This document shows positions 1 through 50,133 of a stretch of DNA of 50,133 nucleotides, piece after piece. Where the stretch lies: IMG/VR virus record IMGVR_UViG_3300032050_000206, positions 1-50,133 of that record. One strand, written 5' to 3'. The stretch comes from a virus. Both the position numbers and the translations under genes were made by a program. The notes below the pieces were generated by a model. The model made no database searches and was not told the DNA's origin. It worked only from the letters and a program-made list of their open reading frames with translations. Position 1 is the stretch's first letter; the number at the start of each line of letters is the position of its first letter.

Positions 1-629
1 CATCGCAAGGCGCAACATCTGGCAATGTAGAGTATCTCCTCAACTTCACCAACGCTGGCATCACAGACGCTACAGCAAAGAACGACCTTGAGACTGTTGG
101 CAACGCGCAGATCAGCACGGCGCAGAGTAAGTTTGGCGGGTCGAGTATGTTCTTTGATGGAACGGGTGATTGGTTGACTATGCGGGGCAGTGTTGACTTT
201 GCGTTTGGTACTGGCGATTTCACAATGGAATGTTGGGCATACAACACTAATAGTACGCAACCTCAGTATTTATTTATGGTAGATGCTACTGGGGGCATTA
301 GTTTTGGATTTGAATCTGGCAGTTTTGTACTTGGACGCCGAGCCACAGCTATAGATTTATCTTACACATACACTATACCGATAAATTCTTGGGTGCATTA
401 CGCCGTAACTAGGTCTGGGACAACCGCTAGATTGTTTATTAATGGAGTTCAAGTAGCTTCAAACACAAACTCCCTAAATTACACCGTTACAGGGAATACG
501 GCGGTTGGCGGTGTACCAACAACTAGCGTTAGTTTTTATGGCTACATTGATGATTTCCGAATTACCAAAGGCTTCGCCCGTTACACCGCTAACTTCGTCC
601 CGCCGACCTCGGCGTTGCAGCAACAATGA
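1..629 (+). CDS. LamG/jellyroll tail protein, 3' part
   Basis: The frame is already open at base 3, so the start lies upstream of the window and only the last 208 residues are visible. They form a concanavalin/LamG-like jellyroll: NAQISTAQSKFGGSS, FDGTGDWLTM, GDFTMECW, a WVHYAVTRSG strand and the closing GYIDDFRIT. In phages this fold is typically a carbohydrate-binding appendage of tail fibres, so a receptor-binding role is likely. It ends the tail-fibre block, and a strong terminator follows 28 bases after the stop. The truncated tail gene at the other end of the window is not in the same frame when the two ends are joined, so sequence between them is missing. Confidence 0.75.
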   Translation, partial: SQGATSGNVEYLLNFTNAGITDATAKNDLETVGNAQISTAQSKFGGSSMFFDGTGDWLTMRGSVDFAFGTGDFTMECWAYNTNSTQPQYLFMVDATGGISFGFESGSFVLGRRATAIDLSYTYTIPINSWVHYAVTRSGTTARLFINGVQVASNTNSLNYTVTGNTAVGGVPTTSVSFYGYIDDFRITKGFARYTANFVPPTSALQQQ

Positions 630-656
630 TTGAATAACAACACAGTAAAGCAACAG

Positions 657-681
657 CCCCGCCGAGTGCGGGGTTTTTTTT
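657..681 (+). terminator. Rho-independent terminator after tail-fibre block
   Basis: A perfect six-pair GC stem (CCCCGC/GCGGGG) with a CGAGT loop is followed directly by eight T residues. It lies just past the LamG-type gene and separates the tail-fibre block from the lysis block. Confidence 0.9.
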
Positions 682-691
682 GGGGTTAAAG

Positions 692-973
692 ATGGAAAAC
701 AGTGTTTGGACAACCTTCGGCGCGGCAGTGGCCGGTATCGGCGCTGGTGCTTATGGCATGTATCGAAAGGTATTGGCCGATATGCGTCACGACAAGGTTG
801 CGACATTGCATGACGATGCAATTGACCACTTGATTACAAACTTGCGGGAGGAAGTGCAGCGCCTGTCGCAGCGGCTGGCTGCTGTCGAAGAGCAGAACCG
901 TAAGTGCGAGGAAGACAACCATGCTTTGCGCGAAGAAATTATTAGCATGAAGAAGCAGCTCCACCTGTTCTGA
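692..973 (+). CDS. Small membrane-anchored coiled-coil protein
   Basis: This 93-residue protein has one hydrophobic, glycine-rich N-terminal segment (about residues 7-23, FGAAVAGIGAGAYGMY) followed by a long heptad-like helix from about residue 40 to the end. The ATG at 692 is preferred over an in-frame site four codons upstream because a GGGG stretch lies seven bases before it. It opens the lysis block right after the terminator. A signal-anchor protein with a coiled coil in this place could be a holin accessory or a spanin-like protein, but I do not recognise the family. Confidence 0.7.
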   Translation: MENSVWTTFGAAVAGIGAGAYGMYRKVLADMRHDKVATLHDDAIDHLITNLREEVQRLSQRLAAVEEQNRKCEEDNHALREEIISMKKQLHLF

Positions 974-977
974 TGTT

Positions 978-1700
978 GTGCTTGATCCGATCACAATTGC
1001 TGCGGCTTACAAGGCCTGTACCACAGCAATCGATCTTGCCAAGAAAGGCGTAGACCTTTACAAGCAGATCAAATCAACGAGTGGGGATGTCAGCGACGTA
1101 CTGAAAGACCTGCGAGAGCAGTACAACAGAATAGCCAGCCCGAGTAAGGAGCAGACCAAGCAGTACAACGAAGAAGTAAAGCGGGTGCAGGAGGTTGCCA
1201 AGTCCACACCAGATGACGTCCTCAATGACATCTGGAGCAACTTAGGCAACTTCATCGATCAGTACGAGGCTCTGGCAAAGCTCTACGTCCAAAGCACCGT
1301 ACAAGCTAAAGAAGTCTACCGTGGCGAGCTGTCTCTCGGTCGCCGCGCCCTTGAGCGTATCCGGCTCGAATCCAAGCTGAACGAAATGCTGGCGCAAGTG
1401 CGCGAGCAGATGGTCTACAACACGCCGCCGGAATTGGGGAGCGTGTGGGCACGCTTTGAGAAGGCGTGGGACGACATTCAGCAGGAGCAGGCCGAAGCAC
1501 TGGCAATCGAAACGAGAAAGATTCAGACAGCCAAATGGCAACGAAGGCAGGCAATAAATCAGCTAAAGGCTCGTCTGGTGTGGATTGGAGCAGTCGTGTT
1601 GGTAGTCCTATGGTTCGTCCTTCTGATGATCGGTCTGCGTCTGACAATGGTACGCCTTGGGCACTTATCGCCGCCGTCTTTGTTCTGTGTCTTGTGCTGA
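978..1700 (+). CDS. Coiled-coil protein with C-terminal membrane segment
   Basis: The 240-residue protein is mainly helical and charged, with a single strong hydrophobic segment near the C-terminus (WIGAVVLVVLWFVLLMIGL, about residues 199-217). The start is a GTG four bases after the preceding stop; no clear Shine-Dalgarno sequence is seen, so coupling to the upstream gene is likely. Its last 166 bases overlap the next gene in another frame. It lies between two other membrane proteins and upstream of the endolysin, which suggests a role at the host membrane. No specific function can be assigned. Confidence 0.7.
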   Translation: MLDPITIAAAYKACTTAIDLAKKGVDLYKQIKSTSGDVSDVLKDLREQYNRIASPSKEQTKQYNEEVKRVQEVAKSTPDDVLNDIWSNLGNFIDQYEALAKLYVQSTVQAKEVYRGELSLGRRALERIRLESKLNEMLAQVREQMVYNTPPELGSVWARFEKAWDDIQQEQAEALAIETRKIQTAKWQRRQAINQLKARLVWIGAVVLVVLWFVLLMIGLRLTMVRLGHLSPPSLFCVLC

Positions 1701-1831
1701 TCGTCATCATCCCGGTGATGGGGTTGATGTACCTCGAGATGAACTTGGCGACGCAGGCTGCTGTGAAAGAAATTACCAAGATGAAAGAGTTGAGGTTGAA
1801 ACTGTTGAAGGAGCGTAGCAATGCTGACTGA
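1535..1831 (+). CDS. Membrane protein overlapping the preceding gene
   Basis: This 98-residue protein begins inside the previous gene and shares 166 bases with it in a different frame. It has a polar, basic N-terminus (MATKAGNKSAKGSSG), one transmembrane segment (ALIAAVFVLCLVLIVIIPVM, about residues 42-61) and a basic C-terminal helix. Its end overlaps the endolysin start by 11 bases. Both overlapping frames encode a plausible membrane protein, so I take both as real. It may help endolysin export or host-membrane disruption, but that rests on position only. Confidence 0.65.
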   Translation: MATKAGNKSAKGSSGVDWSSRVGSPMVRPSDDRSASDNGTPWALIAAVFVLCLVLIVIIPVMGLMYLEMNLATQAAVKEITKMKELRLKLLKERSNAD

Positions 1832-2447
1832 AGCGCAGCTCAAGAAAATGATCCCGCGTAATCCGTATGTGCCGTATTGGCATCATGCGTTGGAGCAATT
1901 GCTCCCTGATTACGACATCAATACACCGAGGCGGATCGCAGCGTTCGTCGCACAGTGCGCCCACGAGAGCGGCGACTTCATGGTGCTAAAGGAGAACCTC
2001 AACTACAAACCTGCGGCGTTGCGTCGCATCTTCGGGAAATACTTTAAAACAGATGCAGAGGCAGAGGCGATCTGTCGTCGGGCAGACAAGCAGGCTGCCA
2101 TCGCGAATCGCGTTTACGCAAACCGGATGGGTAACTCGCACGAAAATGACCCGGTTGATCCGCCCAGCAAGTGGATCGGACGCGGGTTAATTCAGCTTAC
2201 TGGCCGTGCGAACTACCAAGCGTTTGCGGACAGCATCGAGACGCCGATTGAGGATGTGCCGGAATACCTTGAGACGTTTGAGGGTGCGGCACAGTCGGCG
2301 TGCTGGTTCTGGGAGACCAACAACCTGAACAGATTTGCGGACAAGGGCGACATCAAGGGGCTAACGAAGGCAATCAACGGCGGTTACATCGGGCTGGAAG
2401 ATCGCATCAAGCACTACGAACACGCTCTACATGTTATGGGGGTGTGA
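1821..2447 (+). CDS. Endolysin, glycoside hydrolase family 19 (chitinase-like)
   Basis: This 208-residue enzyme matches the phage GH19 lysozyme/chitinase-like family, which cleaves the glycan strands of peptidoglycan at the end of infection. The catalytic region AQCAHESGDF (about residues 44-53) carries the likely acid Glu49, with a second glutamate in LKENLNY, and the substrate-groove motif GRGLIQLTGRANY follows near residues 121-133. Length is normal for a single-domain phage GH19 endolysin. No signal peptide is seen, so release should depend on a holin, for which the gene at 2634 is the best candidate. The ATG overlaps the end of the previous gene and the stop overlaps the next start. Confidence 0.93.
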   Translation: MLTEAQLKKMIPRNPYVPYWHHALEQLLPDYDINTPRRIAAFVAQCAHESGDFMVLKENLNYKPAALRRIFGKYFKTDAEAEAICRRADKQAAIANRVYANRMGNSHENDPVDPPSKWIGRGLIQLTGRANYQAFADSIETPIEDVPEYLETFEGAAQSACWFWETNNLNRFADKGDIKGLTKAINGGYIGLEDRIKHYEHALHVMGV

Positions 2448-2650
2448 TGCGGTGGTTACTCGTATTCGTGCTGCTTACGTCGTGTGAGCAGAGGTACCGT
2501 TATGCGTGCCAGAACCCTGACAACTGGGAACTGAAGCAGTGTCAGAAGCCGTTATGTGAAGTCAACCAAGACTGTCCCGAGCACATCTTTGCCGGAACGA
2601 AGCTCGAGGTTCAGCCAGTAAAGGAGGTAAAGAGTGACTGCCCTAAATAA
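2447..2650 (+). CDS. Small cysteine-rich lipoprotein
   Basis: This 67-residue protein starts with a signal peptide and lipobox (LLVFVLLTSC, Cys13), so it should be lipidated and membrane-anchored. The mature part carries five further cysteines and no recognisable domain. The ATG overlaps the endolysin stop (TGATG), which indicates translational coupling. It is in the lysis block but is not the outer spanin, because a clearer Rz1 is nested in Rz further on. Its role is unknown; an envelope-acting accessory or exclusion protein is possible. Confidence 0.75.
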   Translation: MRWLLVFVLLTSCEQRYRYACQNPDNWELKQCQKPLCEVNQDCPEHIFAGTKLEVQPVKEVKSDCPK

Positions 2651-3140
2651 CGTCAAGCGCCGGGTGTTGGGCAACGGGGAGCTTTATACGCCCGAAGAGC
2701 TAATGGTGCGCCTGAAGTTCATCATCGGTATCTGTCTAACGGCAACCCTGATGGGCATCATCTTTACGATCCTCTACTCCGTCATCTTCGTGACGCAGCC
2801 GCTCAAGGCGATTGCGCCCATCGATCAGAAGTTCTTCGAGGTCATCATCCCGGTGGCCAGCTTCCTGTGCGGGATCTTGTCCGGAATCATGTTGAACAGC
2901 AGCAACCAGCAGGCGCTGGATGCGGTGCAGAACACGATGAAGACGTTCAAGGACACCTCGGCGCAGGCAGGCAAGCTGCCCAGCGGCGGTGGTCTCGGGA
3001 TCTCCGTAGAGAGTCGTACTGAAGCGGCTACGCCCAAGCGGCTCGAGCCGAGCTTGGAAGATCAGCCTGTTGTCCCGGTAACCACTGGGTACAAGGGCAA
3101 GTTGGCACCACCACCCGCAGCACAACCGGAGATTGAATAA
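2634..3140 (+). CDS. Holin-like membrane protein
   Basis: This 168-residue protein has two transmembrane segments (about residues 28-52, IIGICLTATLMGIIFTILYS, and 68-88, VIIPVASFLCGILSGIM) and a long polar, proline-rich C-terminal tail. It starts at a GTG preceded by a near-perfect AAAGGAGGT ribosome binding site, which decides the start. Its place between the endolysin and Rz fits a holin that forms the membrane lesion. The cytoplasmic tail is longer than in most holins, so another membrane role remains possible. Confidence 0.65.
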   Translation: MTALNNVKRRVLGNGELYTPEELMVRLKFIIGICLTATLMGIIFTILYSVIFVTQPLKAIAPIDQKFFEVIIPVASFLCGILSGIMLNSSNQQALDAVQNTMKTFKDTSAQAGKLPSGGGLGISVESRTEAATPKRLEPSLEDQPVVPVTTGYKGKLAPPPAAQPEIE

Positions 3141-3355
3141 TGGTCAAAGCAGCTACTCTAGGATTGCAAGCCCTGTATCTACGAATGGCAGTGACAGTTC
3201 TCGCCTGCCTGTTCTTAGCCTTTAACGTCCATGCCGGTGGTGAGATGAAAGAAGTCTGCCACATGGAGAAGGACAAAAGCGGCAAAGAAAAGAAAGTGTG
3301 TAAGACAATCAAGGTACACAAGAAACTCGAAGGCACAAAGGTTCCGCCAAAATGA
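3140..3355 (+). CDS. Small exported protein in lysis block
   Basis: This 71-residue protein has an N-terminal hydrophobic segment ending in a signal-peptidase-like site (LACLFLAFNVHA) and a short, strongly basic mature part with two cysteines (CHMEKDKSGKEKKVC) that could form a disulfide. It overlaps its neighbours by one base at the start and four at the end, so it belongs to the lysis operon. No domain is recognised; a periplasmic location is inferred. Confidence 0.65.
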   Translation: MVKAATLGLQALYLRMAVTVLACLFLAFNVHAGGEMKEVCHMEKDKSGKEKKVCKTIKVHKKLEGTKVPPK

Positions 3356-3819
3356 TAAACCCGTGGATCATTCTTGGCCTTGTATTGTCGATCATCGCTG
3401 CGTTCGGCGGCGGGTATTACAAGGGCAATGAGGATGGCCAAGCGTCTGTTCAACAGAAGTGGGACAAGGAGAACGCTCGGTTGCAGGCGGAGTACGCCGA
3501 GAACCAGCGTCTTGCCCGAGAGAGGGAACAGGCGCTGGCTCTGGGTGCAGAGAGATTAAGACAGGAGAAGGATCGTGAGATTCGCAACATTAACGCTCGT
3601 GCTACCGCTCTTACTAACAGCCTGCGCGACCGCTCCGAGCGCCCCGCCCAAAGCAGTGCCGTGTCCGGTACCACCCCCGCTTGCAGTGGAGCGACTGGAA
3701 AAGAACTGGCAAGGGGAGATGGAGAGTTTCTTGCAAGGTACGCTGCCGACGCAGCCCGGAACGCAGCCGCGCTAGATCAGTGCATCCGACAGTATGAAGA
3801 TGTAAGGAACAGAAAATGA
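3352..3819 (+). CDS. Rz: Rz-like inner-membrane spanin subunit
   Basis: This 155-residue protein has the Rz layout: one N-terminal membrane anchor (about residues 5-22, WIILGLVLSIIAAFGGGYY) and a long charged periplasmic coiled coil. Together with Rz1 it should bridge and fuse the inner and outer membranes in the last step of lysis of a Gram-negative host. Rz1 is encoded wholly inside it in another frame. The gene follows the holin-like and exported proteins and overlaps the next tail gene by four bases. Confidence 0.85.
   Translation: MINPWIILGLVLSIIAAFGGGYYKGNEDGQASVQQKWDKENARLQAEYAENQRLAREREQALALGAERLRQEKDREIRNINARATALTNSLRDRSERPAQSSAVSGTTPACSGATGKELARGDGEFLARYAADAARNAAALDQCIRQYEDVRNRK
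3575..3775 (+). CDS. Rz1: Rz1-like outer-membrane lipoprotein nested in Rz
   Basis: This 66-residue protein lies entirely inside Rz in another forward frame. It has a signal peptide and a clean lipobox (LLLTAC, Cys17) followed by a proline-rich mature part (APSAPPKAVPCPVPPP), the classic outer-spanin pattern. The start is a GTG preceded by AGGAG at a good distance. The mature protein should sit in the outer membrane and pair with Rz across the periplasm. The nested layout matches the lambda-type embedded Rz/Rz1 arrangement. Confidence 0.88.
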   Translation: MRFATLTLVLPLLLTACATAPSAPPKAVPCPVPPPLAVERLEKNWQGEMESFLQGTLPTQPGTQPR

Positions 3820-6314
3820 CCCTGATTGCCGTAAAGTCGTTCAACGGGCAGAGGCCAATTGTTGACGCTCGTCTGTTGAGCGACACGGACGCACAGATCG
3901 CCAAGAACGTCCGATTGATCTCGGGCAAGATCGGCCCGTTGCGCGGAACGACGACGCTGAAGGCGACAACGATCCAGAACCCGGTGACGATCTTTCGTTA
4001 CGGCAGCAGTGCAACAGAGACCAACTACTGGCTTGAGTTTGCGCAGGACACGGACATCATCCGCTCGCCGATTGCCAACGATTCGTTTGAGCGCCTGTAT
4101 TGGACGAACGGCAACAACAAGCCTCGGTATGCCCCGAACAGCGCAATCCTGTCTGGCAACGGCACCTACCCCGGCGCGTCCTACGAACTGGGGATTCCGA
4201 AGCCTGCGTCCGCGCCAACCATTACTGCGTACACGGCGGTTACAACCTACACTCCGGCGACCCGCGAGTACGTGATGACGTACTACAACCCGACCACCAA
4301 CAAGGAGTCGATCCCGTCAGCGGTGTACAGCACGCAAGGTGTCAACGGTCAGAAGGTGTCCTTTAGCAACCTGACGACAGACAACCGTGGGGATGCCGGG
4401 GTTACGAAGAAGCGGCTCTACCGCAAAGTAAGTGGCACCTACCGCCGGTTGGTAGAACTGGATCTGTCCACCACGACTTACGACGACGAAGCAACAGATG
4501 CGTCTCTGGCTAGTGCCGCAACTATCACGTCCAGCGCAAATCCGGTAGTTACACCTACCAAAGCGCCCACGCTCTCGTACAGCAAACCGGCTGCAACAAC
4601 CTCGGTTACCACGGGGCAGCAATACACGGTGACGAGCTTTGGCAGCACAACCTTTGCGCAGTGGGATCAGTTCTTCAGCGCCCTTACAACGACGCCATCG
4701 ATAGGGCAGACGGTTACCGCCACCGCCACTGGCACGATTCTGGGCGGTGGCACGGTGACGCCCGTTGCGGTCAGCCACATCTACATGGTGACTTGGGTAG
4801 ATTCAACTGGCAACGAAAGTGGTAAGGGGCCGAACAGCGACGCGGCAACGGTGGTCGATGGCTCGACGACGGTCTACCTGACGCACAGCGAGTCGTTCCC
4901 GGCGGGGATCAGCAAGAAGCGGCTGTACCGACAGACCGTCACTGGCCCAGCCTTCACGACCAACGACGACAACTGGAGGTTGGTCGTAGAGACGTCAGCA
5001 AGCGTTACAGGCTTTTCTGATGCGATTGCCGACGCTTCCCTTGGTGCGGCGCTGAATGCGTCTCTAAGGAACCTTCCTGTGGCCCCTGTGGGGTATCCCA
5101 CAATCAAGGCGACTATTCCCAATCAGGCGGTAGCCGAGACCCGGACTTACTTGGTCACCTATGTGTCTGCCTACGGGGAAGAAGGGCCGCCTTCGGATGC
5201 TTCGGGTTCTGCCGATGTTGACCCATCCGGCTCGGTCACGGTCAGCCTGCCAATTGCGCCTGCTGGGGATTACAACATTGCGACCAAGCGAATCTACCGC
5301 TCGTCAACCGTTGGCTATCGGGCGCAGTTCCAGTTTGTGGCAGAGATTGCAGTGGCCACCGGCACCTATGTGGACTCGGTGAGTCAGGACAACCTTGGGG
5401 AAGTTCTGCCGTCGGAGACTTGGATAGGCCCACCGGCTGGCCTCAAGGGTTTGCGCGTCATGGCAAATGGCGTGGCGGTTGGTTTCGTTGGTAGGACAAT
5501 CTACCTATCCGAACCTAACCTGCCCCATGCGTGGCCACACCAGTACACGGTGGACGACGACATCGTCGGGATTGCCACGTTTGGACAGACTGTTGCGGTA
5601 TTGACGAAGTCTTACCCGCGTCTGTTTACCGGGGTTGACCCGGGGGCGATGTCTCCCACCAAGCTCGAGTTGCCGCAAGCCTGCGTGTCTAAGCGGTCAA
5701 TCGTAGAGACGGGCGATGGGGTGGTCTACGCCTCGCCTGACGGGTTGGTGCAAATCGGATCGAACGTAGGGGTGCTGACCCAAAGCTTTCTGTCTCGCGA
5801 CCAGTGGCAGCAGCTCGACCCGTCGTCGATTCATGCGTATATCCATAACGGCAGGATCATTCTGTTCTGGTCAGCCAACAACACCAGAGGCACGGTGATC
5901 TTTGATCTGTCCGGACAAGGGGCGGCGCTGACCATCTCGGATTTCAACGCAACGACGGCGGTGACGGCTGGCTACTACGACGCCAAGTCGGACATCTTGT
6001 ATCTGGCACAGGGTCAGAACATCGTCCGCTACGACCAAGGCAGCAGCCTGACCTATCTGTGGCGTAGCAAGGTATTCCCGATGGTCTATCAACAGAATTT
6101 GTCGTTCGGTCAGGTTCTGGCGGACGGCTATCCGGTGACCTTCCGGCTTTACGCTGGCGGCGCTTTGCGGCACACACAAACGGTGCAGGATAACCAGCCG
6201 TTCCGCCTGCCATCGGGGTACCGCACTCGCTTTCACGAATTCGAGGTAGAAGGCACTGCCACTATTATCGAGGTTCTGTTGGCCTCGAGTTCCGCTGAAC
6301 TGAAGAACACATGA
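3816..6314 (+). CDS. Large tail protein (probable nozzle or tail-tubular type)
   Basis: This 832-residue beta-rich protein opens with a pattern seen in tail proteins of short-tailed phages ([20 protein letters not shown], then a trace of the first-gene-product fold) and contains repeated fibronectin-like modules in its middle ([48 protein letters not shown]), each followed by an arginine-tyrosine motif such as KKRLYR. The C-terminal third has a beta-propeller feel ([22 protein letters not shown]). It starts four bases inside the Rz end. A role as tail nozzle or tube protein linking adaptor to fibres is inferred from size, place and style. Confidence 0.6.
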
Positions 6315-7669
6315 CCAGAGAGACCTTAGTTCCGTCGATTCCGGACATTCGAAGCGACAACCTCGAGGAGGTGTTGACCGCGATCAAGTCCACGCTCGAG
6401 GTGCGCGAGGGGCGGCTTGGCGACCCACTGGATCAGTCTGTGACGATGCGCGATCTGTTGGCGATTAACGTCGCGTCAACAGATCCGATTAATCCAGCTA
6501 CGAACAACGCCGGTACGAAGCTGCCAATCTCACCGGTGTTCCTTGCGTTGCCGGATAACTACGATCCAGCGACCGACTTCACTCCGCCGCCTCCGCCGAC
6601 AGGGCTGGTAGTGACGGGCGGGTTTACCAATGTCCAGCTTGACTGGGACGCTGCGCCATACAGGAACCACTCGTTCACGGAAATCTGGCGCAACGATGTC
6701 GATAACCTTGGCACGGCTGTCAGGGTTGGGGTGACTCCAGCAGACGTCTACTCGGACGCGGCGGAACCGAATAGGACGTACTACTACTGGATCAGGTACG
6801 TTTCCAAAGCCAACGTCTACGGCCCCTACAACGCGACGTCTGGCACCCCGGGTACGACGGCCATCGACATAACGCAGGCAATCACCAATCTGACGGAAGA
6901 GATCACTAGCTCGCAACTGTTCATCGATCTGGGCACTAGAGTCGGCAACTCGGAGGTGTCGGTCAGCGCATTGAACGGACAGTACACCGTCAAGATCGAC
7001 AACAACGGTTACGTCACCGGCTTTGGGTTGGCGTCAACCACGAACGATGCCACGCCCACCAGCACGTTTGCGGTCAGGGCTGATGCGTTGTTTGTCGCCA
7101 ATCCGGCTGGCCCTGACGTGGCTCCGGCTACGCCGTTCATCGTGCGCACTACAGAGACTACGCTCAACGGCGAGACGGTGCCAGTGGGTGTCTACATAAC
7201 AGATACCTTCATTCAGAACGGATCGATTGCTTCAGCCAAGATTGGTACTGCGGCAATTACCACTGCGAAGGTTGCGGATGCTGCGATTACCACCGCGAAG
7301 ATAGGCGACGCACAGATTACAACGGCGAAGATTACCGACGCCGCAATTAGCACCGCAAAGATTGCGGATGCTGCGATTACGACAGCAAAGATCGGTGATG
7401 CGACGATTACGAATGCAAAGATACAAGACGCAACAATTACGTTTGGCAAGATAGTAGACACACTATCAAGCACAAATTACGTTGCAGGCTTGTCCGGGTG
7501 GAGCATTTCCAGAAGCGGACAGGCAGAGTTTAATAGCGCGACATTTCGCGGCACGATTGATCTGAAGAGCGCCGCCTCTGGTGCACGCATGGAACTGAAA
7601 AACAACGTCATCAAGGTTTTTGACGCGAATGGTACGTTGCGAGTAAAGCTTGGGGATCTGTCCGCATGA
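6311..7669 (+). CDS. Tail protein with fibronectin-like, decapeptide-repeat and J-type C-terminal domains
   Basis: This 452-residue protein overlaps the previous gene by four bases. It has an N-terminal helical head, a fibronectin-III-like domain (about residues 95-180), a middle domain ending in [13 protein letters not shown], seven perfect-length decapeptide repeats (residues 312-381) and a C-terminal DUF1983-like domain of the kind found in lambda J-type host-specificity proteins ([19 protein letters not shown]). The repeats probably form a rigid shaft between the head and tip. It is a good candidate for a central fibre or tip protein contacting the host. Confidence 0.7.
7244..7453 (+). 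repeat. Seven tandem 30-bp units coding for a decapeptide
   Basis: Seven consecutive 30-base units encode the decapeptide (G/A/T/Q)DA-x-I-T-T-A-K-(I/V), for example [10 protein letters not shown] and [10 protein letters not shown]; the first unit has GTAA in place of DA. A partial unit (SIASAKI) precedes them. The DNA copies differ at third positions, so the repeat is held at protein level. The pattern suits a beta-helical or trimeric shaft. Confidence 0.9.
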
Positions 7670-7953
7670 GTTATGGGTTTGATTTCGGGCGACTGAAATC
7701 CTCAAGCACTGGGCTGTCTTACGTTGCTGACTTTTACTACACCGGAAATTATGCGTCGCAGTCTTACCAGTCACCTGCGTTTGAGTTTGCAACAGACGTA
7801 AGGTTTTTCATCATGCCAGCCGAAGATGTTCCGGCTGACAGAGTGCCGGTCTTCCCAACGGTATCGGCCAATTTGTCTACGGCCAACAAGACCATTACAG
7901 TTACTGCCAGCGGTGGGAATGTGAGTCTCTATATTCTTGTGTTCGTGAGGTGA
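7666..7953 (+). CDS. Small tail-associated protein
   Basis: This 95-residue beta-rich protein starts with [10 protein letters not shown] and ends in a run of beta strands ([17 protein letters not shown]). Its ATG overlaps the previous stop by four bases and the next gene begins one base after its stop, so it is co-translated with the flanking tail genes. A minor tail or tip role is inferred from place only; I recognise no domain. Confidence 0.65.
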
Positions 7954-7954
7954 G

Positions 7955-8950
7955 ATGGCTGATTTTGGAGGGATGTTTTTTGCTGACGATGGAACACTCC
8001 TAGTCACATCTGATACTCCGGTCTACGAGCACAGGGGATCGTTCAATCCAACCTCGCGCAGCGGCAACGTCAGTGTGTATGTGATACCAACGGTTGGCTA
8101 TCCGCTGGTGTTCGTCAGGTGTGGATCGGGCAAGTCTGCTGGCGTGTTGGCAATTGAGGGTGTGGCAACAAACTGGGTGGTCAGTGTTTTAACAGACGTC
8201 TCTTGTCCAATTGAGGCGTTCACGACAATAACGTCTGCGCCGATGTCTGGTGTCGGGTTGGCGGTGTTCGATGCTAATGGGCAGCCGGTATTTGACACCA
8301 GCAAGGTCGTGCTGAACGCCAAAAAGATTGACCTGCTTAGCGAAGGACTAACGGTGCAGTCTGTTTCTGGGACAGACATGGTGTCGTATACGGCAGGCCC
8401 GGTATGGCCAAGCCAATCTACATCATCAAGTTGGGTGACGGTTGATTACTATCCATTCACATATTTTGAATACGTATGTCGTCAGGTTTTGGAATACGTG
8501 TGTACGACCCAATACCAATATGTATGCAATTCAAGTGGGTTTTGCAGCTACGAACCGTATCAGTCATGTAGTTATCAATACGTAACAAGGTGTGCTAATG
8601 AAGCGCAGTACGGCACTGCGATTATTCAAGCATTGGTAGTAAGAACAGATTGGACGATCAGGCGTGGAACAGCTTTTATTGGAACCAATGCAGTCATAAG
8701 TTTTGCGTGGTTGGTTCATAAGACCGGGTATTACAACGAAATAACCCAGTTCAGAACACTTAACTTTAACCCGTTTAACCCCGGCTCGAACAATCTTCCA
8801 CCGGGTTATCAAGTGCCAGCAAGCGCGTTCCCAAATAATGAAACGTACTCTGGTGAGCTTACGAAAAACAACAAGTATCCGTACACAACCAGCCGCGCAA
8901 ACACCGGTTCATTAACTTGCATTACTGGAGTGTCAAGTGACTACGCCTAA
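7955..8950 (+). CDS. Tail protein with cysteine/tyrosine-rich insert
   Basis: This 331-residue protein opens with MADFGGMFFADDGTLLVTSD and has two beta-rich parts separated by an unusual insert at about residues 165-220 with six cysteines and many tyrosines, in which the motif (E/Q)YVC recurs at an eight-residue step. The outer parts resemble tail tip or fibre proteins. The stop overlaps the next gene by 14 bases. Cysteine-rich segments are rare in phage tails assembled in the cytoplasm, so the insert may bind metal or form bonds outside the cell. Its function is unknown. Confidence 0.65.
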   Translation: MADFGGMFFADDGTLLVTSDTPVYEHRGSFNPTSRSGNVSVYVIPTVGYPLVFVRCGSGKSAGVLAIEGVATNWVVSVLTDVSCPIEAFTTITSAPMSGVGLAVFDANGQPVFDTSKVVLNAKKIDLLSEGLTVQSVSGTDMVSYTAGPVWPSQSTSSSWVTVDYYPFTYFEYVCRQVLEYVCTTQYQYVCNSSGFCSYEPYQSCSYQYVTRCANEAQYGTAIIQALVVRTDWTIRRGTAFIGTNAVISFAWLVHKTGYYNEITQFRTLNFNPFNPGSNNLPPGYQVPASAFPNNETYSGELTKNNKYPYTTSRANTGSLTCITGVSSDYA

Positions 8951-9149
8951 AGCATTCAGGTTCTACCCAATTGATGTTGGGCTTGCAACACAAAAGATTG
9001 TCTTTGTACTAGAAGGCGACCCGGAGCAGCGGTTTGACATTCCGGACATGACGTTGCCAGAGGACACGACAGATCGATTCTGGGCCTTGTACAACAAGCT
9101 ATTTGAGCTTGGCGTGGTTGAGCAGCAGACGCCGACCTTTAGTCCGTAG
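8937..9149 (+). CDS. Small conserved-looking tail-region protein
   Basis: This 70-residue protein (starting TTPKAFRFYPIDVGLATQKI) overlaps the preceding gene by 14 bases. It has a beta-then-helix layout (IVFVLEGDPEQRFDIPDM, then RFWALYNKLFELGVVE) and no membrane segment or signal peptide. The position suggests a small assembly or chaperone protein for the tail tip. I do not recognise the family. Confidence 0.6.
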   Translation: MTTPKAFRFYPIDVGLATQKIVFVLEGDPEQRFDIPDMTLPEDTTDRFWALYNKLFELGVVEQQTPTFSP

Positions 9150-9209
9150 CGTAGGGGTCTGGAACTTGTCGCAGTCAAGTTAGAATTTGCAGCATAAATT
9201 GGAGGTTTT

Positions 9210-9656
9210 ATGCTGCGGATACGACGGGCAACAGAAGACGACAGAATCGCCCTGTTTAAGCTTTCCGTTCACATGCACCGGGAGACTGACTACCGTCACG
9301 TCTCCGTCAATCCCGAGAAGCTTCTGACCAACTTGAGCCTGTGGCTCAACGATGGCCTGTTGCTGGTCGTCGAGAAAGAGCAGCAAGTTGTCGGAATGCT
9401 ATTCGCCTCGGTGAGGAAACCGTGGTTCAGCGACGATGACTACGCGAGTGAGGACATCCTCTACGTCGTACCTGAGTTTCGTGGCACTCGCGCCGGTTAC
9501 ATGCTGGTGCGCGGATTGGTAGAGTGGGTACGTGAGAAGGGTATACGGCACCTTCGCGCCGGAGTATCGACCGGCACCGGGCAGGCCGCTGAGAAACTGT
9601 ATAGACATTTTGGAATGAATTTCATGGGCAGCAATTTCATTGCCCATTTTGACTAA
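9210..9656 (+). CDS. GNAT-family acetyltransferase
   Basis: This 148-residue protein has the GNAT fold order: an N-terminal strand with RRATEDDR, a central strand VVGMLFASV, and the acetyl-CoA loop VPEFRGTRAGYMLV (R-G-x-R-A-G, about residues 90-103) followed by the C-terminal LYRHFGMNFMG motif. It should transfer an acetyl or related group to an amine of an unknown substrate. The ATG has a good GGAGG site. It sits between tail and internal-virion genes rather than in an early operon, so it may act on a virion protein or be expressed late. GNAT-fold DNA modifiers such as Mu Mom exist, but nothing here shows that activity. Confidence 0.85.
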   Translation: MLRIRRATEDDRIALFKLSVHMHRETDYRHVSVNPEKLLTNLSLWLNDGLLLVVEKEQQVVGMLFASVRKPWFSDDDYASEDILYVVPEFRGTRAGYMLVRGLVEWVREKGIRHLRAGVSTGTGQAAEKLYRHFGMNFMGSNFIAHFD

Positions 9657-9665
9657 GGAGTAGCT

Positions 9666-10703
9666 ATGTGCTGTGGTGACGCCCCCGCTCCCGATCCGCT
9701 GATCGGACAAGCCGCCAGAGAGAACGCTGCGGTAGCTCGCGAAGCGTTGGCTTGGTACAAAGACATCTACGCCAAAGAGCTGTTGCCCATGCAGAAGGAG
9801 CAGCAGGCGCTCGGCAGGACGCTGATCGACCGCTACCTTGCGAACATGGAGAAGCAACAGAATTTCGCGGAGCAACAGAACGCCTACTACGAGAGTACGT
9901 TCAAACCCGTCGAGCAACAGATGGCGCGGGATGCGATGAACTATGACTCTGCGGAGAACATTGCCAGACGGCAGGGGATTGCAACCGCTGCGGTGGGGCA
10001 GCAGTTCTCTAACGCCATTCAGGAGAACGCACGCAACCTGTCCCGCTACGGCCTGAACCCCAACTCTGGTGCCTTTGCACAGACGAACGAGCGTCTGATG
10101 CGTGAGGCGGCGCTGCAAAAGGCCGGTGCCTCGACGGGTGCAGCCTTTGACACTATGGACAAGGGCATCGCCTTACGTGCGGGTGCGGCGAACTTTGGCC
10201 GCAACATGCCCAACACTGCTGCTTCCTACTACGGTGGCTCGAATCAGTCTGGCGGCATGGCGATGAACACCAGCGCACAGAACATCAACGCAGCACAGAC
10301 TAACGCTGGCGTGATGGGTCAGGGGTACAACCAGTTCACGCAAGGCATGAACAGTGCAGGCAACCTGATGCTCGGCGACTTCAACGCTCGGATGGCTGGC
10401 TACAACGCAGAACAGCAGGCGATTGGTGGCATCGGTCAGGGTCTGGGTATGGCCTTCGGTATGACGGGTGGCTTCGGTATGTTTCCCAAGAAGGCAGACG
10501 GCGGCGAGATCCACGAAGGCCACGGCGCTGTTCGTGGCCCCGGTGGCCCAGTGGACGACAAGGTTCCGGCCATGTTGTCCAACGGGGAGTACGTGGTTCC
10601 GGCTGACGTTGTCAAAGCGAAGGGTCTTGAGTTCTTCGAGAAGCTCAAGGCGAAGTATCACACCCCAGCGCACATACAGCGCCAGAAAGCAATCGGAGGT
10701 TAA
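9666..10703 (+). CDS. Internal virion protein, first of three
   Basis: This 345-residue protein has an N-terminal CCGD motif, a long glutamine- and alanine-rich helical region (about residues 15-160), a glycine-, asparagine- and methionine-rich middle, and a compact C-terminal domain KADGGEI followed by GPGGPVDDKVPAMLSNGEYV, which recurs in many phage structural proteins. It starts nine bases after the acetyltransferase stop, behind AAGGAG. The order of three proteins of rising size ahead of attP resembles the internal core protein cluster of short-tailed phages, which is ejected into the host envelope. Confidence 0.7.
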   Translation: MCCGDAPAPDPLIGQAARENAAVAREALAWYKDIYAKELLPMQKEQQALGRTLIDRYLANMEKQQNFAEQQNAYYESTFKPVEQQMARDAMNYDSAENIARRQGIATAAVGQQFSNAIQENARNLSRYGLNPNSGAFAQTNERLMREAALQKAGASTGAAFDTMDKGIALRAGAANFGRNMPNTAASYYGGSNQSGGMAMNTSAQNINAAQTNAGVMGQGYNQFTQGMNSAGNLMLGDFNARMAGYNAEQQAIGGIGQGLGMAFGMTGGFGMFPKKADGGEIHEGHGAVRGPGGPVDDKVPAMLSNGEYVVPADVVKAKGLEFFEKLKAKYHTPAHIQRQKAIGG

Positions 10704-10705
10704 TC

Positions 10706-12073
10706 ATGGCAGTCGGACTGGCAGGTGCTATTGGCGGTTTTGCGCAGGGTGCTGCGCAAGGCTTGAAGCTGCGCTCGGATCTGGATGATGCGGAGGAGCG
10801 CCGCAAGCTCATGCGGGAACAGAGTGCTCGTGACGAGAAACGTCTTGGCCTCGAAGAGAAGAGAATCGGGTTTGAGGAAGCGCGTTCAAAGCGCGAGGAA
10901 CAGATCTTCGGTTACACGCTGAAGGATTTGCAGCGCAAGGAGAACAGAGCGGCCAGCGAAGAGCAGGCGCTATTGGAGTTGCAAGGAAGCTACCTCGGCG
11001 AGCAACCATCGCAGCCTGCCCCTGTTCAGGGCGGCGCAACACCCCCGGCAACCGCCATCGTCCCGAATAACGCTGCGCCGGTATCGCCAGCAACAGCGAC
11101 GCCTGCTCCAGCACAGGCGATCCCTGCACCAAATGCTGCGCCTGCCGCGCCTGCTACGCCAAACGCTGTACCGAAGAGCAATCCCTTCATCAACACCGTT
11201 AAAGGTTCAGACCTAGACAACGTCTACGACCGACAGGCCAAAGCCCTGCAACGGTTCTACATTGCCAAGGGTGATGTGGATAAGGCGCTTGCTGTTCCCA
11301 AGATGATGAAGGAACTGCGCGACTTCGAATGGACAGACAAGGTCGGCGCTTCGCTGGCTGGTATGGCAGGCAACGCCCCCGGCGCTCGTGAGGCTTTCTC
11401 CAAAGTGTATGGCGTAGTCAACGACGGCTACAGCTTGGACACCAAGTCTGGCAAGTTCGACCCGGAGAAAGGGTGGACTGGTCTGGTGCGTATCAATGAC
11501 AAGACTGGTGCACGTGAGACGTTCGACCTCAGCCCGACGCAGGCTGCGGTGATTGCGCAACGATTCAAAGATCCTGCAACGGTAATCCAGTACGTACAGA
11601 CCCAGCAAGAGAAGGATCGCAGCTACGCGCTCGAAGTCAGAAAGACCGGCGCGACCGAGAAGACGGCAGAGGCGTCGATGATTAACGCCAAGGCCAACGC
11701 TGCTGAGACTGGGCCGAAGGGTCAGTACTACAAAGCTTACGCTGACTATCTCAAGCGCAAGGGCATCGAGGAGGGTGATGCGGCCAAACAGAAAGCCTCT
11801 GTTGAAGCAGCGGCTCGCATGTTCCCCCTCGTTGGTAAGGAGTTCAAGCCGGAAGAACTCATGCTGGATGAGGACAAGGGCAAGGGACGCTTGGCCAAGA
11901 AGGAAGCAGACGAGCGCATGTTCAACAAGACGATGGACTTGGCTGGTCTTAATCCAACCATCGACATCCGCACGTTGGGGCAGATTGCTCGCAAGGGTAG
12001 CGTGGACGCTCAGAGAGATTCTGACGGTCGTGCCTTCACCACAATCAACGGCAAGAAGATCTTTCTTGAGTAA
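10706..12073 (+). CDS. Internal virion protein, second of three (coiled coil)
   Basis: This 455-residue protein begins two bases after the preceding stop. Residues about 20-90 form a strongly charged coiled coil (EERRKLMREQSARDEKRLG), followed by a proline/alanine-rich linker (about 95-155) and a mixed helical domain. The layout suits an ejected core protein that extends across the envelope. No catalytic motif is visible. It precedes the giant polyvalent gene with a 13-base gap. Confidence 0.65.
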   Translation: MAVGLAGAIGGFAQGAAQGLKLRSDLDDAEERRKLMREQSARDEKRLGLEEKRIGFEEARSKREEQIFGYTLKDLQRKENRAASEEQALLELQGSYLGEQPSQPAPVQGGATPPATAIVPNNAAPVSPATATPAPAQAIPAPNAAPAAPATPNAVPKSNPFINTVKGSDLDNVYDRQAKALQRFYIAKGDVDKALAVPKMMKELRDFEWTDKVGASLAGMAGNAPGAREAFSKVYGVVNDGYSLDTKSGKFDPEKGWTGLVRINDKTGARETFDLSPTQAAVIAQRFKDPATVIQYVQTQQEKDRSYALEVRKTGATEKTAEASMINAKANAAETGPKGQYYKAYADYLKRKGIEEGDAAKQKASVEAAARMFPLVGKEFKPEELMLDEDKGKGRLAKKEADERMFNKTMDLAGLNPTIDIRTLGQIARKGSVDAQRDSDGRAFTTINGKKIFLE

Positions 12074-12086
12074 GTAGGGGAACCAA

Positions 12087-15000
12087 ATGGAACCGCTTCG
12101 ACTTGGCAGAGTCCCAGATCCACTCGGACTTGGAACAAATGAGTTTGAGGAGCCGGGTGCTAATCTGTTCAAGTCGAGCGGAGAGGCATACCGGCAGGAT
12201 GTTGCACCTCGCACACGAGAATCTGCGCCGGTACAGCTTGCCCAAGCCCCGCAGGCGGGGTCGTTTAAGTTCGACCTCTACGGCGGCCCTTCCCAACCTG
12301 CCGCCTCCCCACCCGCTCCCGCCAAGAAGGATGGCGTGTTCAAGTTCGACCTCTACGGTGGCGAGGCTAAGCCTGAAGTTGCGCCTGCCAAGCCTGCTGT
12401 AGAACAGGGTGACACCTCTCGCGGCTTCTCCGCCGCTCTAGGTCAGACCCCTGCGCTCTTGAAGGGTGCGGTTGGGTTTGCTGGTGCTGCTGGCGAGAAG
12501 ACCTTCGGCGAAGGTGGCATGTTCACCGCGCTCAAGAAGTACGGCCTCGAGGGCTACAAGAAAGGCATGGGCGAGATCGAGGCGCGCGCCAAAGAAACAG
12601 ACGACGTCACCGTTGCGTGGGACAAGGCCAAGCAGGGCGACCTCGGTGCGCTGGTGGACTGGGCGCAATACGGCGTCGGCTACCTCGGTGGCAACATTGT
12701 TGAAACAGTCGGTACCTCTGTGCTGGGTGGTCTGGTAGGTGGCGCGATGACCGGGCCTGCTGCGCCTGTTGGTGCGACTGGTGGCGCGGTAGCTGGCGTT
12801 GTAGGCAAGGAGGCGGTCAAGGGCGTAGCCAAGAACCTGATCGAAGGCATGGTGGCGAAGGAAGCTGCCAAGCTGGCGGAGAAGGCTGGCGTTGAGACTG
12901 CCACGGATGTGATGGTCAGACAAGCTACCAAGAACGTAGCCAAGAGTATTGGTGCTGGCACGGCTTTGGCTGGCTCGGCCATCATCAAAGAGACTGGCGG
13001 CATTTACGCTGAACGGGAAGAGCAAGCCAAGAAAGAAGGCCGCGAGCTAGACGGCGGTGACTTGGCTCGCGTCTTTGGTGCTGGCGTGGTGGCTGGCATG
13101 TCCGAGATGGTGGTGGACAAGTTGGGTCTCGACGTTGCAGCAGGCAAGATCAAGATCCCCGGTGGTGGCCGCGTGGGTCGTGCCTTCGTTGGTGGTGTGG
13201 CGGGTGTAGGCATTGAAGGCGGTCAGGAACTGTTCCAGACAGCCGTTGAGCGTGCCGGTGCTGGTCAGGCGTTGACCGGCGAAGAGGCAATGCGCGACTA
13301 CATCAACAGCTTTGCGTTGGGTGGTCTGGGTGGTGGCACCGTGGGTGCGATCTCCGGTGCCTTGCGGTCGGGTAAACAAGATTCTGACACCGTAAGAAAA
13401 CTTCTGGATGACGCTCAGAAGGAGATGTCCTCCGACGATGGGCGTGCCGAGGTCTTCACCGCCATGATGAACGACGAGAAGCTGCGTCCGATTCTCGAGG
13501 CGAACAACATCCAATCTGGCGATGACCCGAGGTTTCAGAGCGTCATCACCCGGGCAATCTCGACTCAGAAGATGCTGGCCGAGCTTGAAGCGCCTACGCC
13601 CCAGCAGCAGGAGGCAAAGCGCAAGGAGCGTGAGGCTGACGTACAAGCTGCGTTTGGCGACACCGCGTCCACAGCAGTCGGGTCGAACATGGGGGCGAAC
13701 GAACCCCTGATCCAACGTGAGTCGGTTACCCCTAACGAAGAGACCAAGACACTCGAGGGGGTGGCTCAACCAGTGAGCCTGCCGGGAACAGATCAACAGA
13801 CTGTGACAGATCAACAGACTGGCACGCTGGCGATGTCTGGCGAGGATCTAGTCTCCGCCAAGCAGGGCTTCCAAGTTCTGCCTGCGTTCTCTACCGGCGG
13901 TACACCGCTGGCCAACCGCTTCGTATCCATGAACCAAGCCGAGACCTTTTTGTTCGGCCCCGTCAACAAGGAAACTGGTGAAAGAGAGGGTGGTTACGCA
14001 AGCTCTGTTGAGGACATGGAGTTCCAGATCCGACAGGGCAAGCGGTCGAAGGAGACCGGTGGTGGGACGTTCTACTTTATCGAGGGTCGCGCCAAACCTG
14101 CGGATGTCACCGCAACTGCGGCACCGACCACCGCAACTGCGGCACCCACAACGCCAGCACCGGGGTCATTTGATTTCCCAATTGCGAACGTCCGCCGCCC
14201 CAATGGCGCGATTGGCAATCAAGGCGTAACGGAATCTCGGGTCTTTGATGTGTTGACCAACGTCGCTGGGATGAATCTCAAGGGCGACATGTCGATGCGC
14301 GAGATGGTCGATGCGTTCAAGGCAGATTCTCAAGCTCAGCAGCGTTTGCGTGACTTTACTGCTCAAAACCCAGCGGTCGTTACTGCGTTGCCTGATGGGT
14401 CGTTCGATCTAAACGACGGCAACCACCGAACATTCCTGTTGAATCAGATTGGAGATGAAACGGTTCGCGCCGTCATCAAGAACCAACCAACCACAGGAGG
14501 AACGAATGCCACTCAAACAGGGACGCAGCAACAAGGTGGTCAGCCAGAACGTCGGGGAACTGATGTCGGCGTACCAACGGAAGGGAAAGATCGGAAACAG
14601 CAAACCACCAAACAAGCAAGCAGCACTGAAGCAAGCGCAGGCAATCGCACTGAGCAAGGCGGGACGAAGCAAAAAACCGTAACCAAGACTGAGCCGAAGA
14701 AGACCGTCGAGCAGGAGATCAAGGAGAAGCAGAAGTCCAAGCGAACCAAGACCACCAAGGTCGATGAGAAGACTGAGCCGACCAAGCGCGACGAGGAACA
14801 GAAGAAGGCTGACGAGAAGATCGGCAAACAGAAGGCCGATCCGAAGAAGGTCATTGAAGACTGGGAGGACAACGACGACGGCCAATCTCCGCACGTCGCA
14901 TGGGACAACCTGTCCGACGAAGCGAAGAAGATGTGGACTGAGGCTGTCGAGGACGGCTACAACAACATCATGACTCATGACCTCATCGTGGATGGTGAGG

Positions 15001-18000
15001 CCAAGAATGCTCGAGTCGCTCGCGAACCCAAAGCACGCCCTATGTTCCGCCAGACCAAGGGCGGCAAGGGCATGTCTGTTGAGGCTGTCGGTACGTTTGT
15101 TGATCGGATGGTCAAGGCGTGGAAGAACGTCCCTGCCATCAACATCGTGCAGTCGGAGAAGGATCTGCCCGAGGTATTACAGAGGTTCATTACTCGCGCA
15201 GAAGCAAACGGCAAGGTACCGGGTATCTACTGGCGCGGCGAGGTGTACCTGATTGCTGACAGTCTCGTGGACAACAGAGACGTTGGCATCACCGTCATGC
15301 ACGAGGTAGCTGGACACTTCGGCCTGCGCTCCATTCTTGGCGAGAACTTCGGCAAGACGATGGATCAGATCTACGACGGCAACGCGACCGTTCGTAAGCT
15401 GGCTGACGCAATGATGAAGAAGGAAGGTCTGACTCGGCAGGAAGCTGTCGAGGAAGTCCTTGCCGATATGGCGCAGGATCGTGCGTCACCGAATCGCGAG
15501 TTCCTTGCTGCTCTACGCCAACTGTTCGCGGCCATCCGTAAGTGGGCACGCGATACGCTGGGCGTCACCTACATGAGCGACAACGATGTGCGTGAAATCG
15601 TTGCTAACGCTCGACGCTTTGTGGTTAGCGGTGAGCAAGAGGTTGCGACCACTGAGGCTGAGCCTGCATTGGCTCGTCAGAAGGGCGCACCGACGTTCTA
15701 CTCGCAGCTCGAGCGTGAGACCCGTGGTGCCAAGCAAGAGAAGGCGACAGCCAAAGATTGGAAGGCCATCCTCTCCAAGCTACCCGGTGTCAAGAAAGAG
15801 GAGGTGGAGTGGACGGGCGTCGATAACTGGTTGGATCTACCGGCGCAACAGAACCGACAGATTACCAAGCAGGAAGTCCTGAACTGGATTGCTGGCAACA
15901 AGCTACGGTTAAACGACGTACTGTTGTATGGCCGTGGCAGATTCCTGTCGGAAGGTGAACTGGTCACGATGTACGAGGAGCAATTCGTTGGGCGCGAAGA
16001 AGAGATGCCTTTAGATCCTTATACGCAGGATCGCGAGACGCTGCTAGACGAACTTGGCTTGGCCTCTAGTGAGACGGGTACCAAGCACGCACAACTGACA
16101 CTAAAGGGTGGTAGGGAATACGCTGAGCTTGCGCTGATGGAGGTTAGCGGGAAGACCAAGCCCTATAAGCGCAGCGATGAAATCCACATGGGCGATGTCA
16201 CCAAAGGCAGGGCGATTGGCTGGCTTCGCATGAAGATCCGTAAGGACAAGCAGGGTAACGATGTCCTGTTCCTTGAGGAGTTACAAAGCCAGCGTGGTCA
16301 GGATATGGGCAAGGGGTTTGATGTTCCTCCCGCTCCGTTTGTTGGCGACACTCGTGCATGGACTGCGCTGCTGCTGAAGCGTGCAATTGCCTATGCTCAA
16401 GAGCAAGGCATAGACCGCATTGCATGGACTACGGGTGAGCAACAGAATGAGAGGTACAAGTTCCCCGGCGATGAGTTGCTCTACACCCTAAATAAAGCCG
16501 ATAACACGTACAAGCTGACGGTAGCTAGGCAGGGTCGAGAAATCCACACTGCCGAGGGCGTCTCACCAGAAAAGCTAAAGGAATACGTTGGTGAGAAATC
16601 ATCCGAATACATAACGAATCGCGACAACTCTTATGTAGAGGACGACAAGACAGCGTCGGGTGTAATTCGTGGCGACGATCTGAAACTGATGGCTGCCAAC
16701 CTAGCGCCGTACTACAACCAGACGGTTCCGTCTGTTTCGAAGGACATCATCAAGAAGTACGGCGGCAGCGTTGAGGTCATGGAACTCGAGGACACTGGCA
16801 AGCAGCTAGGCTTCGTTATCCCCGAGAGCTTGCGTCAGATCGTTGCTGAAGACGGCCTGCCCATGTTCCGTCGCAAGGACTACGAGGCGCAGTACGCCGA
16901 CCTACCCGAGAGCACCCGACAGATTGCACTGGCCAAGGGTCACTACTCTCCGCCGTCGATCAGGGAGCGCCTCGAATCTCTGAAGCCCAACCTGTGGCTG
17001 CGCGTCGTGCAAGGTACGTTCGACCGCTTCCGCAGTGTGCGCGACATCGACATGAAGGCGTACATCATGCTGCGCATGTCGTCGGCAACCGACGGTGCAG
17101 TGGAAGGTCTGCTGCATTACGGGCAAGTGTTCAACGACGACGGTGCGCTGAATGTAAAGAAGGGCACGAAGGGTCTGATCGAGATTATGCGCCCGCTGGG
17201 TGGCGAGACAGATCGCTTCCTGCTGTGGCTTGCGGCCAACCGTGCGTCGAATCTAGCGAAGGAAGAGCGCGAGCGGTTCTTCAAGCCGGATGAGATCAAG
17301 GCGCTACAGAAGCTCAATGCTGGTTCGATGAAGGATGGCAAGTCCCGGTATGCGGTGTATGCCGAAGTTCAGCGGCAGATGAATGAGCTGAACAAATCTG
17401 TTCTCGAGTTAGCTCGCGACACTGGGTTGATTGACGCTGCTGCATTCAAACGATTCTCGGAGGACGTCTGGTATGTACCGTTCTACAGGCAGATGGATGA
17501 GGACGGTACTCTTTCGGCGGCGAACACTTCCTCGGCAGCGGTAGGTCAGTATCTGTCGAAGAAGCTGAAAGGCTCCGAGCGTCCGTTGAACGACCTGATG
17601 CAGAACGTGCTGATGAACTGGTCGCACATTCTGTCCGCGTCGATGAAGAATGCTGCGGCTAACGAGACCTTGAAAGCTGCGTCGAGCATGAACGGCGTTG
17701 TGTCGCGCCTGACCCAAGTCGATAACCGCTTCGGTAAGGATGCAGCGGGTAACGTCGTTGCCTTGAAGTATGCGGTCAAGGTGATGGAGAACGGCAAGGA
17801 GGTCTACTACAACATCGAGGACGAGTTCCTGTTGGCGTCCTTGGATGCGGTGGCATCGATCCCGAGCTACGGCATGTGGACGACGTTGGGTCGTGAAGCG
17901 AAGACGACGCTTACCCGACTGATCTCTCTGTCGCCGACGTTCAAGATCAACAACCTGATCCGTGATTCGATCCAGTCGATTGGTCTGTCCGAGCTGTCGG

Positions 18001-19508
18001 GCAGCCCGATGGCTAACGTGATGCAGGGCTGGAGGGCGTACAAGGACAACCGTGCCGAGGCATTGGTGGGCGGTGGTCTGTTCTCGCTAGGCAACGCCTT
18101 TGACGGCGACCGGTCTGCTGCGGTCAAGCGCCTCATCAACAAGGGTGCTGACAAGGCTGACATCCTGACGACGCAAGAGAAAGCTACTGCGTGGTTCAAG
18201 AAGTTCCAAGACAAGTACGACGAAGTGTCGGATGCGTCCGAGAATGCGAACCGCATTGCCCTGTATGAACAGATGAGGGCGAAGGGTGCGACGCACCTCG
18301 AGGCTGCTTACGCTGCTCGTGACTTGCAGGACTTTGGGTTGCAGGGATCGTGGGTGGCCATTCGTTATGCGGCCATGCTGCTGCCGTACTTCAACGCTCG
18401 CTTGCAGGGTATGTACAAGCTGGGCCGCGACGGGATCACGCCGAACCTCGAGGTGCTGTTGGGCACAGCAGACGACAACGCTCGACAGAAAGCAGCCAAG
18501 TTCAACGTGGTTCTGGGTGCGGTAACGCTGGCTGGTCTGGCGTTGTATCTGTCCCAGAAAGACGACGACGATTGGAAGAAGCGGGAAGAGTGGGATCGGG
18601 ATTCGTTCTTCTGGTTCAAGATCCCCGGCACCAAGCACATCGTGCGGGTACCAAAGCCCTTCGAGATGGGTGCGGTAGCGTCGGTGATCGAGCGGTTTAC
18701 CGAACAGATCGTGGACTCGGAAGCTGAGGGCAAGGTGTTTGGGGCGCGGCTGCTGGCCATCCTCCACGACAACCTTGCGATTAACCCGATCCCGCAGGTG
18801 GTTCGTCCGCTCTACGACATTGCGCGTAACAAAGACGGCTTCACGGATCGCCCGATTGAGTCCACCGGCAAGGAACGTCTGTCGCCGGAGATGCGGGTCA
18901 ACCCGAACACCTCGGCTGCGGCAGTGGGTCTGGGCAAGATCAACGCGATGTTTGCGAACTTCGCTTCAGCGGTGACAGGTGGTGCGGTCAACGCCGACAA
19001 CATGAAGCTCTCGCCGATCCAGTACGACTATCTGTTGAGGGGCTATCTGGGCTGGCTTGGCACGGTGATCGAGACCACGTCCAACGTAGCGGCGCGTCCG
19101 TTTAAGGCTGGCGAGACGCCGGACATGAAGGTCGATGACATCTTGGTGGTAGGCAACTTCGTCAAGGAAGTGCCGTCGTCCCAGTCCAAGTACACCACCA
19201 GCTTCTACGAGAACGCCAAACAGATTGCCACGGCTAACGCGGACTACCGTGCTTATCTAGCGGCGGGTCGGATAGATGAGGCGAAGGAAGTGCTCGATGC
19301 CAAGCGCGACCTGATTGTGCTGAACAAGCTGTACACGAACATGGAGGACAAGTTGTCCACGATCTCCAAGCGGATGCAGATGATTAACGACGACGAACGG
19401 ATGTCCGGCGAGGAGAAGCGGCTCGAGCTGGACAGGCTGGCTGCCTTGCGGATCGAGCTGGCTCGCCGGGTGGAAGAGGTCAGGATCTCTCGTAAGAAAG
19501 GTGAATGA
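12087..19508 (+). CDS. Giant polyvalent internal virion protein (2473 residues)
   Basis: Phage polyvalent proteins combine many effector domains and are thought to be injected with the DNA. In order: a twice-repeated FKFDLYGG motif near residues 60 and 85; a glycine/alanine-rich, membrane-active-looking region (about 190-450); a ParB-like segment with DLNDGNHR near 773; a charged KE-rich linker (about 800-940) carrying an overprinted gene; a zincin-like site HEVAGH at 1072-1077; a module with LEELQSQRG near 1395 seen in other polyvalent proteins; and a C-terminal part resembling the LPD38 domain (about 1950-2280) with a hydrophobic stretch near 2140-2157. It likely forms part of the ejected core and may protect incoming DNA or disarm host proteins. 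Domain names are from motif recall only. Confidence 0.75.
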   Translation: MEPLRLGRVPDPLGLGTNEFEEPGANLFKSSGEAYRQDVAPRTRESAPVQLAQAPQAGSFKFDLYGGPSQPAASPPAPAKKDGVFKFDLYGGEAKPEVAPAKPAVEQGDTSRGFSAALGQTPALLKGAVGFAGAAGEKTFGEGGMFTALKKYGLEGYKKGMGEIEARAKETDDVTVAWDKAKQGDLGALVDWAQYGVGYLGGNIVETVGTSVLGGLVGGAMTGPAAPVGATGGAVAGVVGKEAVKGVAKNLIEGMVAKEAAKLAEKAGVETATDVMVRQATKNVAKSIGAGTALAGSAIIKETGGIYAEREEQAKKEGRELDGGDLARVFGAGVVAGMSEMVVDKLGLDVAAGKIKIPGGGRVGRAFVGGVAGVGIEGGQELFQTAVERAGAGQALTGEEAMRDYINSFALGGLGGGTVGAISGALRSGKQDSDTVRKLLDDAQKEMSSDDGRAEVFTAMMNDEKLRPILEANNIQSGDDPRFQSVITRAISTQKMLAELEAPTPQQQEAKRKEREADVQAAFGDTASTAVGSNMGANEPLIQRESVTPNEETKTLEGVAQPVSLPGTDQQTVTDQQTGTLAMSGEDLVSAKQGFQVLPAFSTGGTPLANRFVSMNQAETFLFGPVNKETGEREGGYASSVEDMEFQIRQGKRSKETGGGTFYFIEGRAKPADVTATAAPTTATAAPTTPAPGSFDFPIANVRRPNGAIGNQGVTESRVFDVLTNVAGMNLKGDMSMREMVDAFKADSQAQQRLRDFTAQNPAVVTALPDGSFDLNDGNHRTFLLNQIGDETVRAVIKNQPTTGGTNATQTGTQQQGGQPERRGTDVGVPTEGKDRKQQTTKQASSTEASAGNRTEQGGTKQKTVTKTEPKKTVEQEIKEKQKSKRTKTTKVDEKTEPTKRDEEQKKADEKIGKQKADPKKVIEDWEDNDDGQSPHVAWDNLSDEAKKMWTEAVEDGYNNIMTHDLIVDGEAKNARVAREPKARPMFRQTKGGKGMSVEAVGTFVDRMVKAWKNVPAINIVQSEKDLPEVLQRFITRAEANGKVPGIYWRGEVYLIADSLVDNRDVGITVMHEVAGHFGLRSILGENFGKTMDQIYDGNATVRKLADAMMKKEGLTRQEAVEEVLADMAQDRASPNREFLAALRQLFAAIRKWARDTLGVTYMSDNDVREIVANARRFVVSGEQEVATTEAEPALARQKGAPTFYSQLERETRGAKQEKATAKDWKAILSKLPGVKKEEVEWTGVDNWLDLPAQQNRQITKQEVLNWIAGNKLRLNDVLLYGRGRFLSEGELVTMYEEQFVGREEEMPLDPYTQDRETLLDELGLASSETGTKHAQLTLKGGREYAELALMEVSGKTKPYKRSDEIHMGDVTKGRAIGWLRMKIRKDKQGNDVLFLEELQSQRGQDMGKGFDVPPAPFVGDTRAWTALLLKRAIAYAQEQGIDRIAWTTGEQQNERYKFPGDELLYTLNKADNTYKLTVARQGREIHTAEGVSPEKLKEYVGEKSSEYITNRDNSYVEDDKTASGVIRGDDLKLMAANLAPYYNQTVPSVSKDIIKKYGGSVEVMELEDTGKQLGFVIPESLRQIVAEDGLPMFRRKDYEAQYADLPESTRQIALAKGHYSPPSIRERLESLKPNLWLRVVQGTFDRFRSVRDIDMKAYIMLRMSSATDGAVEGLLHYGQVFNDDGALNVKKGTKGLIEIMRPLGGETDRFLLWLAANRASNLAKEERERFFKPDEIKALQKLNAGSMKDGKSRYAVYAEVQRQMNELNKSVLELARDTGLIDAAAFKRFSEDVWYVPFYRQMDEDGTLSAANTSSAAVGQYLSKKLKGSERPLNDLMQNVLMNWSHILSASMKNAAANETLKAASSMNGVVSRLTQVDNRFGKDAAGNVVALKYAVKVMENGKEVYYNIEDEFLLASLDAVASIPSYGMWTTLGREAKTTLTRLISLSPTFKINNLIRDSIQSIGLSELSGSPMANVMQGWRAYKDNRAEALVGGGLFSLGNAFDGDRSAAVKRLINKGADKADILTTQEKATAWFKKFQDKYDEVSDASENANRIALYEQMRAKGATHLEAAYAARDLQDFGLQGSWVAIRYAAMLLPYFNARLQGMYKLGRDGITPNLEVLLGTADDNARQKAAKFNVVLGAVTLAGLALYLSQKDDDDWKKREEWDRDSFFWFKIPGTKHIVRVPKPFEMGAVASVIERFTEQIVDSEAEGKVFGARLLAILHDNLAINPIPQVVRPLYDIARNKDGFTDRPIESTGKERLSPEMRVNPNTSAAAVGLGKINAMFANFASAVTGGAVNADNMKLSPIQYDYLLRGYLGWLGTVIETTSNVAARPFKAGETPDMKVDDILVVGNFVKEVPSSQSKYTTSFYENAKQIATANADYRAYLAAGRIDEAKEVLDAKRDLIVLNKLYTNMEDKLSTISKRMQMINDDERMSGEEKRLELDRLAALRIELARRVEEVRISRKKGE
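14506..14682 (+). CDS. DUF6496-like small basic protein overprinted inside the polyvalent gene
   Basis: This 58-residue gene lies in another forward frame within the giant gene. Its ATG is preceded five bases upstream by a strong AGGAGG, and it reads MPLKQGRSNKVVSQNVGELM, then NKQAALKQAQAIALSKAGRS and a lysine-rich end. That is the usual pattern of the short DUF6496-type phage proteins (MPLK.G.S..VIS.N... followed by KQAVAIALSKAG), which are normally free-standing genes. The host frame here encodes a low-complexity linker rich in Q, T, K and E. Both the ribosome binding site and the family match argue for real expression. Its function is unknown. Confidence 0.75.
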   Translation: MPLKQGRSNKVVSQNVGELMSAYQRKGKIGNSKPPNKQAALKQAQAIALSKAGRSKKP

Positions 19509-19897
19509 TGGGCTACACGAAACCGGGGCTTCGGGAGAGGCTCAAGAACCAGATCATGGGTGAGGCGGTGGCTGGCACGAAGGCTGGCCAATGGTCTGCC
19601 CGGAAGGCGCAGGTGCTGGCGCAGCGGTACGAAGACAAGGGCGGCGGCTACACGGGCAAGAAGACGGAGGCCCAGAAGTCGCTGTCTAGTTGGACAGACG
19701 AGAAGTGGCGGACGAAGTCCGGTCAGCCCTCGAGCAAGACTGGGGAGCGGTACCTTCCGGAGAAGGCCATCAAGTCTCTAACGCCTGCCGAGTATGCTGC
19801 GACCACTGACGCCAAGCGTAAGGGTGCAGCCAAGGGGAAACAGTTCGTCCCTCAGCCTAAGCAGATCGCCAAGAAGACGGCCAAGTTCCGCGACTGA
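19505..19897 (+). CDS. Small basic protein, DUF5872-like
   Basis: This 130-residue, lysine-rich protein starts at an ATG overlapping the polyvalent stop (ATGA). The core SSWTDEKWRTKSGQPS, then TGERYLPEKAIKSLTP and a basic C-terminus, fits the DUF5872-type family as I remember it. It is the last gene of the late transcript and ends at the edge of attP. A DNA-binding or packaging-related role is possible from its charge, but no function is established. Confidence 0.7.
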   Translation: MMGYTKPGLRERLKNQIMGEAVAGTKAGQWSARKAQVLAQRYEDKGGGYTGKKTEAQKSLSSWTDEKWRTKSGQPSSKTGERYLPEKAIKSLTPAEYAATTDAKRKGAAKGKQFVPQPKQIAKKTAKFRD

Positions 19898-19914
19898 CTG
19901 TGCCAATTTTGTGC
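19897..19914 (+). repeat. Left copy of 18-base repeat flanking attP
   Basis: This 18-base sequence (ACTGTGCCAATTTTGTGC) recurs with a single change at 20131-20148, on the other side of the tRNA-derived core. Each copy contains two TGTGC elements 11 bases apart. The place fits an arm-type binding site for the tyrosine recombinase or its accessory factors. Confidence 0.6.
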
Positions 19915-20034
19915 CACGACTTTTGTTTTGTAGTTTGTTTTTATAGGCAGGAATCAGTAGGAACAAGTGCCGCTTGATCGTACAGAAAAGCGCCTAAGTC
20001 GTTGATTATTGTAGGAAAAATACGGAAACTGGTT

Positions 20035-20096
<62 letters not shown>

Positions 20097-20097
20097 T

Positions 20098-21135
20098 TTA
20101 CACCACTAACCTCATCCTGTTTCGAGGTTCACTGTGCCGATTTTGTGCTTCTACAAATTGGCGCAGTGATTCCACATCATGATGGGCGTACTTCATTACC
20201 ATTTGAATCGTCTCCCACCCACCGAGCTTTTGCAAAACATGCAACGGACAACCCGCCTTCACCATGTCCGTCGCCCACGTATGACGCAAGTCGTGCCAAC
20301 GGAAATTGTGAATGCCAGCCTTGTCCAAAATTGCCTTCCACTCCACATGCTGCAACGACGAGATCGGAAAACCTTGGCAGGTAAACACAAACTCAGGATG
20401 CCTATTCAACTGCTCACGTAACACCACCATCGCCTCCTCCGACAACGGTATGCAAAACTCATTACCGTTCTTGAAGTAAGACCCCGGCACCGTCAATGTG
20501 CGCGACCCCATGTCTACCCAACTCCAACGCATTCCCACCACGTTTGATTGACGAAGCCCGGTGGCCAACGACAAACGAATCAGCGCAGCCCAATGCTCCG
20601 GTGCCGCACCCAACAGTCTGGCTCGCTCCTGCAAGCTCAACCAACGGATACGTACCTTCGGCTCCCGATACTCCTCGATCTTCGGCGCACGAATAATCCA
20701 ACCCGCCTTCGCCGCAGCATTCAAGCACGCCCGTAAAGCCGACAGATAACGATTCAAGGTCGCCGGTTTAGGGCTACCCATGTGCGTTTTCTCTTTGGCC
20801 TTGTCATTGATTGCCGCAACAATCTTCGCCTCGTCAATCTTTTGCAAAGTGACGTTGTTGAATTTTGCTGCCCACCAGCCAAGCTGCTGCCGGTAACATT
20901 CCACTGAGCGCAGATTCTCCAAATCCTTCTTGTCCAGAAAGTGATCTACCGCTTCCTGAAAAGGACGATCAGGAGCCACACCCAGCTTGTGCGCCTCAAT
21001 CAACTCATGCTTGCGTCTTGCCTCAATCTTTTCTGCCAGCTTCTTATCGGTGGTCTTTGCGCTTTCCCGTACTAGCGTGCCATTGGCATCGGTAAAGCGG
21101 TACCACCAATTGTTACCTCTCTTGTAAAGAGCCAT
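20098..21135 (-). CDS. int: Tyrosine-recombinase integrase
   Basis: This 345-residue integrase has the usual three parts: an N-terminal arm-binding domain (YKRGNNWWYRF), a SAM-like core-binding domain (about 60-150) and a C-terminal catalytic domain. Catalytic residues are visible: Arg195 in ATGLRQSN, Lys222 in FKNGN, His281 and Arg284 in HDLRHTWA, Trp307 in LGGWE and the nucleophile Tyr316 in MKYAHHD. It catalyses integration into and, with an excisionase, excision from the tRNA-Ser gene. The stop lies two bases from the attP core. It reads leftward, downstream of the small excisionase operon. Confidence 0.96.
   Translation of the reverse strand: MALYKRGNNWWYRFTDANGTLVRESAKTTDKKLAEKIEARRKHELIEAHKLGVAPDRPFQEAVDHFLDKKDLENLRSVECYRQQLGWWAAKFNNVTLQKIDEAKIVAAINDKAKEKTHMGSPKPATLNRYLSALRACLNAAAKAGWIIRAPKIEEYREPKVRIRWLSLQERARLLGAAPEHWAALIRLSLATGLRQSNVVGMRWSWVDMGSRTLTVPGSYFKNGNEFCIPLSEEAMVVLREQLNRHPEFVFTCQGFPISSLQHVEWKAILDKAGIHNFRWHDLRHTWATDMVKAGCPLHVLQKLGGWETIQMVMKYAHHDVESLRQFVEAQNRHSEPRNRMRLVV
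20131..20148 (+). repeat. Right copy of 18-base repeat flanking attP
   Basis: This is the partner of the repeat at 19897-19914, with one substitution (ACTGTGCCGATTTTGTGC). It lies inside the last codons of the integrase gene, so the integrase C-terminus is constrained by a probable binding site. The two copies are 234 bases apart in direct orientation. Confidence 0.6.
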
Positions 21136-21158
21136 CGTCGTTCTCCCGATGATGGCGC

Positions 21159-21362
21159 TTAACTACCCGACCAAGCGGCGGCTTCATTCTTGTGCTTTTC
21201 GATGTAGGCGTCAACATCCTCGGTGAATGCCCTCCAGCGACCTACGCCGTTTAGCTTAAACACAGGCAAGCGCCCCTCTTTCGCCCAGCGACGCGCTGTC
21301 TCATAACAGACGCCGATGCGCTTTGCGATTTCTCGCAATCCAATTGTTGTCTTTTCACTCAT
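21159..21362 (-). CDS. xis: Excisionase-like helix-turn-helix protein
   Basis: This 67-residue protein has a MerR/excisionase-type winged helix: LREIAKRIGVCYETARRWAK forms the helix-turn-helix and GRLPVFKLNGVGRWR the wing, followed by a short helix. Directly upstream of the integrase, this suggests the directionality factor for excision. The chosen ATG overlaps the stop of the small membrane gene upstream (ATGA). A longer upstream extension of the frame is cysteine-rich and unlike coding sequence, so I rejected it. Confidence 0.8.
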   Translation of the reverse strand: MSEKTTIGLREIAKRIGVCYETARRWAKEGRLPVFKLNGVGRWRAFTEDVDAYIEKHKNEAAAWSGS

Positions 21363-21499
21363 AGTTCTATCACCCATCTCGCAACACGAATGCTCAACCC
21401 CACAAAAAGCCCAACGGCAGCCCATCCCGCCGTCAGTGTCGCCATGACACCAAGAGCACCAAGCAACAGCCGACCTACTTTTGTCAGATCCTCTTGCAT
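21359..21499 (-). CDS. 46-residue membrane protein
   Basis: This short gene encodes MQEDLTKVGRLLLG followed by a hydrophobic stretch (VMATLTAGWAAVGLFVGLSI) and a short basic-amphipathic end. It overlaps the upstream gene by 16 bases and the excisionase start by four, so it is translationally coupled to both. No good ribosome binding site is seen, only a run of nine G residues just before the ATG. A small inner-membrane protein of unknown role is the best reading. Confidence 0.6.
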   Translation of the reverse strand: MQEDLTKVGRLLLGALGVMATLTAGWAAVGLFVGLSIRVARWVIEL

Positions 21500-21711
21500 G
21501 CCCCCCCCCAGCAGTCGTTATTGTATTGAGGCTCCTTGATGTCAATGTCCTGCACAATCTCAAGATTGCCTTCAAAGTGATAACCAGCACCACGCAAGAA
21601 ACGCTCGAAAGCGCCAACGACTTCGGGTAACGATGTAGTGTGAATGGTTAATGTAATGGTCTCGCTTGGTTCCTTGACCGTTGCGGAAGTAAATGTAATG
21701 TAGTCGTTCAT
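21484..21711 (-). CDS. Small hypothetical protein
   Basis: This 75-residue protein (MNDYITFTSATVKEPSETIT at the start) has alternating beta and helical segments and ends in GGACKRI. The ATG at 21711 is preferred to an upstream TTG. Near its 3' end the coding strand has nine consecutive G residues, which makes length change or ribosomal slippage possible. It belongs to the leftward recombination operon. No function is recognised. Confidence 0.6.
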   Translation of the reverse strand: MNDYITFTSATVKEPSETITLTIHTTSLPEVVGAFERFLRGAGYHFEGNLEIVQDIDIKEPQYNNDCWGGACKRI

Positions 21712-21728
21712 AATCAAGCCCAAAGCGT

Positions 21729-21914
21729 TTAGTGTTTAGCCGTGTGGTCATCTGTGCTTTCATTCTGTTCAACCGCTGGTTCTGACCGTTGCTGACTGTT
21801 GACCTCGTTGATGATGTAGTCCAATAGTTGTCTAACCTCACCGTGCGGACGCATGTCGAGGCCGCGCAGAATTATGTTGATCTGTTCAATAGTAAATTGC
21901 AGTTTGAAATTCAT
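21729..21914 (-). CDS. Small hypothetical protein
   Basis: This 61-residue protein (MNFKLQFTIEQINIILRGLD) is preceded by a strong AGGAGGAAAC ribosome binding site. It looks like a compact helical protein with a polar, acidic tail (VEQNESTDDHTAKH). The start pattern, with two strands followed by a helix ending in a plea for oligomeric contact (RPHGEVRQLLDYI), is seen in small phage proteins of unknown function. It lies between the MazG-like gene and the excisionase group. Confidence 0.65.
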   Translation of the reverse strand: MNFKLQFTIEQINIILRGLDMRPHGEVRQLLDYIINEVNSQQRSEPAVEQNESTDDHTAKH

Positions 21915-21922
21915 GTTTCCTC

Positions 21923-22240
21923 CTATTGGTGTTGAAGGTCGGCTTCTTTAATGAAGACGCCATCGACCATCTTGCCCTTGCGATCTTTAATCTCGTCGTA
22001 GGCCATATCGACGCAGTCTTCGAGAGTGACGTTATCCTGTAGCTGTTCGATCAGGATGGCCAGCACCACGACCACGTCTCCGGCACTGTCGAGCACCTTG
22101 CGTTTGTCGTTGCGAGCAATCGCTGCGGCCAGCTCACCCACCTCCTCGGTCAGCTTCAGCATCTGCTTGTCTTGCGTGCTGCCAATCACAAGATTGCGAG
22201 CGTGTGCCCAGCCTCGGATCTTGCGCAGTGTTTCGTCCAT
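21923..22240 (-). CDS. MazG-like nucleotide pyrophosphohydrolase
   Basis: This 105-residue protein has the all-alpha NTP pyrophosphohydrolase pattern: the metal-binding EEVGE in LKLTEEVGELAAAIAR and, after one helix, DSAGDVVVVL in place of the usual ExxD. Such enzymes hydrolyse (d)NTPs or alarmones to monophosphates. The second metal motif has Ser instead of Glu at the first position, as in some phage MazG-like proteins, so activity is likely but unproven. The ATG follows the SSB-tailed gene by seven bases; an upstream extension of the frame is arginine/serine-rich noise and was dropped. Confidence 0.8.
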   Translation of the reverse strand: MDETLRKIRGWAHARNLVIGSTQDKQMLKLTEEVGELAAAIARNDKRKVLDSAGDVVVVLAILIEQLQDNVTLEDCVDMAYDEIKDRKGKMVDGVFIKEADLQHQ

Positions 22241-22247
22241 GCGCACC

Positions 22248-22574
22248 TCAGAACGGAATTTCGTCGTTGAACTCGCGTTCAGTGCGACGCTCATCGCGGC
22301 GGTCGTCACGACGATCATCGTCACGCGGACGACGTGCCGGGTAGCGACTGGCGTTGGTGCGACGCGGCTGCTGCTCTTCGTCCATCGGCTGCACTGACAG
22401 GCTGAAATACTTCTCGCCTGCAAGCTTGCTGCCTTCCTTGCCGACCTTGATCCAAGCCGACAGCCAATAGTCCACGCCACCGACGTTGACTTTGCCGCGA
22501 TAGTCCGGATGACTGTCCTTCTCTTTGCGGTGGTTCTTGGCAAGCATTCCCGAGTTTGAATTGTCGTAAGCCAT
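22248..22574 (-). CDS. Recombination-associated protein with SSB-like C-terminal tip
   Basis: This 108-residue protein has a beta-rich N-terminal domain (DYRGKVNVGGVDYWLSAWIK, then KYFSLSVQPM), an arginine/aspartate-rich disordered linker and the end EFNDEIPF. That closely copies the acidic tip of bacterial SSB (DDDIPF), which recruits replication and repair proteins. Directly next to the exonuclease and annealing protein, it is probably a phage ssDNA-binding or partner-recruiting protein. The OB-fold identity is inferred rather than seen. Confidence 0.65.
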   Translation of the reverse strand: MAYDNSNSGMLAKNHRKEKDSHPDYRGKVNVGGVDYWLSAWIKVGKEGSKLAGEKYFSLSVQPMDEEQQPRRTNASRYPARRPRDDDRRDDRRDERRTEREFNDEIPF

Positions 22575-23192
22575 TTAACTTCCTCCTTCGTAGATCAGTT
22601 CGACGTCAACTTTTGGTACATCTTTCTCTTTTACCTTCTTGTCCCGGGGTGGTTCGATCTTCGCTTGCACCCACGTCCAGAAGTCTGCGAGGCGCAGGTG
22701 TAGCCAGTCCCAGTATTCGGTAGACCTAGCCACCCTCCACACTTTCATGTTCTCCGGTGTCCAACAGATGAATGCTGCCCACTGTCTGTTCGTGATCTCG
22801 AGTTGTCCCTGAACCTGCGCCATGTAATAGATCGGGATCGCGTCGTAGAGCTGTTGGCTGTACGGGCACTTGACCTCGCCTAGCCCGTCGTCGTTAATCA
22901 GGATGTCCGGGGAACAGCCCAACCATTTGTGCGCCGGGTGTTTCACGAACCCCACGACCTCGATCACGGGCGACGGCAGAGAGTGCTTGACGAAGGATTG
23001 AACAGCATTGCCTTCGTTCTCCTCACCCCACTGGGTAGCAGGGTTCCCCTCAAAGGTCTCGAGCTTCATCGTCCTGCGCCACAGTTGCTGGCGCGAACCC
23101 GGCCCCATGCCTGCGGCCTGACCGAACGTCGAGGCAGTGAGCTTGCCCTCGCGCTCCTTGAACCACTCGGCACTACGCTGGGGCGCGTTCAT
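22575..23192 (-). CDS. YqaJ-family recombination exonuclease
   Basis: This 205-residue protein is a lambda-exonuclease-like PD-(D/E)xK nuclease. The start RSAEWFKEREGKLTASTFG is diagnostic, as is GCSPDILINDDGLGEVKCPY, which holds the catalytic Asp and the E-V-K triad, followed by YYMAQVQGQLEIT. It should resect duplex DNA 5' to 3' to make single strands for the annealing protein encoded directly upstream, with which it overlaps by four bases. Together they form a two-component phage recombinase. Confidence 0.93.
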   Translation of the reverse strand: MNAPQRSAEWFKEREGKLTASTFGQAAGMGPGSRQQLWRRTMKLETFEGNPATQWGEENEGNAVQSFVKHSLPSPVIEVVGFVKHPAHKWLGCSPDILINDDGLGEVKCPYSQQLYDAIPIYYMAQVQGQLEITNRQWAAFICWTPENMKVWRVARSTEYWDWLHLRLADFWTWVQAKIEPPRDKKVKEKDVPKVDVELIYEGGS

Positions 23193-23794
23193 TCCAGTCC
23201 CTTCGATAGCGCAATCGAGTACTCCTCACAGATTTCCTTCAGCTTGGGATTTAGTGCTGCGTAGACCTTGCGCAGATCGGCGATGCTTTCGGCGTTGGCC
23301 AGCAGCTCCTTAGCCTGCGTCACCTCTTCGGCGGTCACCTCGGGAACCGGCGGCTCAGGTTTTTTCTCTTCCTCCGGCAGATCCTCTCCGGCGTAGATGT
23401 ACAGACCCAGCCCGTGCAAGGCGATGGCTTTGGCCAGACACCGCTGCATTGCAGTGTTGACCTCAAAGCTGTTGGGACGAGGGATGGGTTTGTTCCGATA
23501 GTCCATTACCGGAAGCTGCGCGGTGCGTTCCACGCCGAAGGCGCGGACGGTGCAGAACACCATTGCGGTGTCGCCGATCCTGACGTAAGGCACGTCGTCT
23601 TCGATTAGACGGCCTTCGACATCGTAGGATTTTTCTTTACCAAACTTGTACTCCCACGTCGCAGCGGGATCTCGCTGGAGCAGTTGGTCAACTGCAAACA
23701 CCCAGCTCAAGTACGAGAGGTTGTTCTTCTTCTCGATGTACTCGTTGACGTTGACCGCCCGAAGCTTCGCAAAATTTGTCGCTTGATCTTCCAT
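23189..23794 (-). CDS. Single-strand annealing protein, DUF1071 (Sak-type)
   Basis: This 201-residue protein matches the DUF1071 family of Rad52-like annealing proteins: NLSYLSWVFAVDQLL near residue 25, an LPVMDYRNKPI segment and the signature NTAMQRCLAKAIALHGLGLY followed by AGEDLPEE. It should anneal complementary single strands produced by the YqaJ exonuclease, and it is the first gene after the operator region downstream of the repressor. The C-terminal 55 residues form a separate small helical domain. Confidence 0.9.
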   Translation of the reverse strand: MEDQATNFAKLRAVNVNEYIEKKNNLSYLSWVFAVDQLLQRDPAATWEYKFGKEKSYDVEGRLIEDDVPYVRIGDTAMVFCTVRAFGVERTAQLPVMDYRNKPIPRPNSFEVNTAMQRCLAKAIALHGLGLYIYAGEDLPEEEKKPEPPVPEVTAEEVTQAKELLANAESIADLRKVYAALNPKLKEICEEYSIALSKGLE

Positions 23795-23928
23795 ACAGTT
23801 CCTCCAAACAACTGAAACTTAGTTGTCCTCGAGAACTGATTATCACAATACTGAGTAGGAATGACAAGGATATTTGTGTTGAGATGCGCAAAATGTTGAA
23901 TACAAGTAGTTGTAATCACAGATTGTTG
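23795..23928 (-). promoter_or_regulatory. Left operator/promoter region of the recombination operon
   Basis: This 134-base gap between the repressor stop and the annealing gene holds three inverted repeats built from ACAA/TTGT half-sites. One is 19 bases with an 11-base spacer (23808-23826), one 14 bases with a six-base spacer (23864-23877) and one 12 bases with a four-base spacer (23902-23913, inside the palindrome TACAAGTAGTTGTA). The first two spacings recur upstream of the repressor. The layout suggests repressor binding sites over a leftward promoter, as at lambda OL. I could not place a convincing -35/-10 pair. Confidence 0.65.
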
Positions 23929-24573
23929 TTATTTTGGGATTGCGCCGTACAGCCGACGTTCAATCAAAACGCCAATTAACTGCACGTTTTTACCTGAGCG
24001 CACAGTATCGTAGTCCGGATTTATGGGCACGATCTCGTAGCCATCGCCACGCACGCGGTAAGTCCCTAGTGTCAGCAGTTCCTTATTGACCATCGCCAGC
24101 AGGGTGTCGCTTGGTCGCGGCACTGTTGATCGATCAAAAATCAAATGGTCGCCCACATGAACAGATGCGCCACTGAGGCTCAGGCTTGAGGATTCTTTAG
24201 CCCAGCATTCGCCGGGCGTTCCACGGTCTGTTAGCAGATAGCCCTGTGGCTCGGGTGTTTGGCCAAGTGCATAGCTGACGATCTTGTCGTGATCTCGGTA
24301 CACCGCGACCGAGTGCAAATTGTGTGGTGCCCCCTCAAACCGTAAGGCCACTGCTGGGTCGCGGGGATCGCCTTGCCCGGTGGCTAACCAATTCGGATTC
24401 ACCCCCAAGATGTCTGCAATCTTGATGGTGTAGCGCGAAGCGGTAGTCTCATGTTCGATGGCACAGATGTAGCTGATCGTCTGCTGCTTGGTACCTGCGG
24501 CACGCGCCAGTTCGGCCTGCGTCATGCCGCGATCCTTCAGGAGTTTTCTGATCCTAGACCCTAGTGTGTTCAT
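23929..24573 (-). CDS. CI-like phage repressor, HTH plus S24-type domain
   Basis: This 214-residue protein has an N-terminal XRE helix-turn-helix (about residues 16-38, GMTQAELARAAGTKQQTISY) and a C-terminal LexA/CI-type fold (GDHLIFD near 141 and IVPINPDY near 181). A serine at the expected nucleophile place is present (S132), but the usual catalytic Lys position is Gly170/Thr171 and no Ala-Gly or Cys-Gly cleavage pair is obvious in the linker. Self-cleavage may therefore be lost. The ATG, five bases from AGGAG, is preferred to an adjacent GTG. Operators flank both ends of the gene. Confidence 0.88.
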   Translation of the reverse strand: MNTLGSRIRKLLKDRGMTQAELARAAGTKQQTISYICAIEHETTASRYTIKIADILGVNPNWLATGQGDPRDPAVALRFEGAPHNLHSVAVYRDHDKIVSYALGQTPEPQGYLLTDRGTPGECWAKESSSLSLSGASVHVGDHLIFDRSTVPRPSDTLLAMVNKELLTLGTYRVRGDGYEIVPINPDYDTVRSGKNVQLIGVLIERRLYGAIPK

Positions 24574-24821
24574 CACGACTCCTAATTGTCCTACGCGCCA
24601 ATACTATTCCCTGCTTGTTGCTAAAGCAAGCAACTGTTACACAAGACAAAAATCCTTGTACAAAAAATGTTGCCTTCAGCAAAGAAAACAAGGACACTTG
24701 TGCGGGTGGATAGATTGCTGGCGACGGTCAGCTCTCGAACTCTCGGAAGTTTCTCCCTTTTCGACCGGGTTTCCACCCCCCTTTGCGGGGTTCCGACAAG
24801 AAAAGGAGAAAGGGAAAGGTC
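24574..24821 (+). promoter_or_regulatory. Right operator/promoter region between repressor and replication operon
   Basis: This divergent intergenic region holds a 12-base inverted repeat TTGCTAAAGCAA (24618-24629), a 19-base ACAA-N11-TTGT repeat (24641-24659) that runs into the perfect palindrome TTGTACAA, and a 14-base ACAA-N6-TTGT repeat (24688-24701). The last two match the two spacings found on the far side of the repressor gene. It should contain the repressor promoter and the rightward early promoter. A GC hairpin (ACCCC/GGGGT, about 24776-24792) sits just before the ribosome binding site of the replication gene. Confidence 0.65.
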
Positions 24822-25496
24822 ATGTACTACTACCAGTTTCACATCGGCGATTATCAGGCCGCCGCTTTCTATTTAAGTAACGAAGAAGATCTCGCATATC
24901 GACGACTGCTCGATATGTACTACGACACTGAGAAGCCAATACCCAACGATATCCAGTGGCTTAGCCGTCGGTTACGTCTTGGTTCCGATGTTGTGTTGTC
25001 TGTACTCAAAGACATGTTTGAGGAGACCCCAGAGGGGTGGAGAAACAAGCGTGCCGACGAGCAGATTCGTGAGTATCACGCCTTCATTGCCAAACAGTCA
25101 GCTAACGGAAAGCTAGGCGGGAGGCCGCGAAAAACCCAAGCCAAACCCACCGCTAACCCAGAGCAAACCCAAACGAAAGCCAAAAAAAGCCTAACCACTA
25201 ACCATAAACCAATAAGTAAAAAAGAATATACGCCACAGGTGGCGTCGATGTTCCCTGACGTCAGTCCGGAAGTGGTGTCCGATTTCGTTAGGTTGAGGAA
25301 ATCTCTTCGCGCCCCCATCACGGAGCTTGCGGTCAAAGGGATTCGCCGCGAAGCGGAGAAGGCCGGTCTGTCGGTGGAAGCCGCGATGACGATGTGCATC
25401 GAGCGAAGCTGGCGTGGGTTCAAAGCCGAGTGGGTGCGCGACCGTAACGAACCCAAGGGGTTTGACTGGGAGACCGAACTGCGAGGTGCGATATGA
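24822..25496 (+). CDS. Replication protein, DUF1376 family
   Basis: This 224-residue protein begins with the DUF1376 domain (MYYYQFHIGDYQAAAFYLSN, then EDLAYRRLLDMYY), common at the start of phage replication initiators, followed by a basic linker and a C-terminal helical domain (FRGFKAEWV-like end, RSWRGFKAEWVRD). It is the first rightward early gene and precedes a primase zinc domain and a helicase, so it probably binds the origin or loads the helicase. The ATG overlaps nothing upstream and follows a purine-rich AGGAG stretch; an upstream TTG was rejected. Confidence 0.82.
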   Translation: MYYYQFHIGDYQAAAFYLSNEEDLAYRRLLDMYYDTEKPIPNDIQWLSRRLRLGSDVVLSVLKDMFEETPEGWRNKRADEQIREYHAFIAKQSANGKLGGRPRKTQAKPTANPEQTQTKAKKSLTTNHKPISKKEYTPQVASMFPDVSPEVVSDFVRLRKSLRAPITELAVKGIRREAEKAGLSVEAAMTMCIERSWRGFKAEWVRDRNEPKGFDWETELRGAI

Positions 25497-25918
25497 ATCC
25501 GAACCTCGAAGGAATCCTCGGCAAGCTGAAGAAGGTTCGCGGCAACAACGGCAGGTACACCGCCTGCTGCCCTGCGCACCAAGACCGTTCACCATCCCTT
25601 GCCATAACTGAGAAAGAAGATGGCACGATCCTGATGCACTGCTTCGGTGGTTGCTCGGTGCAACAGATCGCCGATGCGTTGGCCATCGATCTAACGCAAC
25701 TCTTCCCGTCACAACGAGACCCGGTTTCAGGTTCAGCCCCGCGCCGCCGCCGGTTCTTTGCATCCGACCTCTTGCGACTCATATCTTTCGAGACACAAAT
25801 CGTGGCGCTCTGCGCCGCGCAAATGGCCAAGGGCACCCCTCTATCACCCGAGGATCGTTCGCGCCTCCTAGTGGCCGCAAATCGCGTCCAAGAAGCATTG
25901 AGGCACGCCGATGTCTAG
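25493..25918 (+). CDS. Primase zinc-ribbon protein (CHC2-like)
   Basis: This 141-residue protein carries a CHC2-type zinc site: CCPAHQDRSPSL (Cys and His ligands) followed by MHCFGGCSVQQI (two more Cys). That motif recognises template in bacterial and T7-type primases. No TOPRIM catalytic domain follows, and the remaining 60 residues are helical, so it is either a primase accessory or works with the next gene in place of a fused primase-helicase. It overlaps both neighbours (ATGA at the start, eight bases at the end). Confidence 0.85.
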   Translation: MNPNLEGILGKLKKVRGNNGRYTACCPAHQDRSPSLAITEKEDGTILMHCFGGCSVQQIADALAIDLTQLFPSQRDPVSGSAPRRRRFFASDLLRLISFETQIVALCAAQMAKGTPLSPEDRSRLLVAANRVQEALRHADV

Positions 25919-26858
25919 CATCACGTACATCGAGAAAGTCGCAGAGCGACTAGACGCTGAGAGAACCAGCAGACTGCAACAAACCACTGTTGACTTCGAC
26001 GCCTACCTACAAGCGCGTGAAGACGACATTGGTCGGATCAAGGTAGCGGAGGGATTCCGGGATGGTTTGATCGAGGAATTCTTTGGCGACGAACGGCGCG
26101 ATGGTCTGACGTTGCCGTGGCCAAAGTCGCACGACAAGTTCTTAGTCCGCCCCGGCGAGGTCACCGTGTGGGCTGGGTTCAACGGACACATGAAGTCGAT
26201 GGTCACAGGCTACGTGATGCTGCACCTCATGTTGCGCGAAGACCAGAAGTGCTGCGTTGCCAGCTTCGAGATGAGGCCGACCAAGACCTTGCGGCGTATG
26301 GCGTCACAGGCGCTGGGCATGAAGCATCCGACCGAGCCGCTGGTTCACCGGTACTTGGATGCGCTCGAGAACAGACTGTTCCTTTACGACCAGCAGGGTG
26401 AGGTCACCCCGGAGCGTTTACTGGGGGTCATCTACTACTGCGCCGAGCAACTGGGGGTCACCCAGTTCGTGGTCGATAGCTTGATGAAGGTGGTCGCCAA
26501 CGAGGACGACTACAACGGGCAGAAGAAATTCATCGGCAGGCTGTGTGCTGCGGCCAAGGATCTGAACATCCACATCCATCTAGTGCATCACTCGCGCAAG
26601 CGGGACGACGAGTCGCGCCGCCCGGGCAAGCAGGACGCTAAGGGTACGGGCGCAATCGTGGATCAGTGCGACAACTTCGTCACGGTCTACAAGTTCCCGG
26701 TCAAGGATGGCGAGCCAACAGACAAGCCGACGCATGGGTTGTACGTGGACAAGCAGCGGCACGGTGAATGGGAGGGATTGATTGCGCTTTGGTTTGACGA
26801 GAAGTCGCTTCAGTTTCGTGAGACGAACACGGACAAGTGGTTGAGGTTTGTCGAATGA
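25911..26858 (+). CDS. RecA-fold replicative helicase (DnaB/T7 gp4-like)
   Basis: This 315-residue ATPase has a Walker A loop AGFNGHMKSM (G89-F-N-G-H-M-K-S96), a Walker B strand ending in FVVDSLMKV, and the later LVHHSRK and GTGAIVDQCD motifs typical of DnaB-like and gp4-like helicases and RepA. The third glycine of the common GxxGxGKS loop is replaced by Met, as in some phage members. The DNA-binding N-terminus is short. With the zinc-ribbon gene upstream it probably forms a split primase-helicase. Confidence 0.87.
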   Translation: MSSITYIEKVAERLDAERTSRLQQTTVDFDAYLQAREDDIGRIKVAEGFRDGLIEEFFGDERRDGLTLPWPKSHDKFLVRPGEVTVWAGFNGHMKSMVTGYVMLHLMLREDQKCCVASFEMRPTKTLRRMASQALGMKHPTEPLVHRYLDALENRLFLYDQQGEVTPERLLGVIYYCAEQLGVTQFVVDSLMKVVANEDDYNGQKKFIGRLCAAAKDLNIHIHLVHHSRKRDDESRRPGKQDAKGTGAIVDQCDNFVTVYKFPVKDGEPTDKPTHGLYVDKQRHGEWEGLIALWFDEKSLQFRETNTDKWLRFVE

Positions 26859-27061
26859 GAAGAGATGACGTCATCAAGATGGCGCAAGCGACTGGCTGGG
26901 ATTTTGGTTGGGAGATGACTGTCCAGCAGGTGTGCGAGTTTGCCGCGTCAGTCGCAGCAGCGGAGCGCGAGCAGTGTGCGCTGGTATGCGAGCAAGCAGG
27001 CATCGATGGCTACGGTACGTTGGCTGCGGCTGCGCTCATTCGTGCGAGGAGTCCGCAATGA
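26855..27061 (+). CDS. Small hypothetical early protein
   Basis: This 68-residue protein begins MRRDDVIKMAQATGWD and has a second helix FAASVAAAEREQCALVCEQA and a terminal IRARS, a pattern frequent in small phage proteins of unknown function. The ATG overlaps the helicase stop by four bases and its stop overlaps the next ATG, so it is part of a tightly coupled operon. Confidence 0.75.
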   Translation: MRRDDVIKMAQATGWDFGWEMTVQQVCEFAASVAAAEREQCALVCEQAGIDGYGTLAAAALIRARSPQ

Positions 27062-27270
27062 CGTATCGGTTTTGTACTTCGTGTCAGGTAGACCGCCCCT
27101 CGGAGGGAGGAATCGTAAAACTTCACAAGACAAACAAGCGATGGATCTGTCGGCTGTGCGTTGCTCGCAAGAACCCGAGCATCTACAGCAACAAGCAAGT
27201 TCGCGCAGATTTTAGAGACGACGATGGACATAGAGGAACAGAGAAGACGCAACAGGGAGCTGATGCCTAA
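27058..27270 (+). CDS. Small four-cysteine zinc-finger protein
   Basis: This 70-residue protein has two CxxC knuckles (CTSC near residue 6 and CRLC near residue 32), separated by a basic segment, and a polar C-terminus. That is a typical zinc ribbon or finger and suggests nucleic-acid or protein binding. The start overlaps the previous stop (ATGA), and the last 47 bases overlap the next gene. No specific function is known. Confidence 0.7.
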   Translation: MTYRFCTSCQVDRPSEGGIVKLHKTNKRWICRLCVARKNPSIYSNKQVRADFRDDDGHRGTEKTQQGADA

Positions 27271-27457
27271 CGTCGCACGCATGATGGACGAATGGCGTGC
27301 GGTGTTCCCTGATTGCAGGTTGATCTGGGCAAAGGATCTCGAGACCGGGCACGAGGTCGGCAAGAAGAGTGAGGTTGACCCGGACAGATTGGTTCAGTTC
27401 TCACCGGAGTGGAACCCGCAACAGACACTGACCCCAACACCGAGGAGGAGACGATGA
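27224..27457 (+). CDS. Small hypothetical early protein
   Basis: This 77-residue protein (MDIEEQRRRNRELMPNVARM) is charged and helical at the start, contains a short beta segment (CRLIWAKDLETGHEVG) and ends with PTPRRRR. It overlaps the zinc-finger gene by 47 bases and the next gene by four. The upstream part of the frame lacks a ribosome binding site, so the ATG at 27224 is used. Function unknown. Confidence 0.65.
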   Translation: MDIEEQRRRNRELMPNVARMMDEWRAVFPDCRLIWAKDLETGHEVGKKSEVDPDRLVQFSPEWNPQQTLTPTPRRRR

Positions 27458-27792
27458 GTGACAAGGCGGAGGCGCGGCTACAAGAGCTGCGCACCATGAG
27501 CGAGGAGTTTGCCACGGCTTACGCCGAGCGCAACTACCTTGAGGAGTTTAAGAAATCCAAGCTGGCGATCTTGATGAAACAGATGGAGGGCATGGGGTTT
27601 ACCACCGCTGCCGCACAGGAGCGAGAGGCGAGGGCACATGAGGAGTACCTCAAGCTGTTGGAGGACTTGAGGGAGGCCACCAAAGAATCGGAAAAGCTGC
27701 GTTGGCATCTCGAGGTAGCCAAGCTTGGAGTGGCGGTATGGCAGACACAGAATGCGAACGAGCGTGCAGAGCGGAGGGCGTATGGAGCGTAA
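27454..27792 (+). CDS. Coiled-coil early protein
   Basis: This 112-residue protein is almost wholly helical and charged (YAERNYLEEFKKSKLAILMK, then KLLEDLREATKESEKLRW) and likely a coiled coil. The ATG has a strong GGAGGAG site and overlaps the previous stop (ATGA). It sits in the replication operon, where such proteins may be structural partners or host-protein binders. No family is recognised. Confidence 0.7.
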   Translation: MSDKAEARLQELRTMSEEFATAYAERNYLEEFKKSKLAILMKQMEGMGFTTAAAQEREARAHEEYLKLLEDLREATKESEKLRWHLEVAKLGVAVWQTQNANERAERRAYGA

Positions 27793-28057
27793 ACATGCCG
27801 CGCTCATCCGGGCGTGGGCTGAGGGCGCGACTATCCAAATGTACTCCGACCAGAAAAAGACATGGGTAGATAAGACGAGACCGACGTGGAACCCGAACAG
27901 AAAGTACCGCATCAAGCCGGATGAAGACTACGTTTGGGAAGCGAAGATGGTTGTCGAGCGCAACGAGGTAGTGGCTAAGGTGTACGGGCGCTCGAACTTG
28001 CGACTGACGTTTGATCGTAAAACCAAAAAACTCATCGCAGCAGAAGTGCTGACATGA
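27782..28057 (+). CDS. Small hypothetical early protein
   Basis: This 91-residue protein (MERKHAALIRAWAEGATIQM) contains a segment typical of phage proteins in this context, WVDKTRPTWNPNRKYRIKP, followed by beta strands. The WxPNxxYRIKP feature is widespread in small phage proteins and may form a small beta fold. It overlaps its upstream neighbour by 11 bases and the next start by four. Confidence 0.75.
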   Translation: MERKHAALIRAWAEGATIQMYSDQKKTWVDKTRPTWNPNRKYRIKPDEDYVWEAKMVVERNEVVAKVYGRSNLRLTFDRKTKKLIAAEVLT

Positions 28058-28362
28058 GCATGTTGTGGATACCGATTGTTGGCGCGGCCATGATTATGGT
28101 AGGCGTCATGATCGGCGTTACTGGCGTAATGATGTACTTGTGGATGGAGGCAAAGGATGAACCAACAAACAAAAACGACAGAACAGATATTGATGGAGCG
28201 CGGCGAGAGGTATGGAGTGTTCAAGGGACACGCGGACGTATCGCAAGACCTGAAGGACGTCGTGCGCGACGCCTGCGAAGCGCGGGGAAAGTGGTTAGCG
28301 TCGGATCAGAAGGAAGCGTTGGAGATGATCTGCCACAAGATGGCGCGGATCATCAACGGTGA
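28054..28362 (+). CDS. Small membrane protein with long out-of-frame overlap
   Basis: The first 36 residues form a credible inner-membrane peptide (MSMLWIPIVGAAMIMVGVMI and on to YLWMEAKDE), and the ATG overlaps the previous stop (ATGA), so the start is good. The rest of the frame (about 66 residues, arginine/glycine-rich) overlaps the next gene by 206 bases and looks like a by-product of that gene's codons. Either the protein is a membrane peptide with a nonsense-like tail, or a nearby stop has been lost by mutation. Confidence 0.55.
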   Translation: MSMLWIPIVGAAMIMVGVMIGVTGVMMYLWMEAKDEPTNKNDRTDIDGARREVWSVQGTRGRIARPEGRRARRLRSAGKVVSVGSEGSVGDDLPQDGADHQR

Positions 28363-28444
28363 TGCGAACTACGCTGACTCTTGGGACGACATCGCTGGGT
28401 ACGCGAAGCTGGTGGCGGACAGATTGAATGGGGTTGATCGTTGA
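28157..28444 (+). CDS. DUF6378-like phage protein
   Basis: This 95-residue protein has the order seen in DUF6378-type phage proteins: ILMERGERYGVFKGHADVS, then an alpha-helical core with EALEMICHKMARIINGD and YADSWDDIAGYAKLVADRL. The fold may be related to all-alpha pyrophosphohydrolases, but no activity is known. The ATG follows GGAGG at a good distance. It overlaps the preceding membrane gene by 206 bases and the next start by four. Confidence 0.8.
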   Translation: MNQQTKTTEQILMERGERYGVFKGHADVSQDLKDVVRDACEARGKWLASDQKEALEMICHKMARIINGDANYADSWDDIAGYAKLVADRLNGVDR

Positions 28445-28878
28445 GACCCCGGTACGAAACCAAGGATGACTTGGATCGTGAGCAGCACGTTGCTGCCATC
28501 CTCGAGCAAGAGTGGCGATGCCGGTTGGAGAAGCTGCCCATCCGGTACCACCTTGACTACGTCATCACACAGGATGGCAAGGCGGTGGCGTTCTGCGAGA
28601 TCAAGACCCGACGCTACAGCATGGAACAGATCGACAAGATGGGTGGGTACCTGATGAGCATCGGCAAGTGGACGTCGGCAATGGCCTTGTCAGACTCGAG
28701 TGGGTTGCCGTTCATCCTGACTGCGGTCACGACATGCGGGGTCTGGTATGCGGTGTTCCGCTCGGGCGAGTTCGACGCTGACGATGTACTGGTGCGAGGC
28801 CGAACAGATCGAAATGATTGGCAGGATGTCGAGCCTTGTGTGTTGCTGTATTCAAGTCGCTTTACGAGGATCAATTGA
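28441..28878 (+). CDS. PD-(D/E)xK-like nuclease
   Basis: This 145-residue protein has the core of a restriction-like nuclease: an N-terminal helix (DREQHVAAILEQEW), a strand with YHLDYVIT giving the catalytic Asp, and VAFCEIKTRRY with the E-x-K pair, followed by helix MGGYLMSIGKW. The start is a TTG overlapping the previous TGA (TTGA), with GGGG upstream. A role in processing recombination or replication intermediates is likely because two further nuclease-like genes follow. No target is known. Confidence 0.7.
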   Translation: MRPRYETKDDLDREQHVAAILEQEWRCRLEKLPIRYHLDYVITQDGKAVAFCEIKTRRYSMEQIDKMGGYLMSIGKWTSAMALSDSSGLPFILTAVTTCGVWYAVFRSGEFDADDVLVRGRTDRNDWQDVEPCVLLYSSRFTRIN

Positions 28879-29213
28879 AGAAGCTGATTCCCCCTCACAT
28901 GACCTTCGCGCAGGCGTTGGCGTTGGGGTACACCGGACGCATTGAGGATCGCGCCTACATGGACTGGGTCAAGACCTTGCCTTGCGTTTCTTGCGAGCGT
29001 CCTTCGGATGATCCCCATCATCCGACGGGTATTGGCATGAAGGGCATGGGTTCCAAGGTTCCCGACTATCTGGTCATCCCCCTCTGTCGCAATTGTCACG
29101 ACGCTCTTCACCACAACGTCAAGGGGTGGGAAGAGGTTAACGGCCAACAGATATGGCACGCCGCAGTGACCATGTTGCAAGCGATCTATGAGGGAAGGAT
29201 GCACTTTGACTAG
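28875..29213 (+). CDS. DUF968/HNH-like nuclease
   Basis: This 112-residue protein carries the DUF968 signature: LPCVSCERPSDDPHHPTGIG followed by YLVIPLCRNCHDALHH, in which CxxC, HH and CxxC/HxxxHH supply metal ligands. This HNH-like family is found in many lambdoid recombination regions. The start is taken as a TTG overlapping the previous TGA with GAGG five bases upstream, although an ATG eight codons later is also possible. It likely cuts DNA junctions or nicks. Confidence 0.82.
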   Translation: MKKLIPPHMTFAQALALGYTGRIEDRAYMDWVKTLPCVSCERPSDDPHHPTGIGMKGMGSKVPDYLVIPLCRNCHDALHHNVKGWEEVNGQQIWHAAVTMLQAIYEGRMHFD

Positions 29214-29742
29214 CTTGCGTCTAACGGTTGGCCAACAGATATGCGTTCACAAAGGATGCGGCAAACCGGGAACCATCTTCGGCGTGTGTTTGGATCACGA
29301 GGACGCTGCCATTCGCACGGTGTTTTCAAACGCGGTGCAGGCAGGGCATTGTCCTTACGAAGCGCCTCGTTGCTTCAGCTCTCACCAGAAGTGGCGGGAG
29401 TACGTTGCAGCCTGCATGATCTCGCGCAAGGAAGAGAGCGGGATCATCAGCCACTGCCGCGATTGCACGCCTGAGTACAAAGCGGCGATGATGCGAGACG
29501 GGCTTTGCGATCACCCGGAAACCGTGTTTATTCGGTCGCGTCAGTTTAATGGCGAGGTCGTTGGGATCTGTATTGACAGTCGCGTTAAGCGCACTGCGAA
29601 GTGGGAACAGGCAGTGATGGGGTTGAGCGGTGAGATTGTGCAGATGCCGCCGTCGGAGGTAATCGAACAGAAGCTTGCCAAGATTTCGGAGGATGCAGCC
29701 CCTAAAAAAAGAGGGCCAAGATTTATGAAGGACAGGGTATGA
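29188..29742 (+). CDS. Cysteine-rich hypothetical early protein
   Basis: This protein of up to 184 residues has several metal-binding-like pairs (CVHKGCGKPG, FGVCLDHEDA, CRDCTPEY, LCDHPETVF) and an IRSRQFNGEVVGIC strand. The cysteine and histidine spacing suggests one or two zinc sites. The start is uncertain: an ATG at 29188 overlaps the previous gene by 26 bases, while a TTG at 29206 has a better GGGAAGG site. The C-terminus is basic (PKKRGPRFMKDRV). Function unknown. Confidence 0.65.
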   Translation: MREGCTLTSLRLTVGQQICVHKGCGKPGTIFGVCLDHEDAAIRTVFSNAVQAGHCPYEAPRCFSSHQKWREYVAACMISRKEESGIISHCRDCTPEYKAAMMRDGLCDHPETVFIRSRQFNGEVVGICIDSRVKRTAKWEQAVMGLSGEIVQMPPSEVIEQKLAKISEDAAPKKRGPRFMKDRV

Positions 29743-30230
29743 GTGGGATGTCTAGGAGGAAGGGTAAGGCCGGGGAGCGCGAGGTTGCTGCGTTGATCCG
29801 TGACGTGACGGGGTTGGATTGCCAGCGTCGGGTGCGCCAGCACGACGGAGACTCCGATCTGTTGGGGGTTCCGGGCTGGTCGATTGAGGTGAAGCGGTAC
29901 GGGCAGGTAGGACGTGCCGACATCATCAAGTGGTACCGGCAGGCAGTCGAGCAGGCGAAGGCTGAGTTCGAAAGACCCGTCCTGTTCTATCGCCGGGACA
30001 AGGATTCGTGGCGAGCTGTGTGGCCGATGAAGTTGGACGACCCGGAGTCTTGGGCTTCCTACATCTACACGGTGGAGGGTACGGTTGAGGCGTGGGCAAA
30101 CGTCGTGATGGAGATGGGTGATGGAATTCAGATCGGCAGAGCAGGCAGTCCGTTTTGCATACAACGTATCGGAGAGGGCGGAGTTTTCGAAGTCCGACCC
30201 GATGAAGGTGCGCGGCACGAACCAAGCTGA
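29739..30230 (+). CDS. Holliday-junction-resolvase-like nuclease
   Basis: This 163-residue protein shows the archaeal Hjc/phage resolvase-like order: an early helix KAGEREVAALIRDVTG with a conserved Glu, then the strand DSDLLGVPGWSIEVKRYG in which D..xEVK gives the PD-(D/E)xK triad, then helix WYRQAVEQAK and strand PVLFYRRD. It probably resolves branched recombination intermediates before packaging. The ATG overlaps the previous stop (ATGA). It overlaps the regulator gene by 110 bases. Confidence 0.83.
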   Translation: MSGMSRRKGKAGEREVAALIRDVTGLDCQRRVRQHDGDSDLLGVPGWSIEVKRYGQVGRADIIKWYRQAVEQAKAEFERPVLFYRRDKDSWRAVWPMKLDDPESWASYIYTVEGTVEAWANVVMEMGDGIQIGRAGSPFCIQRIGEGGVFEVRPDEGARHEPS

Positions 30231-30603
30231 CTTGAGTCCGATGGATCTTCACGCCCAAGCGGCGATGATCCAAGCGCAGGTCAACAGATTACCGGTGCAG
30301 GAACGAAGCTCCGTGCTGGCGATGTACGGCAGGGGGAGGGATCGGGCAACGGCGATCCGTGAGTTGAGTGACTATCTGTTGCCGGGTCTCGAGATGGGCA
30401 AGCGCGAGTTGCTGATTATCCTCTGTCACTGGGTCACCCGGAGACCATCGATCCGGGCAATCGCAGATGACAGAGGCGTGAGTTACAGGAAGGTGTGCGC
30501 ATGGAGGGCGGCTGTACTCCGGGCTTGGATGCCCATCCAGACTCGAGCGATTGGCAACCTACACGAAGAGCTTGTGCGCGGAGGTTTAACAATATCTGTT
30601 TGA
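30121..30603 (+). CDS. Probable late-gene regulator with helix-turn-helix
   Basis: This 160-residue protein ends the rightward early operon, the usual place for a Q-like antiterminator or late activator. The C-terminal half has RPSIRAIADDRGVSYRKVCA, a sigma-region-4-like helix-turn-helix; the N-terminal half is helical (AQAAMIQAQVNRLPVQERSS). I favour a regulator of the late promoter near 37.5 kb. The ATG seven bases from GGAG is preferred to the GTG just before it. Overlap with the resolvase frame is 110 bases. Confidence 0.6.
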   Translation: MEFRSAEQAVRFAYNVSERAEFSKSDPMKVRGTNQADLSPMDLHAQAAMIQAQVNRLPVQERSSVLAMYGRGRDRATAIRELSDYLLPGLEMGKRELLIILCHWVTRRPSIRAIADDRGVSYRKVCAWRAAVLRAWMPIQTRAIGNLHEELVRGGLTISV

Positions 30604-30649
30604 ATGTAGTAGGGTATAGTTGGAGTTGAACAATATTCAAAACCGAACT

Positions 30650-30922
30650 ATGCACGCACTAATCAAACCTTTAATTGCAATTATTTCAATTCTCATCGCT
30701 GGTTGTAGCACCACGCAAGATGGTTCAATAACTGCTGGAATGAAAGGCAGTTATATGTGGCACAAGACAGCACCGCCCAGTGAGGTGGCTGCCCACTATG
30801 ATGCCATGCCCGTCTACAAACTGTGTATTCTCTGGCAAAGAAATCGCGATGAAACGTACGTGCAAGAGGCCATTTCGCAGTCACTCCAACGCCGAGGCGA
30901 GAACCCGCTCAAGTGTTATTGA
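30650..30922 (+). CDS. Lipoprotein, possible moron gene
   Basis: This 90-residue protein has a signal peptide with a clear lipobox (AIISILIAGC, about Cys19) and a small mature domain with a cysteine pair (VYKLCILWQR and NPLKCY). It begins 46 bases after the regulator stop, has no good ribosome binding site, and looks more AT-rich than its neighbours. An inverted repeat TTGAA/TTCAA (30626-30640) lies before it. Envelope lipoproteins expressed from a prophage often block superinfection; that is inference. Confidence 0.75.
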   Translation: MHALIKPLIAIISILIAGCSTTQDGSITAGMKGSYMWHKTAPPSEVAAHYDAMPVYKLCILWQRNRDETYVQEAISQSLQRRGENPLKCY

Positions 30923-30933
30923 GGTGTGCCTCA
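30920..30933. terminator. Short hairpin shared by two convergent genes
   Basis: A five-pair hairpin (TGAGG/CCTCA, loop TGTG) lies exactly between two convergent genes. Its left arm starts with the stop codon of the lipoprotein gene and its right arm contains the stop codon of the minus-strand gene. It lacks a long T-run, so it is at best a weak bidirectional terminator. Confidence 0.4.
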
Positions 30934-31209
30934 TTTGTCCTCCTTGTACTCAAAGGTTTGCGGCGGGTAGTTGTATGTTGTCCCATCGTCATACACCACC
31001 TGCACCATGCCAGCGAAGTAAGTCCAACACCCATACACCACACGCCCATTCGGATGCGTGGCCATCATCAGGCGCAGGCTGGGGTACTTGTCGTTGCATT
31101 TGTTTTGCAACAGCACGATGCGTCCTCCTATTTCGTTGCGGGTTTCAAGCCACGCCTCGGCGTGAGTTGTGGAACAGAACATCAACAGACAGACCAGTAG
31201 CTTCTTCAT
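30931..31209 (-). CDS. Small secreted protein
   Basis: This 92-residue protein has a classical signal peptide (MKKLLVCLLMFCSTTHAEA) and a small mature domain with two cysteines (LLQNKCNDKYPSLRLM and GRVVYGCWTYF) likely to be disulfide-bonded in the periplasm. It is the last gene of the second leftward operon and overlaps the upstream gene by four bases. Its role is unknown; a periplasmic inhibitor or exclusion factor is possible. Confidence 0.75.
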   Translation of the reverse strand: MKKLLVCLLMFCSTTHAEAWLETRNEIGGRIVLLQNKCNDKYPSLRLMMATHPNGRVVYGCWTYFAGMVQVVYDDGTTYNYPPQTFEYKEDK

Positions 31210-31469
31210 TGCGCTTCTCCTTCCGTCGCCACGATGCGTTCTTTCAACCAACGCAGGCTTCGTTGGTCGCGCTCTTGTTTAACCCGATAAGGGTTGAGTT
31301 CGGAGCGCGGGACTACCCACCGCTCGCGCCCATCGCCGCAGTCCATGAGGAACGCGCCGTTGATGCGGCCAGCCTTGAGTAGCTGGTGCATTCGCTGACG
31401 TGTGATCCCCAACAGACTGGCGGCAACAGTAAGTGAGACGTAGCCCCGCTCTAAGCGGATCTCGATCAC
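31206..31469 (-). CDS. Small helix-turn-helix protein
   Basis: This 87-residue protein has a MerR/excisionase-like helix-turn-helix (YVSLTVAASLLGITRQRMHQ) with a wing-like segment (RINGAFLMDCGDGRERWVVP). It should bind DNA. The start is a GTG overlapping the previous TGA (GTGA). The longer upstream frame is arginine/histidine-rich noise. It may regulate the accessory operon in which it lies. Confidence 0.7.
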   Translation of the reverse strand: MIEIRLERGYVSLTVAASLLGITRQRMHQLLKAGRINGAFLMDCGDGRERWVVPRSELNPYRVKQERDQRSLRWLKERIVATEGEAQ

Positions 31470-32170
31470 TCCTCGTCCCGTCCTTTCTGATGTTCTTTGA
31501 TGATCGCTTCTGCGCCCATCTTCTCGTAGGACATAAGGCGATCTACCCAGCCCATCACCTCCTTGTGTTCTTGCTCGCCCTTGATGGTCGAGTGTTTGAA
31601 CATCTTGGACATGATCTTGGATGACAACATAGCATCGAGCTTCGACATCGTTAGTGCGACATCCTCTGGCATGGTCTCGGTCTCGACCATGATGGCGAGT
31701 AGATGGCAGAACAGATCGCACCGCTTCTTGGTCAGCATCATGGCTTCGACTAGGTCTGCATACTGGATACCCTTTGTCTTACGCAGCATCTCCATCATCT
31801 CGATGGCGGTCTCGAAGGCAGCCTCGGCCTCGGTCTCAGGCTTGGGTTCCGCCTGTTCACGGTGCAGATCAATAGCAATCTGCACTTTGTCCACCGCCTG
31901 CTTGGTGAATCCGCCTATGTGCCAATTGCAAATGCCTTCTGTGGGCAAGCCATGTCCGCCGTTGTAGTTGCGACCATTCTTGTAGTTGTAGATGGTGGCA
32001 ACAGTCCCGTCGGAGAACTCAACATTCCACTCGGCATCCACCTTATGACCGTCGCTACCGTGCGGTTTGCCAAACAGAGCGACCAGCTCGGCGTAACCCG
32101 CATCAATGTAACCCTGCAAGTGCGAGCCATTGATGTTGATCTCCTTGCTGTGATGCGTCACGAAATCCAT
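31466..32170 (-). CDS. Phage protein with conserved N-terminal domain
   Basis: This 234-residue protein starts MDFVTHHSKEININGSHLQG and has a recurring phage domain (LVALFGKPHGSDGHKVDAEW, then GTVATIYNYKNGRNY), apparently a small beta fold of unknown function. The second half is helical and charged. The ATG is five bases from GGAGG. A terminator-like hairpin lies just upstream on the same strand, so the gene may have its own promoter in the 32209-32232 leader. Confidence 0.75.
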   Translation of the reverse strand: MDFVTHHSKEININGSHLQGYIDAGYAELVALFGKPHGSDGHKVDAEWNVEFSDGTVATIYNYKNGRNYNGGHGLPTEGICNWHIGGFTKQAVDKVQIAIDLHREQAEPKPETEAEAAFETAIEMMEMLRKTKGIQYADLVEAMMLTKKRCDLFCHLLAIMVETETMPEDVALTMSKLDAMLSSKIMSKMFKHSTIKGEQEHKEVMGWVDRLMSYEKMGAEAIIKEHQKGRDEE

Positions 32171-32190
32171 ACGTCCTCCGGAAAAAGAAA

Positions 32191-32209
32191 GGGCTGCACT
32201 AGGCAGCCC
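32191..32209 (-). terminator. Rho-independent terminator on the minus strand
   Basis: A perfect seven-pair stem (GGGCTGC/GCAGCCC) with a five-base loop is followed on the minus strand by TTTCTTTTT. It lies 60 bases after the leftward gene ending at 32233, within the leader of the gene starting at 32170. It could terminate or attenuate transcription between the two. Confidence 0.7.
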
Positions 32210-32223
32210 GTGAGTTGCTGATT
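32209..32223 (-). repeat. Leader repeat, copy 1
   Basis: CGTGAGTTGCTGATT (plus strand) recurs exactly at 36377-36391, followed in both places by GGGGTGC after zero or six extra bases. It lies upstream of the minus-strand gene starting at 32170. A shared promoter or RNA leader element is likely. Confidence 0.7.
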
Positions 32224-32232
32224 GGGGTGCGT

Positions 32233-32589
32233 TCATACATTCACCCACATGATTCCGCCGCCGTTGACACGGACTGGCATGACCCAACTGATGTCGCGCA
32301 CCAGTTCGTTGATGGTGACGAAGGGCGCAACAGACTCGCCTTCATCATCGCAGCCCAGCACCAGCCCCAAGCCAGCCAAAGGCTGCGGGTACTCCTTGTG
32401 CTTGAAGAAAGCCTGATCTTTCTCGCGGATCAGCCCCTCGTCATCGATGAAGATGCCGTCGCCGTGTTCGTTGATACGGGCAACGTCAAAGGTCTCGGCG
32501 TCGATCAGATCGTAGATCTGTTGGTAGTTTCCGGTGTACTCAACCTGCGTTATGGTCTGAGCAAATGGATTGATTAGGTATGCTTGCAT
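32233..32589 (-). CDS. DUF3846 family protein
   Basis: This 118-residue protein matches DUF3846: MQAYLINPFAQTITQVEYTG, then YDLIDAETFDVARIN and the near-invariant EYPQPLAGLGLVLGCDDEGE. The family is frequent in phages and plasmids; its function is unknown. The ATG is seven bases from AAGGAG. It is the gene upstream of the terminator at 32191-32209. Confidence 0.88.
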   Translation of the reverse strand: MQAYLINPFAQTITQVEYTGNYQQIYDLIDAETFDVARINEHGDGIFIDDEGLIREKDQAFFKHKEYPQPLAGLGLVLGCDDEGESVAPFVTINELVRDISWVMPVRVNGGGIMWVNV

Positions 32590-32599
32590 AGCGCTCTCC

Positions 32600-32854
32600 T
32601 TATCGGCACACTGAAGTGAAGATGGTTTGCGGATACATCACGAGCACGAGGAATAGCACGATCAAAGCGAGGATTGCCGCACCCTCGATCAACTCCGTCA
32701 GCCACTCATCGATACTGGTCTTGACCAGTCTGTTACTTGGTGGGCAGATCGCCTGTTGGATTGCTTCCATGTCGAAGTCGGGCTTTGGTGGCGCGGGCTT
32801 CCACAGTAGGCCGATCTTGATCTTGCCGTTGTCGTAGGGTGTTGGTTTCTCCAT
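32600..32854 (-). CDS. C-terminally anchored small membrane protein
   Basis: This 84-residue protein begins MEKPTPYDNGKIKIGLLWKP and has one C-terminal membrane segment (GAAILALIVLFLVLVMYP). GGAGG six bases before the ATG decides the start. It overlaps the upstream gene by 122 bases in another frame. A tail-anchored inner-membrane protein of unknown role is the best description. Confidence 0.65.
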   Translation of the reverse strand: MEKPTPYDNGKIKIGLLWKPAPPKPDFDMEAIQQAICPPSNRLVKTSIDEWLTELIEGAAILALIVLFLVLVMYPQTIFTSVCR

Positions 32855-33074
32855 TGTTTGCCTCCGTTGAGTCGTTGGTCTTGGGTATTCCATACGCTTC
32901 GCGTACTTTGGTCATTGCCTTGAGGGTGTCCTCGCTACCTCTAGCCTTGCTCTCGACCTGTTCAATGACCGCCTCGAGCGCGGAGAGCATCAGCTTGCTT
33001 GGCTTGTCCTTCCTCGGTTCGGACAGTAGTCCGGTGATTGCTTCAGTTACCTCAGCGATATTGGTGAGTTTCAT
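32733..33074 (-). CDS. Helical hypothetical protein with out-of-frame overlap
   Basis: This 113-residue protein starts MKLTNIAEVTEAITGLLSEP behind a strong AGGGAGG site. The first 72 residues look like a normal helical protein; the last 40 (glutamine-, arginine- and threonine-rich) overlap the next gene by 122 bases and resemble by-product sequence. A recently lost stop codon, as in the gene at 28054, would explain this. Function unknown. Confidence 0.6.
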   Translation of the reverse strand: MKLTNIAEVTEAITGLLSEPRKDKPSKLMLSALEAVIEQVESKARGSEDTLKAMTKVREAYGIPKTNDSTEANNGETNTLRQRQDQDRPTVEARATKARLRHGSNPTGDLPTK

Positions 33075-33083
33075 GTGCCTCCC

Positions 33084-33266
33084 TTAGTCGTGAATGTCTG
33101 CGATACCAACGCGCTGACCATTTGCGTCCTTAACAACGACGCTGGTGCCGGGGACTAGCTTGCTATTCACGTCAGCGGCGAGTTCCTTTAGGAGTCGCGC
33201 CGCTTCGTTGGGCTGGTCGTGTTTCTCGACATGGTCGAGTCCAAATATGATGACTAACTTCATCAT
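33084..33266 (-). CDS. Small hypothetical protein
   Basis: This 60-residue protein (MMKLVIIFGLDHVEKHDQPN) has a strand-helix-strand look, with ARLLKELAADV and TSVVVKDANGQRVG. The ATG is chosen because GAAGGAG precedes it closely. One six-pair hairpin with an ATG loop lies in its coding sequence (33225-33239). Nine bases separate its stop from the next gene. Function unknown. Confidence 0.6.
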   Translation of the reverse strand: MMKLVIIFGLDHVEKHDQPNEAARLLKELAADVNSKLVPGTSVVVKDANGQRVGIADIHD

Positions 33267-33348
33267 CTTCTCCTTCATGAAATGAGTGGGAATTACTACG
33301 GATGGCTACAGCTTGCTGAGAATTGCAAAACAGCCTGTTGCTTTGGTG

Positions 33349-33612
33349 CTACGGGTAACAGCGTTTCAATATTTGAAGTGCAACTTGTCTCGGTTCGGTA
33401 TCGGCTGCGCCGAACTCATCAAACTTCAGCAGCGCAGTACTTATTTGCATTGACGCACGCTCTCGGTTTGGCGATGTATTTATGGCGTGTTCGACCAGCC
33501 TGTTGAGTTCCGTCGCTACCTCATCGACTCCGGACATGGTGCTGTATAGATCCCAATCTCGAGCCGTAAGGTTGAGCTGCAGGGTCGGGCGGACGTTGAT
33601 CTTGTCGTTCAT
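33349..33612 (-). CDS. Small hypothetical protein
   Basis: This 87-residue protein (MNDKINVRPTLQLNLTARDW) has a likely helical core (VDEVATELNRLVEHAINTSP) and no membrane or metal motifs. AAGGAG eight bases before the ATG supports the start, which overlaps the previous stop (ATGA). The gap to the next gene is 82 bases with no visible feature. Function unknown. Confidence 0.65.
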   Translation of the reverse strand: MNDKINVRPTLQLNLTARDWDLYSTMSGVDEVATELNRLVEHAINTSPNRERASMQISTALLKFDEFGAADTEPRQVALQILKRCYP

Positions 33613-33788
33613 GCTCTTGCTCCTTGTTGTGTTACGTGCTTCATCCAAGCAAAGAGAACCTCCTTTGCTTCGCGTCGATCAATGCCAAACGCTGATTGCA
33701 GGTACGGTGCGGCAAGGAACATGTTGGTTGCCCCTGAATCACGAAGTGCATTGAGGTAGTCGAACATCTCTTGTTGTGTGGCAGTCAT
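33609..33788 (-). CDS. Short conserved-looking phage protein
   Basis: This 59-residue gene encodes MTATQQEMFDYLNALRDSGA followed by TNMFLAAPYLQSAFGIDRRE and EAKEVLFAWMKHV. The pattern DYLxALRDSG.TNMF.AAPYL is widespread in small phage proteins and looks like a compact helical domain. CAGGAG precedes the ATG. It overlaps the next gene by four bases. Function unknown. Confidence 0.8.
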   Translation of the reverse strand: MTATQQEMFDYLNALRDSGATNMFLAAPYLQSAFGIDRREAKEVLFAWMKHVTQQGARA

Positions 33789-33790
33789 TT

Positions 33791-34084
33791 TTAATTCTCC
33801 TGAGTGGCGAGTAGGTCTGAAGCGTGACCGATGAATGCGCGGCGAGAGTCGTCGATCATCTCTGCGATATGTTCACCGCTGTAGTTCTCGACTGCTTCCC
33901 AAGGGAAGATGGTGTCGGGGTTATCTTCGTCTTCATCTTTTTCAAAGATGAATCCCCCGCCCACCTGACAATCCTCTTTCAGACAGTCGATGACTGTCTG
34001 GTATGACCACCCGTCGGGGTAATCGGAAAGCCACTGCCCTAGTGCGAATCTTTCGGCGGCTTGTTCGAGTGCTGTTCTGTTCAT
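33791..34084 (-). CDS. Acidic hypothetical protein
   Basis: This 97-residue protein (MNRTALEQAAERFALGQWLS) is acidic, with VIDCLKEDCQVGGGFIFEKD and EDEDNPDTIFPWEAVENYSG; a DNA-mimic or protein-binding role is possible but unproven. GGGGA precedes the ATG. Its coding sequence contains three perfect hairpins (6, 9 and 9 pairs, all with three-base loops) at 33894-34000, which mark the start of the hairpin-dense region. Confidence 0.65.
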   Translation of the reverse strand: MNRTALEQAAERFALGQWLSDYPDGWSYQTVIDCLKEDCQVGGGFIFEKDEDEDNPDTIFPWEAVENYSGEHIAEMIDDSRRAFIGHASDLLATQEN

Positions 34085-34101
34085 CGTCTGTTCCCCTTTC
34101 G

Positions 34102-34203
34102 TTAGAGCACTGCCTTGATTAGCAACACCCCGAGCAAAGTGCCGAGAGTTGCGCCGGTAATTGCTGCGATCCAAACACGCAGCATGATTGCGTCCTGTGT
34201 CAT
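34102..34203 (-). CDS. 33-residue membrane peptide
   Basis: This very short gene encodes MTQDAIMLRVWIAAITGATL and then GTLLGVLLIKAVL, one membrane-spanning helix. A GGAGG six bases before the ATG supports it. The 10-base element CGTGAGTTGC (34212-34221), shared with two other leaders, lies just upstream. Function unknown. Confidence 0.6.
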   Translation of the reverse strand: MTQDAIMLRVWIAAITGATLGTLLGVLLIKAVL

Positions 34204-34211
34204 GTGTCCTC

Positions 34212-34221
34212 CGTGAGTTGC
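34212..34221 (-). repeat. Leader repeat, partial copy
   Basis: The first ten bases of the leader repeat (CGTGAGTTGC) recur here, nine bases ahead of the start codon of the 33-residue membrane peptide. The rest of the repeat is absent. Confidence 0.45.
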
Positions 34222-34272
34222 GTTGTCCGAGGTGTAACCTCCGTGTATGCACTCGGTGAATGCACACGCGGA

Positions 34273-34291
34273 GGGGGTGCGCCGCACCCTC
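34273..34291 (-). terminator. GC hairpin after the VWA-like gene
   Basis: A six-pair stem GGGTGC/GCACCC with loop GCC, extended outward by a wobble and one GC pair, lies just past the stop of the VWA-like gene on the minus strand. No T-run follows, so termination is uncertain. It is also one member of the hairpin-dense region. Confidence 0.4.
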
Positions 34292-34299
34292 CCCTCATG

Positions 34300-35175
34300 T
34301 CATGCGGCCTCGAGGTTGCCAGCCTCGATCTGTTGGATAACAGATTCGATCCACTGCTCGGCGGCCTCTCGCGACAGCACATCCTTCTGGATGAAGGTGT
34401 TCTGCGGAATCGGCAGCAACTTGATGCCTTCGGCAATGGTCTTGTTCGACGGCCTCCCCATGCTGTCGCAGACAGTTTCGCCAGCGTTATCTGCTGCAAA
34501 GCAGATGCCGTTGAACAGGTGGGTTCTAAAGAACCCCGGCAGGGCGGTGAGTGCGGCAAGCCGGTCGATGTCGAAGGGTGAATCCTCACCCTTGATCTCG
34601 ATCAATTGAGCGAGGCGATTGTCGCTGTCGCTCTCGGTGTAGCTACTGCAAGCCGCCGCAGCGTAGATGGCTACGTTGTAGCCAGCCGAGACCAGCTCAC
34701 CGGCCAGCCGTAAGGCTGAAGCACCGCGCCAGAACAGCTCGTCAGCATCGACGTTCCAAGCAGCGGCCAAGTCAATCACTATGGTGATTGAGCGGACACC
34801 GGTTCTGGATTGACGGCGAGTCTTAGTCCAAGCCCGGGACAGATCGCCGCGCCAGACCGCTTGCATATCGACTTCGTCGCCCTGATCGCTACGAATCCGA
34901 CGACGACGAACCGAAGCTGGCGAAGCCAGATCGCGGAGGGCGATCTTTTCCAGCTTAGCGACACCCTCCGGCCAACCCTCATCGAGGGTTTTGAGTAGGG
35001 TCGGAACATCCTTAACGCCCAACCACGAGAGTCCTTTCTCGCGGGTCAGGAAGGACTCGGCCAGTTCGCGGTTCCGTGGCTTGCGCCACTTGCTTTCGTC
35101 TTTGACGAAGGACACCGGTTCGTTGACGCTATCCCAAAGGATGGCGGTCAGCTTGTTTTGCTTTTCAAGCAACAT
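34300..35175 (-). CDS. VWA-like partner of the AAA+ ATPase
   Basis: This 291-residue protein follows the AAA+ gene by two bases, with GGAGG before its ATG. Residues about 128-200 read SITIVIDLAAAWNVDADELF, then LRLAGELVSAGYNVAIYAAA, the strand-helix-strand order of a von Willebrand A domain. The metal-site DxSxS is DLAAA, so metal binding is probably lost. Pairs of MoxR/CobS-type AAA+ and VWA proteins act as chaperones or chelatase-like machines that remodel a client. The client here is unknown. The coding sequence is full of short hairpins. Confidence 0.7.
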   Translation of the reverse strand: MLLEKQNKLTAILWDSVNEPVSFVKDESKWRKPRNRELAESFLTREKGLSWLGVKDVPTLLKTLDEGWPEGVAKLEKIALRDLASPASVRRRRIRSDQGDEVDMQAVWRGDLSRAWTKTRRQSRTGVRSITIVIDLAAAWNVDADELFWRGASALRLAGELVSAGYNVAIYAAAACSSYTESDSDNRLAQLIEIKGEDSPFDIDRLAALTALPGFFRTHLFNGICFAADNAGETVCDSMGRPSNKTIAEGIKLLPIPQNTFIQKDVLSREAAEQWIESVIQQIEAGNLEAA

Positions 35176-35177
35176 GG

Positions 35178-36341
35178 TTACACCTCCACTTTCTTGCGTT
35201 CGTCGGCTTTCCAGCCGGTGAAGTAGGTCTCGCGGATCTGTTCGAGAGAGCGGCCTGCCTTGACCAACTTCGTTGCGTCAAGAAGGAAGCGAGTTGACAT
35301 CACTCGAGACAGCCGAAGATCTACGATCTTCTTGCGGACAGCCCAGCCCCAAGCCAGAACCTCGGGATCGACTGCGGCACGTTCGAACTTCTGGTCGTAG
35401 TCCAGAAGTACAGTCCCAGCACGGAATCGATCTAACGTCGATTCGTCGAGACGTTCCCGACCGGCATAGACCATGTTGGCTCCGGTACCGAAGGTATTGG
35501 CAGCGGCGAGACAGACGAAGTCTGGGTGGCGTTTGACTTGCGTCCTACCCTTCCTCTGAGGAAGGTAGAAGCTGCCGTTGGCAAGGGCTTGGTTGATGAA
35601 CAGCAGAGTGTTCGGGTCAGCGGCATCGACTTCGTCGAACAGAAAAACACCGCCGTTCTCATACATAGTGACGAAGTCACTAGGGATGTACTCGAAAGCT
35701 CCGCTTTCGCCGGGAAGCATCCAGCCGGTCAATTGCGACTCCGACATCCCGGCAGTGCAGGAGATCGACGCAAACGGACGGCCAAGGGCTTCAGCCACTT
35801 GGTGAGCCAAGTGAGTCTTGCCGCAACCGGCAGGGCCGACCAACAGAATGTTGAGGCCGCAAATCGATGCCTGAAGAACGTCCTGAAACTCAGGACGGGT
35901 GTGGCCTTCGACCTTGACGGTAGAACCGTCAGGACGCTTGACCTCGATCTGTACGACAGGAGACCGCTCCAGTGCCGAAGTAACTTCGGCAGCGACCAGT
36001 TCGCGAACCTTAGCTTCGCTAACGGCATTGCCAGCCAAGCTGGCAAACAGAGCGGCAATCTGGTGTGCTACGGCATCCTGATTGACCGGGGTACCAGCCG
36101 AAGGCTGAGGTTGAGCCGGAACCGTTGTGACACCGGCAGCTACACCAGCCTTAACGGCTGGCGAGAAGCAGACCACGTCAACAGCGGCTTGGATTTGCTC
36201 AGGACTAAAGTCCTGTAGCAGTTTGTCAACGCACTCGGTTTTCTTGAGGCGTTCGTGGTCGAAGCCAACGGCTCCGCCGTTCAAGTGTTTGAACAGATCG
36301 AGGATGGCTGCCTTCGGCAGTTGCAGGAGTGTGTCTCTCAT
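35178..36341 (-). CDS. MoxR/CobS-like AAA+ ATPase
   Basis: This 387-residue ATPase has an N-terminal helical region (about 1-120), then the AAA+ core: Walker A GPAGCGKT at 169-176, an early MSESQLTGWMLP pore-loop region, Walker B VFLFDEVDAAD near 232-242, sensor-1 CLAAANTFGTG and the arginine finger in TLDRFRAG. The subtype resembles CobS and MoxR proteins, which work with VWA partners, and such a gene follows directly. ATP-driven remodelling of a host or phage target is inferred. The ribosome binding site AAGGA lies inside a perfect six-pair hairpin (36346-36360). Confidence 0.9.
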   Translation of the reverse strand: MRDTLLQLPKAAILDLFKHLNGGAVGFDHERLKKTECVDKLLQDFSPEQIQAAVDVVCFSPAVKAGVAAGVTTVPAQPQPSAGTPVNQDAVAHQIAALFASLAGNAVSEAKVRELVAAEVTSALERSPVVQIEVKRPDGSTVKVEGHTRPEFQDVLQASICGLNILLVGPAGCGKTHLAHQVAEALGRPFASISCTAGMSESQLTGWMLPGESGAFEYIPSDFVTMYENGGVFLFDEVDAADPNTLLFINQALANGSFYLPQRKGRTQVKRHPDFVCLAAANTFGTGANMVYAGRERLDESTLDRFRAGTVLLDYDQKFERAAVDPEVLAWGWAVRKKIVDLRLSRVMSTRFLLDATKLVKAGRSLEQIRETYFTGWKADERKKVEV

Positions 36342-36376
36342 GGCATTTCCTTTCAGGAAAGGGTTGGGACAAGGGT

Positions 36377-36391
36377 CGTGAGTTGCTGATT
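36377..36391 (-). repeat. Leader repeat, copy 2
   Basis: This is the second full copy of the 15-base element, 36 bases upstream of the AAA+ start codon. The common GGGGTGC tail follows six bases later and becomes part of a hairpin (36399-36413). Confidence 0.7.
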
Positions 36392-37320
36392 CGAGGTGGG
36401 GTGCAGAGCACCCTGCACAGGACACGGCTACGAGGAGGCGAGTCCTGCACATGAAGCTCTGCTTTGTGTGAGCGGCAAAAAGGCCGCATGGAAGCCCTAC
36501 CGGCTTCCCCTCTCGCCAGCCGAAGGCTGTAGAGCGATTGCCAATCGCCGCCTTCGGGAGCTTCCCTTCGGGAACAAGTCCCTCCGGAGTCCGACTGTCT
36601 CGCCGCCGTGGTCGGTCGAACCGTTCGGTTCAGTGCGTCACCGGGTAGCTCTGCTTAGCCCCCTTCTACGAAGGGCTTCACCTATCGGCATCCCGGTGCT
36701 TTCAGCACCTACTGGTCGGGTTGTTCAGCGTTGCCGCCGAATCGACCCTTCCATAGCACCACGAAACTTGACGGTGTGTCAAATCGGCTTGTTTATTCCG
36801 TAGGAATACTTGTTGGGCTGTCGGAGTCTGTCGAGGTCAGCCCGGAACCCTTCGACCCCTGCCATGCCGTATGCGGCTATGCAATGGATCGCGAGTGATG
36901 CAGAGGGCATCGTGGAGGTCGCTAACGTGAGCGAGTGCTATCGAGTTTTCGCAGGAGAGCCAAAGGCTCCGCCCGGAAAACCTTGGACACCAGCCGTCCC
37001 GATGTCTGCTTCGCTCTAAAGAGCGTCATAAACACCAGAAGGCCACCTGATTGGCTCTGCTTCAGGACACTAAGTGTCTGAAGCAAATAAGGAACAGGCC
37101 AGACGAAAATTGGGGTTCCCGAAGATTCACGCGGACTGACGAGGAAAAACAGAGTTTTCCCTCGGCCATCGGCAACAGACCACAACAGATTGCTGCCTAA
37201 AGCGAAGCTTTAACGCTACGAATCAGCACAAACGAGGCACAGTCACTAGCTAAAGCTAGTGTTTATGGGGGTTTCAACCTGATTTCGCATCACGCACGAA
37301 GCCCGAAGGGCTGGCAGGCA

Positions 37321-37365
37321 GGGGGGTGGGGCGGGGGCGGCATGGCCACGACGCGTGGGTGGGGG
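37321..37365 (+). promoter_or_regulatory. G-rich tract with quadruplex potential
   Basis: Runs of 6, 4 and 5 G residues separated by single bases are followed by GG and, after a short gap, GGG and GGGGG. Such spacing can form G-quadruplexes on the plus strand. It lies between the hairpin field and the probable late promoter area. No function is shown. Confidence 0.5.
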
Positions 37366-37699
37366 CGCTTGAGCCTCTACCTATCTCCCCCATACAAACG
37401 CTAGTCCCTCGGGTGTCCAAAAGCTGTAGGTAGGGGGGTATATAAAGGATTGCTGCCAATTGCTACAAAAGAGCTTGTTAATTGCGAATCGTGTCGGTAG
37501 GGTTACGGCCAGACTGGGGCTGTGTCTCCAAGACGCATGGGCATCTTCTGAGGGCTGAACGCACCACGGCCAAGAGAAAGCGGTTGGTGCCCATCCGTGT
37601 TGGCCGAGCCGGGTGTGGCTTGTAACTCCGGCAGCAGGGGTCTGTTACTCCCGTGTCTGAGTCTCTAAGGCAGATGACCCCGCACTAACGAAAAAATGT

Positions 37700-38008
37700 A
37701 TGGCAACTCGCAAACCTAAAGAAGAGCTTTCCAAGAGGCGTGAAGCCTTGCGGGAGGAGCACGCTGTTGCGGTTCGTGAGCGCATTCAGACGACGCAACT
37801 GGTGGAGCGGTTGCAGAAGTATGCGATGGGTGATCCTAACGTGAAGATGAATGGGACTCGGTTGAAGGCGATTGAGATGTTGTTGGACAAGACGCTACCG
37901 AATCTGTCGTCGGTGAAGCACGAGGTGGATGCCAAGCAAGTAACTTTCTTGATAGACACAAGTCCACCGGATGACGGGAACAACCATTCAGTACAGGCCG
38001 CCCGGTAA
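37700..38008 (+). CDS. Probable small terminase subunit
   Basis: This 102-residue protein begins MATRKPKEELSKRREALREE and is helical and basic; it directly precedes and overlaps the large terminase by 38 bases, the usual place for the DNA-recognition subunit. A middle segment (GDPNVKMNGTRLKAIEMLLD) resembles the oligomerisation region of such proteins. No classical helix-turn-helix is obvious, so the name rests mainly on context. It opens the late operon; no good ribosome binding site precedes the ATG. Confidence 0.65.
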   Translation: MATRKPKEELSKRREALREEHAVAVRERIQTTQLVERLQKYAMGDPNVKMNGTRLKAIEMLLDKTLPNLSSVKHEVDAKQVTFLIDTSPPDDGNNHSVQAAR

Positions 38009-39416
38009 GGTAGCGGCGGCATTTCACAAGTCGGACGCTTTTGTTCGCGGGATCAAAGGCCCGGTCGGGTCGGGCAAGTCATCGACTTGCTGCATGGAGA
38101 TCATCAAGCACAGTTTGAAGCAGACGCCGCATAACGGTTGGCGGAAGGCTCGCTGGGCGGTGATTCGGAATACGTATCCGGAGTTGAAGTCCACGACGAT
38201 CAAGACGTGGGCGCACTGGGTGAATGATGAGATAGCGCCGATCAAGTGGGACGCGCCCATTACGTGCAGTATGAAGATCAAGGACTGCGGGGATGGGAAC
38301 GGGTTAGACCTTGAAGTGATCTTTATTGCGTTGGACAAGGCCAGCGAGACTGGGAAGTTGCGGTCGCTGGAATTGACGGGTGCGTGGATCAATGAAGCTT
38401 CGGAGGTGCCTCGTGAAGTTTTTGACATGGTTACGCAACGGGTGGGGCGTTATCCGGCCAAGACTCATGGAGGTGGGCCGGTACATCCTTGTGTCATTCT
38501 TGACACTAATCCACCGGATGACGACCACTGGTATTACAAGATTGCAGAAGAAGACACCCCCGAAGGATGGGAGTTCTTCGATCAACCCGGGGGGTTGATA
38601 AGGATTCAGGAGGGGGAGGCGGTTGATTACTTGCCGAACCCTGACGCGGAGAATGTGTTCAATCTGCCGCAGGGGTTTGAGTACTACCTGAAGATGTTGG
38701 GTGGTAAGTCGGACGACTGGATCAAGGTCTTTGTGCTTGGCCAGTACGGCACGACGGCGGACGGCAAGCCTGTTTATCCTGAGTACAACGACAAGATCCA
38801 TGTCGCTGACGAGGGGCTTGAGTACAACCCGATGTTGCCGGTTTATCTGGGTTGGGACTTTGGCCTGACGCCAGCGTGCATTGTGGGTCAGGTTTCCCCG
38901 AAGGGTCAGCTCCTCATCTTGGATGAGTTTATTGCTGAGGACATGGGGATCAGGCAGTTTGCGGCGGAGGTGGTCAAGCCTGCGCTGATGAACAAGTATC
39001 AGGGCATCAGTCGGTTCATCTCGATGGGTGACCCGTCGGGGGTCAACCGCTCCCAGACTGACGAGCGTACCTGTTATCAGGAGCTGCTCGAGGTTGGGAT
39101 TTCGTCGGAGCCTGCCGACACCAACGATTTCATACCCAGACGAGAATCGGTCGCTTTCTTCCTGAACAGATTGGCGGGCGGGGAGGCGGGGTTCTTGTTG
39201 TCGCCGAACTGTAGGCAGTTACGGAAAGGCTTTCTGGGTGGGTACCGATATGAGCGACTGAAGGTGGCGGGGGAAAGATACCGCGACCGTCCGGTCAAGG
39301 ATCGTTTCAGTCATCCGCATGATGCGCTTCAGTACTTATGTCTGGCGGTCAGGCAGGGTGGCAAGAACGTGCGAGCAAGAACAGTGACGAGAAAGTCCAA
39401 CAAGGCTTGGACTTAG
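37971..39416 (+). CDS. terL: Large terminase subunit
   Basis: This 481-residue packaging motor has an N-terminal ATPase with Walker A KGPVGSGKSS (about residues 29-38) and a Walker B-like GAWINEASEVP, and a C-terminal RNase-H-like nuclease with LGWDFGLTPACIVGQ, SMGDPSG and SHPHDALQYL giving the acidic metal ligands. It cuts concatemeric DNA and pumps it into the prohead through the portal encoded next. Two perfect hairpins (38074-38090 over the Walker A codons and 38581-38599) lie in the coding sequence. Confidence 0.95.
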   Translation: MTGTTIQYRPPGKVAAAFHKSDAFVRGIKGPVGSGKSSTCCMEIIKHSLKQTPHNGWRKARWAVIRNTYPELKSTTIKTWAHWVNDEIAPIKWDAPITCSMKIKDCGDGNGLDLEVIFIALDKASETGKLRSLELTGAWINEASEVPREVFDMVTQRVGRYPAKTHGGGPVHPCVILDTNPPDDDHWYYKIAEEDTPEGWEFFDQPGGLIRIQEGEAVDYLPNPDAENVFNLPQGFEYYLKMLGGKSDDWIKVFVLGQYGTTADGKPVYPEYNDKIHVADEGLEYNPMLPVYLGWDFGLTPACIVGQVSPKGQLLILDEFIAEDMGIRQFAAEVVKPALMNKYQGISRFISMGDPSGVNRSQTDERTCYQELLEVGISSEPADTNDFIPRRESVAFFLNRLAGGEAGFLLSPNCRQLRKGFLGGYRYERLKVAGERYRDRPVKDRFSHPHDALQYLCLAVRQGGKNVRARTVTRKSNKAWT

Positions 39417-39426
39417 GGGTTAATCC

Positions 39427-41433
39427 ATGACGAATGTGTATCAGGCCGCTGCGCCCGTCTCCGCAGACGTGAGCGCCGTTCAGCCGGAAGGCATGGATAA
39501 CTCCGATCTGATTGCTTCGGGGATTTCCGGCCACATTACGTCGTGCTGGAGCAAGGCCAAGTTTGCGCGGCAGAAGATTACTGAGCGTCTGTTGGCGTGT
39601 GAGAGACAGCGTCGCGGAGAGTATGACCCCGACAAGGCGCAGGAAATTGCGCTGTCTGGCGGCTCCGACATCTTCATGATGATAACGGACGTCAAGTGCA
39701 ACGCGGCCAAGTCGTGGATGCAGGACGTTTTGTTTCAGGATGACCGTGGGTTTGACCTAACGCCCTCCCAGCAACCGGCGATTCCGCCGGAAGTGAAGAT
39801 GTCGATCATCGATTTTGTGCGGATGGAGGCGCAAGAGTTCGTCGCACAGGGTCAACAGATCCATCCGGAGGCGTTCAGAACCCGTCTGGAAGAGGTTCAC
39901 GACACGATTCTGGAGCGCATCAGAGAGGATGCGAAGGAATCGGCGGAAAGAATGTCGAAGGTCATTCAGGATCAGATGGCCGAGGGCGGTTACAAGCGTG
40001 CAATGGAGGACTTCGTTGACGACTTTGTGACGTATCCGACGGCGATTTTGAAAGGCCCGTCGGTTCGGAAGAAGAAAAAGCTTCAGTGGGGGCCGAGTTT
40101 TACTCCGATTGTGGTGGATGACTACTTCCGTGAGGTGGAAAGGGTCTCGCCCTACGACATTTACCCCAGTCCTAATGCTTCGAACGTGGATGATGGGTAC
40201 TTAATTCAGCGTCACCGCATGACGCCGAAGACGGTTGAGTCGATGAAGGGGGTTCCGGGGTACTCGGACGACGAAATCGATCAGGTTTTGGAGATGTATG
40301 GTCGTAATGGGTACCGTTACTTCGAGTACGGTGACCAGCAGCGCGACAATTTGGAAGGAAAGTACCACTCCCGGCTGTATCAGGACGGCGTTATTGAGGC
40401 GCTCGAGTTCTGGGGGCCGGTGATGGGGGAAATGCTCCAGCAGTGGGGCATGAAAGACGTCGATCCAAAGAAGGTGTACGAGGTTAATGCGTGGCAGATC
40501 GGCGCTTACGTCATCAAGTGCGTGATTAACCCTGACCCGTTGGGCCGTCGTCCTTACGAAATTGCTTCTTGGCGCACGATCCCCGGTGCTTTCTGGGGAA
40601 CAGCCTTGCCCGAGGTGATGCGCGACGTACAGATTATGTGTAATGCGTCAGCCCGGGCGCTGGCGAACAACATGGGGATTGCCTCTGGCCCACAGGTAGA
40701 CATATCTGTTGACCGACTGGCCGATGGTGAGGAACTCACCCAGATGTACCCGTGGAAGATCTGGCAGACCACGTCTGACAAGACGGGTGGCGGTCAGCCT
40801 GCGGTCAGATTCTTCATGCCAGACATGAAGGCGCAGGAACTGATGCAGGTTTACAACCAGTTTGCGCGTCAGGCGGATGAGGTCACGGGTATTCCGAACT
40901 ACGTGTATGGCGCAACCTCTGGTGGTTCGGGTGCGGGCCGCACCGCGTCGGGTCTGTCGATGCTGATGGATAACGCCTCGAAGGGTATCAAGGCAGCGGT
41001 GATGTCGATTGACCACGTTATTACGATGGTGGTCTCGCGTTTCTACCTGCACAACATGATGTACAACCCCGATCCGTACATCAAGGGTGACTTCAAGATC
41101 ATTGCTCGTGGCGCGATGGGTCTGATCCACAAGGAACAGATCAGCGTCCGTCGTAACGAGTTCTTGGCAGCCACGGCCAATCCTGTGGATCTTCAGATTG
41201 TTGGGCCAGAAGGTCGTGCATATCTGTTGCGCGAGATGGCCAAGGGTCTTCAGATGGATACGGACAAGCTTGTCCCTAGCGTGGACAGGATGAAGTTCAA
41301 GGCGGATCAGGTTCAACAGGCCATGCAACAGATGCAGCCGAACCAGCAGCAACTACCGGCTCCGGCGGAGGCTGCACCGGGTGGAGCGCCGATGGACATG
41401 AACACGGTACAACCCCAACAGGAGGTCGCATGA
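39427..41433 (+). CDS. Portal protein
   Basis: This 668-residue protein has the size and order of podovirus portal (head-tail connector) proteins: a helical N-terminus with SCWSKAKFARQKITERLLAC, a wing region with DDYFREVERVSPYDIYPSPN, and a stem/crown with TGIPNYVYGATSGGSGAGRT. The glutamine- and proline-rich C-terminus is probably flexible. It forms the dodecameric DNA gate at the capsid vertex. It follows the terminase by ten bases and overlaps the next gene by four. Confidence 0.92.
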   Translation: MTNVYQAAAPVSADVSAVQPEGMDNSDLIASGISGHITSCWSKAKFARQKITERLLACERQRRGEYDPDKAQEIALSGGSDIFMMITDVKCNAAKSWMQDVLFQDDRGFDLTPSQQPAIPPEVKMSIIDFVRMEAQEFVAQGQQIHPEAFRTRLEEVHDTILERIREDAKESAERMSKVIQDQMAEGGYKRAMEDFVDDFVTYPTAILKGPSVRKKKKLQWGPSFTPIVVDDYFREVERVSPYDIYPSPNASNVDDGYLIQRHRMTPKTVESMKGVPGYSDDEIDQVLEMYGRNGYRYFEYGDQQRDNLEGKYHSRLYQDGVIEALEFWGPVMGEMLQQWGMKDVDPKKVYEVNAWQIGAYVIKCVINPDPLGRRPYEIASWRTIPGAFWGTALPEVMRDVQIMCNASARALANNMGIASGPQVDISVDRLADGEELTQMYPWKIWQTTSDKTGGGQPAVRFFMPDMKAQELMQVYNQFARQADEVTGIPNYVYGATSGGSGAGRTASGLSMLMDNASKGIKAAVMSIDHVITMVVSRFYLHNMMYNPDPYIKGDFKIIARGAMGLIHKEQISVRRNEFLAATANPVDLQIVGPEGRAYLLREMAKGLQMDTDKLVPSVDRMKFKADQVQQAMQQMQPNQQQLPAPAEAAPGGAPMDMNTVQPQQEVA

Positions 41434-41780
41434 AGGGCAAGAAAGGCATGATTCCGGCGGCGTATGCCGATGGCGGGAAGGTCAAGCCATTTACGGGCAA
41501 GGACACTCGCGCCGAGGAAGAAGCAGAAGCTCGTCAGGTGCGCTCCGGCAAGGTCTCGGCCAAGCAGTACGTCCGCAAAGAGATGGCCGAAGAGAAGATG
41601 GAAGGTGAGAAGTCCAACCCGAAGGAGCTGATGTCCAAGGGAAAAGCGCTCGCCTCCGGCAAATTGTCGGCCAAAGAGTATGGCGGGATGGCGAAGATGG
41701 CTGATGGTGGCTACGTCGGTGGCGGCATGACTGGCTGCAATCCGATGGGAACTGCCGTTCGCATGAGCGCGAAGAAGTGA
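41430..41780 (+). CDS. Small basic late protein
   Basis: This 116-residue protein starts MKGKKGMIPAAYADGGKVKP and has two similar halves, each with an SGKxSAKxY element (VRSGKVSAKQYV and ASGKLSAKEYGG), and an ADGGYVGGGMTG end. The AxADGGKV pattern recurs in small structural phage proteins. A role in head assembly or as a decoration protein is inferred from its place after the portal. Confidence 0.65.
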   Translation: MKGKKGMIPAAYADGGKVKPFTGKDTRAEEEAEARQVRSGKVSAKQYVRKEMAEEKMEGEKSNPKELMSKGKALASGKLSAKEYGGMAKMADGGYVGGGMTGCNPMGTAVRMSAKK

Positions 41781-41788
41781 GGTGAAAG

Positions 41789-42553
41789 ATGAGTGACCCC
41801 AAAGGTATGGACTGGCAGCGCCAGAATTTCAAGAAGGGCGCGACAGAGCCTGCGCCTTCGAGCCTGAACCCAAAGATCAGTCAGGGTGCGAGCCAGATGC
41901 ACAGCAAGATTGCTGCGCCGACTCACAGCATGGGTGGTCTGGTTCCGGGTAATCCCCCGATGCCGCACATGGCTAACGGTGGTCTGGTCGCCGGTCTGGC
42001 CGCTGGTCTGGGCGCAGCGTACTTGTACAACAAGAACAAGGACGCCAAGAAGGAAGTCGGCGTAGACGAGAAGACTGGGCAGAAGACGGTTGGCGAATCG
42101 GAGATGCGTTCTGCCGAGTCGGATACGGACAAGACGCGAGTCATCGCGGAAGGCATGAAGCCCAAGTCTGTTGACGATGGCATGGACGTGCCGCACTCGT
42201 CGCCGGATGCGAGGGCGGATAGCCAGCCTTCCGGCACGTTCAGCAAAGCAACAGAATGGAAGCCCAGTGGTGGTGACGCAAGCCCGAGTACCTCGAGTTC
42301 ATCGTCAAGCGCAAAGAAGGCAAGGCCGGTGAAGCCTGCGCCAAAGGCAGCGCCTGAGTATTCTGGCGACGCTGTAAATGTGTCGTCGGGTGCGTCGGGG
42401 TTTGATGCTGCGCCGAAGGCGGAGGCCAAGTCAGATGACGATCCGCAGTACGGCAAGAGCAAGACTTTGAAGAGAATCGTGAAGGCAGCCGTCGGAACAG
42501 CAACTAATTCTGGCAGCTACGACCCGTTCAAGTCTCCGCTGAACAAGCGGTAA
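41789..42553 (+). CDS. Low-complexity late protein
   Basis: This 254-residue protein has a hydrophobic glycine/alanine-rich segment (VAGLAAGLGAAYLY, about residues 67-80) and a long serine-, lysine- and proline-rich part (DASPSTSSSSSSAKKARPVK). It lies between portal and scaffold in the late operon. The composition suggests a flexible or minor virion protein. GGTG and other weak purine runs precede the ATG. No domain is recognised. Confidence 0.6.
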   Translation: MSDPKGMDWQRQNFKKGATEPAPSSLNPKISQGASQMHSKIAAPTHSMGGLVPGNPPMPHMANGGLVAGLAAGLGAAYLYNKNKDAKKEVGVDEKTGQKTVGESEMRSAESDTDKTRVIAEGMKPKSVDDGMDVPHSSPDARADSQPSGTFSKATEWKPSGGDASPSTSSSSSSAKKARPVKPAPKAAPEYSGDAVNVSSGASGFDAAPKAEAKSDDDPQYGKSKTLKRIVKAAVGTATNSGSYDPFKSPLNKR

Positions 42554-42556
42554 AGA

Positions 42557-42790
42557 ATGCTGAAGCGTCCCGACCAACGAATTTTTTCAGCCCTCGCTTC
42601 GCTCGAGGGCGATAGTAACTTTGAGACGATCCGCACTTGGCTGAAGGATTCCCTGCAAGACCTGTACCGCGACTCTGTGAGCACGAAGGACGATGTTCTG
42701 TCCCGGTGGCAGCAGGGTGCAGCACAGGCTGTAGGCGATTTCCTTTCCAAAGCCGAGGAAGCAAAGGACGTCATCCGCAAGTCGCGGTAA
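42557..42790 (+). CDS. Small conserved-looking head-region protein
   Basis: This 77-residue protein (MLKRPDQRIFSALASLEGDS) has a helical core FETIRTWLKDSLQDLYRDSV and WQQGAAQAVGDFLSKAEEAK, a pattern that recurs in head-gene clusters of similar phages. It may be a chaperone or minor head protein. A seven-pair hairpin (42590-42610) lies early in the gene. Confidence 0.7.
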   Translation: MLKRPDQRIFSALASLEGDSNFETIRTWLKDSLQDLYRDSVSTKDDVLSRWQQGAAQAVGDFLSKAEEAKDVIRKSR

Positions 42791-42916
42791 CCCGTAAGGG
42801 TTAGCGGCGTTCTGCCGCAAAGGGGCCAGCCCTTCAACTGGCAACCGTTGAACACCGAACGAATCGCTCGAACACCGCGAGGCTCGAACGCGACCGTCTC
42901 GGCTCACGGAGTAATT
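42791..42916. other. Intergenic segment with hairpins before the scaffold gene
   Basis: This 126-base gap holds a six-pair TAACCC/GGGTTA hairpin reaching in from 42788, a GCGGC/GCCGC hairpin (42804-42818) and a TTCAAC/GTTGAA stem (42833-42852). No T-run follows them, so they are not clear terminators. They look like the hairpins of the 33.9-37.3 kb field. Confidence 0.5.
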
Positions 42917-43819
42917 ATGTCTTTACCACGCGCAGTGCTTGAGGCCGAAGAAAGGGCCAACAAGTTACACGAAGAACTACTGCAACAGCAGTCACCCGAG
43001 GCAACAGATCCGCCGACAGATCAACAGACCGATCCACCGGCAGATCCGGAACCCCCGAAGACTCCAAGCGACTCCACTCCTCCTCCGGCACCCGGGTCGG
43101 ACGAGCAGTTGGAACACCGGTACAAAGTCTTGCAGGGCAAGTACAACTCGGAAGTTCCTCGCCTAGCGGCGGAGAACAAGGATCTGAAGTCAAAGCTTCA
43201 GGACATCGAGCTTCAGCTCGAGACGCTGAAGAATACTAAGCCGCCCGAGCCTCTGGTCAAACCGGAGGAGATCGAGGAGTACGGCGAGGGATTGATCGAC
43301 GTAGCACGCCGGATTGCTAGGGAAGAAGTAGCAGTCAAGCAGGCTGAGATCGACGCTCTCAAAGCCCGTATCGAATCGCTCTCTAACGTAACGACCCAGA
43401 AGGTGGAGTCGGACTTCTACAAATCCTTGACGGCAATGGTTCCCGACTGGGAGCAAGTCAATCAAGACGCCAACTTCTTAGCTTGGTTGGATGAGTATGA
43501 CGAGCTTACCGGTGAGACCCGCCAATCTCTATTGTCGAAGGCTGAGAGATTGCGTGACGCTGAACGTACAGCAAAGTTCTTCACCGCGTACAAGAAGGCA
43601 TCTTCATCGTGGGCGGCGAAAGCAACCGACTCACTAGACCAACAGGTCGTACCCCCAACGAACAAAGCACCTAACACGCCACCGTCCAAGAAGTACTGGA
43701 CACGCGGCGAGGTGGCGGACTTCTACGCGAGGATGCGGCGTGGTGCGGTCAGTGATGCGGATGCGATTGCCATTGAGGCCGACATTATGGCGGCTCAAGT
43801 CGAGGGTCGTATTCGATGA
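42917..43819 (+). CDS. Probable scaffolding protein
   Basis: This 300-residue protein precedes the major capsid gene, as scaffolds do. It has an acidic, proline- and glutamine-rich N-terminal part, a long coiled coil (about residues 70-165, LKSKLQDIELQLETLKN), a globular middle (MVPDWEQVNQDANFLAW) and a basic C-terminal region able to touch coat protein. GGAG five bases before the ATG decides the start. It would assemble the prohead and leave before or during packaging. Confidence 0.78.
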   Translation: MSLPRAVLEAEERANKLHEELLQQQSPEATDPPTDQQTDPPADPEPPKTPSDSTPPPAPGSDEQLEHRYKVLQGKYNSEVPRLAAENKDLKSKLQDIELQLETLKNTKPPEPLVKPEEIEEYGEGLIDVARRIAREEVAVKQAEIDALKARIESLSNVTTQKVESDFYKSLTAMVPDWEQVNQDANFLAWLDEYDELTGETRQSLLSKAERLRDAERTAKFFTAYKKASSSWAAKATDSLDQQVVPPTNKAPNTPPSKKYWTRGEVADFYARMRRGAVSDADAIAIEADIMAAQVEGRIR

Positions 43820-43848
43820 CCCGCATCAACTTTAAGGAGTGATTCATC

Positions 43849-44775
43849 ATGTCTTATCCAGTAGCAGCAGGCCGTGCCGACTACAGCACTTCGGGCAGCG
43901 GCGGTAAATTTATCCCCGAGATTTGGAGTGGCAAGCTTCAGGTCAAGTTCTACAAGACCACTGTCTTCTCGGAAATCTCCAACAACGATTGGGAAGGTGA
44001 GATCAAGGGCCAAGGCGACAAGGTTCATATCCGCACCATCCCGACCATCACGATCAACAACTACGCCAAGGGCGACAACCTGACCAATCAGGTTCCGACC
44101 TCGACGCCGCTGGAACTGTTGATCGACAAGGGCAAGTACTTTGCCGTTGTGCTCGACGACGTCGATGCAGTTCAGACCGATGTCAAGCTGATGGACATCT
44201 TCACCAACGATGCGACTCAGCAGATGAAGATCGCAATCGATGCGGACATCCTCGACGGCGTGAAAGCTTCGGCTGCCACCGCCAACAAGGGCGCCACCGC
44301 TGGTGTTCTCTCCGGCAACATCAACCTCGGCACCGACGCCAGCCCACGCGCTGTGTCCAGCTCGAACATCCTCGATCTGATCTTGGATGCTGGTCAGGTT
44401 CTGGATGAGCAGAACGTGCCCGAGGAAGGCCGCTGGGTGGTTCTCCCGGCATGGATGGCTTCGATGATTAAGCGTTCTGATCTGAAGCAAGCCTACCTGA
44501 CTGGTGACTCTGTCTCCCCGCTGCGTAACGGCAAGCTGGGCATGATCGACCGCTTCATGGTCTACGTGTCCAACAACCTGCCGAAGACCGCAGACAGCGA
44601 CAGCTACCTGATGGCCGGTACCCGCGACGCGATCTCGTTCGCTTCGCAGATGACCAATGTTGAGACCCTGCGTGCTCAATCGACCTTCGGCAACATCGTT
44701 CGCGGTTTGAACGTGTACGGCTACAAGGTTGTGAAGCCCGAGGCGTTGGTCAACATGATTGCTGTGAAGGCTTAA
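43849..44775 (+). CDS. Major capsid protein
   Basis: This 308-residue protein has the pattern of an HK97-fold coat protein: the N-terminal FIPEIWSGKLQVKFYKTTVF arm, KVHIRTIPTITINNY strand, a spine helix region near DATQQMKIAIDADIL and WVVLPAWMASMIKRS, with a C-terminal VRGLNVYGYKVVKPEALVNM. A strong AAGGAG precedes the ATG and a strong terminator follows the stop, in keeping with high expression. It forms the icosahedral shell. Confidence 0.93.
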   Translation: MSYPVAAGRADYSTSGSGGKFIPEIWSGKLQVKFYKTTVFSEISNNDWEGEIKGQGDKVHIRTIPTITINNYAKGDNLTNQVPTSTPLELLIDKGKYFAVVLDDVDAVQTDVKLMDIFTNDATQQMKIAIDADILDGVKASAATANKGATAGVLSGNINLGTDASPRAVSSSNILDLILDAGQVLDEQNVPEEGRWVVLPAWMASMIKRSDLKQAYLTGDSVSPLRNGKLGMIDRFMVYVSNNLPKTADSDSYLMAGTRDAISFASQMTNVETLRAQSTFGNIVRGLNVYGYKVVKPEALVNMIAVKA

Positions 44776-44820
44776 CTGCTGTAGCCAGCGACGCGGCGGA
44801 CGACTCCTCCGCCGTTATCT

Positions 44821-44858
44821 GTGCCGCTCCAGTCTAACCGCTGGGGCGGCACTTTTTT
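44821..44858 (+). terminator. Rho-independent terminator after the capsid gene
   Basis: A near-perfect stem of seven plus four pairs with one T-G wobble (GTGCCGC..CCAG/CTGG..GCGGCAC) and an eight-base loop ends at 44852 and is followed by six T residues. It would lower expression of the downstream adaptor and tail genes relative to capsid protein. Confidence 0.93.
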
Positions 44859-44867
44859 GGGACACGT

Positions 44868-45056
44868 ATGCGATTGATGCGGAACAAGCGTACCGGCAGA
44901 ACAGCCGTGTACGACGAGAAGATCGTTGCCGAGGGAAATTGGGAAGAGGTCACGGAAGATCCGAAGCCATTCAACGAGGACGACGTCAAAGCTCAAGACG
45001 AGATCTCAATTTCTATTACGAGGGGCGACGATGAAAGCAGCGAACCTCAAGCGTGA
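44868..45056 (+). CDS. Small acidic late protein
   Basis: This 62-residue protein (MRLMRNKRTGRTAVYDEKIV) begins just after the capsid terminator, with GGGA seven bases upstream. It has a basic N-terminus and an acidic tail (DDESSEPQA). It overlaps the next gene by 26 bases. Small proteins of this type are common after capsid genes in phages of this kind; the function is unknown. Confidence 0.65.
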   Translation: MRLMRNKRTGRTAVYDEKIVAEGNWEEVTEDPKPFNEDDVKAQDEISISITRGDDESSEPQA

Positions 45057-45342
45057 AGGCGGGAAGATCCAGTATCGCGGCCACAGTTTCGACGGGTTCA
45101 ACAAACCTGTTGACGCTCCGAAGGGCGACAGCCACAAGAAGATGGTGCTGGCCAAGAAGGGCGAGGAGGTCAAGCTGGTGAAGTTTGGCCTGCGCGGTAT
45201 GGAGGACTTTACGCAGCACAAAGATTCAAAGCGCCGTGCGAACTATCTGGCTCGTTCTGGCGGGATCAAAGACAAGGACGGCAACCTGACGAAGAACGAT
45301 CCGTTCTCCGCAAATTACTGGGCTAGGAAAGTCCTTTGGTGA
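45031..45342 (+). CDS. DUF5754-like small protein
   Basis: This 103-residue basic protein matches the DUF5754 pattern: KLVKFGLRGMEDFTQHKD, then KRRANYLARSGGI and a terminal YWARKVLW. GAGGGG six bases before the ATG supports the start. It lies between capsid and adaptor genes. The family is found in phages and large viruses; its function is unknown. Confidence 0.75.
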   Translation: MKAANLKREGGKIQYRGHSFDGFNKPVDAPKGDSHKKMVLAKKGEEVKLVKFGLRGMEDFTQHKDSKRRANYLARSGGIKDKDGNLTKNDPFSANYWARKVLW

Positions 45343-45350
45343 GGTAAGTA

Positions 45351-46034
45351 ATGCTGGCAAGCGAAATCATTTCACGAGCGAACACCGTCTTAAACGACGC
45401 CACTGGTACTCGTTGGCCAGAGGCAGAGCTTCTGAAATGGATCAGCGACGGCCAGCGCGTAGTTGTTTTGGTTCGTCCTGACTCGTACTCCATTAACGAA
45501 TCCCTGACGCTGGTTGCCGGAACCAAACAGACGCTGCCATCTGGCGGTCTTCGTTTGTTGGATGTTATCCGCAATCTCAAGGGCAACGGTGACCCAGACC
45601 GATCCGTTCGCATGGTCGATAGGGAGACGTTGGATTCACAGGACTACAACTGGCATACGAGAGCCTCTACCGGCAAGGTGGTGAACTTCGTTTATGACAA
45701 CCGAGATCCCATCCACTTCTACGTATACCCGCAGGCGACTGCCGGTATGAAGCTGGAGATTCTGTATTCGAAGTCTCCGGTCGAGATCACAAGCAGTTCG
45801 ACGGCATTGGTCTTGGCGGATGTGTACGCCGAGCCGTTGTTTAACTATGTGCTTTTCCGCGCCTACTCAAAGGACGCGGAGTTTGCGGCGAATGCGGCGT
45901 TGGCGCAGGGCTACTTGCAGGTGTTCATGTCGCTGCTTGGCCTGAAGACTGGTAAGGACTTCGCGTTCTCGCCGGAGACGAACAAGATTGGCGCGACCCC
46001 GAATCTGTTGGCCGCCAAGGCAGGAGGCGTTTAG
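45351..46034 (+). CDS. Head-tail adaptor protein (tail-tubular-A-like)
   Basis: This 227-residue protein begins MLASEIISRANTVLNDATGT with RWPEAELLKWISDGQR, the helical start typical of podovirus adaptor proteins (DUF6682-like), followed by beta strands with HFYVYPQATAGMKLEILYS. It should form the ring under the portal. It follows the DUF5754-like gene by eight bases and abuts the next gene. Confidence 0.8.
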   Translation: MLASEIISRANTVLNDATGTRWPEAELLKWISDGQRVVVLVRPDSYSINESLTLVAGTKQTLPSGGLRLLDVIRNLKGNGDPDRSVRMVDRETLDSQDYNWHTRASTGKVVNFVYDNRDPIHFYVYPQATAGMKLEILYSKSPVEITSSSTALVLADVYAEPLFNYVLFRAYSKDAEFAANAALAQGYLQVFMSLLGLKTGKDFAFSPETNKIGATPNLLAAKAGGV

Positions 46035-46690
46035 TGTCTACCAGTTACGACGAATTCTTCTCTTGGGTGTTGCCCGAGGTTGCTAACTGCCCGGAGATCA
46101 CTGCGATTCAGGCGATTCGGGATACGGCTATCGACTTCTGCGAGAAGACCAACATTCACCAAGAGGATCACGACCCGATTACGGTGATTGCCAAGACGTC
46201 GGATTACGACCTTGAGACGCCCGTCACGGGGACTCGGATCATCAGGATCATGAATGCTTGGTTTAAGGGCGACAAGCTCGAGGCTGCTGCCCCGGATCAG
46301 GTGCTTGACCCGGCGGTTTACAACCAGCGAATCGGTGGCTACACGCCGTCGTACTCCTCGCCCAAGTACTTCATCCAGAAAGACCCGGTAACCATGTCCT
46401 TGCTGCCGATCCCCGACGCTACCTTGGCGAGCGCAGTGACGCTGCGGGTATCGCTGGCTCCGTTGCGAACTTCTGTTGCGTGCGAGGACTTTCTGTTCGA
46501 GCAGTGGGTGGAGCCGATTGCGGCTGGTGCGGTGGCCAAACTACAAACGTCGGCTGGGAAGCCCTACAGCAATCCACAGGCGGCACAGATCAATCAGGCG
46601 CGGTACATGGCTGGGGTCAATGCGGCCCGTCAGAAGGCGACGAGAGGCTATACCCGCTCAAGCCTGAGCGTACAGCTACGGAAGGTGTGA
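46034..46690 (+). CDS. Second head-tail connector or tail protein
   Basis: This 218-residue protein (MSTSYDEFFSWVLPEVANCP) starts at a GTG overlapping the previous stop. A helix with AIRDTAIDFCEKTNIHQED leads into a beta domain, and the end has NAARQKATRGYTRSSLSVQL. This order is common in proteins next to the adaptor in short-tailed phages, and a second adaptor ring or tail-tube role is likely. Confidence 0.7.
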   Translation: MSTSYDEFFSWVLPEVANCPEITAIQAIRDTAIDFCEKTNIHQEDHDPITVIAKTSDYDLETPVTGTRIIRIMNAWFKGDKLEAAAPDQVLDPAVYNQRIGGYTPSYSSPKYFIQKDPVTMSLLPIPDATLASAVTLRVSLAPLRTSVACEDFLFEQWVEPIAAGAVAKLQTSAGKPYSNPQAAQINQARYMAGVNAARQKATRGYTRSSLSVQLRKV

Positions 46691-46691
46691 C

Positions 46692-47021
46692 ATGGCGGAG
46701 AAGATCAAACTCGTTCAAGGGGACACCCGACCACAAGTCAAGATCACGGTGCTCGACGACATCACCGGACTGGCGATTGACATCAGCAACTCGTCCGTCG
46801 TGCTGCGCTTTCGTGCCGTAGGTTCGACTACGGTTTTGGACACTCTGAACGGCGTCATCCTTGACGGCCCCAGCGGCATAGCAGCATTCGCATGGAACGC
46901 AACGACGTTAAACGTGGATGCCGGGGACTATGAAGGTGAGGTAGAGATCACCTTCTCTGACAACACCAAACAGACTGTTTACGACCTCATCAAGTTCAAA
47001 ATCCGCGAGGACTTTGCGTGA
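46692..47021 (+). CDS. BppU-N-like tail protein
   Basis: This 109-residue protein matches the N-terminal domain of phage baseplate upper proteins: KLVQGDTRPQVKITVLDDIT, an immunoglobulin-like core and GDYEGEVEITFSDNTKQTVY. It probably attaches a fibre to the tail. The next gene overlaps its stop by four bases and may supply the shaft. Confidence 0.75.
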   Translation: MAEKIKLVQGDTRPQVKITVLDDITGLAIDISNSSVVLRFRAVGSTTVLDTLNGVILDGPSGIAAFAWNATTLNVDAGDYEGEVEITFSDNTKQTVYDLIKFKIREDFA

Positions 47022-47887
47022 AGCTTTCAGTAACAGAGGTACGCGCCAAGATTCAGGCGTCCGCCGCTGTTGCAACAGTTCAAGCTGCTGCCGCGCAGAT
47101 TGTGCGGTTGTCGATTGCGCTTGGCTCGTTTGTCAAGATCTTGCGCTACACCGATACCGCGACGACCAGCGAAACCAAAGCTATCGTCGTTGGAAAGGCG
47201 CTGGCCGATTCGGCTTCGGCGCTTGAAACAATCTCCAAGGGGCTGACTCGCGGTCTAAGCGATTCGTCTGTTACCTCCGACAACAAGACGTTTGTCTTTG
47301 CCAAGGCAGCGGATGATGTGGCGTCTGTTACCGAAGCCTACACACGGATGATTGGCAAGGTTCTATCGGACACCGTAACCCCAACAGACGACATCGATGT
47401 CACTACAGCGGATGACGAGCAGAACATCACGCTGGACAAGACGCTTGCCGACGCTGTGGCGATGGCGGACGTTTTGCAGAAGACGGTGGCTTACCTGCGC
47501 TCCTTGAGCGATGCGGTCACCACCAGCGATGAGACCGCCAGAGTAATTACCAAGTCTTTCGCGGATGTCGTCACTGCGGTCGATCTCATCAACATCGGCC
47601 AAGGCGTCATCAGTGGTTACGAGGAAACAGCGACCACACTAGACGAAGCGATCCGCGCTTTCGACAAGGTGTTGGCAGACGCCGCGACGATCTCGGATGT
47701 TGCGAGCAAGGGGTTCGGGAAGACACTGGAAATTATGGTGTCTCAATCGGACGCGGCTGTCATAGCCGCTGGGAAAGGTTTGACCGACGGCGCTTCTCCG
47801 TCTGACTCGGGAAACCTGATTTCGCAGAACTACGTGAGCGAAGACTTTTTCGCGCAAGGTTACGTTGGAGTTGAAAGAACTTTTTAA
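47018..47887 (+). CDS. Repeat-rich tail fibre protein
   Basis: This 289-residue protein is built mainly of repeats of about 20-30 residues around K-x-L-x-D...(S/T)D, for example KALADSASALETISKG, KVLSDTVTPTDDIDV, KTLADAVAMADVLQK and KVLADAATISDVASKG. Such arrays suit an elongated helical shaft. The end (NYVSEDFFAQGYVGVERTF) is a short distinct tip. It overlaps the BppU-like gene by four bases, and both may form one appendage. Confidence 0.75.
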   Translation: MKLSVTEVRAKIQASAAVATVQAAAAQIVRLSIALGSFVKILRYTDTATTSETKAIVVGKALADSASALETISKGLTRGLSDSSVTSDNKTFVFAKAADDVASVTEAYTRMIGKVLSDTVTPTDDIDVTTADDEQNITLDKTLADAVAMADVLQKTVAYLRSLSDAVTTSDETARVITKSFADVVTAVDLINIGQGVISGYEETATTLDEAIRAFDKVLADAATISDVASKGFGKTLEIMVSQSDAAVIAAGKGLTDGASPSDSGNLISQNYVSEDFFAQGYVGVERTF

Positions 47888-47896
47888 GGAATGGAT

Positions 47897-48346
47897 ATGA
47901 ACACGAATGAACTTATCAAGGCCACTGGTCAACTGAAGATTGTGGTCACTGCGCCTGACGGCACCATCAAGCACGACGACGAGTACAACAACCTCGTTGT
48001 TACCACTGGCCTGAACTACATCGCCAGCCGCATGAAAGACGCTACGGCGACTGCTATGACCCACATGGCTGTCGGCACGGGTACTACCGCTGCTGCGGCA
48101 GGCAACACTGCGCTGGGGTCGGAATCGGCTCGTGTGGCGTTGACATCCACTGTGGTGAACAACAACCAGATCGCCTACTCGGCAAACTATCCTGCTGGCA
48201 CTCCGGCAACGCTGACTGCCTTGACCGAGGCTGGCATCTTCAACGCTGCCTCAAACGGCACGATGCTTTGCCGCACGGTGTTTGCTGCCGTGAACAAGGA
48301 CGTTGCCGACACGATGTCGATCACTTGGACGGTCACCGTATCGTAA
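47897..48346 (+). CDS. Tail-associated protein
   Basis: This 149-residue protein (MNTNELIKATGQLKIVVTAP) is beta-rich with NNLVVTTGLNYIASRMKD, HMAVGTGTTAAAAGNT and a terminal DTMSITWTVTVS. The pattern recurs in phage tail fibre clusters and may be a fibre-associated or trimerisation domain. The ATG six bases after AAGGA is preferred to the one just upstream. Confidence 0.7.
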   Translation: MNTNELIKATGQLKIVVTAPDGTIKHDDEYNNLVVTTGLNYIASRMKDATATAMTHMAVGTGTTAAAAGNTALGSESARVALTSTVVNNNQIAYSANYPAGTPATLTALTEAGIFNAASNGTMLCRTVFAAVNKDVADTMSITWTVTVS

Positions 48347-48355
48347 GGGTAGGTC

Positions 48356-48565
48356 ATGAGCGCGATTACCACACGATCTGGCAAGGGATCTCCGCTAACA
48401 AATGCAGAGGTCGATGCCAACTTCACTAACCTGAACAACGACAAGGTTGAGGTATACGGTTCGCCTTCTGCTGGTCAGGCTGTCGTGTGGGACGCGGTCA
48501 ACAACCGTTGGGTTCCTACTGACGTCTTGGGCAGTGCGTTGGCTCTGTCTATCGCTCTGGGGTAA
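48356..48565 (+). CDS. Short tail-fibre N-terminal-like protein
   Basis: This 69-residue protein has the motif TTRSGKGSPLTNAEVDANFT followed by NLNNDKVEVYG, which usually opens full-length tail fibres. Here it is free-standing and ends SALALSIALG. It could be an adaptor segment for fibres encoded downstream or a remnant of a split fibre gene. Confidence 0.7.
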   Translation: MSAITTRSGKGSPLTNAEVDANFTNLNNDKVEVYGSPSAGQAVVWDAVNNRWVPTDVLGSALALSIALG

Positions 48566-48568
48566 GAC

Positions 48569-48886
48569 ATGGCAAACACATTCAAGAACTACGCTTCTGC
48601 GAGCATAACTACGCAGACTACGGTGTACACCGCACCGTCAGCCACGCAATCGACAATCATCGGCATGACTGTGGCCAACACGGCCAACGCGACGGCCAAT
48701 ATCAGTGTCGAGGTAACGGTGGGGGCAACGACGGTTTACGTCGTGAAGGGTGCGCCTGTTCCGATGGGCGGGGCACTTGTGCCTATCGGCGGAGACCAGA
48801 AGGTGGTGCTCGAGGCGGCGGATGCGATTAAGGTTACCTCAGACCAGACTGTTGACGTTCTGTTGAGCGTATTGGAGATTTCATAA
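48569..48886 (+). CDS. Small tail structural protein
   Basis: This 105-residue all-beta protein (MANTFKNYASASITTQTTVY) has IIGMTVANTANATANISVEV and VDVLLSVLEIS, a pattern common in small phage structural proteins next to fibre genes. It starts three bases after the previous stop and its end overlaps the next start by one base. A trimeric plug or fibre-base role is possible. Confidence 0.7.
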   Translation: MANTFKNYASASITTQTTVYTAPSATQSTIIGMTVANTANATANISVEVTVGATTVYVVKGAPVPMGGALVPIGGDQKVVLEAADAIKVTSDQTVDVLLSVLEIS

Positions 48887-50019
48887 TGTCGTATCTTGGA
48901 AAACAACCAGCGTTCGTTCCGGTAACTTCGGCGGACGTTACCAATGCGCTCGGGTTTACGCCGATTCAGTTGTCGTCTCTGAGTGCGACCCAGAACCTAA
49001 CGTACAACGCTACGACCGGCCAGTTCACCGGCCCGGATCTGTCGAGTTACCTAACGAGCGCCACGGCGGCGTCCACGTATCAGACGCAGGCTGGCATGTC
49101 GTCGTATCTGACGACTTCGTCGGCGTCGTCAACTTACTTCCCGCTCGCTGGTGGCACGATCTCGGGCAACTTGACGTTCAGCGGGACGAGTCGTCGCATT
49201 ACGGGTGACTTCAGCAGCAACAGTCCAATCACAGATCGGATACTGGTGCAGACCAGTACGACTAACGCGAACACGCTGTTCAGTCTGTTGCCGAACGGAA
49301 CCTCGACGACGACGCGGTATGTTGCGTTCAATAACTCTGATCCGACGAACTCGAGCGCACTTCAACTGAGTGCGTTGTCCACGGATGTTCGACTACAGTC
49401 GTTTGCCAACGGCACTGCCTCCGTTGTTCCGCTCCTGTTGATGATGGGCGGCACGACGGTTGCGGCTGTTGGCACCAACAACAACTTCGGTATTGGTACC
49501 GGCAACAGCCCGTCTGCGAAGCTGCATGTGGTGGGTACGGAATCGCGACTCGAGGGTACGGCTACCCTGCAATCCTTCTACAGCGGCAGCAGCACCCGGG
49601 TGGGCTATGTCGGTGGTTCTGACACGGCGCTGCAAGTCTACGTTGATTCGACCTACCCGATTGAGTTCTACACCAACGCTACGAAGCGGTTCGAGGTTGG
49701 GTCGTCTGGTCAGCTAGGTATTGGTGCGACGCCCAGCTACGGCACTTCCGGTCAGGCGCTCATCTCTGGCGGCGCAAGCTCAGCGCCGTCGTGGGGGACG
49801 CTGGGTGCTACCGGCGGCGGCACCGGCCAGAGCACCTACGCTACGGGCGATCTCCTGTACGCATCGGCGGCGAACACGCTGAGCAAGCTTGGCGCAGGCA
49901 CCAACGGGCAGGTGCTCACTTTGGTGTCTGGTGTCCCGGCATGGGCGGCAGCAAGCGGCGGCGGCGGCGGAATCTCTACCGGTAAGTCAGTCGCAATGAG
50001 CATGATCTTCGGATTCTAA
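48886..50019 (+). CDS. Tail fibre protein
   Basis: This 377-residue protein begins MSYLGKQPAFVPVTSADVTN and has a long serine/threonine/glycine-rich beta shaft (FPLAGGTISGNLTFSGT), a globular stretch with SAKLHVVGTESRLEGTATLQ and LGIGATPSYGTSGQ, and a glycine-rich C-terminal segment ending SVAMSMIFGF. It is probably a trimeric receptor-binding fibre. Its ending recurs in fibres of freshwater and marine phages. AAGGAG then opens the next gene. Confidence 0.85.
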   Translation: MSYLGKQPAFVPVTSADVTNALGFTPIQLSSLSATQNLTYNATTGQFTGPDLSSYLTSATAASTYQTQAGMSSYLTTSSASSTYFPLAGGTISGNLTFSGTSRRITGDFSSNSPITDRILVQTSTTNANTLFSLLPNGTSTTTRYVAFNNSDPTNSSALQLSALSTDVRLQSFANGTASVVPLLLMMGGTTVAAVGTNNNFGIGTGNSPSAKLHVVGTESRLEGTATLQSFYSGSSTRVGYVGGSDTALQVYVDSTYPIEFYTNATKRFEVGSSGQLGIGATPSYGTSGQALISGGASSAPSWGTLGATGGGTGQSTYATGDLLYASAANTLSKLGAGTNGQVLTLVSGVPAWAAASGGGGGISTGKSVAMSMIFGF

Positions 50020-50029
50020 GGAGCAACAA

Positions 50030-50133
50030 ATGGCAAACCCGAACATTGTCAACGTAGTAAGTATTTTTGGGAATACTGCTTACGTTATCCCTTCCTCTGC
50101 GGCGACTGCGACGACCTCGTGGACGTTCAATGG
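50030..50133 (+). CDS. Tail-fibre-cluster protein, 5' fragment
   Basis: The ATG is six bases after AAGGAG and the frame (MANPNIVNVVSIFGNTAYVI) is open to the window end, giving 34 codons. MANPNIVNV is a frequent start of fibre-cluster proteins. It is cut by the window edge and does not read in frame into the LamG fragment at base 1. Confidence 0.75.
   Translation, partial: MANPNIVNVVSIFGNTAYVIPSSAATATTSWTFN

Follow-up and report, generated by a model that had tools for sequence, protein, structure and literature searches.

DNA hairpin promoters of the kind used by phage N4 have a stem of 5–7 bp and a 3-nt loop. The N4 virion RNA polymerase reads three such early promoters of conserved sequence, which lie near the first-injected end of the genome and extrude at physiological supercoiling, and for this extrusion the combination of a C-G closing pair and a GNA loop is required (PMC4496689). 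Perfect inverted repeats within conserved protein-coding genes have been described in nematomorph mitochondria, where the palindromes reach 284 bp (PMC6649704), and transcription-associated quasi-palindrome mutation, in which the arms of inverted repeats are perfected by template switching, is known in yeast (PMC3820800). An excess of hairpins in coding and non-coding sequence alike is found in ssRNA phages (MS2, Qbeta, AP205) and in RNA viruses with genome-scale ordered RNA structure. Here we describe a hairpin array in a dsDNA phage for which we found no comparable description in the literature. It lies in IMG/VR record IMGVR_UViG_3300032050_000206, whose 50,133 nucleotides are referred to below as the window.

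A scan of positions 33894–37261 for stems of at least 6 bp and loops of 3–8 nt returned 37 non-overlapping perfect hairpins, compared to 4.9 ± 2.1 (maximum 11) in 200 dinucleotide shuffles. Stems of at least 7 bp number 22 (1.5 in the shuffles) and those of at least 8 bp number 8 (0.33 in the shuffles). An initial sequence-only reading had counted about 35 by eye, and the signal is stronger than first stated; the coordinates it gave for the 9-bp and 8-bp stems are exact and its 12-pair stem with a bulge at 37058–37085 is visible in the sequence, although its chance level of two or three was slightly low. The packed block proper spans 33932–37261, with stems of 6–9 bp and loops mostly of 3–4 nt. 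Loop length is sharply peaked, as 19 stems have a loop of 3 where 0.6 are expected and loops beyond ~8 nt are near chance, and the spacing of the hairpins is nearly random with no regular period. Outside the block, hairpin counts along the 50 kb phage stay close to chance (mostly 2–12 per 3.4 kb), with a shoulder flanking the block on both sides. The shuffled controls proposed in the initial reading, with dinucleotides or synonymous codons permuted, thus fall far below the observed counts and rule out chance or base composition as the source. As that reading also held, the hairpin sequences are mutually unrelated, which excludes a copied element; no sequence-sharing copies of the REP/BIME or a similar dispersed type are present. 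A known ncRNA was likewise rejected, as neither the block nor six relatives gave an Rfam match.

The block covers an operon on the minus strand. An AAA+ ATPase gene of the AAA_5, CobS/MoxR-like type (35178–36341, PHROG 249, 387 aa from the ATG at 36341) holds 14 hairpins, including 8-bp stems at 35879–35897, 35973–35991 and 36028–36046; a longer open reading frame extends to 36452. Its partner gene (34300–35175, 291 aa, Pfam DUF7192), which the initial reading called VWA and which we refer to by that name, holds 10, with 8-bp stems at 34574–34593 and 34772–34791. In 1000 synonymous-codon shuffles of each gene, which preserve the proteins, these genes average 2.15 (maximum 7) and 1.6 (maximum 7) hairpins, respectively. 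Both 9-bp hairpins (33932–33952 and 33980–34000, each with a loop of 3) lie inside a small minus-strand ORF 3′ of VWA (33791–34084), the acidic protein of the initial reading, which likely starts at the ATG at 34084 following AAAGGGG. Upstream of the AAA+ gene lie two conserved non-coding elements on the same strand: the promoter-leader element P1 (36555–36808), with TTGACA at 36782–36777, a conserved core at 36713–36581 and 68–84% identity in most relatives with hairpins, and P2 (37290–37448), with the core GGGGAGATAGGTAGAGGCTCA at 37390–37370, which is a candidate promoter, cos or pac site. In the subgroup to which the window belongs the hairpins begin just inside P2, the first being CACTAGC-TTTA-GCTAGTG on the minus strand at 37244–37261, which is identical in the relative L002. 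Divergent from the packed operon, on the plus strand, are the gene for the terminase large subunit (TerL, 37971–39416) and, 5′ of it, a small gene (37700–38008) without a family hit that by its position may encode the terminase small subunit.

Among close relatives the stems are conserved or compensated and the loops drift. Compared to L002, the hairpin at 34574–34593 is the same, that at 34772–34791 has an identical stem and a different loop, and the 7-bp hairpin at 34974–34990 keeps its stem with the entire loop codon replaced (GAT to TCC), while the 7-bp hairpin at 35915–35931 shows one compensatory base-pair change and the 6-bp leader hairpin at 36399–36413 shows two. Fourfold-degenerate sites in close relatives differ far less within stems than outside them (e.g. 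0/23 vs 49/160, 0/23 vs 22/169 and 2/30 vs 29/167), and those in loops differ like the sites outside. Compensatory pairs amount to 22/387 in shared leader hairpins and 26/1533 in coding hairpins, every comparison being entered in both directions. The covariation that the initial reading had asked for is therefore present, against L002 and across relatives, as expected of selected mRNA structure and equally of DNA hairpins. In distant relatives the hairpins occupy different positions, and this turnover at constant density, together with the stem conservation among close relatives, indicates that it is the density and not the individual sites that is maintained. The conserved AAA+ gene is as dense as the non-coding leader. 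In pooled scans the stems fall in a distinct range of 5–8 bp, with a ceiling at about 8–9 bp and none at 10.

The same block is present in ~30 related contigs, once per genome. Its onset coincides with P1 or P2, adjoining the terminase genes, and it fades over ~5 kb; nearly all contigs with a full P1 and enough downstream DNA have ~8–14 hairpins/kb after P1, the exception having 4.2. In a second, largely marine phage family an operon that also diverges from the terminase genes is equally packed (10–13.6 hairpins/kb vs about 0.6–0.8 in shuffles) and shows the same fade; it too encodes a CobS-like AAA+ protein, along with a 604-aa protein that weakly matches cobaltochelatase. The initial reading had proposed that relatives with intact AAA+ and VWA proteins and no hairpins would count against it. 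Such relatives do exist (L006/L021 and L016), but the signal in the other ~30 loci stands. Since they keep both proteins intact, the proteins do not need the hairpins, and a tie to the AAA+/VWA proteins as such was rejected, many relatives being free of hairpins. The array was probably lost in at least two lineages with no obvious gene loss. We found no accessory gene linked to the array, since G005, which has no hairpins, shares almost every core gene; the sole family absent from G005 is a frame that runs antisense to the giant ORF. From one MAG relative free of hairpins, L062, we guess that hosts of the first family may be freshwater betaproteobacteria such as Limnohabitans. Cultured phages with a related TerL or AAA protein show no block. 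No fixed genome end was seen, as contigs break off at varying points near the block, and two of them show no more than a 123-bp overlap of identical ends, which looks like an assembly artefact.

We tentatively propose that, in the operon that points away from the terminase genes, evolution has maintained an array of perfect, interchangeable mini-hairpins over the promoter-proximal 3–5 kb, and that the form under selection may be the DNA hairpin. Two observations favour extruded or single-stranded DNA over mRNA structure. First, G.T on the sense strand is not above A.C (22 vs 32 and 26 vs 28, and 7 vs 13 in the second family). This holds for the near-perfect hairpins now present and for substitutions from one relative to another alike, and it tells against selection for pairing in RNA. 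Second, in the first family C(GNA)G loops occur on either strand: the triloop closing pair is 5′C-G3′ in 63/88 leader hairpins (40/120 in controls) and the loop is GNA on one strand or the other in 42/88 (16/120 in controls). A loop length of 3 is favoured in the non-coding leader too. The C(GNA)G signature is strong in the first family and not universal; neither the closing pair nor the GNA loop is enriched in the second, and the loops of the first family are not strand-neutral (39 TTT/TCT vs 17 AAA/AGA on the sense strand). Folded single-stranded DNA, one of the explanations first put forward, would match loops and wobble best.

The wobble result has a limit, as the ssRNA phages tested also have G.T equal to A.C, presumably because both of their strands fold, and it therefore says 'not sense RNA alone' and not 'DNA'. 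An unlikely but substantial alternative is that selection acts on the mRNA: the leftward transcript would fold into many small local hairpins, the main ribosome site being left open, as protection against RNases, Rho loading, backtracking, R-loops or an antiphage system that targets RNA. The onset at P1 or P2, the high density after P1 and the downstream fade fit RNA equally well, and hairpins are depleted between roughly −30 and +30 relative to the AAA+ start (coverage 0–0.15 vs 0.19 background), which suggests that they fold, or matter, in mRNA; this depletion is not clear at the VWA start nor in the second family (one locus). A weaker version of the excess exists in ssRNA phages (2.8–3.5 hairpins/kb vs 7.5–12.4 here, a 3- to 4-fold difference), and none of the ssDNA phage controls showed a comparable density. 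The initial proposal that RNA structure of the leftward transcript is under selection fits the location, the onset and the depletion at the AAA+ ribosome site, but the wobble counts speak against it. In addition, triloops dominate the leader and UNCG/GNRA tetraloops are not enriched there. Folding of P1 as RNA was rejected, as the RNAalifold covariation term is weak and single-sequence z-scores are not significant, and ViennaRNA loop energies are uninformative because the parameters make no distinction between triloops of different sequence.

If the array were instead a product of mutation, local template switching on a stretch that is single-stranded or heavily transcribed would make and re-make perfect hairpins, with protein and ribosome-site constraints filtering the outcome. 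Such a process would yield perfect stems, no wobble preference and a promoter-proximal fade, and leader stems indeed evolve at the rate of the sequence around them, in many cases by compensated pair changes. However, these compensated changes (0.057 of leader pairs, at a site divergence of 0.119) are rarer than unbiased arm-copying predicts, and where a hairpin has been gained or lost both arms have usually changed, one arm being unaltered in only 4/46, a test weakened by recombination between lineages. The sharp stem ceiling and the equal density of the AAA+ gene and the leader also argue against it. Template switching, which the sequence-only reading had listed, is accordingly disfavoured as the sole cause and quite improbable as the explanation.

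Very improbable is that the hairpins are many promoters or binding sites for one sequence-reading protein like the N4 polymerase. Their stem excess at 5–8 bp, their commonest loop of 3 and their C(GNA)G loops resemble the N4 early promoters, but stems, loops and flanks differ and share no promoter sequence in stem, loop or start site, dozens of them lie within genes, and no N4 polymerase-like protein was recognised. For the 2473-aa ORF the only matches are to LPD38 and to PHROGs whose function is unknown, and its PDB matches include no N4 polymerase; remote relatives may escape a sequence search. Sites for a structure-binding protein, as suggested earlier, are possible, and they have no common sequence. 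An artefact arising in metagenome assembly or during whole-genome amplification would suit carriers that are all metagenomic contigs, many ending near the block, but is scarcely credible given the many independent assemblies with the same single block, shared hairpin positions, compensatory changes and intact open reading frames.

Returning to selection at the DNA level, hairpins could form while this stretch is single-stranded or under negative supercoiling, shortly after the DNA has entered or during transcription of the operon, which is probably expressed early, and extrusion might proceed in the manner of the N4 promoters. Because sequence is indifferent and density matters, a collective role is most likely; we speculate that the hairpins absorb torsion and/or keep opened DNA folded and resistant to nucleases and R-loops. 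Our core claim is selection on DNA-level structure, the particular role being a guess. The maintenance within conserved genes of dozens of unrelated perfect hairpins, at a density above that of every ssRNA phage tested, is a strong signature of selection (or of mutation) that calls for explanation. If due to selection, it reveals that phage DNA or RNA is subject to a physical requirement which we found described nowhere; if due to mutation, it is an exceptionally strong natural example, in a virus, of mutagenesis that makes hairpins locally. Natural controls are available in the conserved promoter-leader element and in sister phages with and without hairpins.

Among described systems, the N4 early promoters are alike in their short DNA stems and loops of 3 nt and, for many hairpins of the first family, in a C-G pair that closes a G..A loop, and their genomic position and extrusion would be a further likeness; they differ in being three conserved sites with a cognate polymerase, compared to dozens of unrelated hairpins running through genes (PMC4496689). 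The ssRNA phages share the hairpin excess and the lack of a sense-strand G.U preference, whereas here the excess is confined to one operon of a dsDNA phage at the higher density given above. Quasi-palindrome mutation shares the perfected arms and the link to high transcription, but is a type of mutation with no described array, and the arm pattern here misfits it as sole cause (PMC3820800). The nematomorph palindromes share their place within coding genes and are long, whereas those described here are of 6–8 bp, occur about once per 100 bp and show conservation and turnover across many relatives (PMC6649704). Compared with these systems, the array may represent, though we put this forward with less than even confidence, a new dsDNA-phage genome architecture: a sequence-indifferent array of perfect DNA mini-hairpins in one operon next to the terminase genes, covering its promoter-proximal kilobases, found in two families, selected for density and acting physically (on torsion, single-strand state or R-loops) with no recognition of individual sites.

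The stretch at 33894-37261 holds 37 non-overlapping perfect hairpins (stem of at least 6 bp, loop of 3-8 nt), close to the roughly 35 counted in the sequence-only reading, against 4.9 ± 2.1 (maximum 11 in 200 shuffles) when the same stretch is dinucleotide-shuffled. Protein-preserving synonymous-codon shuffles give 2.15 hairpins against 14 observed in the AAA+ gene (35178-36341, minus strand) and 1.6 against 10 in the gene first named VWA, which is a DUF7192 gene (34300-35175, minus strand), so the proposed excess holds up under both null models. The commonest loop length is 3 nt, inverted repeats with long loops occur at about chance level in the stretch, and this is the sole block in the 50 kb record, the density elsewhere being near chance apart from a shoulder adjoining the block. 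The record is a virus contig of a podovirus-like phage encoding an integrase, a Sak annealing protein, a DnaB-like helicase, a 2473-aa polyvalent protein and a terminase large subunit with 39% identity to its BcepC6B counterpart. The packed operon points leftward, away from the divergent terminase genes (37700-39416, plus strand), and comprises a leader of ∼1 kb, the AAA+ gene (CobS/MoxR kind; labelled porphyrin biosynthesis in PHROGs) and the DUF7192 gene.

Among relatives it is how densely perfect short hairpins are packed that is kept, and not their sites. The window and the relative L002 (nucleotide identity 83% in AAA+ and 72% in VWA) have 10 of 14 hairpin positions in common in AAA+ and 6 of 10 in VWA, with stems often identical, loops differing even by whole codons and several pairs compensated. 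Between close pairs, fourfold-degenerate sites are mostly far less divergent in stems than outside, and loop sites behave like those outside. The compensatory stem changes that the sequence-only reading had suggested seeking in relatives are present: counting both directions of each comparison, shared leader hairpins have 330 pairs unchanged, 22 compensated, 7 G.T, 7 A.C and 16 other, and shared coding hairpins 1452, 26, 12, 11 and 32, respectively. In distant relatives most hairpins lie at new positions at similar density. Near nucleotide 91-93 of the AAA+ gene, L031/L044 carry one hairpin and L030/L047 another at an identical position, their stems unrelated; this distribution conflicts with the AAA+ tree and suggests that hairpin-bearing segments have recombined.

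Among AAA+ relatives gathered from viral contigs, the same block occurs in ∼30, all of them metagenomic and not independent loci; several counts take both directions of a comparison. It begins 0.2-1.5 kb ahead of AAA+, reaches ∼12 hairpins/kb around its start and declines over ∼5 kb downstream, with one cluster per block-bearing genome among those examined at length. Relatives with intact proteins and no hairpins, which had been named as evidence against the array, do exist alongside these carriers: no block is found in L016 (AAA+ 72% identical) or L006/L021 (68%). Their AAA+ frames are open, as is the L021 VWA frame, and hairpins are therefore not needed to make the proteins. As these loci fall among carriers in the tree, where the placing forks are moderately supported, the array has probably been lost at least twice. 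A search of open-access papers returned no description of such an array.

Most carriers whose leader is complete have a non-coding promoter-leader element (the first element; ∼250 bp, 36555-36808, minus strand) that includes a TTGACA box and a core of strong conservation; L022 and L045 bear hairpins but no copy that can be recognised, and L019 has only a fragment. No match was obtained in L016 and L021, which lack hairpins (the L021 locus has only 187 bp upstream of AAA+), and L062, also without hairpins, gave a weak partial one. When the element was used as a probe, nearly all full-match contigs with enough downstream DNA carried ∼8-14 hairpins/kb downstream. It has no Rfam match, and its sequence conservation is much clearer than any structure covariation. 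Hairpins start after the first element in the L028/L044/L030 subgroup and, in the window's subgroup, just inside a conserved non-coding second element nearer the terminase (37290-37448, minus strand). The latter, which separates the packed operon from the terminase genes and also occurs in L062, is a candidate promoter, cos or pac site.

A second phage group (family 2), presumably largely marine from its sample numbers, was reached through L208, which has its own terminase. In a set of 87 contigs lacking both the AAA+ gene and the first element, L208 reaches 30 hairpins per 2 kb and the second-ranked contig 12, a frequency that is not unbiased as L208 was fetched by a scan with a motif that is itself a hairpin. 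In about ten relatives an operon divergent from the terminase genes, packed as densely as that of the window, has 15 hairpins/kb, fading over 5-10 kb (L208:10495-12753; L249:8000-20000; L224-L238), and three of them have 45, 33 and 33 per 3.3 kb against 1.9-2.6 shuffled. The first genes of this operon show no relation to AAA+/VWA; further down lie a CobS-like AAA+ gene (L249:12522-13508) and the gene for a protein of 604 aa that weakly matches cobaltochelatase (L249:13501-15315). Loops are A-rich, not GNA. Each of the two families encodes a giant protein of 2200-2500 aa (window 12087-19508, plus strand; L248:13121-19846, minus strand), with an LPD38 domain in the window's and no family match in family 2's. 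The block is missing from eight cultured phages whose terminases are related.

Selection on hairpins formed in the DNA, which we adopt tentatively as somewhat short of probable, would account for the strict pairing, strand symmetry, turnover tolerance and loop preferences of family 1, the window's group. These loops favour a 5′C-G3′ closing pair, GNA with no difference between the strands (42 of 88 leader triloops, 16 of 120 controls) and, among tetraloops, TTTA/TAAA; UNCG shows no enrichment there, and stems have a ceiling of ∼8 bp. The functional step might be torsion, single-strand protection or R-loop control. Selection on mRNA structure, which we consider rather unlikely, accounts for the promoter link, the downstream fade and the gap at the AAA+ ribosome-binding site; as hairpins avoid that site, their presence in mRNA matters at least there, which counts against a pure DNA reading. 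The mRNA reading leaves the wobble result unexplained. Selection on single-stranded mRNA is expected to favour G.U, but in neither family do near-perfect hairpins carry a single sense G.T pair more often than an A.C pair, and substitutions between relatives number 26 G.T against 28 A.C. A template-switch mutation process, less likely again, would yield perfect stems and symmetry, but is opposed by two-armed changes in 42 of 46 events (a point weakened by recombination between lineages), a shortfall of compensated changes, and a density as high in a conserved gene as in the non-coding leader ahead of it.

Unusually many contigs (L014, L018, L020, L021, L030, L032, L033, L035, L036 and L047) stop in the 1.5 kb upstream of AAA+, their end points differing; this may reflect sequencing or assembly hindered by hairpins, or else genome ends in this region. 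In G005 and G011 (L066/L068 and L089/L091) the two contig ends share an identical 123-bp overlap, probably a k-mer overlap left by the assembler from genomes that are circular or terminally redundant. In Sinorhizobium phage phiM5 (L097) the AAA+ operon, there without hairpins, begins ∼0.5 kb into the direct terminal repeat as annotated, a hint that operons of this kind are located at a genome end.

In single-stranded RNA phages, in which both strands must fold, G.T likewise equals A.C. Strictly taken, the wobble test therefore says only that folding of the sense RNA by itself does not account for the pattern.
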